Source of the DNA: Mesodorylaimus sp. YZB2_4
Taxonomy: Eukaryota; Nematoda; Enoplea; Dorylaimida; Dorylaimidae
Reading direction: 5' to 3'
DNA: 64,000 bases
NCBI GenBank assembly: GCA_030248295.1
Contig: JASANH010000427.1
Span: 1 to 64,000 of the forward strand
Shown here: one piece after another, positions 1 to 64,000 of the stretch
Layout of the letters: every line of letters starts with the position of its first letter
Position numbering within the stretch: the first letter of the stretch is position 1
Notes under the pieces: generated by a model
What the model was told of the DNA's origin: nothing
Databases searched by the model: none
Seen by the model: the letters and a program-made list of their open reading frames with translations, nothing else
Made by a program: the position numbers and the translations under genes

Positions 1-411
1 TACCTTCCCCCGTTGTGGGTCAGGCCACCTACACGCGTACTAAGGTTCGAATCTACCCTGCGCGGTCCCTACTGAAACGGACACTAATATAGACAACGCT
101 TTATTAGGCCGACAGGCGGACACCTCTACGCTGGTACAACCAACCAAGTGAAGAGCACTTATAGGAGAAGGGCAGCTGGGGGAATAGACCCAACCGCACC
201 GATCGACGAGTAGATAATGACTGACGAGCAGTCTAGGCGGGCCGGTCAGAAGGACCGATCCGGGCGAGGAACATAACCAGTCAGATCCGGTTTGATCTGG
301 ACTCTCTTTGCTCAGTCAGGCCTATGGAAGAGCACCTGTGCAAGGGCACGTGCAGCCGGGCGGTCTGCACCGAACGGGGAAGGAAACCCCCATCACAGGA
401 CTAGGGTTGCA
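1..411 (-). repeat. 3' LTR of the Ty3/gypsy element (5 bases cut off by window edge)
   Basis: Position 1 aligns with 10962 and identity runs to 411/11372. I count 6 substitutions in 411 aligned bases and no indel. On the element strand it begins TGCAACC directly after a polypurine tract. It carries an AATAAA polyadenylation signal at 105-100. A TATA-like CTATAAGT lies near 155-165; the 5' copy has CTCATAAG there. Confidence 0.95.
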
Positions 412-422
412 CTTCTCCCACC
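412..422 (-). other. Polypurine tract next to the 3' LTR
   Basis: On the element strand the sequence GGTGGGAGAAG lies immediately before the TGCAACC start of the 3' LTR. A purine run at this place is the plus-strand primer of LTR retroelements. Its position independently fixes the LTR edge at 411/412. Confidence 0.8.
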
Positions 423-1048
423 GCCAATTGAGCGTGACCCCACGCTCCTACTAAACCAGCTACCCGGGGCGAGAGTAGAGGAAAGTGGGAGCACCAATTG
501 CGATCAGGGAAAGAATTTAGACACCTGATCTGCCGGCCTTCCATATGAGCAGTATCAAAAGGGGAGTCCTAGATCAGAACCCAGGTGTGAATCGCAGAAG
601 ACTGCTACCCAGGCATACACGCCCGTGCTCTCGAGACGAATCTTCATTGCGGTATAACCAGCTGATAAGAGGGGCACATCGAACGAACGCACATGACGTA
701 TACCCCTACATAACATCCAATACTCATGGCGCCTAAACCCGCAAGGGCGGATATCTCCCCCCTCCTTCCTCAAGAACCTCACACACTTACAAAACGTCCT
801 ATATCACGAGGATCGACGTGTTTCAACCGACCATATTGAGATCGACAAGCGATCAAGATGTCCAGCGTAGACCTAGAGGCGACAAGCGACCAATCTTGAG
901 TGAGCTACGTTAAAGAGAAACCTAACAGGATCAACCTGTGTAGCGCGTGCGCGAAAAAAAAAGAAAGCCAGGACGACCTGATGCGCAAGCATGCGCGTAC
1001 GCAGAAAGGCACAAACGGCCAAGGAGCGCGTGCGCGTGCGCGAAAGCT
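423..1048 (-). other. Non-coding stretch between ORF3 and the polypurine tract
   Basis: About 625 bases with no convincing ORF on the element strand. Bases 930-1045 are rich in alternating GCGCGTGCGCG and TGCGCG runs, unlike the rest of the element. No recognised function. Confidence 0.5.
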
Positions 1049-1825
1049 TTAGGCATGCCGCGCAGCCGGCGACGGGCGCGCTGCGGGCCTAGTGGACCAT
1101 GAGATGGACGTGCCATCATCGGTAATGCCAGGGGGAAGACCAGCATTGCGGGCCTTTTGGCGCTGTTCCATCACGTGATGGTACGCCGAGATGGGGAGTC
1201 CTTGCAGGTAAGCTGATGGACTCGAGGAGGCAGTGACAGTGCGACGAACCGATCCAGGTCCCTGTGGCCGTGGATCGTGCGGCACGCCTCCACCAGACGA
1301 GGTCGCACTGCTTGGGCCAGAAGGTGACGGGCACGACCCAGACAGGGACAGCTGCGCCATCTCAGAATAAAGAGCAGGAACGAAATGCGCGGGCACCGGA
1401 CCCGATGGGATGGTAATAGGCGGTGAAGACACCGAAGACGAATTCGACTGCCAAGCCACCTGGCCCAATTGGAAGGCGCGAGTACGTAAATAGGTGACGG
1501 CTTCCTCGGAAAGGCACCAGGCCTGGAAGGTGACGAAAGGACGCTTCGTAGGGAAATGGAAAACTTCCCAATCGTCATCGAAAGGCACGGTTTCGATATT
1601 GATGCATCGCCGACCCTGGTAAAGAACGAAAGGCATATCAACAATGCAAATAGGCTTACCAGAGGTCGGGTGATCCAAATGATACGCATTGGGGATCAAA
1701 TACGTGAAGATACACGCATCACCAGACGTATCGATGACGTAATAGTTCGGAAGCCAATATTCCGTGGGGAACGGATCAGGCAATTGGGCACGAGACCCGG
1801 GAATAGCCGCGATGCACTCGGGCAT
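1049..1825 (-). CDS. Third ORF of the retrotransposon, function unknown
   Basis: About 258 codons from the first ATG (1825-1823), downstream of pol and before the 3' LTR, in the slot where errantiviruses and retroviruses keep env. The frame opens only 42 bases further upstream, right after a TGA. The N-terminal 130 residues look globular and rich in aromatic residues and proline (PTEYWLPNYYVIDTSGDAC). The C-terminal half is Ser/Pro/Gly-rich. I see no signal peptide, membrane segment, furin site or cysteine pattern, so it does not resemble an envelope protein. Expression would need a spliced or subgenomic RNA, since the start is 136 bases past the pol stop. No family recognised. Confidence 0.55.
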   Translation of the reverse strand: MPECIAAIPGSRAQLPDPFPTEYWLPNYYVIDTSGDACIFTYLIPNAYHLDHPTSGKPICIVDMPFVLYQGRRCINIETVPFDDDWEVFHFPTKRPFVTFQAWCLSEEAVTYLRTRAFQLGQVAWQSNSSSVSSPPITIPSGPVPAHFVPALYSEMAQLSLSGSCPSPSGPSSATSSGGGVPHDPRPQGPGSVRRTVTASSSPSAYLQGLPISAYHHVMEQRQKARNAGLPPGITDDGTSISWSTRPAARPSPAARHA

Positions 1826-1960
1826 CGTGATTGTATGGCGAGACGAGCCAGGGGGCTTTAAAAACAATCAGGGGCAGATCAGGGGGTTCCACCACGAGGC
1901 GGGAATTCAAAAATCGCACGATGCGACGAGCGCATTCTAGTGCTATAAGGGACACGGGTC

Positions 1961-4900
1961 CTAAAATTTGATATAGCGTAAAGCCTGATAAATATAGAGT
2001 TTATCCATGTCCAAAGTCTGGACTGGGAAATCCAAAAGATCCTTTTCGTTAGCTGCAAGTTTGGCTAAACGAACTGCTTCGTGGAATTTGGATTTCCTAC
2101 CTCTATATTTCTGAGGAAGATACGTCTTCTGCTTCAATTTCGCTTCAAAATAGGACAAGTGATCCTTGAAGTCTTTGAGCGCATTAATGTGGACATAAAC
2201 TTCGTTCATGTTATCATTGTACAAGAGTACACGATAAATTTGAGAAATGTCCGACATGCGGAACAAACTTTCATAAGTGCGCATGATTTTCTCCTTGTTT
2301 TCAAAATCGATAGGATAACCATCGGGGAATTCGACGATGAGGCCAGGCCACCACGGATACCCTGTGACCTTGACCCACACAATTTGACCACGTCGGAATT
2401 CGCCTGGTTTCCCACCTTGTGCCGCACCACTGGGTTTGTCAGTGAGGACGGGGGGCATACTCACAGCAGGAGTGCCGGAATCAATCGTTTCCATACGCTG
2501 ATCAGGTTCACGGGAAACCACAGCAGGAGTGTCGGTTTGGATAGTTTCGGATTCTTCGGCCAGTGCAGGGTCGACCACAACGGGCGTGGGTGCACTGATA
2601 CCTTCGATGGATTCGTTGGTCTTGACCAGAAGTTGCGGATGCCAACGTTCCAATGGTTTGGTCGGATCCAGGACACTACGGATAATAACACCTGTGTCAC
2701 CTAGGATCATAACAACTTCGTATGGACCAAGCCAGTGAAGGCTAAGTTTGCGAGATAGGCCTTCCTTGTAGTGGTAATTAGGCTTTCTAACCCAATCACC
2801 AACTTCCAAAGAAAGAGGCCTAGATGTCTTGTCAAATTGCATCTTTTGATGAAGATGGGCAATTGCAAGATTTTCTCGAACCTTAGCTTCAATGCTTGCC
2901 ATGCGAACACGCAAATGATCGACATAATCAGTCGTCGGGATGTGCTGGGTGGCGGGTCGAGCCAGCAGGACATCCAAGGACGTAGGAGGCTCACGTCCAT
3001 GACACATAAGGTATGGGGATACCTTAGTTGTCGAGTGAGGGGTATGTCTATAGTGCATCATGATCAGTTGGAGTCGGTTATCCCAATCCTTCTGATCAGG
3101 GTGCACATAGCATGCCATAGAAAAGCCAATAAGCTTATTCAAATTTTCTACGTTACCATTACACTGAGGATGGTACGGAGTCGTCGATGCCTTTTTGATA
3201 GCAAACTCGTTGCAAAGGCGTAGGACGAGTCGGGAAAGAAAATTTGAGCCACGATCACTGAGTAGGACTCTCGGGAATCCATGATGGGCAATCCATCCAT
3301 CGACCAATAGACGAGCAATGCGAGGGGCCGTTTGATCGGGAACGGCATAAGCTTCGGCCCATTTTGTGAAGATACACATAATGACCACTACGAAACGGTT
3401 GCCTTTATTGGAGACAGGGAAAGGTCCCTGCACATCGATCGCAACAGTGTCGAACGGGGCTGTTCTGGGCACTGTTTGCATCGGCGGCCGTTCGTATCGG
3501 TGTGGCTGCTTGAACCGTGCGCAAGTGCCGCACTCAGAGCACCATCGGCGCAAATCTCTACGCATAGAAGGCCAAAAGAACTTACATCGCAAAGCTGCGA
3601 ATAATCGATCGAAACCGGGGTGATTGGCGTCCCTGTGGGCAGAATCAAAGATGAATTTATGCAGAACCGCAGGGACGACAATTCTGTCGTGGATGTCGGC
3701 TCCTTCGACGAGACGACCATGATGAGACCACCTATGTTGAAGGATCCCATCCTTGTCCAATAAGTAGTCTTTCGCTATTCGTGCTGACTTTGCAGGAAGC
3801 AAATCATAGCCTTCTAGGTGACGAATAATCTGAAACAAATATTCTTCGTCACGTTGCATCTTATAAAGTAACTTACGCGAAGGCGCGTCGGGAAACACGT
3901 CGGATGCCAATGAAGGAATATCGAGTTGTGTTTCCACCTGACAATCAGGGTCTAATTCATCAATCAATTCGAGATCATCCTGATCAGAGTCAGAATCTAA
4001 AGATAGATTATGATCAGGTTGAACAGACAATTCTAGAGTCGCGTCATTAGGATCAACTCGATCCGTGACGTGTACACGCGCTGTTGGCAGGTGAGAAGGC
4101 TGAGACGGCCCAGCCAAACTTACTGCCAAATCGACGGCGCTGTCATAATCACTGTCGTATTCTGGAATAGCTGGTAATTCGAGCTTATTGGTCAAAGCTA
4201 CCATATTCATAGAAAACGCAGCAGTAAGAGGTGAAGGGAGCACCTCGTTCACGCAAGAAGCATTTGGAATTTTGACGTATCGCCAGCACCGAAGGCTCCT
4301 ATGCAGGAGTTCGGGCGGGCAATCGATACGATCGTCGCTCTCTGATTCATATCCACTACGGGGATCAGAGCAGGAATCATGAACAGACTCACTCTCAGAC
4401 GTGGAATGGAATTCTGGTGCAGGAAGCGCATCTATCATGTCGATGGCGTCCTGATAGGTCTGGACTTCTTCTGTTGCGACAGGCGCGGGTGTCGAAGTGA
4501 AACCATGAGGAATCAATGCGGCCAAAACGGAGGCACTACATCGATTACACCGTTGATATGGATGCAATGCTGCAAATAGTACAATATCAGCTGTTGGTAA
4601 TCTCGACAAGGCGTCAGCAGCACCATTATCGCATCCACGAGCGTGAGTGATGCTAAACAGATAATCCTGTAGTTTGAGTAACCACCTACCCCTCCTACCT
4701 TCGAGATCTTTCTCCTTATACCATTGTAGGAGCGGTTTATGGTCAGTATATACCTCAAACGGGCGACCATAGAGATAATATCGATAATGGAGAATGCCCC
4801 AATAAATGGCGAGGCATTCTCGATCGATCGTCGAATACTTCTGTTCGGCTGAGTTGAGCGTACGAGACGCATAGCCCACCGGCCACGGTTTCGTTGGACG

Positions 4901-7219
4901 GGCTGGGTCGTATTGTTCCAGCACTGCGCCAATAGCCGTGTTGCTAGCGTCGGTGCTCAACCGGAAAGGTAAAGAGAAATCGACGAATCGCAGGACTGGT
5001 GGAGAAACCAGCCGCTGACGGAGGTCTTCGAATTCTGACTGACAAGCGTCTGTCCATTCGAATTTGGTACCCTTTCTGAGGAGATGCCTCAGGGAACGAG
5101 ATCGTTGAGAAAATCCCTCGATAAACGATCGATAGTAACTAGCAAGACCTATGAACTTATGTAGTTCGTCTTGGTTACGGGGAACCGGAAAATTGCGAAC
5201 CTTATCGATTTTATCGTCTGTTGGACGATAACCGTCTTTCGATATGCAATGTCCAAGGTACTCGACCTTGTCCATTCCAATCGAACACTTCGAAGGTTCC
5301 AATTTCAGGTTAGCATATCGAAGTCGATCGAACACAGTTGCCAAGTGGGACTCGTGTTCATCAACCGATCTGCTAAAAATAATAATATCATCAAGATAAC
5401 ACATGACGTATTGCCAAAGAAGACCACTTAATGCCAATTCCATGCATCGTTGAAATTCAGCAGGGGCATTGCAGAGGCCAAACGGCATATTTGCATATTC
5501 CCAAAATCCAAAGGGGGTGATAAATGCTGTTTTCTCAGCCGTTGACGGATCCAAGGGGATCTGGCTGTAACCCGAAGTCATATCGAAAACAGAAAAGATG
5601 GTACTACCTCGCAATGTATCCAACATTTCGTGAATGTTCGGGAGCGTATGCGCATCTTTCCGTGTCACAGCATTAACAGCTCGGAAATCGATGCACATTC
5701 TCCAATCGCCATTCTTCTTCTTGACCATAACGATCGGAGACGCCCAAGAAGAGCGTGATGGTCGAATCCAACCAAGGCGAAGTAATTTGCCAATTTCTTC
5801 TTTCACGATCGATTTTTGGCTTTCGATCAGGCGACGAGGTCGAGCCATAATGGGCTTGGCATCGCCTGTGTCGATTTTGTGCTTCGCTAAATGCGTACCT
5901 GCAATCTCATATTTGTTTAGCGCAAAAACATCACAGTTTGAAGCTACCACTTTTCGAAGTTTCTCACGATCGGCTTCTGAAAGTTGATCATGGCCAACAT
6001 TGAGTCTACGCAAGAGCGTCTGTTGCCTATCAGGATCATTAGGGTCGATATGAACATTTTTCGGCCATGTCTCAGAATTATAATCCTCTAAATCACGAAC
6101 AGTCGTGAAAGTGGGATTGACGAGTTCCACCTCTGGGTCAATAAGTAGCTGAGGCTGAAGGAACTTAGGCATGGGCCTTTCCTTAGGACCTATGTTGACA
6201 ACGAAGCTGTACTCACCGATGTCATCGTACTGGACGAGATCGGGAACAACCCAAACTTTGCGAGGGCTTTCTCTGACGCGCAGAGCCAGGTTGCGATAAG
6301 TATCGAGTCGGACCACTCGGAATGGATCTGGTTGAGATAGTAAACCAACATACGTGTACTTCGGTAGTATTTGGGAATAACCAGCGAGGTTGATCATTGT
6401 GATCTTGACACAATTCTTTGATCGTGCGTTGACAGTACAGCGCGGGATCATTACCCGAGAATCGACGTGTACGGGTTCGATCACGAGATCAACATCCCTG
6501 TACGCTGGAGGTAGTCGAACAGGCACTACAGCATGAGCATGCGCCTCTAATTTGATGTCGTACGTGAGCATTGCCATATTGTTTCGTCCTAAGACAATGC
6601 TGTCTTTTCTGAACGGAACCTCGACACCAGCCAGGTCACCGGCTGTGTATCGAATAACACCAATATCGGTGAGATACTGAAATCGATGACGTTCACGATT
6701 GAAATCTTCACCGAGAAGGACTTGGTATTGACCTTTCTCTGAAACGAATAGTGGTGTATTAAAAGCAACTTTACCACCGATAACCACATCGAGGCTGATA
6801 AATCCCAAGAGGGGCATTATCTGGCCATCGCCGTCGATGCAGTCTGAAATACCACCTGGTTGTAGTAGGTCTCTTGAGTAGGACGAGCCTAAGACACTAC
6901 GAAGAGTCGGTTCGCTAATAAGTGATACTGACGAACAGCTATCAATTAGCGTAATCAAATCGACGTGATTAATACGCGTAGTAATAGAAGGCAGCTGTAC
7001 TCCCGTTGGGATGTACGCTGCTTGGCCGTTATGAAAACAAACATTATGTCGTTCCTGAGTATTAAAAGAAAAAGACAGATGAGGAATCGACGTTGACGGA
7101 GCTTGATCGTTTATGACCTCATCACAGGACGAGCCTTGAGGTGCAGCAGATGCGGCGATTGCAGTCGTCGAACCAGGCGATGCAGCAATGGGTGTACTTA
7201 CTGCATCGCCCTCTCCCCG
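1961..7219 (-). CDS. pol: Pol polyprotein: protease, RT, RNase H, integrase, PWWP
   Basis: This is read by -1 frameshift from gag, with about 86 codons before the protease core. In the numbering used here residue 1 is the TTG codon at 6958 and the length is 1,665. Protease spans about 3-100 with active-site triplet D6-S7-C8, where G is normal at the third place. RT spans about 365-560, with D459 and YLDD at 521-524. RNase H spans about 660-787 (D670, D739). A long acidic Ser/Asp/Glu linker spans 790-1025. The integrase zinc finger has H1108, H1113, C1140 and C1143, and the core triad D1175, D1235, E1271 has D,D-35-E spacing. A GPY/F module lies near 1409. A PWWP domain fills about 1523-1632 (motif YPWWP at 1534-1538), followed by about 33 residues. 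No frameshift or internal stop is seen. The PWWP presumably steers integration to methylated histone; that role is inferred. Confidence 0.93.
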   Translation of the reverse strand, partial: RGEGDAVSTPIAASPGSTTAIAASAAPQGSSCDEVINDQAPSTSIPHLSFSFNTQERHNVCFHNGQAAYIPTGVQLPSITTRINHVDLITLIDSCSSVSLISEPTLRSVLGSSYSRDLLQPGGISDCIDGDGQIMPLLGFISLDVVIGGKVAFNTPLFVSEKGQYQVLLGEDFNRERHRFQYLTDIGVIRYTAGDLAGVEVPFRKDSIVLGRNNMAMLTYDIKLEAHAHAVVPVRLPPAYRDVDLVIEPVHVDSRVMIPRCTVNARSKNCVKITMINLAGYSQILPKYTYVGLLSQPDPFRVVRLDTYRNLALRVRESPRKVWVVPDLVQYDDIGEYSFVVNIGPKERPMPKFLQPQLLIDPEVELVNPTFTTVRDLEDYNSETWPKNVHIDPNDPDRQQTLLRRLNVGHDQLSEADREKLRKVVASNCDVFALNKYEIAGTHLAKHKIDTGDAKPIMARPRRLIESQKSIVKEEIGKLLRLGWIRPSRSSWASPIVMVKKKNGDWRMCIDFRAVNAVTRKDAHTLPNIHEMLDTLRGSTIFSVFDMTSGYSQIPLDPSTAEKTAFITPFGFWEYANMPFGLCNAPAEFQRCMELALSGLLWQYVMCYLDDIIIFSRSVDEHESHLATVFDRLRYANLKLEPSKCSIGMDKVEYLGHCISKDGYRPTDDKIDKVRNFPVPRNQDELHKFIGLASYYRSFIEGFSQRSRSLRHLLRKGTKFEWTDACQSEFEDLRQRLVSPPVLRFVDFSLPFRLSTDASNTAIGAVLEQYDPARPTKPWPVGYASRTLNSAEQKYSTIDRECLAIYWGILHYRYYLYGRPFEVYTDHKPLLQWYKEKDLEGRRGRWLLKLQDYLFSITHARGCDNGAADALSRLPTADIVLFAALHPYQRCNRCSASVLAALIPHGFTSTPAPVATEEVQTYQDAIDMIDALPAPEFHSTSESESVHDSCSDPRSGYESESDDRIDCPPELLHRSLRCWRYVKIPNASCVNEVLPSPLTAAFSMNMVALTNKLELPAIPEYDSDYDSAVDLAVSLAGPSQPSHLPTARVHVTDRVDPNDATLELSVQPDHNLSLDSDSDQDDLELIDELDPDCQVETQLDIPSLASDVFPDAPSRKLLYKMQRDEEYLFQIIRHLEGYDLLPAKSARIAKDYLLDKDGILQHRWSHHGRLVEGADIHDRIVVPAVLHKFIFDSAHRDANHPGFDRLFAALRCKFFWPSMRRDLRRWCSECGTCARFKQPHRYERPPMQTVPRTAPFDTVAIDVQGPFPVSNKGNRFVVVIMCIFTKWAEAYAVPDQTAPRIARLLVDGWIAHHGFPRVLLSDRGSNFLSRLVLRLCNEFAIKKASTTPYHPQCNGNVENLNKLIGFSMACYVHPDQKDWDNRLQLIMMHYRHTPHSTTKVSPYLMCHGREPPTSLDVLLARPATQHIPTTDYVDHLRVRMASIEAKVRENLAIAHLHQKMQFDKTSRPLSLEVGDWVRKPNYHYKEGLSRKLSLHWLGPYEVVMILGDTGVIIRSVLDPTKPLERWHPQLLVKTNESIEGISAPTPVVVDPALAEESETIQTDTPAVVSREPDQRMETIDSGTPAVSMPPVLTDKPSGAAQGGKPGEFRRGQIVWVKVTGYPWWPGLIVEFPDGYPIDFENKEKIMRTYESLFRMSDISQIYRVLLYNDNMNEVYVHINALKDFKDHLSYFEAKLKQKTYLPQKYRGRKSKFHEAVRLAKLAANEKDLLDFPVQTLDMDKLYIYQALRYIKF
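2063..2392 (-). other. PWWP domain at the C-terminus of Pol
   Basis: The translation begins RGQIVWVKVTGYPWWPGLIV, which fits the first two beta strands of PWWP domains (G-x-hydrophobic-V-W-x-K-x-x-G-Y-P-W-W-P). A YRVLLYND strand follows about 35 residues later, where the family has its V-x-F-F/Y-G strand, then an N-x-V-Y-V-H-I strand and a basic helical tail ending in EAVRLAKLA. Known PWWP domains bind H3K36- or H4K20-methylated nucleosomes and DNA. In this polyprotein it follows the integrase GPY/F module, the slot used by the chromodomain in chromoviruses. Confidence 0.88.
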
Positions 7220-7225
7220 TTTTTT
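7176..7225 (-). promoter_or_regulatory. -1 ribosomal frameshift signal between gag and pol
   Basis: On the element strand the heptamer A AAA AAC occupies 7225-7219 in the gag frame and fits X XXY YYZ. An 8-base spacer follows (7218-7211). Then comes a perfect 10-bp stem, GGCGATGCAG (7210-7201) pairing with CTGCATCGCC (7185-7176), around a 15-base loop. The gag stop opens the loop. The pol frame is -1 to gag and open from 7291 down through pol, so the shift must happen in the 30-codon overlap that holds this heptamer. All parts match the canonical retroviral arrangement. Confidence 0.88.
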
Positions 7226-10200
7226 GGATGGTTGGGAGAGAGATTCGCTGATGAACTTGTTCGACGCAATCGATCGGGGCCACGATTTAAATTAGGAGCA
7301 CTCGAAGTGCGAGTCAGACTATCATTTCGTCGGCGAGATGGGCACTCGGATGATAGATGACCAGGGCGTCCACAGGAGACACACGGACTAGGGCAATTCC
7401 GAGCATAATGCCCAGTGCCACCGCAATTGTGACATTTGTTCTTGAATTCATTACCCGAGGCTTGTCGTTGCCTGGATAATTGATCACGACGGGGGTCGCG
7501 ATCAGCAGATTGATCACGCGGACGGTCATTGCGATATCGATCTGGTGTTTGATCACGCGATCGATATCCATGCTGGTCACGCTGATCATACTGCCGTTCG
7601 TATGATGAATCGCGAGGGCGATACCCGTATCGCTGATCACTTCGATAGCGATCGCGATATCGATCATCCGTGGATTCACGATATCGATCTCGAGATGAGT
7701 CTCGATATCGGAAATCGGATGATTGACCACGATAATCACCATAAGAACGTGACTGCGAGTTACCTCGATAGGATCGTTGGTACCCTCGTTGGCCACGAGA
7801 GCCAGGGCGTGAATATCGTCCACGATACGAGCCAGATGGGCCACGGAATGAGGTGTGATGAACCGTGTTGGACGAGCCAGGTTCGTCGTCGTGGTAATCT
7901 TCGTCGTATTCGTCGTCGACAAAGTCATCAGGCTTATCTGGATGAAAAGCAGAAGTTGTCATGACTTTAGCAGATGGACTTACTGTAGCCATAGTCACTG
8001 CAGACGACGAAGACGGCTTGTTCACAGCGAAATATGATTCGTAATCACAAGCGAGTTGGATCTTCCGTGATAGGTCAGGCGGACCTTTCTCCGACAGTAG
8101 GACTTTCGCCAATTCTGAGCGGAGTGGTTCCACTAAGCCAGCGGAGAATTGGAACGAAATTTCTTGTTCTCGCTGCGAATCGTTGGAATAAAGACCGCGA
8201 GCTAACTCACGAAGACGTTGTAGATACTTCATGACAGGCTCAGAAGCAGTCTGAACGCAGGCCTGGATCAACCGCCTTTGCGTGTCAGGATGAACTGGTC
8301 TGTCATAAGTTTCTGACATTGCCTTAACAGCAGATTTGAAAGACTTGGTTTGAGCTTTGGAGAGCTGAGACCAAGTGATTGCAGCATCGTCTTTCATACA
8401 AGATGCGAAGTAACGCAACTTCACCTTGTCTTTGAAAGAATGCATGCAGCTTTCAAATTGCCTAAGCCAAATGCGAAACTCACCATTCATACCACCTTTG
8501 AACGAGTCCAAAGGTTGTAATCGTGGGGTATCTAAACGTTTCGAAGTAGACTTACGTTTGGTCTTTTTCTTCGATTTCCTCGATCGACGATGTTTCGATC
8601 CTGACGAACTGGAGGACTCGGAAGATGAATCCGTCGTCGTTGATGATGACGACGAGGGAGGCGATGACGATGGACTCGAATCATGATCGGATTCCGCATC
8701 GCTTGTAGATACAGTGCACGGCGACACATCGTCTCTTCGTGATCGCTGCTGCCTTCGAGGCGGATCACGCGACGGTCGTTGTTTCTTCTTGCGAGAATCA
8801 TCATCTCGCTTGCCATGTTTCTTGTCGTCGTCTCCTGGTTGCTTGCCATTACCAGGGGGATGTTTCGGCTTACCACCACGGGGTGGTCTATCGTCGCCAA
8901 CCGGGTCGTCGCGAGAGGTACCTGTAACATGACTGGACGAACCAGGTTGAATATTGACGACGGTAGGTACAGGCGACCTTCTAGAAGAAGTGGTTACTGT
9001 AGAAACAGACGTTGGAGGGTGTCTCGGATACGGCGGGATACCCTTGACAGTTGCCTGAACTACAGATTCACCCGGAAAGAAGGATGTGGCGACATTAGGG
9101 TCGGTGTTGAACCCATGATATTCGTTATCAGGATGCCTATGACCACCAGCGGGTCTTAATCGGCAGAAATTAGTTTGGTTCTCGTTAGGCACTATAGTAA
9201 ACGAGTTACCTGCCTTCGGATCTTTCGACGAGGTGTCGGTCGGAGGTGGCATGTTGCAAAAGGCAGTCCACCAATAGACGAGAGGATCCCATAAGAAGGG
9301 TAAATGGTCATTACACAACGAATCTGGCAAGTACTTACGACATTCTTCGATGTGCAATTGTTTCTTTGTGAATTCGAAGAATTCGAATGCTGCCGCTTGC
9401 ATCCAACCGATCATTGGCAGTTCCAGATCGTTCTGAGGCACTTGGCCTGTTGGGAAACTCTTAAAACGAAAAACATAATCAGCTATGCAATAGAGAACCA
9501 ATTCTCGCTTCAAGAGAAGCAAATACGTCGACGGGTAGCGTTGCATTTCTTTAATAATATCTCGAGGCCAAACGCTGAACCAGCCAGCCATGCCAGCCCA
9601 GCGATCGAGAATGCGAATATCAGAGCAATGGATGATATCGTAGGCCGTGACGTTGTGTGTATGGTGTTTGTTCGTACCATGTTGACCACCGGCCGTCGCT
9701 CCTGCGGTGCGTGCAGGAGGGTTCGAAGTAGACTCGCTACTCGCAATCGCATTAGTTGTGGCTGGGCTTACCACATTCGACGGAGATGTTTGAGAAGGCA
9801 TCGCAGCCTGAGTTGTGTCTAGCGAGCCGATAGCCGGGACACGCCCTTCGGCTGATTGATCGGTCGTCTGGGGCAAAGGGTTAGGAGCAGAGGAAGAAAA
9901 ATTATGCTTACCCAACCCAAAGGCCACCGACGGGCGATTGATGGCATCGGCGCCCAAATCGGAATGATCCCAGGCGAGCGAATCACGCGTAGACACATCG
10001 GCCTGTTGGTCGGCGAAATGCTCAGCAAGGAGGCCTTGCAACGGAGGCGATGTTAGAATTACAGTAGGCACTGATGAAGCTGACGTGCAGCCAGTGCTCG
10101 AGACGGACGAAGCTGGTACAGAAACAGGCGTCGTAGCTGTTGTTGTAGACACCGTTTTGCTAGACGAGCCAGCTTGAGTGTACAGCTTGCCGAATGACGA

Positions 10201-10431
10201 CTGTGTCGTAGTGATGGCCGTTGTACGCACAGGGGTGCGAAAGAGGCCTGAAGACGAAAAAGGATCGTTAGTAGACATAGTTACAGCAGGCTGTAGACCA
10301 CTATGCGACGGTTGAATGGTGGGCTGTTGATGACCACTGCCCACTGTGTTGACGACTTCGTGCACCGATTGACGAATCGAATGCACTTTCTTATCAGGTC
10401 GCTGAAGACGAGATGTGTGCACACGTCGCAT
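7198..10431 (-). CDS. gag: Gag polyprotein with two zinc knuckles
   Basis: This encodes the structural protein that forms the retrotransposon particle and binds its RNA. The frame is about 1,077 residues from the first ATG (10431); a GTG lies two codons upstream. Residues 1-260 are Ser/Thr-rich and low in complexity. Residues 260-470 are ordered and Trp-rich, with no family I recognise. Residues 510-635 are Ser/Arg/Lys-rich. Residues 640-805 look like a retrotransposon-gag capsid (LDSFKG to YESYF). Residues 850-995 are rich in RGG, RD and YR repeats. Two CX2CX4HX4C knuckles follow at about 1002-1032. It is roughly two to three times the usual Gag length. The stop at 7200-7198 lies just downstream of a frameshift signal leading into pol. 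The frame is intact. Confidence 0.9.
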   Translation of the reverse strand: MRRVHTSRLQRPDKKVHSIRQSVHEVVNTVGSGHQQPTIQPSHSGLQPAVTMSTNDPFSSSGLFRTPVRTTAITTTQSSFGKLYTQAGSSSKTVSTTTATTPVSVPASSVSSTGCTSASSVPTVILTSPPLQGLLAEHFADQQADVSTRDSLAWDHSDLGADAINRPSVAFGLGKHNFSSSAPNPLPQTTDQSAEGRVPAIGSLDTTQAAMPSQTSPSNVVSPATTNAIASSESTSNPPARTAGATAGGQHGTNKHHTHNVTAYDIIHCSDIRILDRWAGMAGWFSVWPRDIIKEMQRYPSTYLLLLKRELVLYCIADYVFRFKSFPTGQVPQNDLELPMIGWMQAAAFEFFEFTKKQLHIEECRKYLPDSLCNDHLPFLWDPLVYWWTAFCNMPPPTDTSSKDPKAGNSFTIVPNENQTNFCRLRPAGGHRHPDNEYHGFNTDPNVATSFFPGESVVQATVKGIPPYPRHPPTSVSTVTTSSRRSPVPTVVNIQPGSSSHVTGTSRDDPVGDDRPPRGGKPKHPPGNGKQPGDDDKKHGKRDDDSRKKKQRPSRDPPRRQQRSRRDDVSPCTVSTSDAESDHDSSPSSSPPSSSSSTTTDSSSESSSSSGSKHRRSRKSKKKTKRKSTSKRLDTPRLQPLDSFKGGMNGEFRIWLRQFESCMHSFKDKVKLRYFASCMKDDAAITWSQLSKAQTKSFKSAVKAMSETYDRPVHPDTQRRLIQACVQTASEPVMKYLQRLRELARGLYSNDSQREQEISFQFSAGLVEPLRSELAKVLLSEKGPPDLSRKIQLACDYESYFAVNKPSSSSAVTMATVSPSAKVMTTSAFHPDKPDDFVDDEYDEDYHDDEPGSSNTVHHTSFRGPSGSYRGRYSRPGSRGQRGYQRSYRGNSQSRSYGDYRGQSSDFRYRDSSRDRYRESTDDRYRDRYRSDQRYGYRPRDSSYERQYDQRDQHGYRSRDQTPDRYRNDRPRDQSADRDPRRDQLSRQRQASGNEFKNKCHNCGGTGHYARNCPSPCVSCGRPGHLSSECPSRRRNDSLTRTSSAPNLNRGPDRLRRTSSSANLSPNHPKNGERAMQ

Positions 10432-10437
10432 ACCCAC

Positions 10438-10956
10438 AAGCGTGGGCTACTAGCCTAGATGTTAAACAAACAATGGCACGAAGAAAATAATCAATACAAA
10501 TTCGAGCCGCGTGTAGAAACTGTGGGAAGAATACCACACGATGCCGAATAGGGGACTTGCCCGAGACACGAAATAAGGGCGAGTCCAAAGACGCAACGAG
10601 AAAATGACAATTTACCTGGTAGAGTCTGGGGATACCAGATGCACTTACCAGGGCGATCCCAAACGCCACGCGAATCTGGTTGCCGAGCTGCTTCGGGAAT
10701 CGTACGGAGGTGATCAGCCGTACCGCGACGAGTACACCGACTGCAAGACTGGGCGAACCACGGGCAGACCTTGTCTGAAAAGATCAAGTGGATCTAGAAT
10801 AAACAATCAATAAATATTCTTCTTTTCTGAAAATTTCTTCTTTCTTCTTTCTTCTTTCTTCGAAGAGATGGTAACGTCGACAAGCGACTCTCCTCTCGGT
10901 CGATCGACGTTTGTAGAGTCGGGCGTACACCGGACGCAGGGAGTTCGCGACGCCAA
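10438..10956 (-). other. Untranslated leader of the retrotransposon
   Basis: About 520 bases lie between the 5' LTR and the gag start and hold no long ORF on the element strand. A GAAGAAA-type purine repeat occupies about 10829-10861. A packaging signal would be expected here, but none can be recognised by eye. Confidence 0.6.
10938..10955 (-). other. Probable primer binding site
   Basis: Read on the element strand this starts TGGCGTCGCG, one base after the end of the 5' LTR. TGG complements the universal CCA 3' end of a tRNA, which is where Ty3/gypsy elements bind their primer. I could not name the tRNA from the following bases, so the assignment rests on position and the TGG only. Confidence 0.5.
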
Positions 10957-11372
10957 TGTGGTACCTTCCCCCGTTGTGGGTCAGGCCACCTACACGCGTA
11001 CTAAGGTTCGAATCTACCCTGCGCGGTCCCTACTGAAACGGACACTAATATAGACAACGCTTTATTAGGCCGACAGGCGGACACCTCTACGCTGGTACAA
11101 CCAACCAAGTGAAGAGCACTTATGAGGGAAGGGCAGCTGGGGGAATAGACCCAACCGCACCGATCGACGAGTAGATGATGACTGACGAGCAGTCTAGGCG
11201 GGCCGGTCAGAAGGACCGATCCGGGCGAGGAACATAACCAGTTAGATCTGGTTTGATCTGGACTCTCTTTGCTCAGTCAGGCCTATGGAAGAGCACCTGT
11301 GCAAGGGCACGTGCAGCCGGGCGGTCTGCACCGAACGGGGAAGGAAACCCCCATCACAGGACTAGGGTTGCA
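10957..11372 (-). repeat. 5' LTR of the Ty3/gypsy element (promoter copy)
   Basis: A 416-base direct repeat of the left LTR. On the plus strand it runs from TGTGGTACC to GGGTTGCA, so the element strand has the usual TG...CA ends. The inner edge is set by a tRNA-like CCA one base before the TG. It carries AATAAA at 11066-11061. This copy should drive transcription of the element leftwards. Confidence 0.9.
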
Positions 11373-13214
11373 CAATCATCAGCGAACACTCGGCGCCAAA
11401 TTTCACGTTCGTCCTCACTCGACAAGGACAAGATGCTGAGTGAGACTAGTGACACTGAGCCAGCGGCCACTTCCTTGCACTGGGATGCTAGACGGTGGAT
11501 CAAAGCGGCCATCGGGCCATAATCGAGCTGCTGGCGGTGCTGAATGGCTTGGCACAAATAAAGTGCCCGATGTGGACCCCACTTGAAAAATGCACTAGCG
11601 CTTTTGAGCACACCTGGAATAAGATAGGTGCTGAATCGACGGACCATGGGGTAAATCTTGTTGCATCACTTGGCAGGCTGATAAGCAGCGGTCAAATGCT
11701 AAAGAGTGCTGCACATTGCAGAGACCGTTAAGGTTGCTGATTTTCTTGCTATGGCTTTGAGCATTTGCTAGAGATTCTGGAACTTTTTGCGTTTTCAAAC
11801 TGCCTTTCGTGCTTGCCCATTGTGTAATCAAGGCAGTATAATATTATTTTAGTCTTCTCTGCTCACCATTTCTGAACGATTAGTTCATTCGATGATAGGA
11901 CACTATAGGCTATTGTTGAGCGTTTCAGGTGGAGTTGTTTCAGTGCTGTCCCCCCCCCAGGGATAAGCAAGCTACAAAATAGCCAGCTAGATACTGTAGG
12001 AGGCTTTTTAAGTTCTAGCGCAAGATCTTAGCTACCTAAGTGCATATGTGAAGAATAGCTGCAACTTTGGGTGGAGGAGTGCTTGTGATTCGACTGGGTC
12101 CGTATTACTGGAGGGTATAAAGGACACAACCAAATGGGGTTCACGAGTTTATGGTGGAAGCGATAAATTAACCAATGAGCCATTGAATCAATGGTAAAAG
12201 GGGCCAATCAGTCAAAACCCTTTTTATATATCAAGCTAATCAGAATAGATTAGAATGCAAGTGGAAGCGAAAGGAAGTGAAACATATGTCACCATGTTCG
12301 AAAGGTGACGCCTTTGGAAATATCAGGCAATAGGAAAGGCTAAGTTAGTTGGAAAGGTAACGCTCTGGGAAAGATCATAAAGTAGAGAAGGTTGAGAAAG
12401 CGAGGAATGTTAGCTGAGTTGTCAAAGGTTAGGAGAAGTTGGAAAGGTTGTGAGAATGATTCACTGCTCGTGATAGGCTCGACAGAGGGAGTGAAGTGAT
12501 TGGTGACGCTTTCGTACCACGCCAAAAACCGATGGCAGCCAACCAAGTGTGTCGACCTAGACTATTTTTGAAACATCGCCCTGATGAGTGGCACTCCCAG
12601 CTGTCAGTTCCGAGCAGAGTATCTAAAGCCAGTCGAGCCTCTATACTTAAAAAAAATTCTTGCTTTTTTTAAACTCGTGAGAATTGTCTTTATGCCATAC
12701 TCACTATCACGATCAGCAGAAGCCAAGGATCCATGTTGTGCAATGACCTTTCACTTGACGTCTTGTCAACAGCTATCGATGTGGATACCGTTCGAGTAAT
12801 AATTTGGATTCTAAGAAGTTTGGTTCTCAAGATTGAGAGTTTTCAATTTCCCAACATCCGGGCAGTTTTTCTTACTGCGTCTGGCAACAACGCTGATAAC
12901 TAGCTGCTAACTTTGATAACATTCATGACAGGTTCAGTTTTAGTGCGGCAATAAAATAATCAAGGTCTGATCAGCATATCTTTGCATAAAAATTACACAT
13001 CCCAACATCATAAAATCGACGACTTACCCGCCAGTCCACTTCGAGCATCAGCAGCCTCAGCCAATTTTTTCAATTGAAATACAGCCGTTTGGCAACATGA
13101 TCCATACTCGCCGTCATGTTCGATCAATACATAAGGTTTGGGCAATTGATTAAGCCATTCCAAAAATAATTTTGTCGATTGTTTTTCTGGAAGTACTTCC
13201 CGCAGAACTTTCAT
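11373..13214 (-). pseudogene. 5' part of an unidentified host gene broken by the retrotransposon
   Basis: Two exons can be read. Exon 1 (13214-13028) starts ATG, encodes MKVLREVLPEKQSTKLFLEW and onward, and ends GCGG before GTAAGT (phase 1). Exon 2 starts at 11613 after ATTCCAG and joins in frame (GGT codon across the junction), giving GVLKSASAFFKWGPHRALYL and onward to an acidic stretch (SSEDEREIWRRVFADD). That frame runs straight into the LTR at 11372 with no donor. Together about 140 residues, helix-rich and Leu/Ala-rich, with no family I recognise. The rest should lie beyond the left edge. The paired donor, acceptor and phase argue for a real gene; the coding status of exon 2 is inferred. 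It may be intact on another haplotype. Confidence 0.5.
11614..13027 (-). other. Intron of the interrupted host gene
   Basis: The stretch lies between GTAAGT (13027) and ATTCCAG (11614) on the minus strand. It is AT-rich with short homopolymer runs. I see no ORF, RNA gene or recognisable repeat in it. Confidence 0.45.
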
Positions 13215-14212
13215 TCTTATTCCAATCTAATCGTTAATCTGATGAGAGAATTTGTCCCAAATCGACCGGTTCTGCAGCAGCTTTGCCAATACGCTCGACC
13301 GGAAAGCAGAACTGGGAAGTACAGCTGGAGTGCGTCACGCTAGGCACACGAGTCACGAGTAAACAAACTGCTGATATGAGCATGGCAGAGACGCTCTTAC
13401 GCTTTGACCGGGCTGGAACTTGCCAGCTGCCATTGTAGGTGAGCTGGGTTACAATAACAGCAATTTGTCGAGTTAGGATAATACATCTGGTGAAACAGGG
13501 CGGATGTTAGGCGAACTGGTAACCGCATTGTTGAGACAGCAGGATGGTTAGCTGACAAAAAAGTGGGGGATAGAAGTTTCAGGTGAATGCTAACGTAATC
13601 CATGCTGGCAAATCATAACAGTGTTTTCATCTGTAGCATGTAACACAGGTGCAAACGAGCTGAGTACCGGTACTAACTAATACTCAGCTCGTTTTCATTG
13701 TGAAGTAGTGGCTACTTAAAGCTAAATTTCCTTCTGGCGTCGCTAAAGCACTCTCCTGTTCGTACAGTATAGCTTATTTATTTTGTAAAAATCAAATAGC
13801 GCGACGTTTTTTATCTCGCCTCGCCGATTTGGTCCCCTCATGACCCTGGCTGACCTTGGGTGGCCACAGTAGGTAAGCAAGTGCTGATAATCAATTGGCC
13901 AACAATAGTCCTAGAGAACAACTGATTACCTACAATTAACCCAGGCGAACAATGGCTAACGGAATAAATGACTTGAGCGAATAATTGTTTTTGGCGTGCG
14001 TGTTCAGGCTGGTGAACATTTTTAATTGGACACCATCAGTGGTGTATCCTTTCCTTCTTTATTCGAGCGTGGGGTCTTATTTTTTATGTCATTCTTGATA
14101 AGAAGCTGATGGGTTATTTGAGTATCAGAAACTCCAAAACAGAGATGATGTAACTAGAAAAGAGGCTTCCAATGTCTCCCATTTACTTGGAGCACATAAA
14201 AATTGCTATTTT
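13215..14212. other. Intergenic, nothing recognised
   Basis: About 1 kb between the start of the interrupted gene and the end of the oxygenase gene, both on the minus strand. It should hold the promoter of the former and the 3' UTR of the latter. No motif stands out. Confidence 0.4.
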
Positions 14213-15488
14213 TTAATGGGAGGCAAATAGTCCTGTAGTTTTCCCTGACAAAGCTGCGGTGGTCTTATGAGATTTCGACTCATCGCTATCTTTCGTCCAC
14301 CACATTTCACACATCTCGTGTAACTGACTCACACACCAAGTCAAAGATGGCTTTACAGGAAAAGGTGGTTCACAGTTATCCAATAAAAACATCACTCGAA
14401 AACTACTTTCCTCAAGCTGTTGCCGAAAAAAATCAGCTAATTTGCGATTCTTGTTTTACTGGAGTGCGTAATTATGAGGGGAGCAACTCGGCAAGGCTGC
14501 AACATTAAAAAACGCCGAGTCATTCGATTTTTACATAAACAAGCGCAACTGTGCTGATATTGGAGAAAATAAATGTGATCTGACAGAACAAAGCGCCTCA
14601 AAAATTTCTTTTTCCAAGCAGCTTCCTTCAATAAGGGCCCCTCTCAACAAAACGATACAAAGAAATGAAGTAGACCAAAGACATGCGATCTTGGCACTGA
14701 CCATCAGGCCACACTACTTTGTGAACCACAGCTTTCCATCTCTGATCCAAGAAAGACGCCAATCTTTCACCCAGTGGGACGAACAGACAGCCCGGCACAG
14801 GGTCCGCGTGCAACCATTGGCCGTCGTTGGTTTTTAGTTGCAATCCTCGGCCATCGTTCAAGAGCAGGGTGAAGGCTGATGCATCCGTGTGCTCAGCCAG
14901 ACGATTATCTTGTTTCGCTTTTGGTGTCAATCCGCCTGGATAGAAATTGACTTTCATCACGTTTGGACCACTGTGACATGCTTGATAGAACTGATCCACA
15001 TCCGGTACATTGGCAGCCAATGCAAGGACTGGCATTACTTTTCCAGCCAATTCTCCAAAACTTTTATAAATATTTTCAAGATTTCTTTTCATTGTTTGTG
15101 GTTGATCAGGCCAAATATTTTTTGAAATATTTGAGTCGTCTGGTCCAAAAACCAATCTTTCGATGGGATCTTCAGCGAAACCTGGTCGACCCAAAAATGC
15201 GTTGACATTAATTGCTTCGAATGGAATAAAACCTCTGGATCGATTGGGTTCAGCAAACTGAAGTTTATATCCTGTTGGCAACGCGAAAAAACGATGTGTA
15301 TCGGATTGAACATCTTCGATTAAGGAAGCGGGTACTGTGTGATTCTTCATGTAGAAACAGCCGAATGTTGTCATGGCGTAGTCCACATGCTTGGCTACCT
15401 CTGATAAGGCGGCATCAGTGACGGGGCCGTTGAGCACTGTTGCGAAGTCGATGACCGGGATGCCTTGCGGAGAGAGCTCCATGATCAT
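14213..15488 (-). CDS. 2-oxoglutarate/Fe(II) oxygenase, isopenicillin-N-synthase-like
   Basis: A non-haem iron oxygenase of the DIOX_N plus 2OG-FeII_Oxy architecture; the substrate is unknown. The ORF from ATG 15488 starts IPVIDF at residue 10, typical for the family, with GCFYMKNHTVP following. The iron site is H-x-D in AEHTDASAFTLLL plus the distal His in VVHKVVWP; the 2-oxoglutarate Arg is in DRMSLVYF. The uninterrupted frame ends at 14628 after 286 codons, short for the family. A better C-terminus comes from a weak donor at 14654/14653 (GTTTTG) and an exon 14436-14213 (acceptor ATTAG), giving LYPDFFRQQ and a tail with EPPFPVKPSLTW, in the same phase. That join is tentative. The main exon has no intron across 830 bases. 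Such enzymes are common in bacteria, fungi and plants but patchy in animals. Confidence 0.75.
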
Positions 15489-15599
15489 GCGGCTGTGGGC
15501 GTCTGTAAAATTAACACGTTTAGCCCTGGAATTACCACACTTTTAAATCATCCTCCCCAGGTGCGTGCACGTGGATGCCATGTACTGCGTGCATAAAAA

Positions 15600-15715
15600 C
15601 CCATACATCCTGGGACGCTGGTGCTGGCGCAGGATGCGTCGGCGGAGGTGCTTGTGGAGACGCACAGAGGAAAGCTGCTGTGGTGTGGCCTAAAATGGCA
15701 GGCCTATTAAGTGGA
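15600..15715 (+). repeat. Tail fragment of SINE family 2
   Basis: It resembles the 3' body of the 54.6 and 40.9 kb copies (GGAGGTGCT, GGAGACGCACAG, GCTGCTG). It lies just upstream of a fuller copy. Another small piece of the same tail is at about 30335-30370. Confidence 0.45.
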
Positions 15716-15724
15716 AAGGACGGC

Positions 15725-16075
15725 CGCGGTGGTGCATCAGGTCTGCTTGGGAGCGAATGGCTGGAGTAGCCGCGGTGCGATGCCGCGTAATAAAGGTGAG
15801 TTTGCTGTCCATAAACCCTCGCTGACCTTGCACGCCAGGCCGTGGGTGACTCACCCAGTACCGATGTGCTCCGAGTGGAGACACTGGCCAAACTAATGGA
15901 CAGTCTCGGCTGTCGAACACCGACAGGGTTCACAGCACGCCCGCCGTCGGTGTGCAGTCCAGGGTGCCCTCGTGTGGAGGTTCTTGCGGAGACGCACAGA
16001 AAGAACCTGCAGTGAGAGCTGGTCGCCTCACGGCTTCGCTTATCAGGGCTGCTGGCTGGCTATAGGCAAAACGGG
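15725..16075 (+). repeat. SINE family 2 copy
   Basis: It shares with copies at 27.5, 40.9 and 54.6 kb the order GCCGCGGTGGTGC, CCTTGCACGCCAGGCCG, GGTGACTCA, GGTGCTCC, CAGTCTCGGCTGTC, GACAGGGTTCA, TCCAGGGTGCCC, GAGACGCACAG and a CTGGC-GGCAAAAC end. A tRNA-like head carrying A- and B-box-like sequences is best seen at 40.9 kb. Length is about 350-400 bases. It produces spurious long ORFs on both strands. Confidence 0.6.
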
Positions 16076-18241
16076 TTCGAACTAGGGTGCTCTCCACACC
16101 GCTCACTACCTTATCTGCACGGCTACGGGATAGCTGTTGAATGATGTTTCTTACACACATCTAACGTGTACTGGCTGTGGCATAGGCTGGCCCCTTGTGC
16201 TTTTATCTATTGCACACAAGTAGAGTTTCTTCGTCTACTGTAAGCGAGTGGTGTCAGGTAATCGCAGCACTTTAATTTTAGCATTTATGAAAAGTCGTAT
16301 GAACAGGCAGCTTTTTGCAATAGCTCACGAGTCAGGTCGGTTTTCCTTACGCGGAGATGATGATAAACTTTATTTGCGCAGGCTTACTTTATCTCTTTCT
16401 AATTTGCAAATCTGCTAGGTTCTTCAAAAACCTTGCGCCACTCTGGGGGATCTCCATCAATAGAGCGCTGTCTTCGAACAAGTTGTGATGTCTGCCTTTC
16501 GGAGCCCCCTCAGTCTGTCTAGCAGTTTCAGTGTGCGAGTATGAGTGCTGGAAACTCTAGTTCTGGTGCACACTAAAGATAAAGTTGAAAAGTAAAAAGA
16601 TAACCATGTCTGTATTTGGCAGTCAGCAAAGAATGTTGTGCACAGAACAATTTTTGGCAGTGCGCAGGGTGAGCAGAAAGCAGATGCCAAAAATAGGAAA
16701 ACACAAAAGCGCTTACCGCTTTTTACAGTTTCCTTCCATGAGTGGAAGTTGCAGAATAGTGGCAAGACCAGTGAGCAGAGATCTGGAGCCTCATAGAGAA
16801 TTTTTGCATGGAGTAGATTCATATTTCGTCCGATTGAAATAGATAGGATTACTGAATCTATGAAATGGGTGAGCAAACATCATGCATAAATTTATTGAGG
16901 ATTGCATGGCTGTTTCCGACAAAGTTCTACAATCATCGAACTCTGTCGCGCCAAAATGCGATCAAGCAGGCAGAAAAGACATCTGTGTATGACGTGACCG
17001 AGTATCTGAGAGCTAGACCACATGCAGCAAAGCATTTGCGCCGTGCTCGACTTGGGTAAGTTATCGCTAGTTCTGATCATCAATCGAAATTAGCTCTGAT
17101 CTTAGCAAAACTAGCCAACTGAAAAAATAAAAAAATCGCTGCGTTTTAACATGCCTTCCTGAGAGTATCGCAGAAAGTAAAAGGCTAGCTGATATTCTGA
17201 ACCAACAAGGGAAATAAAACTGCTTTGATGCAAAAATCAGTCTCAATTTAACTTTAGTTTTCTCAAAAACTAGACTCTGTTACAAATGTGCTCCTTGGGC
17301 CCTTAAATTAGAAAATGCTTGTACATTAGAAGCGGTACGATATTGAGCATTTACACTGGCAATTTAGGCATCTGTTTTCCTTATCACCCGCAAGATAGCG
17401 AAATTTAAAAGAGCAATGCCGCTCAAAACTGGCTGGTGCAACAAGAACTATGGATCGTAGTGACTTGCCAAACCGCTTTTCAGAAGTCCCCTCTTCTAGT
17501 CAGGATTTGAAACTTCGAAGCAAATAATACTTTTAGAGGTCTCGTACAACACAAAATTTAAATTTCCCGCCTTAAGTTGCTCATGACACTTTGACGTAGA
17601 TGAAAAATCCCACTATTAAGCCTGTGCGCGCCCCGCACTCGAAAGGCAACACAGAATTTACTATTACAACACAAGATAAGACAGTTTAAGTACCCGTGGC
17701 AGATGCAAGAGACAAGTGTGAGTCCAGTGGCAGAAAAGACGGCATGTGACAGATTTGCAGCGCCATTGTAGAATGCATCATATCTCAAGTCAAAGGTGTA
17801 AAAGGGCGGTTAGACCAGTTGCTCAGTTGACCCACATCTGGGAAACACGAACAGGCGCTGCACACTATGAAAATGAGAATGTAGGATGGACACTCGGCTT
17901 GACAAGGATGCCAAGGAGGAACGCGAAAGGTCTGGGGATCGCACCCATAAACCACAAGATGATGGAATACTGACTTAGGCGAAGTACAAAAACCTGCATT
18001 TGGTATCCTATACAGCGAGAACTAATCGTGAGTTCCAAAGAAAAAAGACCGCTTGGCAGACCAAAAAGCGATCGCCGGACACTGATTGTCAAAACAAAGT
18101 GAGCGCGAATCAGCAGGACGCCATAGACTGCAAGGCGGGAGTGACCGCTTGGAAAATGATGATTTAAGTGGTCAGAAAAGAAAGTTTCTCCACGGCGACA
18201 AGACAGAAACATATTTCGAACACAGATCGTACTTGCACTTT
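16076..18241. other. Intergenic, no gene recognised
   Basis: About 2.2 kb of AT-rich sequence with only short, unsupported ORFs. An E2F-like TTTCCCGCC lies at about 17564-17575. The part next to 18241 should hold the 3' UTR of the vWA-like gene. Confidence 0.4.
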
Positions 18242-19465
18242 TCATTTCTTTCCCCTCTTGCTCATCCCGCTGCTGCGATCTTGCGTTTCTTTTCCAGATT
18301 CCGATTTCTCGCTGAGGATTGTTTGATCACGTCCAATCGCCGCGTTGGACTTTGTGATGACTTTTACTTGGTTGGGAGGCAAACTTGACTTCAAGCCTTT
18401 CTTCCCAGCCCGGCGTTTTGCCCTGCGTTTCTTGATTGTGACCACGCAAACAGAGACGATCATGATGACGATGATGACGGCGAGCACAGCTACGATGACG
18501 ATCGCCGTGATATCGGGTCCATTGCTTGGTTTTTCAGTCGTAACGGGATTCAGCCCCATCCGCCAAGGGTCCGTAGCCTTTCCTGTTTCGGCGCTTGGAC
18601 TCGATTTCGACAACGAACCGGTGGCCCGCCCCCGCGGAAAGAACGAGGTTTTAAGCCAGGGACTCTCGCACTTCTTGTTGACGCATGAGAAGCCACTAAA
18701 GTCGACTTTTTGGCAGCGGGTATTGTTGTCGTCGAAATAGTCCGGCTTGCTTGACAGGGGTCGTATTTCAGGCGCGCATTTTTTTGGTTGGGACTTCTGG
18801 AAACGGCACACAATACAAAGATCGCGAACGATGATGGTTTCAAGGTTCGAAATCGCTTTGATTCCATCCCTAAAGCTGCCCGCGAAGTTCAAGCCGATCA
18901 TTCGGTCCGCGTTTCTGGTAATCTTCGAAGCAAGAAATTTCAACGTCTGATTCGCATTTTCAGGTTCGTTCGAGTAGATGGCGTAGATCAAGACACCCCG
19001 CCGATGCAATCGTGCCGCTTCTCGTTTCCAATTGCGTTTGCTTGGGAGATGAGTCAAGTAAACCATGAGAATTTTAGCTCGATCAGTGTCCTGGAAATCG
19101 AAGATCTTTTCTTGCGCGAATCGTAACGAAGTCGCGAGATCACCGACATTCAACGTTGCGTTCATCGATTCGCTAGCAAAAGTTTCGAACGCATTTTGAT
19201 CGCCGGACATATTGAAAATCTGCGTGTCGTTTCCGATTCCATCAACCGTTTTGTCTGTGCCAATTACAGCAACGCGCACTTTGTTCTCAGCCATTTCGAT
19301 GTACTTGGTCAGATCGAACAATGATTGCTTCAACTCTTCGTTGTCGGGAACGATCAAAACCATGTCGATTTTACCGTCAATCTTTTGACAGTTTCCAATC
19401 GAAATCGTCGACAGCATTATCATCAAGACCATGGCGCAAGCGCACCAACGACTGACGCCATCCAT
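18242..19465 (-). CDS. vWA-like type I membrane protein
   Basis: A single-exon frame of 407 residues. Residues 1-26 form a signal peptide (MVLMIMLSTISIGNC core). Residues 33-210 read as a von Willebrand factor A-like alternation of strands and helices (IDMVLIVPD, VRVAVIGTD, AKILMVYLTH, GVLIYAIYS). The MIDAS DxSxS motif is missing: the matching loop is PDNEELKQS, so canonical metal-dependent ligand binding is unlikely. A Cys-rich stretch follows (about 220-275). Residues 325-350 form a clear membrane span (ITAIVIVAVLAVIIVIMIVS), then a basic and Ser-rich cytoplasmic tail of about 55 residues. It probably sits at the cell surface with the A-like domain outside. Ligand and pathway are unknown. 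Confidence 0.65.
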   Translation of the reverse strand: MDGVSRWCACAMVLMIMLSTISIGNCQKIDGKIDMVLIVPDNEELKQSLFDLTKYIEMAENKVRVAVIGTDKTVDGIGNDTQIFNMSGDQNAFETFASESMNATLNVGDLATSLRFAQEKIFDFQDTDRAKILMVYLTHLPSKRNWKREAARLHRRGVLIYAIYSNEPENANQTLKFLASKITRNADRMIGLNFAGSFRDGIKAISNLETIIVRDLCIVCRFQKSQPKKCAPEIRPLSSKPDYFDDNNTRCQKVDFSGFSCVNKKCESPWLKTSFFPRGRATGSLSKSSPSAETGKATDPWRMGLNPVTTEKPSNGPDITAIVIVAVLAVIIVIMIVSVCVVTIKKRRAKRRAGKKGLKSSLPPNQVKVITKSNAAIGRDQTILSEKSESGKETQDRSSGMSKRGKK

Positions 19466-19666
19466 CGATGACGCTAATTGAATTTCAACAGGTTCCTTTA
19501 GCAGGGAGCAGTGAGGCAGATCGACCAGACCAAATCAAGGCAGTAAGACAAATGAGGTATGTCTGTAAAGCATGCTGTATGGACGAGTATACCGTGAAAC
19601 TTTACACATCAGGGAGCTTCCTCCCCCCCCCCCGACCATTGGTGCTCTCTGATTGTGAGACAACCA

Positions 19667-19835
19667 TGCACCATACTATATCGTGTCATATTTTATCCAG
19701 AGCCAAGCACTACGCAACGCACTCGAGGGCTAAGGAACACATAATTGACAATCATTTTTTACCCAGGCGGGAGTCGAACCCTCCCCTGTAAATGCACATC
19801 CAGGGCGCCTTGACCCGCTAGGTTACGACCATGTG
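19667..19835 (-). repeat. SINE family 1 copy (tRNA-headed)
   Basis: On the minus strand it reads CCTAGCGGGTCAAGGCGCC (A-box region), GGGTTCGACTCCCGCC (B box), GGTAAAAAATGATTGTCA, then CCCTCGAGTGCG and a GGATAAAAT tail. The same order occurs at 22.24 kb and 47.52 kb. Confidence 0.65.
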
Positions 19836-20456
19836 TTCGCACTGTATTGTGGCACAAAAGGGAAGCGAACAAAATATTGTAAATCCTTTGACGAAAATCC
19901 CGCCGCCATAATCACTAATTCACAGCATTTCCATTTAGGCAAGGTCTATTTTGTCTATCCCCCACGTCATAAAGTTGACAGTGAATGCACAGAGCTCATG
20001 CAACGACGGTCAATCTGAGACGTTCTGATTCTGCAGAAAAATCGTCAACAGCTAACTGATGTCAACCAGAGAAATTTATACGAGTTATAAAAAGTTTAAT
20101 CAAAGTAAAAATCATGCTTATCTTGTCATTTCAAAGTCGAGCTATCAGAAATTCAAAGATTGATAAGCAATTGTCACAGCAATACTAGGTGTAAAAATCA
20201 TGACCCCAGTCGATTTCATTTTTATTCCACCGCTGTTTTCTGGCATGGACTTAAGTTTTTGATCTAAAATTAGGAAACCGACATCGCAGACGACAGCGGC
20301 AACTGTGAGCTAATCTACTGTGCATTAGAAACAGCCATTTCAGACTCTCAGATTATGTACCCAAGTGTCATTAGACCATTCTATGCTCCGAAAAATCTAG
20401 TCACAGGTCTGTAAGCAAGAAAGCCCTGTGGGGGACAGGGGGGGAAGAATTGGTTG
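19836..20456. other. Intergenic, nothing recognised
   Basis: About 620 AT-rich bases between the SINE copy and the end of the chitin-binding protein gene. No ORF or motif of note. Confidence 0.4.
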
Positions 20457-21425
20457 CTACAGCCCATGATTCGTCACAGGATCATTTGTTAACTGTGTTA
20501 ACAATATTGTTATTCCATTTAGTTCATGAAGAAAAGTCGTACCTATGTGCTCGATTGTCTCGCTAGTGGTTGGTGGTTTTTTGGTTGTTGTCGCTGTTCC
20601 GGTTTTCACTTCTTGGTTCTGCCTTTCAAAATGGCCATCAGTGACGTCTTTTTGCTGCTTGTATTCGGTCATGGATGCCTCTTGCTCTGAGCCATCTTCA
20701 ACCTCTGACCCTGATCCCTGGGGATCTTGTTCTGGATGGACAGTTTCGTTGTAGTCCGACCGGGGTTCTGCGGGATTGCCTTGCCCGTGAAGGACGTGGA
20801 CTTCCTGACTGGAAGCCTGTTTAGCGCTTGGGAGGTTGCGATGTAGAAATTTGTCCAAATCTATTTTGTCGTAAATCGATTTATCATCTGGCTCCGCTTC
20901 GACTTCGATCCAATCCTCGTCAATTTGCTGCTGATCATCGTTTTTTTCTTGGTCGATCACGATTTTAGTTTTGTTATAATTTTCAGCCTCAAGTTCTTGT
21001 TTTTGATCACCATTGTGAAATTGCGATATTTCTAATTTTTCATCATTTTCTTTAAAATATTCATTCGAATTTTCCTCATCTTTACTGAAATTTGCATCCA
21101 TTTCATTGTCTTCTATTTCATCTTTGCACGCGGCTACATTTTCTCTCAAATCGCATTTATCATTTTCAGGGTTGAAATATTTGCCATTATTGCAAGTGGT
21201 TTTTAATAAATCACCTTTAAAACACCACCAGTAATAAGAGCTGCAGCCAACAGCGTGGAAAGTAGATCTGCCTTTGCCTCGACAGTCGAATACTAAAAGC
21301 AAAGCAGTTTTTAAGATTTTAGTAAACGCGATATAATTCTTTTTGACGGAAAACTTACCTTCTTCTGCAAAAAGGCCACTAATCGATACTAGAATCCAAA
21401 GAATCGGAATTATCAGGTTTGTCAT
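20457..21425 (-). CDS. Secreted chitin-binding type-2 protein with acidic tail
   Basis: Exon 1 (21425-21359) encodes a signal peptide (MTNLIIPILWILVSISGLFA). A 66-base GT-AG intron (21358-21293) is a multiple of three with no stop, so an unspliced frame reads through it. Exon 2 starts GTA-TTC and encodes one peritrophin-A domain with six cysteines (DCR, GCSS, WWCF, TTCN, DKCD, AACK). This fold binds chitin in cuticle or gut lining. About 200 residues rich in Glu, Asp, Gln and Lys follow, then TTTKKPPTT. A possible donor at 20543/20542 (GTACGA) could lead to further exons; otherwise the frame ends at 20457. Single domain, so a minor matrix component is a reasonable guess. Confidence 0.7.
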   Translation of the reverse strand: MTNLIIPILWILVSISGLFAEEGKFSVKKNYIAFTKILKTALLLVFDCRGKGRSTFHAVGCSSYYWWCFKGDLLKTTCNNGKYFNPENDKCDLRENVAACKDEIEDNEMDANFSKDEENSNEYFKENDEKLEISQFHNGDQKQELEAENYNKTKIVIDQEKNDDQQQIDEDWIEVEAEPDDKSIYDKIDLDKFLHRNLPSAKQASSQEVHVLHGQGNPAEPRSDYNETVHPEQDPQGSGSEVEDGSEQEASMTEYKQQKDVTDGHFERQNQEVKTGTATTTKKPPTTSETIEHIGTTFLHELNGITILLTQLTNDPVTNHGL

Positions 21426-22237
21426 AACGGACCGAAATAATGAAATCCTGTTTCAGATCAGATCAAGAGAGCTTCCAGAATTGCCAGAAATCGCGCGTCA
21501 GGGTGCAATTGAGTCGAAAATTTTAATTTTTCCCACATCCATGGACTTTTAGCGAGACGTGAAGAGGATTTTGACCTTTGCTAATCCAGCCTGGCACCTG
21601 AGCCTCATAGACAACACATCGATTGTACAGCCATGAGTAATACAGCATGGAACTATCTAACACGATCGTGTGTTGAAGTTCAAGCTATACTGTGACTCAA
21701 AGCAGCACAAGTGCTAATTGTGTACTGTCTAAGAAATTAACAGTTGTTTTAGAATCTTCCAGACTATGTTGTCTGGCAGGTAAGCGTCAAGGGTGCCTCT
21801 TCCTTGCGATGGGCAGCAGTTTGGTTCCTCGACAACCAGCTGATGCCTTATGACTCAATCTTTTCGCACTTACAGGCATAATAGTTTTGCTTTATCATCG
21901 ATTGTATTTTTTGCGAAAATTTTCACTCAAATGAAAAACTGCCACGATTTTGACATTTCTATCAGCAAATTTATATTTGCCTTGTCTTCAATACATGGTT
22001 TCCTTTGATCAAATCTGACCAGACATTTCAACAAATCTGCACATTACGGGTTTACAATACATTTCATTGGCATTACATAAAAGTGCTCTTTGAACACCTG
22101 CTAAAACTGATACGCGTAGTTTTGAGGCTATTTTGGGTGAGAAAGTTTCAAATTTTGAATGGCGGACAAGTTGGCATCCAGAAGCTTCTCGGAAACGAGA
22201 TGCCATGCATATGTATGAGATTTCCCTCGGTCAAATA
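21426..22237. other. Intergenic, nothing recognised
   Basis: About 800 AT-rich bases upstream of the chitin-binding protein gene. It should include that gene's promoter, but no clear TATA box or factor site is visible. Confidence 0.35.
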
Positions 22238-22405
22238 ATTCGATGACCCCAGCCGCGGCCTCGGCGGTAGGCGTCTGCCTCTCACGCTGGGTGCGCCCTC
22301 AAAAGGGGAGGTTCGACTCCCGCCTAGGTAAAAAATGATTTTCAATATGAGACTTTTAGCCCTCGAGTGCGCGTAATGCTTAATTTGAATTACGAATCGT
22401 GGCAT
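22238..22405 (+). repeat. SINE family 1 copy (tRNA-headed)
   Basis: GCGGCCTCGGCGGTAGGCG (A-box region), GAGGTTCGACTCCCGCC (B box), GGTAAAAAATGATTTTCAAT and TAGCCCTCGAGTGCG match the 19.7 and 47.5 kb copies in order. The tail ends in AT-rich sequence. Confidence 0.65.
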
Positions 22406-23280
22406 CTATAAAAATAAAACACGGAGAAAATTTGAAAAACCAAAAACAGCGCTAGGACTTCCTAAAAGCCTTGAAAATTAACAACAAGTCCAAATTTTTG
22501 AACTCCCGCGGATTTTTCATAGCTCAGCAGGTTCAAGCTGCTTACCGCAAAATATTCCAAATGATGTACGTGCGACAAAAAGTTTCGCATAAATTCGCAA
22601 TGTTTCGCGTCAGTATTTTTAATTTTAAAAATATCCACGTACAATCACGGGAAGGATATCCTATAGAGGATTGTATTTTGGCTTTTTTCGGATGTGTTCA
22701 TGACAAAAGATCGCCCGAGTCTTTTAAAAACTTTGACTAAAGTTGTTCTTTAATATCTTTTGACTATGTAGGATGAATCTTTTGAAATTTTTAGAGATCA
22801 TAAGTTTTGGAAGATGTGTATTTTTAGGGTGCATAACTGCCCCAACGTCCGAGTGTTATTTGGACCACTTATTTTCGCCCCTATACCAAAACTTTATAGA
22901 ACATTTGAGACCTGTGAGCTTCACGCACGGCTAACAAAATAAACACCTTAATGGGATCATAAAATCATATTTTTCTATGTAAAAAATCATGTCTTTGTTT
23001 TCTGCACCAATCACAAAAAAACCTTTACTTATCCTCGACCCGTCGGCATATCACCACATTCATTCCACATGACAATTCATACAACTCCATCCTGACCTGC
23101 ATTAAAAACTATCACACCCTGAAAATCCATTACACATTGTACCTCATATCCACAATGCGTCAAAAAAACCTAAACACCCGCATTACTGTACTTAAAACCA
23201 AAGACTGCTCTGATCAGGCGATGCCATCACCTTTTGTACAGTACATGCCCCATTTCGCCCAATTTACAGCGATTATTAGG
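22406..23280. other. Intergenic, nothing recognised
   Basis: AT-rich sequence between the SINE copy and the end of the TSC22-type gene. No supported ORF. Confidence 0.35.
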
Positions 23281-23798
23281 TCAGCAAGAAGGAGCAGGCG
23301 ATGGGGCCAAGTGTGGAGCAATGTCCGAGTGATCACCAAGGACAGTTTCACCAATCAGCTCACGAGAATGTTTTCCAGTTGATGACGGTTCTTCGTGCAC
23401 GCACCCGGCACTTGTCCTGTTTCTTTCGTCCATTCGATCACCAGTCGATAATCGCTGTATTATATCGAATTTGGCTTTTTTTTCTTCATCCAAGACCATC
23501 AATAGTCTTTGTTCCAAGATTTCAGCTGGTACATATTCCCTTAGTAATAGCATATTCTCCATTTCCAATTGATAAATTTTCATTTCCAAAGTGGACAGTT
23601 TTCCTTTCATGGCCTCCATTTCTTCACGGACTGAACGCAAAAGATGTTTTTTTATCAGTTCCTAAAAATTAAAAAATGTGAGAAATATTTTAAATTTATC
23701 AATTTTTCCCTCTTACTGCCGCTTGTTCCAATTTATCCTGCAGCACATCATCGATTGCCATAGCCTTTGAAGGAAGGTCGGCAGATTCTGAGACTTTG
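23281..23798 (-). CDS. TSC22/bunched-type leucine zipper protein, 3' exons
   Basis: Two exons are clear: 23798-23717 (acceptor TTTTCAG, donor GTAAGA) and 23661-23281 (acceptor TTTTTAG), joined in phase 0. They encode AIDDVLQDKLEQAA followed by ELIKKHLLRSVREEMEAMKG and a heptad-repeat coiled coil. This is the TSC22 box and leucine zipper found in GILZ, TSC22D proteins and Drosophila bunched, which form dimers and modulate transcription and growth signalling. About 85 residues of less conserved tail follow the zipper. The first exon shown starts in phase 1, so at least one upstream exon exists; I could not place it, and it may lie far to the right. Confidence 0.85.
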
Positions 23799-24539
23799 CT
23801 GAAAATTAGAGAAGATGAAGGTAAAAAGTGATGAGCTATATCTTTGGGGCTACCCTTTTTAGACCCTTCAATATTTCTGACCTCCCTGCATAAGCATGCC
23901 TGCTAGCGGACCAAAAATTTTTCCGAAGCACTCCAAGGCATAACCATTTTTAAAAAATCAATAAAAACCCGCCAATTATTCCATTTTCATGTCAAAAAAG
24001 GACTGGTATCCTAGAGCAGAGTGGAGAAGTAGTTTATTATCCTCTTGGTAGTAATGGATCGAGGAGACGTTAGGCAGTTGCTAAGAGACAAGAACAAAGA
24101 ATAGGCATGAAAAATCATAAAACTTTTCTCAAAGCACAACTGACACATGCTACAAACAGGCCTTGCAAATGAAAAAAGGAAAAGCTTTTTAGCTGGCCTA
24201 GGCCGAAAATGTTTATTGGAAAATCGAAATCTTTTTCCCACGATAGCATCTGCTCAGCCCTCGGCTTACTGCCGCTCACTTGACGCATGGAGTTGAAATC
24301 AAGGAAACATCTTTGCTTTTGCAAAAGCCAAAAAGTGGATGAAATTGCAGGAAACAGATGTCGGACTTGGCTTGAGATGTGCACTTGTTGACACTTGGAG
24401 TTTGGAAATTTGATTTTGCAATTTTGTTGAATGGGTGATGCCAAAAGTGAATAAAAATGTGGTTTTCGATAGTTGAACAAAACCTACTGCGCACTGCCCT
24501 CAAACATATGCAGCTTCTGATGTGTTGGGCGGGCCGGGG

Positions 24540-24895
24540 CAGCATCTACAGTATAGCAGATTCAGGACAGCAATAAAGAGGCTGGCGTTCGATCCTCACT
24601 AGGGATAACACTTTTAGACGTTCGCTATTATATTCTTTGGGATTTATAGCTCCAGGGCAGCAGCACAACTGATGGTGAACTTAGTAGCAAGCTCGGGACA
24701 TTACTAAAGAGTTTGGGGTTCGATCCTCACCAGGAGCAGATTTTTTGGATTTTTTATCGTCCCCGTTTAGATAGCGACAGGCAGGTGGTTTTGAGAAGGT
24801 GACGTAAGGTTCTGGTGTGAACTAGCCTCAGCTCATTGGCACATAGCCGGGTAAATTGACGTACATGGTTCGATTCTTACCAGAGACAATTAATT
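24540..24895 (+). repeat. Cluster of three degenerate tRNA-related repeats
   Basis: Three B-box-like sequences occur in tandem: GCGTTCGATCCTCAC (about 24589), GGGTTCGATCCTCACC (24718) and TGGTTCGATTCTTACC (24869). Each follows a faint A-box and is followed by T-rich sequence. They look like decayed copies of one short tRNA-derived repeat. Confidence 0.45.
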
Positions 24896-26409
24896 TGTAA
24901 CAGGGTGGGTGACCAAGTCCGCACTGTAGCACTGCTTATGCAGGGATGGATCAGTTGTCAATTAAGATCATACAAAACTGGAGCCTTGACTTGGAGTTGA
25001 ACCCGTGCTTCTTACGTCAGTCCAGAGTACCAAGTTTTGTGTATCTTGATTGCCAGATTAGCCTCATGAAACTTTTATCAGTTTTTCCTTGAATTAGCTT
25101 CCTCAGTTTTGATCACATGAGCATGCACCCCTTCTACTTACCATTCCAAGTATGTGCACACACTATTCATTAGCGTATAAAGTGCCATGTGCACGTACTC
25201 GCCACCCGCATACACGTCCAAATGGCCGTCCTCGTCCATGCACGAATCGCTTACACCAACCAAAAAGATGACAAAGAAAAAACTTTTTCCAAACTGAAAA
25301 ACTGCGACTTAGTTGTAGAGGAACAGGCGAACTGCGAGCTTGGCAGGTAGTTATTGAATTGTCGCTGACTTGACGGCTCCCCATCTGCTTTCCCCTTACC
25401 ATTGAAACCGGTTTAATCCAGTTCGGTAAAGCTATCGCGTGCGGAAACGAGGCCGCCACTCGGTCTCGTTCGGTTTATGCTAGCTATTCAAGACAAGAAG
25501 CCGAAGTCGTGTCGTCCAGGTTAGCTCACCCTATTCAAGCTCTGACACGCACCGCGTGCCCAGCCAACTATAGATTGTACGAAAGGCATCCGGTCGGCTA
25601 GCCAGCCAACTGCATCCTCGAGTCTCCCGGCAAGACCCGCTCCACAAGCACAGGCTAACAATGGCACTTTGCAGCCCAACGATTGGTCGGATGATGACAT
25701 GGGTTGATTTGTTGGGCTCAGCTGGCCGGGTTTGCCTTTTTGCTAACACCTGCATTCTGATGGCGCAGGCCACCTAGCTCACTCATATTCTTATCCCAAT
25801 CCTAGACAGGACGGCGTCGAGTGAAGAAAATATGACGAGCTGGAATGACAGCAGGAGCAGAACAAACATAACGAAAGTATAGAGGGGTGGAGAAAAAAGT
25901 TGGAGCGTAGCTCTTTCTGCTGGGTTGTCGAAAAACGAAAATAGCACTTTGGCTAGTAGTATCCCGGGAATTCAGAAAAATGAACTGTTCTCTTGCTTCT
26001 TCTTTGGGGCTGCGCGTAGCCAAAGCTTGGTTTCTTCGGGTGGTTGAGAAAGATCAATCGCGAAAGAAGCGGTTAAAGTGCACTTTTGGACCAAGCTCAA
26101 CAATTCATGCTACGTCAGGGTTGAATAAAAAGGCTATTTTTGGTGCACAGAATGATGTTTTTTGGGTGAAGATGGCAGAGTACTTTCGAGGTTGGTAAAT
26201 ACGTAAATCGGTAAGAAAATTGACGTTGTAGGCATGAATGGGTTTGAACTAGACCTTTTACATTGTATCACAAATAGGCAGGCTGTAGCGGGAGTGAATA
26301 GTGCATGGTAAGGTACTGGGAGGAAGGAAAGTCGGGAAGCAGCAAGTAAATTCTCAGAATTTTTTATCAAAAAAGTGGTTTCCCACAGTCTCAGGGCTTT
26401 TGCTTGCAG
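24896..26409. other. Intergenic, no gene confirmed
   Basis: A short frame from ATG 25459 reaches a good donor (ATG then GTAAGG at 25401) and could be a first exon of something on the minus strand. It does not join the TSC22 exons in phase. Nothing else is supported. Confidence 0.3.
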
Positions 26410-26590
26410 CCAAAAGTGAAACCATGCCAGGAGGCGTAGGAGAGTGTGACCGACCGAAGTTGGCAGAAAAAAAACTGGTGTAGGCAAGTCTCACGAGTAT
26501 ACCTACGGCTAGATGAAACATCAACCCGAGGGGTTGACGTTTGCCAGCCAGGGATGAGTATCGATTACTCTCTACTGCCTGGCAGAGGGT
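26410..26590 (+). repeat. Hairpin-bearing repeat copy (CAACCCGAGGGGTTG family)
   Basis: It shares with 41.72 and 42.47 kb the order GGCGTAGGAG, CGAGTATACCT, ACATCAACCCGAGGGGTTGA, GCCAG and TATCGATT-CTCTC. The centre is a palindrome, TCAACCC-GAG-GGGTTGA, flanked by ACA/ACG and GTTT. Confidence 0.55.
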
Positions 26591-26699
26591 CACAAAAGCA
26601 GCACCCCAAAGCTTTCACAGTGGAATCACCCCCTCCTTTGAGGAGATTATACCAGGCTGAAGCATTCGCAGACAAAATAGCAGTGTTCTCTTGAGCGTG

Positions 26700-26764
26700 G
26701 CCTCGTTAACTCAGTGTCGGGACTCTTAATCCCAATGTCGTGGGTTCGAGCCCCACACAGGGCG
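26700..26764 (+). tRNA. tRNA-Lys(CTT)-like unit with shortened D arm
   Basis: The anticodon arm GGGA-CTCTTAA-TCCC reads CTT (Lys) and the T arm GTGGG-TTCGAGC-CCCAC is perfect. Acceptor halves GCCTCGT and ACAGGGC pair except for one mismatch. A normal tRNA-Lys has about 8 more bases between CTCAGT and the anticodon stem, so the 3' half of the D arm is missing. A and B boxes remain. It may be a SINE head or pseudogene rather than a working tRNA. Confidence 0.45.
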
Positions 26765-27519
26765 ATGTAGTTTTGGTTTTCTTAAGCGACTAATACAATG
26801 CTTTCCACTAAAGGCTAGGAAAAGGCCCTCCCACACAGCTTCTAACGCACGCAGCACTGCTCCGATAACCAGACTGCCTGCGTGCTAGGGCAGCAGGTAT
26901 CTCCTAGTCTCCACTGCCTGCCAGACAGACGGTGATTCACTGTGCAATCTTACACATGGTCAAGTGATAAGCCTTTGCGAGCCTTCGCCCACCCAAACAA
27001 CTCACGTCTAGCCGCGATTGACAAAAAAAAGCTAACTTTACAAACAGGACGCCATTTTCCCCTCCAAAACCCATTCATTCCGCTTGTCGGCAGTTGGTTG
27101 GTTGTGAGAGGATTGACGAGTGAGGCCAAAGTGAAACGATTGTTCCATCGCCTTTGCACTATTCTCATGATTGTTTACTTGCAAAACGCTCACTCGCACG
27201 TGAAAAACCTGTCGTCCGTACTCGTCGGTGCCCACCTAAGAACATACAAAGTTAGGCATCGCTCTTGATGTACCTCCTGGGCTCCACAAAATAAACGACT
27301 CTCCCAGCGACCATCATTTTTCATTCGCCGCCTGGCGCCGGGATGTTGTTTCTAAAATCCGATTTGCGCATTTTTCATTTTTGCTGAGAAAGAGACTCGA
27401 CTCCATCGAAATGCAAGATGCGGATGCATGCACGGGTAGCTGAGAAGGTTGGAAACCAAGGATGAGACCGACTGCTATGATGAGCATCACATCACACTTT
27501 CGATCCATCGTCGCCAACC
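26765..27519. other. Intergenic, nothing recognised
   Basis: The bases after the tRNA-like unit read GTAGTTTTGGTTTTC, the short tail seen after other tRNA-related repeats here. The rest has no supported gene. Confidence 0.35.
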
Positions 27520-27780
27520 TGCTAAGCAGGGCAGCGAGGGGCCGGCACACACAGCAGCTGTCTCCACTAGGAGCTCCTCCACATCCTGCACAGGACACTT
27601 CCTCGGACCCTCTTATCATACTTTTACAGCTGTCTGTGAGACTGTCTCCGTTTGGCTTCCGCCTCTCCACTCGGAGCACCTCGACAGTACCAGGTGAGTC
27701 ACCCACGGCCTGGCGTGCAAGGTCATTGATGGGTTTATGGTTCGCAAACCGACCTTCATGACCGGGGATCGAACCCGAGC
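27520..27780 (-). repeat. SINE family 2 copy
   Basis: A reverse-strand copy: GAACCATAAACCC, CTTGCACGCCAGGCCGTGG, GGTGACTCACC, GGTGCTCCGAGTGGAGAG and GGAGGAGCTCCTAGTGGAGA appear in family order on the minus strand. The head carries GGGTTCGATCCCCGG. It accounts for the 177-codon open frame across this place. Confidence 0.6.
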
Positions 27781-28107
27781 AAATACCCCCCCCCCCCCCC
27801 GCAGCGTGCTGGCGTTGCACTACTGATGATCTACTATCCCACAGCACTTTGGTATTTCATGTCGAAAAAATTCGTCTGCCTTCGCTATTCGCCGTTTTTT
27901 CCATGCATGTAGCAGGCAAATGATTTTTGCTGGATACAAACGCCAGCGTTTTTTGCCTTGTTGGCTGAAAACAATTGTCGGCAGTGGGTGCACCAGTATT
28001 TATCACTAGGTACAGTACAGTGCCGATTTTATAACCACTACTGTACTTGCGAACCCCATTGATCATCAGCCGACTCAGATGAGTCGTGCAGCGCGTTAGG
28101 GGGTGTG

Positions 28108-28172
28108 GCCTCGTTAGCTCAGTGTCGGGACTCTTAATCCCAATGTCGTGGGTTCGAGCCCCACACAGGGCG
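28108..28172 (+). tRNA. Second tRNA-Lys(CTT)-like unit with shortened D arm
   Basis: Identical in length (65 bases) to the unit at 26700 and differing by one base (TTAGCTC against TTAACTC). It has the same D-arm loss, CTT anticodon and perfect T arm, so both derive from one already shortened ancestor. The bases after it differ (AATATTTTTCGAG). Confidence 0.45.
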
Positions 28173-29479
28173 AATATTTTTCGAGGGCACTTTCAGCACA
28201 ACAGATCTTCGTGATTTTTCTGGTCTTGCGTCTTGCTATAGTTAATATACGTTTCTCTCCTTATGACCATGACTTTTTTTCCATTTTCCTTTTTTATTTT
28301 CCTCATTTTCCGGTATTCCACACTTTCAGGTTTATTACCGTTACGAATTTAAATTTCGCGCGGAGAGTTTCTTATAGCACCTCAAAATGGGGAAACAGCC
28401 TGACTTATCGAGTGTGGGATGATGGATAATTCTACGGCATAGCAGCAGCACGGTGGAATAAAGCCTACGGCAAGAATGGTCCTCTCAGAAAAGGCTTGTT
28501 TTCTCTTCAGAACCCATCGCATCGCAAACTTTACACTAGCACATACAGACAGTGAATTCAATTTTACATTGGGCAGTCAATTAGAATAGGTCAAGCTGAC
28601 TCACGATCAGATTTGAATGCTGAACACAATGATACAAAATTTACAGCGATAACTTGCATGCTAAGGGTGGTATAGAAGACAAAAGATTCGATGATCATTC
28701 TTTACGGCACACCTTATGCATTTTTCAAATATTAAAATGCTCCATGCTAGTCTCTTTTCCTTTGTTCCCCATGTTCACCACACATTTTCCATTGTGGTAT
28801 TCTCAGATCTTCTATTATTAGACCCCTTATTTTTACTTTTTTCTATATCATTGAGTCGAGTGTTGTTGCCGCCACCTGCTTAAAAATTCCCCCGCCCGCA
28901 CCAGCCAAGTTTACACAATGCCTATTTTGCCCCTTTTTATTTACACTCTGCACCATGGATTTTTCATAGGACTCCCCAATTTCTCGAATTCAATGTCCCT
29001 TGTTCACAGAACTTTGGCTTACTTTCGAGAGCGTTCAATTAATGTGCCAGTTTCGACATCCTTTCACTCGCTTGGCAAGCTGCAAAAACATTTTCCCAGG
29101 TGCATCGAGTCTGGTTTGGTTTGTGTGCGAGTCTGAATAAGAGGAGAAAAAGGGTGGCAAGGTGGGAAGTCACCTGGTGAGAATTTTTTTAATGATTGCG
29201 TCAATTCTTACTTGAGAAGCAAGTCCTTTCAGGAAGACGAGCAGGCTTCCTGAGTGTGGATTTGAACTCCTGACAAAGACTGCAGATCTGGTGCATGCAC
29301 GCCTAAAATGGCTACAACTGCGGCTAACTCGACTCGAGATCCAGCATCCGAGCAACTTTGCCGGTTCAAAGAAGAAAATAAAGTAAGAGCGTTTTCCCAC
29401 ATTTTGCTTCTTAGCTGCTCAAATTGTAGCAAATTGTGTCTGGATACTTTATGGGTAGTCAATTGAGTAAGTCTTTCAG
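28173..29479. other. Upstream region of catalase; first exon not placed
   Basis: About 1.3 kb, AT-rich. It should contain the catalase promoter and first exon (roughly 20 N-terminal residues), but no ATG with a matching donor could be chosen. An E2F-like TTTCGCGC lies near 28353. Confidence 0.35.
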
Positions 29480-33704
<4,225 letters not shown>

Positions 33705-34634
33705 TCAAATTTTGTCAAGGGCATTGTTGTCGCATTCATACAGTAGGTGCAGTAGCTTACACAAAGGCTCACTTGTGAACTGTAGGCATGTAATACTGAA
33801 CTGTGCAGTGGTGCAGAGGTGATGGTGATGGATGCATTTTTTTGTGCAGTGCGCTGTGATGGACATTACTGTTGAGCTGTAACTGAAGGCTGAGCACTGT
33901 CCACAGCCATTTTAGAATTTCTGGCGGCTTAGCAGTACGATTTCAGGTAATATCCTATAGCTAATACGCAATACGCATGCATACGACCAACGGTTACTCT
34001 AGCGAATGATCCTATTAGTATGTCACCAAATAAACAAACTATTGTTAGTCTAGCTGGTTTCAGCAGTCCGTGTTCCTTACTTCTTGGAGTTAAATCAAAA
34101 GTCTGCAAGTTTGCAGTTTGTTAGATCATCCTAGCAAAAGCTGTAAACAATAAATATAAACATAATCACTGAATTTAATGTGCTGTAGTCATGTTGCGAT
34201 GTTGGTTGCTGGTATACAATAGTTGTGGTTGAAAGCTCGAAAAGACAGATTCTGGTCCATAATCAACTGGCAGCTTCACGCAGTGCATTCTAGCCTTATA
34301 AGAAACATGATCGGATGTCATATTCGCACTCTGGTGATAGAGGAAAACTGCAGTCAAAAAAAGGCGAACTTAAAAGTCTGGAAACAAAAACCTCTGTCAC
34401 ACAGCGCAACTCGGCGCAGCGGGTCAAATTTTGCAGTAAGCAGCCATGCGGAATGTGTAAAGTGTGCGCTCTGGGCTACTGTAGCCCGTGCATGCGTAGT
34501 GCGTGGTGTCTGGCAAAGTGGGCGAGCGAACCTGTCTGGCGAAACGGGATATTTTTGGACAAAATTTCCTCTTTTTGGCAGATAGTTGCAATTATTGCAT
34601 GCGATTTAGTGCATCCCTACGAAATATTATAAAA
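33705..34634. other. Catalase 3' region and PRMT7 upstream region
   Basis: Contains the catalase 3' UTR (AATAAA near 34028) and then the short promoter region of PRMT7, both genes on the plus strand. No further gene is seen. Confidence 0.4.
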
Positions 34635-43096
<8,462 letters not shown>

Positions 43097-43335
43097 ATTA
43101 TTATTGCAGAGACAGCAAATGTCCAAAGTGTTGCATGTTTAGAACAATAATGAAGTATAGTGACATTGAGTGGTAAAAGTGCGATGACATGGATGTGTTG
43201 CGAAGTTAAAAAAACTGGCGGGAAACGAACTGATGGTGAGAGTGATACAACGCGTAAGAGCGTAAGATATGGCTGAAGAGTGATATGTTACAGCGTCATA
43301 AAATCATTTTGATTTCATTATTTTCAAAATTTGAG

Positions 43336-45829
43336 ATGAATGCTGGATCGCCAACCACGGATGGAGTACTGTATACTCCCAGCGCAGGGGATGCCAGTCC
43401 GGAATCACCTGTTGAGTAAGTAATGTGCATAATGTGTTTTCGTTCTTTTACAGCGTCAGAAAAATACTAGGATTCGTGCAATAGGTTTGCAGTTACCTTT
43501 CCGCTTGTACGATTCTGACAACATTTCTTGCGATTTTTGTGAAAACTAAAAATTGAAAATTAAATTTAAGATTCCTGGTCAAAATGCCTTCACTTGTTTA
43601 CGCTCTTGCTGTTTTGTTGTATCATTGAGTATAGGACGATTCGATCCGATGAGGCAACGCCTTTATGTAAAGCAGATGGTTACAGAGGGGGACTTACTGC
43701 TACAATGCAAAGTACTGTACGTGTACAGTCTGGAATGGGTGATGATGCATCAAGAAAAGTGTGTTTATATATATATATGAGTATATGTATATATATAAAT
43801 ATATAAATATATGAATATATATATATATGAATATATATAAATATATATGAATATATATATATATATAAATATATATATATATATGAATATATATATATGA
43901 ATGAATATATATATATGAATATATATATATGAATATATATATATGAATATATATATATGAATATATATATATATATATGAATATATATATATATATATGA
44001 ATATATATATATATATGAATATATATATACGAATATTCTGCACAGAATATGTATATATACAGATACCCCGACAGACACCCTGTAATCCTGATTAGAATCA
44101 TTAGCTGCTGAAGATGGTACATGAATACGCCCTGTATGTGTGCGTACGCGGACCGCTGAAAATGATGGAAACGTTCGCTCAAATTATGCATCTGGAAAAT
44201 GAGGTGGATCGAATTTATAAGCTACCTTTATTTTTCAACATCTATGCACATACAGTATCCCCCCCAGGATATGCATAAAAGCCTTCTTAAACTGAATATA
44301 GTTAAGTAACCAACGTTCCTGGCTGTATAGAGATGGATACGCTCCCCTGGATGGCAGACGTCAAGCAGTTCGGTTGATGTTGTAGCGGCAGGTATAGTCG
44401 CGAGACTTGCCTTCCTCCGGGAGGAGTTATCTGTCTCCCGCCGCCTGGGTGCGCTGTATACACTTGTAATCGTTACATTTAGTCATGCTACGTTTGACAC
44501 TGTGAGCTTACTAGAGTGATGCTTGTGATTGTCGAATGTCGTGCATTCATTTCCTGTTGTCTTTGTAGATCCTTGGTTTTATTTTAGAGTTCTCAGGTGC
44601 TTAAAGCCCCATCAATTCCAGGACATAATAGAACGGCTCAATCGAAGTTTAGTGTACAAAAGATCTTCCAGCTGGGGCCAGGTAAGGGAGTGGAACAAGG
44701 GACTGCAGCTTGTAATCAAAGTTCAAACCATTCGTAGAAACTGTTGAATTTGCGTCTGCTGTGTGGACACAATTATCACAAATTTTTGTGCCTGGCAGAT
44801 AAATTCAGTTGTTTCAGGCGAGTTGGATCGCTTATTAGGCCATTTAGATGTCAGAAAATTGCGAAATCGTCTGAGTGAGTTGAGTCATTGTATTTTTTTC
44901 TTCTTGCTGGATTAGTAGTTTCCAATTTTAGGATATTTCAAAAACGAAGTAACGTGGTCGAACAGGATTCGACGAGGTCTCTCAGGTAAGCTTGGTTAAA
45001 CTATGGAAATAAGAGATTTTTAAAAGGCGTAGGACTGTCACTCATGACCCTTCCGATCAAAATTTTTGATCAATTATGTCTTGCGCTTACTGAAAACCGG
45101 CTACATTTTTTATTCAAAACCTTTCCCACAAGTATGAGCATAAAAAGTTTTTGGCGGGAATATCGTAATGGTTAAAACTGGACAAAGTGCGAGGACTTAC
45201 AGCATGCTGTAATGTAATTATCTATTTAGTCATTATCTCGAAAATTTTTGCGGCACCACTGAAAATCGATAGAGTATTGAATTGAAATCATAAATTGAAG
45301 TCATTAACTATGAAACTATCAACTAAGTGAAAAAGCTTCACATAAAACAAGCCGCTTACAGGCGTGGAATTACAGTAAGGGACTCTTCATATATAAAATT
45401 GTCATAGTCAGCTTATAGCGGAAAGTTCAAATGTGGAATTTCGGGGCCTGTGAAATTACGAATCATATGCGCGTAGTTTTATCATTAAAGATTGCATTGC
45501 ATAACTTTTGCAGTGATTCGCAAGTCGACACAGTCGATTCCTGTCACAGCTCGGCGCTGATTAGGGACGATGAACCATCAACTTCTGCCATCAGCACACG
45601 AACTGGTAGACTTGTAATCACACCTTCAAACTCTGACATTGATGTTTACTTAGAAGCAAAACCCGATTTTGTGCCGCTGAGTAGCCAGGCTGGACTGGTA
45701 GAAGTAGAGAGCAGAAAACGGAAAAGAGCCCGATCTGAAAGTGATTGCTCTCCAACTGATAAAACGACTCGACTTACAAGGGAACATCGCCAAACGTTAA
45801 GTCGAACTTTGAGAAACCAAAAATTGTAA
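43336..45829 (+). CDS. Unidentified multi-exon protein, Ser/Thr-rich with basic C-terminus
   Basis: A spliced frame can be followed: 43336-43415, 43635-43758, 44105-44203, 44588-44681, 44818-44874, 44932 to about 44991, and a last exon from about 45515 or 45527 to 45829. Phases agree through exon 6; the last junction works with the acceptor CGCAAG at 45526 or needs another donor. The protein starts [20 protein letters not shown], has a helical segment ([20 protein letters not shown]), and a charged stretch [19 protein letters not shown]. It ends with an acidic Ser-rich region and a nuclear-signal-like [12 protein letters not shown]. No family recognised; a nuclear role is only suggested. The last nine codons fall inside an inverted-repeat arm. 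Intron 2 is mostly an AT microsatellite. Confidence 0.55.
43766..44037. repeat. ATATATGA microsatellite
   Basis: About 270 bases of (AT)n interrupted by GAATATATATAT units, inside an intron of the unidentified gene. It gives spurious Tyr/Ile-rich open frames on the minus strand. Confidence 0.9.
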
Positions 45830-46198
45830 TATGTTCCTTGGTGCAAAAGAAAGCTATGTGCAAAATATTAGAGGCGTCTGGCCAACTGGTCAGCAGTGGT
45901 CAGCGTCTAAAGTCCCGAATTTTTGTGTGTTAACGAAGCTGAGCGTTGAGAAAAACACGCAAAGTTCTTTCCAAACTAGATTTTTTGGTTCGGAGTTTTG
46001 AGTTTAAGCTTCAAACACTCGGGTTTGGGGGTTTTTGCTGAAAAAACCCAAAAAATCCAGCAGAATCTGAAAATTTCACTGTACTCTTCGCGCTGACCAG
46101 AACTGACCAGTTGGCCAGACGCCTCTAAAATTCTGCATAGAAACTTTCTTTTGTACCCAGGAACATGTCACAATTTTTGGTTTTCCAAAATTCGACTT
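45799..46198. repeat. Foldback (MITE-like) element
   Basis: Arms 45799-45908 and 46088-46198 are inverted repeats of about 110 bases and roughly 80-85% identity by eye. Shared blocks include CCAAAAATTGT, GCAAAAGAAAG or its variant, and TTAGAGGCGTCTGGCCAACT. The spacer is about 180 bases with no ORF. The left arm overlaps the 3' end of the gene at 43336-45829. Confidence 0.75.
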
Positions 46199-47519
46199 GA
46201 CGGTTGGCGATGTTCCCTTGTTAGTTGAGTGTTTGAGAATGATATTTATGCCTGGAATATGTATATTTTCTGATGGACTACGATGTAATTTACTGTATGG
46301 CCATTCTGTGGAATTGTACTGTGCTGTAGGTCGCCAAGAGTCGGCCGCCCGCTGCGTTCACACCATAACTGAAAGAATCACCTTCGTTTTTGCCTTTTGT
46401 GTCCATGGAGGCTCTGTATGCGTGATACAAAACATTTCTCAGATCTCGAACAATGCAAAATATGAATTCCCCGCCGTAAACCTCTTATGACAGTTCAACA
46501 CTTCAAAGCTTGTGCGCATCCCATTTTTAAAAAGCTTTAAAACAGTTATGCAAATTCTGGCCGCTTTTTTCAAAAGAAAACCAATTAAAGCCAGAATTCA
46601 GGAAATCTGTTCACAAAAATTCCGTCAATACAACTAACGCAGAGACTTTAAATTGAGTGACTTTTCCTCATAGCCGCATGAAGCGGTAAATTCAAATTCG
46701 CGTAGGAGATCTGTGAAATGGTCTATAAGTGCAGCATACCAGAATTATATGCGCAGGGCTAGGGGCGATGTCATCTTTCGACAAAAAGTCTGGAGAAAGT
46801 GATAACAAAAACACGAGGGTACAGATATAATATCGTCATCCTCGTCCATATGATATCCTGTCATTCCCATTACAGCTTAAGGCAACAGACTGCGGCTTGT
46901 TTTCTCCCTGTAGAAACCAAGCAAAACAACAGTAACAACTGTAGAAGTGTAGGGTACTGTAGCTATGGTATCCCAGAATCGAAAATGCACTGGCAGAAAC
47001 TGTATTACGCACAGCAAGCATCTGAACTGTGCTGTTCTTAAAGAACAACTGAAACATACAGTGACTACTGTGACATACCTGTCATATGCATCGGCAAATT
47101 TTCAGCTACACAACTAGCATAGTTACAGTATGACAAAACTGAGCTGTACGTTCCCAGAAAAGTAAGACACGTTTTTAGAAGAGGTTGACGGCTGTGCTAC
47201 AGTATCAGCATGATTTTTGAGATTAAAGAAACAGGTCATATTTGTAACTACTGTAAGTGAAAATTTGTAGGAAAAGAATGAAAAACATGTGGCCTGAGTA
47301 GGAATCGAACCCGCACTTCTGAGGCCACCAGTCTAGTGATTGTCATTCTGCTTTTAAAAGGACAGGACAAGGCTGTTCGTGTCATCCAGAAGCAGCTTTT
47401 CATTCTTCCTAGTGACCATTTTTTGTACACGTAGATCTTGTTTGCTCAAATGCATTTTAGCAACGCTTACCGATCGAAAATGACGTTGAACCTTCAGAAA
47501 CTGACACAGTCCGGGGTTG
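46199..47519. other. Intergenic, no gene recognised
   Basis: About 1.3 kb between repeats. A reverse B-box-like GGGTTCGATTCCTACTCAGG lies at about 47290-47310 on the minus strand. E2F-like CCCGCC occurs near 46470. Nothing else is supported. Confidence 0.35.
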
Positions 47520-47690
47520 CCCATGTCGTGGCCTAGCGGGTTAAGGCGCTGGGCCTCCCACGCTGGGCGAGGGGAGAGTTCGACTTCCGCATGGGTAAAG
47601 AAAGATTGCCAAAATATGTGTTCCTTGGCCCTCGAGTGCGCTGTGCTTGACTATGGATAAAGCATGGCATGACATGACAGGGTGTGCGGT
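47520..47690 (+). repeat. SINE family 1 copy (tRNA-headed)
   Basis: GTGGCCTAGCGGGTTAAGGC (A-box region), GAGTTCGACTTCCGC (B box), GGGTAAAGAAAGATTG and TGGCCCTCGAGTGCGC follow the family order. This is the closest match to a tRNA A box in the family. Confidence 0.65.
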
Positions 47691-47815
47691 GGGCTTGTGA
47701 GAAAACACAGAACAAGGTTTTACCATAAAGTTTGGGAAGTAAATTTTAAGAAACAACGATAAACTTTTTCTAGGCACTTTAGAAATAAAGTACGGCACAA
47801 AGGAATGACTATAAA

Positions 47816-52450
<4,635 letters not shown>

Positions 52451-52454
52451 TCAA

Positions 52455-52892
52455 TTTACTGATAAGTTTCTGATAAAATATTCAAGTTCATCATCGATTC
52501 AGTGCAGTACACTTATTTTAGATTTATTGCACGGTAGTGATAAGGTGTTGGACAGGAGTCAGTGACAGACTCCTCCTATTGATAAGATAAGATCAGTCAT
52601 TGATTTTGTTGCTGATAAGCACAAAATAGATTGGCGATTGATAAGGCAATTGGTTGTGACACTAATAATGATCAGAGATAATCGATTCTCAGAATTCAAA
52701 CTCGTTATCTCATCAGTGATAACAGTTTCCGTAATCACACGTCTTTTTATCAGTGCGATAAACAAGTCCTGTTCTGACTGGAAACTTCTCCCAACTGATA
52801 AGAATTTTATGCTAACATGAAATAGTTATTACAGAAAAACGACGGCTGAACTCACGATGAACTGATTTTTGACCAAACTGATAAGCTGATAA
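52455..52892. promoter_or_regulatory. Dense TGATAA (GATA-factor) cluster upstream of the TASK gene
   Basis: Eleven TGATAA or TTATCA hexamers occur within about 435 bases directly upstream of the TASK ATG (52444), many as the longer CTGATAAG. Random expectation for one hexamer on both strands is well under one. CTGATAAG matches the consensus bound by GATA factors, for example ELT-2 in nematode intestine. Gut-biased control is an inference. Confidence 0.55.
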
Positions 52893-53269
52893 GGAACTTG
52901 ACGCAAGTTATAGGTCGATAGCGCTGTATAATCGGCATCTGTTTTTTACGTATAAAGAAATTAAAAACCATAAAAAACATGTCTTCGAAAAAAGTAAAAT
53001 TTCCCGCCAAAATGAAAGTTCAAATAACTTTCAATTAATAATATCAATTTTTCTTCTAAAATAGCAAACACAGTTTGATAGTAAAGTCACAGCGAGGGGC
53101 CGAACTCGTCTAGCGAATAATCGTCAGTACGAGTCCTCTTGAAGCAAACAAGAAAGAAGAGTCAATCGAGTATTTTTCGCAGCTAACTAGGAAAAGACCC
53201 ATCCTTTCCCCACGGCTTCTCAACATCTACTGTGCACAGGCAGGAAAAGAAGGCCGTTCTTGGACGCTG
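52893..53269. other. Intergenic, nothing recognised
   Basis: AT-rich, with one TTTCCCGCC motif at about 53008. No ORF of note. Confidence 0.35.
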
Positions 53270-53640
53270 TTGTTAATCCTTACTAGATTAGATACAAAGT
53301 CGGACGAAATCACCACTAGACCTTATGACAAAGCTTTGATGGCGAGTCTAGCGTTGAAAAGGAGGAGGAAGAGAGCACTTTTTTTGAAAAACACGAGCTT
53401 CGTATCGTCGATGTACTTAGCTCGAAGTTTAGGCTTCGGATTTCGAATAGTTAGATTGGCCGAGGGACTCGAGCCAACACCGTCTGCCCAACACATGCTA
53501 GGCCTAGTTCCTTCGACGTCGAAGAAAATTGGAGAAGTGAATAAGCGGCTAACCAAAACGACCAATTGGCCACCTTGAGGCCATAGGAGCCATGCGAACG
53601 AAGGACTAGGCATTAGAATGGAAACAATAGTTGGAATGGA
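53270..53640 (+). pseudogene. Possible relic of a retroelement polymerase
   Basis: A short open frame contains LGFGFRIVRLAEGLEPTPSA and LVPSTSKKIGEVN, which recall the block after the RT palm in LTR-element polymerases (leucine-glycine-hydrophobic, then G-x-x-P-x-P). No catalytic motif is present and the frame has no proper start. Weak evidence. Confidence 0.25.
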
Positions 53641-54639
53641 AAACGTGTCTTTAGCTGCACGGGGCGAGCTTGGATGGCGGAGCGGTGTGATATGCTAGCC
53701 AAAGGGTTACTTTGAAAGCGGATACAGTCGGAGGCCGAGGCAGGCGAGGAGTCAATTTACCTAATGCAAAGGGGTGTCAGAGGATATTCCGTCCCTGCAG
53801 TGAGCATGGCATGGTCGCCTGGTCCGCTACGCACTCATCACTTTATGCAGGGTCAACAAAAAAACGGATGCACAAGAAGCTGATTGAGAGAATGAGGGCG
53901 GGGTTTATGTTGAAGCCCCAGTTTCCTGAATAATCAAATAAGAAGCTAGCCGAGAACGAAGCCCGGTCAATGTTCCGGCAAGTGGTCTTTGAATTCTTAG
54001 GCCCGAAGCGACAGCAACAAGCGGCCGGCTTCGGGCGCGGTCTGGGTGGCGTGGCGGCGAGGCCCTTTTATAAGAATGCGCAATGAGGAGAGTGACGACA
54101 AAAGCAAGCAGTGGCACGCTTCGATTAGTCCATGGGAGGTCGGTATGAGAATGAGGGGATTGCTTGTTCATTGGCAACAAGACCGGACGTCGGCGTTGAA
54201 GCCCTCCATCCGATTTGTGCACAATTGCCAGGCCTAGTCAGCCTGGTCGATACCCCAGTCGGCCAAGTGCACAAGATGGAGCGTGCTCGATTGCTAGCCT
54301 CGCTGATGAAAGTGTTATCGCACGCGCCAACAATCCTTCGCTTGATTAGTGCCGGTGCTAATTGGCTGGCTGGGACGTGATCACCAAGGTGTGTACGCTA
54401 TAAAGCACAGGACCGGGGGGTGGGCGGGCGCCAGTAATAAATGGGAAGCAAAGAGGCTGGAAGACACGACGCGAGCCAAGGAATTATTGAATAAATATAA
54501 GGTTAAGGTGCCAGTTCAACCTGCAACTGGGATACGACTCCGATAGTGAGTTACTTCCTGTTTGCATGGCTCGCTGTGGCTTCTCCTACGTATAGTAAAA
54601 CCAAAGCTTAGAGAACATTCTGCTCTTGCCGCCTGCCAC
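53641..54639. other. GC-richer repeat-like region, no gene recognised
   Basis: The base composition is richer in GC than the neighbours. Short frames at 54046-54237 and 54349-54546 have no recognisable domain. It may be decayed mobile DNA continuing from 53.3 kb. Confidence 0.3.
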
Positions 54640-54975
54640 GGCGACGTGACGGGCGTCGGTTTTCGAACCCTCGCACCTCGCACGCCAGGCCGTGGTGACT
54701 CACCTGGTACCCTGGAGGTGCTCTAGGTGGAGAGACGGAAGCCGGACGAAGAGACAGTCTCGGCTGTCCAATTCCGACAGGGTTCAAAACCCACCCGTCA
54801 TCGTCCGGGGAAGTCGGTGTCCGGTCCAGGATGCCCACGTATGGAGGTAGGTGCTCCTAGTGGAGACACGCAGAGGGACGCTGCTGTGTGTGCCCGCGCA
54901 GCTAAGCTTATAAGGTTTGACTGCTGGCCAGCTAGAGGCAAAACAGATTGGAAGTTCCATGGGGGAAGTGGGGTG
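54640..54975 (+). repeat. SINE family 2 copy (head degraded)
   Basis: CCTCGCACGCCAGGCCGTGG, GTGACTCACCTGGTACC, GGAGGTGCTCTAGGTGGAGA, CAGTCTCGGCTGTCCAATTC, GTCCAGGATGCCC, GGAGACACGCAGAGGGACGC and CTGGCCAGCTAGAGGCAAAA follow the family order. Confidence 0.6.
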
Positions 54976-57223
54976 GGGTGGCGCGGGGCCGACCCACAAA
55001 AAACCTGTCAGAGCCACCAACCTGCCAGACGGGTGGAATGATGGAACGACAGAGCAGCCACTCAGTCATGTCACCGGCACGTAGTCGGCATAAGAGTAAA
55101 ACAGATGGCGTGAAATGGGATCGATGACTTATTCACGGGTTCTCGATCGATACACGCTGGGTACCGATGGAGAAGTCCTCAAGATAGTCATTGATCACAC
55201 ATACACAGGCGCTCCGTCCCGCACTGTTGTTATACGTGCACATACCCCTGGGCCGAATCGGTCAGGGGCAAAATGCGGGGGGGGGGGGAAACTGGGGGCT
55301 GCCAGGATGGTATCATCTAACATTTACTGTGCATTTTGCAACACTACTCGAACACCCATCACAGGTTCACAAGTGGGATGAACGGGATGTTTGCGCAAGA
55401 ACCCCCACAGGCTTACGGCCCTGTCAGGAGACAGGTGTGTGCTAGGCTGGACCACAGTGCACTAAAGTACAGCTGATTTATGCGTATCCTTTCGCCCTCC
55501 CTCGAGTGAGCATAAGAATTTGGTGATGTGGTAAAACATTTTACAGTTCTACAGTTCTGTATGTCATAACTCACTATGCGCAAACGCATTGTGCTGCCAT
55601 TTTTAGCTGCTGTCACTTTGCGATTCGGCTGATTTTGTGCTTTTGGTTTTCCTGGTTGTATGGTGGGTCTGGAGCTTTGAAAAGTAGACCGGCATCTCAG
55701 GACTATTTCACTGACTGGTCCTGACTTTATGTCTCGGGCGCGCGCCCGTAGGATTTAGGGTGTCGGGGTCGTGGTGTAGTATAGGTGTGTTTGGCCTGTG
55801 GAGAAGGAGTGTATATGTCCGCCTTATACTGTGCGCGGAGCAGCGTGTGGTTGCCTCGACTGGCCGCCATACAGCGTATCAGTTGCATTCGTTGGCTGCT
55901 CGATACGCTTCTTCATGCGAACCTGAAACCCGTCGCCTTGATGTTTCAGGCTCCCACGACAGGGAAGCTTGCCTGGAGGGATTTCGAGATCATCCGCTCC
56001 TTGCGGGATCTCCTCCAATGTAGGGCTATTCAGTGAGTTGCCCATGAGAGGTTTTGGTGCAAAAGGGCAACATTGGGCTAGGGGCCTGGGAGTTGGGGTA
56101 CGTTTACCTAATTCTTCCAGCTCACGGTTGCTTGCGCTTACCAGCAACCACCAGCGTATGGCCCTGTCAGGCGCCTTGTGGTGCACTAGGTTTGACCTCA
56201 ATACACTAGAAGAGTACACTGTACTTGCGGACCCGGGTGGGCTGCAGGGACAGGAGGGTCTGTACAAGGTGTCCTATTTTGGAATGGGAACCAACCAAGC
56301 TGGTATATTTATCATGGATAAAAGTATCAGGTCTGCTAAGAGAACCCTGTACCAATGCGCACTGGATGTAATTGATGCTGGTGCCAATCAGCAGTCATAT
56401 ACCCTCTTCACATTGTCAGGCGATCACCAACAGCTTATTGCAAGAAAATGTGCACCTCTTACTTGTGTCTTTTGCATAAAACCTCAAGTTATGTCTTGTA
56501 TTAGATGCTGCCTCAGCAAACTGCGTGCATGCAACCTAAAATCTAGCAGAAGGCTTTAGTTGGATTTATTGCTGCGCGTCGAGCTCTGACCATGGGACAA
56601 TGCCCAATCACGATCATTGGTACTGTAACCAGTCCTGGTTCCTGGTGGCTTCAGGGACTGTAACCAAAGTAGTAGTCAGCACATTCAGTCACCTGTCATG
56701 TGTCCTGAACTCGGGGTGGCCATATCACCATGATGAAGAATCGGACAAAGTTGCGTCAATGTCCATGTCCGATGTTCTAACATAAGACTTAGGACGTCTA
56801 CTGATTGCGACAGCGGCCTCGGGTGCCTTGACACCTTTCTCCCAGGAGCTATGTGCAATCAATGGACGTGTCCTATCTATCCTTCATCACGGTGATATGG
56901 ACTCCTGAGCTGAGACATGACGCATATGATTGAGAAAGAACCACGCTGGGTCAGACGTTTGTCGAAAAACGACACTCAGAAACACAACCTGGATGCAACT
57001 CTGGTGAAGAACAGTTTCTAAGCCCTACCGACTAGCATAATATATTCAAGATTCAGATTCAGACTTAGATGCAAAAAAAATTTATATTTATGCATCCGCA
57101 TGAAACTAGACGATTTAAATTCCGTTTCCCTCATCCGCCACGGCACAACTTATAATATTATTTGACTTCTGGCGCAAATCCATTCTTTTTCAACGTGCCT
57201 GAATCTTTATTTTACGCACGTGT
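54976..57223. other. Intergenic, only unsupported ORFs
   Basis: The longest frame, 55969-56559 on the plus strand (196 codons), has low coding character, and an opposite frame of 147 codons overlaps it. No domain, splice pattern or repeat link could be seen for either. The stretch may be old repeat DNA. Confidence 0.35.
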
Positions 57224-57550
57224 TTAGTGTTCACGAAAAGCAGGCAGAATTTTCTTTTCGCTTTCGTCATTGGCGTGCAGGTGCAGTTGCGTTGAGGTTT
57301 GTCTTATCATCAAATCGTCAGAGAGCGCTGTTAGTTCTTTGCTTTGCTTGAATATCGGTAAGTTCTTTATCTGTATTTTACTGCTCTTACAATGATTTCC
57401 TGGCGGACCCCATGGCCCCCCCCAGTGTAAATGTGCAACTGTGATTGTTCGATTGGGATTGCCGATGTTTATCTGTGTAATACCGTTCATATCCGAAATC
57501 ATTCTAAGGGCATACAGTGTATCGTGGAAGCGAATTGCATGATCTTGCAA
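57224..57550 (-). CDS. Small unidentified ORF divergent from SOD
   Basis: 108 codons from ATG 57550 to stop 57224, starting MQDHAIRFHDTLYALRMISD. An AATAAA lies 13 bases after the stop (57211-57206), and its start is only 85 bases from the SOD start on the other strand. These two facts favour a real gene. No domain is recognised, and the run of eight C on the plus strand in the middle (near 57420) is unusual for coding sequence. Confidence 0.4.
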   Translation of the reverse strand: MQDHAIRFHDTLYALRMISDMNGITQINIGNPNRTITVAHLHWGGPWGPPGNHCKSSKIQIKNLPIFKQSKELTALSDDLMIRQTSTQLHLHANDESEKKILPAFREH

Positions 57551-57635
57551 TTAAGCGCCCTATTTTAGAGCTATTTTCTTCCTAAACGCATTTTAGCTTT
57601 CTCTGATGACTTATGTACAGTCTTTTAGTTCAAAC

Positions 57636-58546
57636 ATGGTTCATAAGGCCGTTTGCGTGATTAAAGGCGAAACTGTGAATGGTGTTATTCGCTTCGAACA
57701 GGTACGACTCTATGCATTTTAAACCTGATAAAATCTGCAACACTTCTTTTCAGACCGGCGATAATCAGCCGACGAAAATCACGGGCGAAATTAAAGGTTT
57801 GGCAAAAGGTTTGCACGGTTTCCACGTACACGAATGGGGCGATAATACGAACGGCTGCGCATCGGCTGGTGCTCATTTCAATCCACATGGAAAGACTCAT
57901 GGGGGACCAACGGTAAGTGGTGTGGCTGTTTTCACCTGATTCTGGGCACACGGGTTCGATTCCTGCTCAGGGCTTTTGTTTTTGATGAGACGAGTCATCT
58001 AGTTTTATGTAAAAAAATTTTCGCATAGAATGCTAAACGCTACCGTGACATTTTCAATCATCCTCTGCTGTTACTAGGATCTCAGGGACAATGAAGCAAA
58101 GCGTTGCGATCGATGACTGGCGGTTAAACCCGTCCAGTTGATGTTTCATTGTTCTTTGACGTCTCGATGTTTTGGAACACATGTTTTCGCTCCATGCATT
58201 GTAAACTTGCCAGATTAAACTGCACAGTTATTCAATTTTTTGTAATTTTTAGGACGAAGTTCGCCACGTTGGTGATTTGGGGAATGTTGAGGCCGGTGAT
58301 GATGGCGTGGCCAAAATAGAAATTGTGGATAAATTCCTCAGTTTAACTGGCCAGCATTCGATCGTTGGTCGTACGATGGTTGTGCACGAGAAAGTGGACG
58401 ATTTAGGCAAGTGCGCAAATCCTTCTTGGGTTGAGAAGTCTAAACCTGTTTTCATTTTAGGCAAAGGCGGTAATGACGAGAGCTTGAAGACGGGCAATGC
58501 GGGAGCGCGTGTCGGATGCGGCGTAATCGGACTGGCAGCGCCTTGA
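57636..58546 (+). CDS. Cytosolic Cu/Zn superoxide dismutase
   Basis: It converts superoxide to oxygen and hydrogen peroxide. Exons 57636-57701, 57754-57912, 58253-58406 and 58461-58546 give 154 residues, the usual SOD1 length. There is no signal peptide. Copper and zinc ligands are all present: FHVHE, GAHFNP, THGGP, RHVGD with its Asp, and VVHEK. The disulfide cysteines are in GCASAG and VGCGVIG, and the active-site Arg in GARVGCG. Intron 3 (58407-58460) is a 54-base GC-AG intron, a multiple of three without stops; removing it restores [18 protein letters not shown], while retaining it would add 18 residues in the electrostatic loop. AATAAA at 58757-58762 is the likely polyadenylation signal. 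Confidence 0.95.
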
Positions 58547-59375
58547 CTATCAACGATTGATGGAAAAGCGCGGTTATGAACTTGAAAGAAATGATGATGC
58601 ACAGAAATGGGTTAGGTGATCCATGATCTATGATAGAAAGTATCTAAATTTTCAGTTAGTATTTTGGCACTACCGGTTGGAATTAAATTTTTTGTTCATC
58701 TGGTTAAAATTGCGTGGTGATTATGCACGTAATATCGATTATTTTGATGTGGGTATAATAAATATGTGGTCATATAACAGTGTAAAATGTAATTAGTTTA
58801 TTCACTTTCCAATTAAACATCGCAGAAACGTGACACGAATCGTAAGAAATCATGATTTTGAGTATAGTGATAAGAAATATCCGAATTATCAGCACAAGTG
58901 CTCGATCAGTCCCTCTCATGGGATCGAGCCCAGTCGTTGCAAAACAATACCATTCGGGTATTGTTTTGTGATAAATATCAAAAGCGTTATCAGCACAAAA
59001 ACCGGGTATAATCAGCGTTGTTAGTAGCAAATAGCTTATCAGTAAAGAATAAAAACATCCCGTACTGAAAAAAACATGAAATTTCGACAAGTGATAAGGT
59101 GTTAAGAGCACCAAATGGTGGACCTGTCTGAAGGCACATTATTTCATTATAACGCTCAAATGGATGAAAACCTGGAATAAGACTTAAATATCACATTTAT
59201 TAATAATTATTTGGTTTCACAGCTGTATTGCAAGAATGCATATACCCTGCCCCTGAAACCCTCATATGCATTCTTGTCTGCGAAACTAAATTATTGTACT
59301 CAAATCTTAGAGAAGTTCAGAAAATGTCAGATTTATAAAAGTTCAGATAAAAAATCCTAAGAAATGTGCAGTATT
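58547..59375. other. Intergenic between SOD and cuticlin (tail to tail)
   Basis: The SOD and cuticlin genes converge here. It holds both 3' UTRs (AATAAA at 58757 for SOD; a minus-strand AATAAA near 59197 for cuticlin). Several TGATAA motifs occur at 58860-59100. Confidence 0.45.
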
Positions 59376-61165
59376 TTATGCTTTTTCATTTCTGCCCCTC
59401 ACACACATGAAAATGCTGCTCAGGAGAGTAGTGAGGAAAAGAATGACGGTGAGAGTCACCATCATGCCGAAGGCTGGTGTACTCAAGCACATGCGATCAC
59501 CACTGGGGAACGACTCGGAGTAGAGGAGGCCCCCGCGAGGATGATACGCCTTGGAGGGCCTGGTATTCAGTTGATCCAAGAAATCTTGCGAGACCCCGCT
59601 TTGACCCAATTCTTCATCCAATGTATCCAATACGTTCATATCGGCTAACAAATCCAGTTCGTTATCGCGATTGCTGTCTGTACGTTTCGCGGCGAGGGTT
59701 TTATTGGAGGCGTGGATGATGAATTTTTGGTTGTCGACGGAACGTTTGCCACGACCACAAACGGGTGGAGTCAGACCGTTGCATTCGCCTTGAGCCTTCT
59801 TACAAAGTTCCACCACACATTGATAGTCTAGGACGCTGGTGTCTGAAAAAAATGATGGTTCAATTTTTGTGCAGAGATGGTTGCGGCGCAGTGGTAAGTG
59901 GGAGGAGTCAGGTGGTGCTCGGGTTCGAATCCCAGTGAAGGAAGTTATTTTGGTTTTTCGAAAGTGCTTTTCTGCTTTAAAACAGATATGCAACCGCCTG
60001 AATACTGTGCTTGCACACAGACAGATTTTTCCTGTATTTATAACTGACTGTTTCAAAATCGGGTGCTCGCATCCCACAAGCCCCAATCGTTTTAAAGGTT
60101 TGACAAAACAGCCGATACAAATGGGGATCATCCCATGGCTTGTTTAGCCTACTCATGCTTTGTATGATGCTTGGTTACCCAGTCATTCATATGCGAGGTC
60201 CGAGGTTCGAGTCTTACTGAGGCCAGCTGTTTTTGCTTTATTGTAACACTCCCTATTCTTCCCCAGTCTTTTGGCCAAGGCTTGCTTTAGTCTGAACGAG
60301 TTTCTTATGATGCTTGTCTACCCAGACAAGCATCATAAGAAGCGAGATAAGATAAGATTCGAGGTTCGAGTCCCACTGAGGCCAACTGTTTTGGCTTTTC
60401 TACAACATTCCTTATCAGTCCATTTTTCGTACCTGAGAATTTGTAGGCCCACGTTTCGACAAAGGCTTTGGTCAACGATGGCTCGTACTTGACATCGGGT
60501 TGGATGACCGGGTCGACTGCGCATCCATCGATGTCCAACAAATCGAATCGTTGTCCCTTGCCATCGTTGACCCAACAGGAATGGACCAAAATACCTTGAT
60601 TTTCATCATCGCATTCCCAGACGTGATAGATCACATCGCCCACCTTGGCATACCTGGCCAATGGACCGGTGGGTGACTGCGAGTGGATGGTGTAGATGCA
60701 GTTGGGCATTTTGGCCGTGTCCAACAATTCTGTCGTCCCCAACATGGACACATCCAAGAAGTTGGTGACACGTTTGATATTACGGAAGAAGCACATGCAA
60801 CGGAAGGCACGATCGTTCTTGGTCTCGAATGTGCCGTGGAAACTGACCACGATGACCAACGAGAACATCAGGCCCTCCAGGGCACCCGACACTCGCTGCC
60901 TTTGCATTGCACAATCGCCTTGTTGGATTTGCATACTGAACTTGCTTTGATCACTATTCGTGGCGAAATTGCGCGAGCATCGATCATCATCGACCAAACC
61001 CTTCACATAGACGCGGCCCGTAAATGGTTTCTCCGTATTGAACGTCAAACTGACAGCCGTGTCCTGGCAATCGACTATGGGCAATCCAGTCAGCTTATTA
61101 TCAATTTCGCCACCTCGAACCAAACAGATCGAACCAATCAATCCCAAAAACACCAGTCGCATCAT
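59376..61165 (-). CDS. Cuticlin-like ZP-domain membrane protein
   Basis: A zona pellucida-domain protein of the kind that polymerises in the apical extracellular matrix and cuticle. Two exons, 61165-60433 (donor GTACG) and 59842-59376 (acceptor TTTTTTTCAG), join in phase 1; about 399 residues. Residues 1-18 are a signal peptide. ZP-N has GLPIVDCQD, RVYVKGLVDDDRCSRNF and VIVVSFHGTFETKNDRAF; ZP-C has VGDVIYHVWECDDE and VHSCWVNDGKGQRFDLLD. A furin-type site CGRGKRS follows, then an acidic linker and a C-terminal membrane span (FGMMVTLTVILFLTTLLSSI) with a short tail. This is the standard order for cuticlins. ATG codons 1 and 2 are adjacent. The intron (59843-60432) contains tRNA-related repeats. 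Confidence 0.93.
59880..60400 (+). repeat. Three short tRNA-related repeats in the cuticlin intron
   Basis: Units at about 59880-59960 (GCGGCGCAGTGGTAAGTGG, GGGTTCGAATCCCAGTG, then TTTTGGTTTTTC), 60165-60235 (GAGGTTCGAGTCTTACTGAG) and 60335-60400 (GAGGTTCGAGTCCCACTGAG, then TGTTTTGGCTTT). They resemble the units at 48.6 kb and 57.94 kb. Confidence 0.5.
60302..60341. repeat. Perfect 18-bp palindrome with 4-base loop
   Basis: TTCTTATGATGCTTGTCT at 60302-60319 and its exact reverse complement at 60324-60341 flank ACCC. It lies in the cuticlin intron, in the middle of a tRNA-related unit where the anticodon arm would be. Confidence 0.85.
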
Positions 61166-63124
61166 TTTTTAATGATCCGAATTTTGGCGCGAAATTCAAA
61201 ATTTTGAAACAAATAGTAATTGCTGACTGGATTGAAGAGAGACAAAGTTGTGATGATGAAAATGGCCAGTCTCCTTTCCTTTTATACCCGACCAAACCGC
61301 GTTTACTCGTGCATACGTCAAGAATAAATTTCTCGGCCTGATTTGTCCTAGTTCCATAGTTTTACAATGCAAAAACTCGACGAACCCGTTACCTTGACAT
61401 TTTCGTTCGTGCAGTTATCGGGTCAGTAAAATCATTTGAGACGAGTAATACTCATTATTCATTTCGATCTTCACCTTGACTCGAATTTCTCGTATAGACT
61501 TTCACTAAGTGCGCCCGCCAATGTACATGTCAGTTACTAATTGTTTTCGACATGACCAAAACTCGCCTGTCCTACATCTCGTATGGAAATCTATGTCAAA
61601 CTCAGCCATCAACGACAGTTGATCTAACTGGCCCAAATTGTATTATCGTCCAGTGAACTTTCTCCCAAACACTCGCCAACCGCCACGTTCGAAAGGTCAT
61701 TTGTCACAAATAATACGCCATTTAAAAAAAAAATTCAAAAACATTTGGGCGTTCACTGCGCTCGACCTTGAACAAAAATTAATCGAGTTTAAATTGAAAA
61801 AATTACGACAGACAGTCTCGGCGTATACAGGTCACTTTGAAAATTATTGGTGCCATTTTTACGTTTCTATGTAAATTATCTTGTATAGATTACCTTGATG
61901 TTGACAGGTCCAGTTTAATCGAACCAAAGGCAAATTTTTTTGTCTTTATACACACTGACCTTAGTTTTTTTGACAGAAATGACACAAAAAATTCTTTACA
62001 ATGTCCGTCTTTTAAAACCTGCTTTTTCTACTTACGAATTCAAATTTCGCGCTATTTCGAAACTTTCGCATTACTCACGATCAGCAGAGTTAGCCAACGA
62101 GTGATTCGTAGAATGCAGGCGCAAACTTCCCTGATTCTCCAATGGCTCCCAGAGTGTTTTGGGGAAACTTACTTTAATTTCCCATTCAGAATTGGTTTTT
62201 GAGATAACAAAGATAAAATTTTCTGACGTGTTCAAAAATTTTGAAGTACATTCGTGGGCGCCTGGCAAAGACCCACGTGCTGTTGAGGGTTAGCGTCCAG
62301 GTTCGGCATCAAATCTGAAATTTGACCTAATCTAACCCAACCACACCCCGACGACCCAAGGCTCGACCCTCGAGGGCCACATCCACCTGAAACCCGGGCC
62401 CACGTCATTTTATAAAAAATTGACCCCAAACCCAACCCAACTTTGTCAGCACATGTCTTCAGTTTAATATTTCATAGCCGAATGTAAAAAACCCGAAGAA
62501 ACAATTTGCATTCTTCTACCACAAGAACAAATCACTTGAAATATTTTGTACAGTTTGAATTGTATCTGCAGGTGGCGTGATTTTGCCGAGTGGAGATGCG
62601 CACATTTCTCTTGTGCGTACAAACTTAGAATGGTCCATTTGGAGCCCATCCATTCAAGCTCCATTTTCGAGTGTGGCAGCCTATAGATCTATGTAGGGAT
62701 GACGCTAGCGTGGTCTGCCTATGCTATTAGCTGACTGTAACATACATTGCAATGGTAGAAGCGAGACTGACAAAGAGCTGGAGGGGTTATGCCCGCACGC
62801 TGTAGTAGACACGGCTAACGGAAACACGCATTTTTTGATTGACTAATCTGCACACAAGAATCTGTCCTTTGTCACGGTCTACAATTTGTGTCTGGATCCC
62901 GGGAAAACCTAAACAGTGGGCAAGAATTCCTTGTAAGCCCAAGCTTGAACAAAAAATAGGAAGTGAACACATGCAAAAAGAGACATAGGGAGCAATAGAA
63001 CCAGTTCCAGATAGGAAACCAATCCAGCTATTTAGTGCTGTTGCAATTACCAGATCCCTGCACACGAAGGCGGAGACCCAAAAATTTTTCAACTCAGGAT
63101 TTCATTAAATTCACTTCCTTTCAC
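61166..63124. other. Intergenic, no gene recognised
   Basis: About 2 kb upstream of the cuticlin gene. E2F-like TTTGGCGCG (minus-strand context near 61185) and TTTCGCGC (62045) are present. A GC-rich patch with repeated ACCCAACCC-type words occupies 62240-62420. Confidence 0.35.
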
Positions 63125-63379
63125 GGCCAGAATATTCTGACAAGGAGCGGGAAATTCTAACCAGACCCTGACCTTGACCAAGCCCCAAAAATTCTCCGAT
63201 TTTTACCCTCACCTTGACCTAGGACGAGCCCAGCCCAGCCCAGCAAGCAGTACGAGTAGACGAACGTCGAACCACCTGCACCACAGGTTTTCATAATTTC
63301 TTGACAAAGTTTTTATGCCCATGTGAAAAAGGTCAGGGTCAAATCAGGATTTCTCGCACCTGGTCAGAGTATTCTGGCC
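63125..63379. repeat. Foldback (MITE-like) element
   Basis: Inverted arms of about 51 bases at 63125-63175 and 63329-63379, about 80% identical, begin GGCCAGAATA and contain CAGGGTC/GACCCTG. The interior has no ORF. Confidence 0.65.
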
Positions 63380-63765
63380 CTAAAAAAAAGTAAATTTAAG
63401 AATCTCTTTTCAATCCTGATGTGATAAAAACCGACTGATTTATAATCCAGTCCTCCTGTACATCACCCACGTGCTACCACAGTCGACACTTCCCACTTGC
63501 ATTCCGCGGAACCACGCATCTAGCAACTTGATTTTAAACCAAGGCAGTGAAGCATTAAATAATCATGCAAAATTACTCTAACAAGCAAGATTAAACAACA
63601 AATCATTTTATGTACATAAAATATAGAATTTGAGCATTTAATTTTAATCTTATCAAATCCTACACAAACCATATTCCACTATCCGTGTCCTCACTGTACA
63701 CTCGACCTACACTAGTCCGACGCGACTCTACGGCAGGCCCCCTGTACAGCCCTTATCACATCATC
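63380..63765. other. 3' region downstream of Raptor
   Basis: AT-rich sequence after the Raptor stop on the minus strand; it should contain its 3' UTR. No other feature is seen. Confidence 0.4.
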
Positions 63766-64000
63766 CTAGGCACTGACCCCGTACGTGGTGACCACACTGT
63801 CAGCACTTCCCAGTCCCAAACTAATCAAGTAAGGATGGAACTTCAAACATCGCACATCGCTCAGTTTCTGACCCATAAATCCATCATGATATCGAATCGT
63901 ACTCAATGGCTTGCCACTCAAACTAAGCACATGCACAATGTGCGTGTTCGCCGTGGCCAAGGCCATCAGTTCGTACTCTTCGTGCACGTCCATGGCCGAA
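63766..64000 (-). CDS. RPTOR: Raptor (mTORC1 subunit), C-terminal end, cut by window edge
   Basis: Raptor is the scaffold of the mTORC1 growth-control kinase and presents substrates to mTOR. The last 78 residues are visible and the frame stays open to the window edge. They form the last WD40 blade: ATANTHIVHVLSLSGKPLST, then RYHDGFMGQKLSDVRCLKFH and a terminal GSADSVVTTYGVSA. The human protein has matching YDGFMGQR and SCLAFHPH with GSNDYYISVYSV. The window's phrase YHDGFMGQ plus the position at the chain end make the assignment firm. No splice acceptor is seen inside the window. Confidence 0.85.
   Translation of the reverse strand, partial: SAMDVHEEYELMALATANTHIVHVLSLSGKPLSTIRYHDGFMGQKLSDVRCLKFHPYLISLGLGSADSVVTTYGVSA

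Follow-up and report, generated by a model that had tools for sequence, protein, structure and literature searches.

What does a PWWP domain do at the end of a Ty3/gypsy integrase, and how did it come to be there? The question is raised by a Ty3/gypsy-type LTR retrotransposon on the minus strand at the left end of the window, by which we mean the whole 64,000-nucleotide stretch analysed here, i.e. the initial 64 kb of C77, a contig of a 145-Mb assembly with 1067 contigs. The host is a nematode, and its assembly contains 133 hits for the N-terminal domain of cuticle collagens; a zero count for Chitin_bind_4 carries no weight on this point, as no control gave a match either. Read along the element from its 5' to its 3' LTR, the features are:

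10957..11372, minus strand: 5' LTR, TG...CA, 416 bp, direct repeat
10940..10956, minus strand: primer-binding-site-like stretch TTGGCGTCGCGAACTCC, immediately 3' of the 5' LTR, no tRNA assigned
7198..10446, minus strand: gag ORF, 1082 aa, with Retrotrans_gag and CCHC knuckles (two stretches)
7219..7225, minus strand: slippery heptamer A AAA AAC, inside the gag-pol overlap
1961..7291, minus strand: pol ORF, 1776 aa, a single open frame through the PWWP domain
5249..5725, minus strand: reverse transcriptase (RVT_1, 119.3 bits)
4661..4981, minus strand: RNase H (RT_RNaseH, 118.3 bits)
3521..3637, minus strand: integrase HHCC zinc-binding motif, from Pfam and motif reading
3167..3463, minus strand: integrase core (rve, 39.1 bits)
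2714..2728, minus strand: GPYEV, a motif of the GPY/F type in the C-terminal domain of integrase, identified by eye
2051..2389, minus strand: PWWP domain joined in frame to the C-terminal end of the integrase, from Pfam and PDB phmmer
1964..2050, minus strand: C-terminal stretch of Pol past the PWWP match, from the ORF
1049..1867, minus strand: 272-aa open frame between pol and the 3' LTR
412..425, minus strand: purine-rich tract GGCGGTGGGAGAAG, just upstream of the 3' LTR
1..411, minus strand: 3' LTR, truncated by the contig start, its last 5 bp absent

The order of reverse transcriptase, RNase H and integrase within Pol, together with Gag and the LTRs, is that of Ty3/gypsy elements (Metaviridae), and the integrase carries both the HHCC motif and a D,D35E core in which Asp 1346 and Glu 1382 have 35 residues between them. 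Its C-terminal domain gave no Pfam match in the window copy. The pol frame lies at -1 relative to gag and overlaps it, and -1 frameshifting is predicted at the overlap. The protease profile gag-asp_proteas scores 14.3 bits in the window Pol, below its cut-off, and a protease-like motif at pol residue 117 (window 6935-6943) reads DSC instead of D-S/T-G; two related families of the same genome (D and F, introduced below) have protease matches above the cut-off. The 272-aa frame behind pol gave no Pfam match, and tblastn detected nothing like it in the other loci fetched. The longest post-pol frames in eight loci of other families span 94-349 aa, and none is similar to it by tblastn.

The two LTRs of the window element are identical at 405 of 411 aligned positions (6 differ), and at least 41 LTR matches, both window LTRs included, were found in the genome with 40 of 200 candidates scored. 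Twelve sites were fetched from the 41 listed matches. At seven of them a solo LTR is flanked by an exact duplication of 4 bp, and the remainder (four 5' LTRs with primer site and one 3' LTR) mark one end of longer elements. It is these seven sites, not the window copy with its absent left flank, that supply the short target-site duplications. The 20 bases following the LTR are identical at 4 of 12 other LTR sites, and at L053 19 of the 20 bases before the LTR match the purine-tract region of the window. With its LTRs, target duplications and intact catalytic motifs, the lineage has been mobile in the past.

A first, sequence-only reading of this DNA had placed a PWWP domain in frame behind the GPY/F module of a Ty3/gypsy Pol without a stop, where chromoviruses have their chromodomain, and had called for a profile search. 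Both the placement and the domain assignment hold. Within the single 1776-aa frame, the integrase core and GPYEV are followed by a 147-aa tail, residues 6-117 of which (nt 2389 down to ~2051) match PF00855 with 49.2 bits (E 7.5e-13), above the curated cut-off of 25.6 bits. The YPWWP motif, there numbered 1534-1538, occupies residues 1645-1649 of the ORF, its codons running downward from 2359; the base coordinates agree. A phmmer search of the PDB with the window PWWP returned mostly PWWP proteins (DNMT3B, NSD2, NSD3, MSH6, the HDGF family and LEDGF/PC4-SFRS1-interacting protein). A Chromo match was absent from the window tail at E up to 1, and PWWP was the sole match above cut-off there. A fold model computed from the window tail alone as a single sequence was useless (pLDDT 38.5).

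The domain is not peculiar to the window copy. Its tail recurs with 100% amino-acid identity at 4 places (C77, C342, C402 and C552), at further places with 77-98% identity, mostly with stops or breaks, and as more distant relatives in many places at 30-39% identity. Across the assembly there are 146 PF00855 matches, presumably including host genes, and 35 of them lie inside open frames of at least 1000 aa. We fetched 33 loci, made up of 20 PWWP loci and 13 further integrase or PWWP loci, and scanned fourteen ORFs against Pfam in pieces or long stretches. Reverse transcriptase, RNase H, H2C2, rve and an above-cut-off PWWP occur in one frame in 10 ORFs (window, L010, L012, L017, L020, L023, L024, L028, L040 and L041), a set selected from PWWP hits and so not an independent rate. 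These ORFs belong to nine families (A-H and J, with the window copy in A), so that the fusion is present in at least nine families. A further family, I (L035, L036 and L038 on C271, C123 and C884), encodes a dUTPase (73-140 bits) that separates RNase H from integrase, the order known from non-primate lentiviruses. The tails of L035 and L038 are PWWP-like and degenerate: L038 scores 18.4 bits, below the PWWP cut-off, L035 has no match yet can be aligned, and L036 is truncated by a contig end. Among the 13 second-batch loci, six tails (L029, L031, L032, L034, L037 and L039) show no PWWP on reading; the L031 frame stops early, and L039, the fourteenth scanned ORF, has no PWWP match by Pfam either. 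L030 has a copia order by reading, and L033 is family E-like and truncated by a contig end.

Selection acts on the tail wherever enough changes have accumulated. Pairwise dN/dS of the tail is 0.10 for L040/L041 (Fisher 9.8e-15, with synonymous sites near saturation), 0.10 for L020/L021 (Fisher 2.5e-13), 0.07 for L024/L025 (Fisher 4e-8) and 0.18 for L017/L019 (Fisher 1.4e-3). The values for L020/L018, L020/L022 and L025/L026 (0.12, 0.10 and 0.08) are not independent, as their tails are common to other tested pairs. The other pairs of the 15, with few or no tail changes, gave ratios from 0 to 0.88 where calculable, and the tails of L018/L022 are separated by 1 synonymous change and 3 others. For the window against its 59% relative (C535), dN is 0.31 with synonymous sites saturated (Fisher 2.7e-17). 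Judged by the pairs with enough changes, in which dN/dS is near 0.1, the PWWP tail is under purifying selection.

In order to rationalise what such a domain could contribute, we propose that the integrase would assemble on the LTR ends after reverse transcription, that its PWWP would bind nucleosomes through a methylated histone tail plus DNA, and that this binding would bias the site of cDNA insertion, comparable to the role ascribed to the chromodomain of chromoviruses or to LEDGF, whose PWWP does the targeting of lentiviral integration. A role of the PWWP as a built-in chromatin tether of the integrase is, in our view, probable; binding to chromatin, the mark read (H3K36me2/3 or another) and the effect on target choice are what we infer.

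How such a tether might read chromatin can be judged in part from the methyl-lysine cage. We placed the cage residues of the element families via alignment to LEDGF, in which we take the cage positions to be Met15/Tyr18, Trp21 and Phe44 (Phe236 and Trp239 in DNMT3B). Families B and C have Phe-Trp-Phe, all three aromatics. Trp and Phe are kept in D (Ile-Trp-Phe), E (Val-Trp-Phe), G (His-Trp-Phe) and J (Gln-Trp-Phe). Family A, that of the window, reads Tyr-Trp-Leu and lacks one of the three cage aromatics, F reads His-Leu-Phe, H reads Phe-Ala-Phe, and I1 is also without the Trp. The third-place Leu of family A is common to its 59% relative, and recent decay is therefore unlikely. For B and C, reading of a methyl mark is plausible on these residues.

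The most specific form of the proposal, and the one that the sequence-only reading had in mind, is that the PWWP steers integration to H3K36-methylated active gene bodies, as LEDGF does for HIV. We regard this as possible, with more doubt than belief. The PWWP domains of NSD2, NSD3 and DNMT3B are H3K36me readers, and these three are among the best PDB relatives of family B; those of family D include LEDGF and the HDGF family. Against such steering, the cage is incomplete in the window's own family. The insertion sites speak on both sides. The flank adjoining the 5' LTR (window 11375-11665, minus strand) is open for at least 97 codons beside the insertion and has a single genomic relative (45%, C108:46059-46310) within a 1103-aa open frame; it gave no Pfam match. 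The open frame and its relative make the reading of this flank as an exon plausible, and the point is a weak one because the left flank is missing, the contig beginning in the 3' LTR. At seven empty sites we looked for an open run across the insertion, a crude test that is blind to introns and chromatin state. The run was unusual at one site (161 aa, a length reached by 1 of 100 simple shuffles), whereas at the other six between 8 and 80 shuffles in 100 produced a run of that length, which counts against H3K36me steering with introns outside the test. Of the earlier suggestion that the insertion lies in a gene exon and fits gene-body targeting, the exon at the window thus stays plausible, and a preference of insertions for exons is not supported.

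Alternatively, the PWWP might serve as a general grip on DNA or nucleosomes, or retain the pre-integration complex in the nucleus, with no specific methyl mark involved, which we consider rather unlikely. In its favour, PWWP domains bind DNA, and the cage is incomplete in A, F, H and I1 while selection on the tail is still strong in F and A, the two compared. The full aromatic cage of B and C and the Trp and Phe kept in D, E, G and J argue the other way.

Coming back to the built-in tether, the tail has changed faster than reverse transcriptase. Its identity is 35% between families A and B (76% in reverse transcriptase), 54% between B and C (83%) and 63% between D and E (77%), a faster divergence that is as compatible with loose constraint as with changing targets. 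Moreover, the DNA of L040 and L041 shows 88-100% identity up to and including the integrase, and the value falls to 66-74% from a point ~150 nt ahead of the PWWP as far as the stop codon, then to 42-49% beyond. This drop indicates that the 3' end including the PWWP was replaced, most simply through exchange by recombination. Of the 14 pairs profiled, this pair alone is a clear example of an exchanged tail; copies of family F are likewise mosaic. These patterns could mean that the lineage internalised a tether of the LEDGF type, with PWWP heads that diverge fast and swap between subfamilies so that the insertion niche changes. We put this forward as a tentative reading that may well turn out to be wrong, under which a reader exchange of the L040/L041 type would move a lineage to a new insertion niche.

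We then consider how the domain was acquired. A tree of RT-RNase H was built from 41 rows, comprising the window, 18 of the 33 fetched loci and 22 references hand-picked from 120 listed RT-search proteins; L030 (copia-like), L033 and L036 (contig-end cuts) and near-copies were left out. Of the 13 PWWP rows, which include two family I rows below the PWWP cut-off, 11 group together with support 91/98 (not a starred branch); family F is unplaced, and family H is a long branch. With all 13 constrained to one group the log-likelihood drops by 0.02 units, no ground for rejection (p-AU 0.52). Placing the PWWP rows in a group with five presumed chromovirus-like rows (two Haematococcus, two Chara and one Lolium, hence few chromovirus rows) costs 15.7 log-likelihood units and is not rejected either (p-AU 0.12). 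A single acquisition of the PWWP at a deep point of the lineage is the probable history, with tails that then diverged fast. Several independent captures by different Ty3/gypsy lineages would account for the unplaced F, the long branch of H and the single group of 13 appearing in just 52% of bootstrap trees, and we hold them to be improbable, though not negligibly so: a single origin is not rejected, and the distance from integrase core to PWWP is similar across matches. Of the 146 PWWP matches, at least 40 follow a same-strand rve match at a downstream distance of 599-751 nt, a lower bound in that 52 of 150 listed rve places were compared and 150 of 526 candidates scored. A one-off capture, a splice or read-through into a host exon, or an assembly join, at which the start of the contig within the element might hint, is to be dismissed on the multi-family evidence, because the same order recurs in many copies, in nine divergent families and at those 40 places, and with this the earlier concern that no profile would match or that other copies would lack the domain falls away.

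Among the closest known systems are the chromoviruses. A chromodomain at the integrase C-terminus is named as the chromovirus hallmark in a passage of PMC3605345. The window element resembles chromoviruses in having Gag, the RT-RNase H-IN order and a chromatin-reader module after a GPY/F-type region, and differs in that this module is a PWWP, with no Chromo match in the tail. In the RT tree, the two chromodomain-bearing Haematococcus rows stand apart from the PWWP rows. On its domain content the element is assigned to Ty3/gypsy and is not filed as a chromovirus, because a chromodomain is absent. Chromo matches do occur ~520 nt downstream of rve on the same strand at 4 places elsewhere in the assembly (C682:24516-25429, C268:117353-118266, C851:15884-16797 and C1059:470-1381); the genome thus also has an integrase family with a chromodomain, which may be Polinton-like or may be a decayed chromovirus.

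The second system is that of the lentiviruses, for which a passage of PMC3185499 describes LEDGF as a targeting factor of integration. There too a PWWP-bearing protein joins the integrase to chromatin, as we suppose for the element, with the difference that the PWWP resides on a host protein bound by the integrase, whereas in the element it is part of Pol. Host PWWP proteins (LEDGF/HDGF, MSH6, NSD2/3 and DNMT3B) share the PWWP domain itself and, to our knowledge, carry no integrase.

Close relatives with the same fusion were not found outside this genome in the searches made. The best-scoring annotated RT relatives, among the best 120 of 3379, are mostly pols of the pseudoscorpion Cordylochernes, and PF00855 was seen in none of these 120. 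Ty3/gypsy pols of Cordylochernes scorpioides and Trichinella papuae are among the best annotated RT-search matches, with an RT-RNase H identity of 47% for P0001 and P0010. The window tail, compared with 5.8 billion proteins, gave 1170 candidates, none at E 1e-3, and the family D tail gave 35, none at E 10; these searches need shared 5-residue words, which limits their sensitivity, so that an absence of the PWWP tail elsewhere is not shown by them. Viral contigs scanned with the 546-aa C-terminal piece of the window Pol yielded no relative. No description of a Ty3/gypsy lineage with a PWWP fusion, of which the earlier reading knew none, appeared among the open-access records listed for PWWP.

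Lentiviruses use a host reader and chromoviruses their own chromodomain, and a lineage equipped with a PWWP of its own would add another solution; its integrase would represent a natural covalent counterpart of the integrase-LEDGF tether. As full-cage, incomplete-cage and PWWP-less Ty3 families coexist in one genome, this genome offers an internal comparison of reader domains, one that addresses how such domains shape the landing sites of mobile DNA.

Some further observations concern the assembly and the remainder of the window. Contigs C76, C78, C111, C128, C174, C192, C372, C538 and C847 (at their starts) and C123 (at its end) terminate 675-720 bp past an rve match; C123, whose end adjoins the rve match, belongs to the dUTPase family. 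Such ends are probably assembly breaks at a young repeat, with an insertion habit tied to ends as a less likely reading. At 14628-15542 (minus strand) the window contains an oxygenase frame of the 2OG-Fe(II) type that includes a DIOX_N domain and runs for 304 aa without a break, a possible case of horizontal acquisition. A cuticlin gene and a chitin-binding gene are also present within the window.
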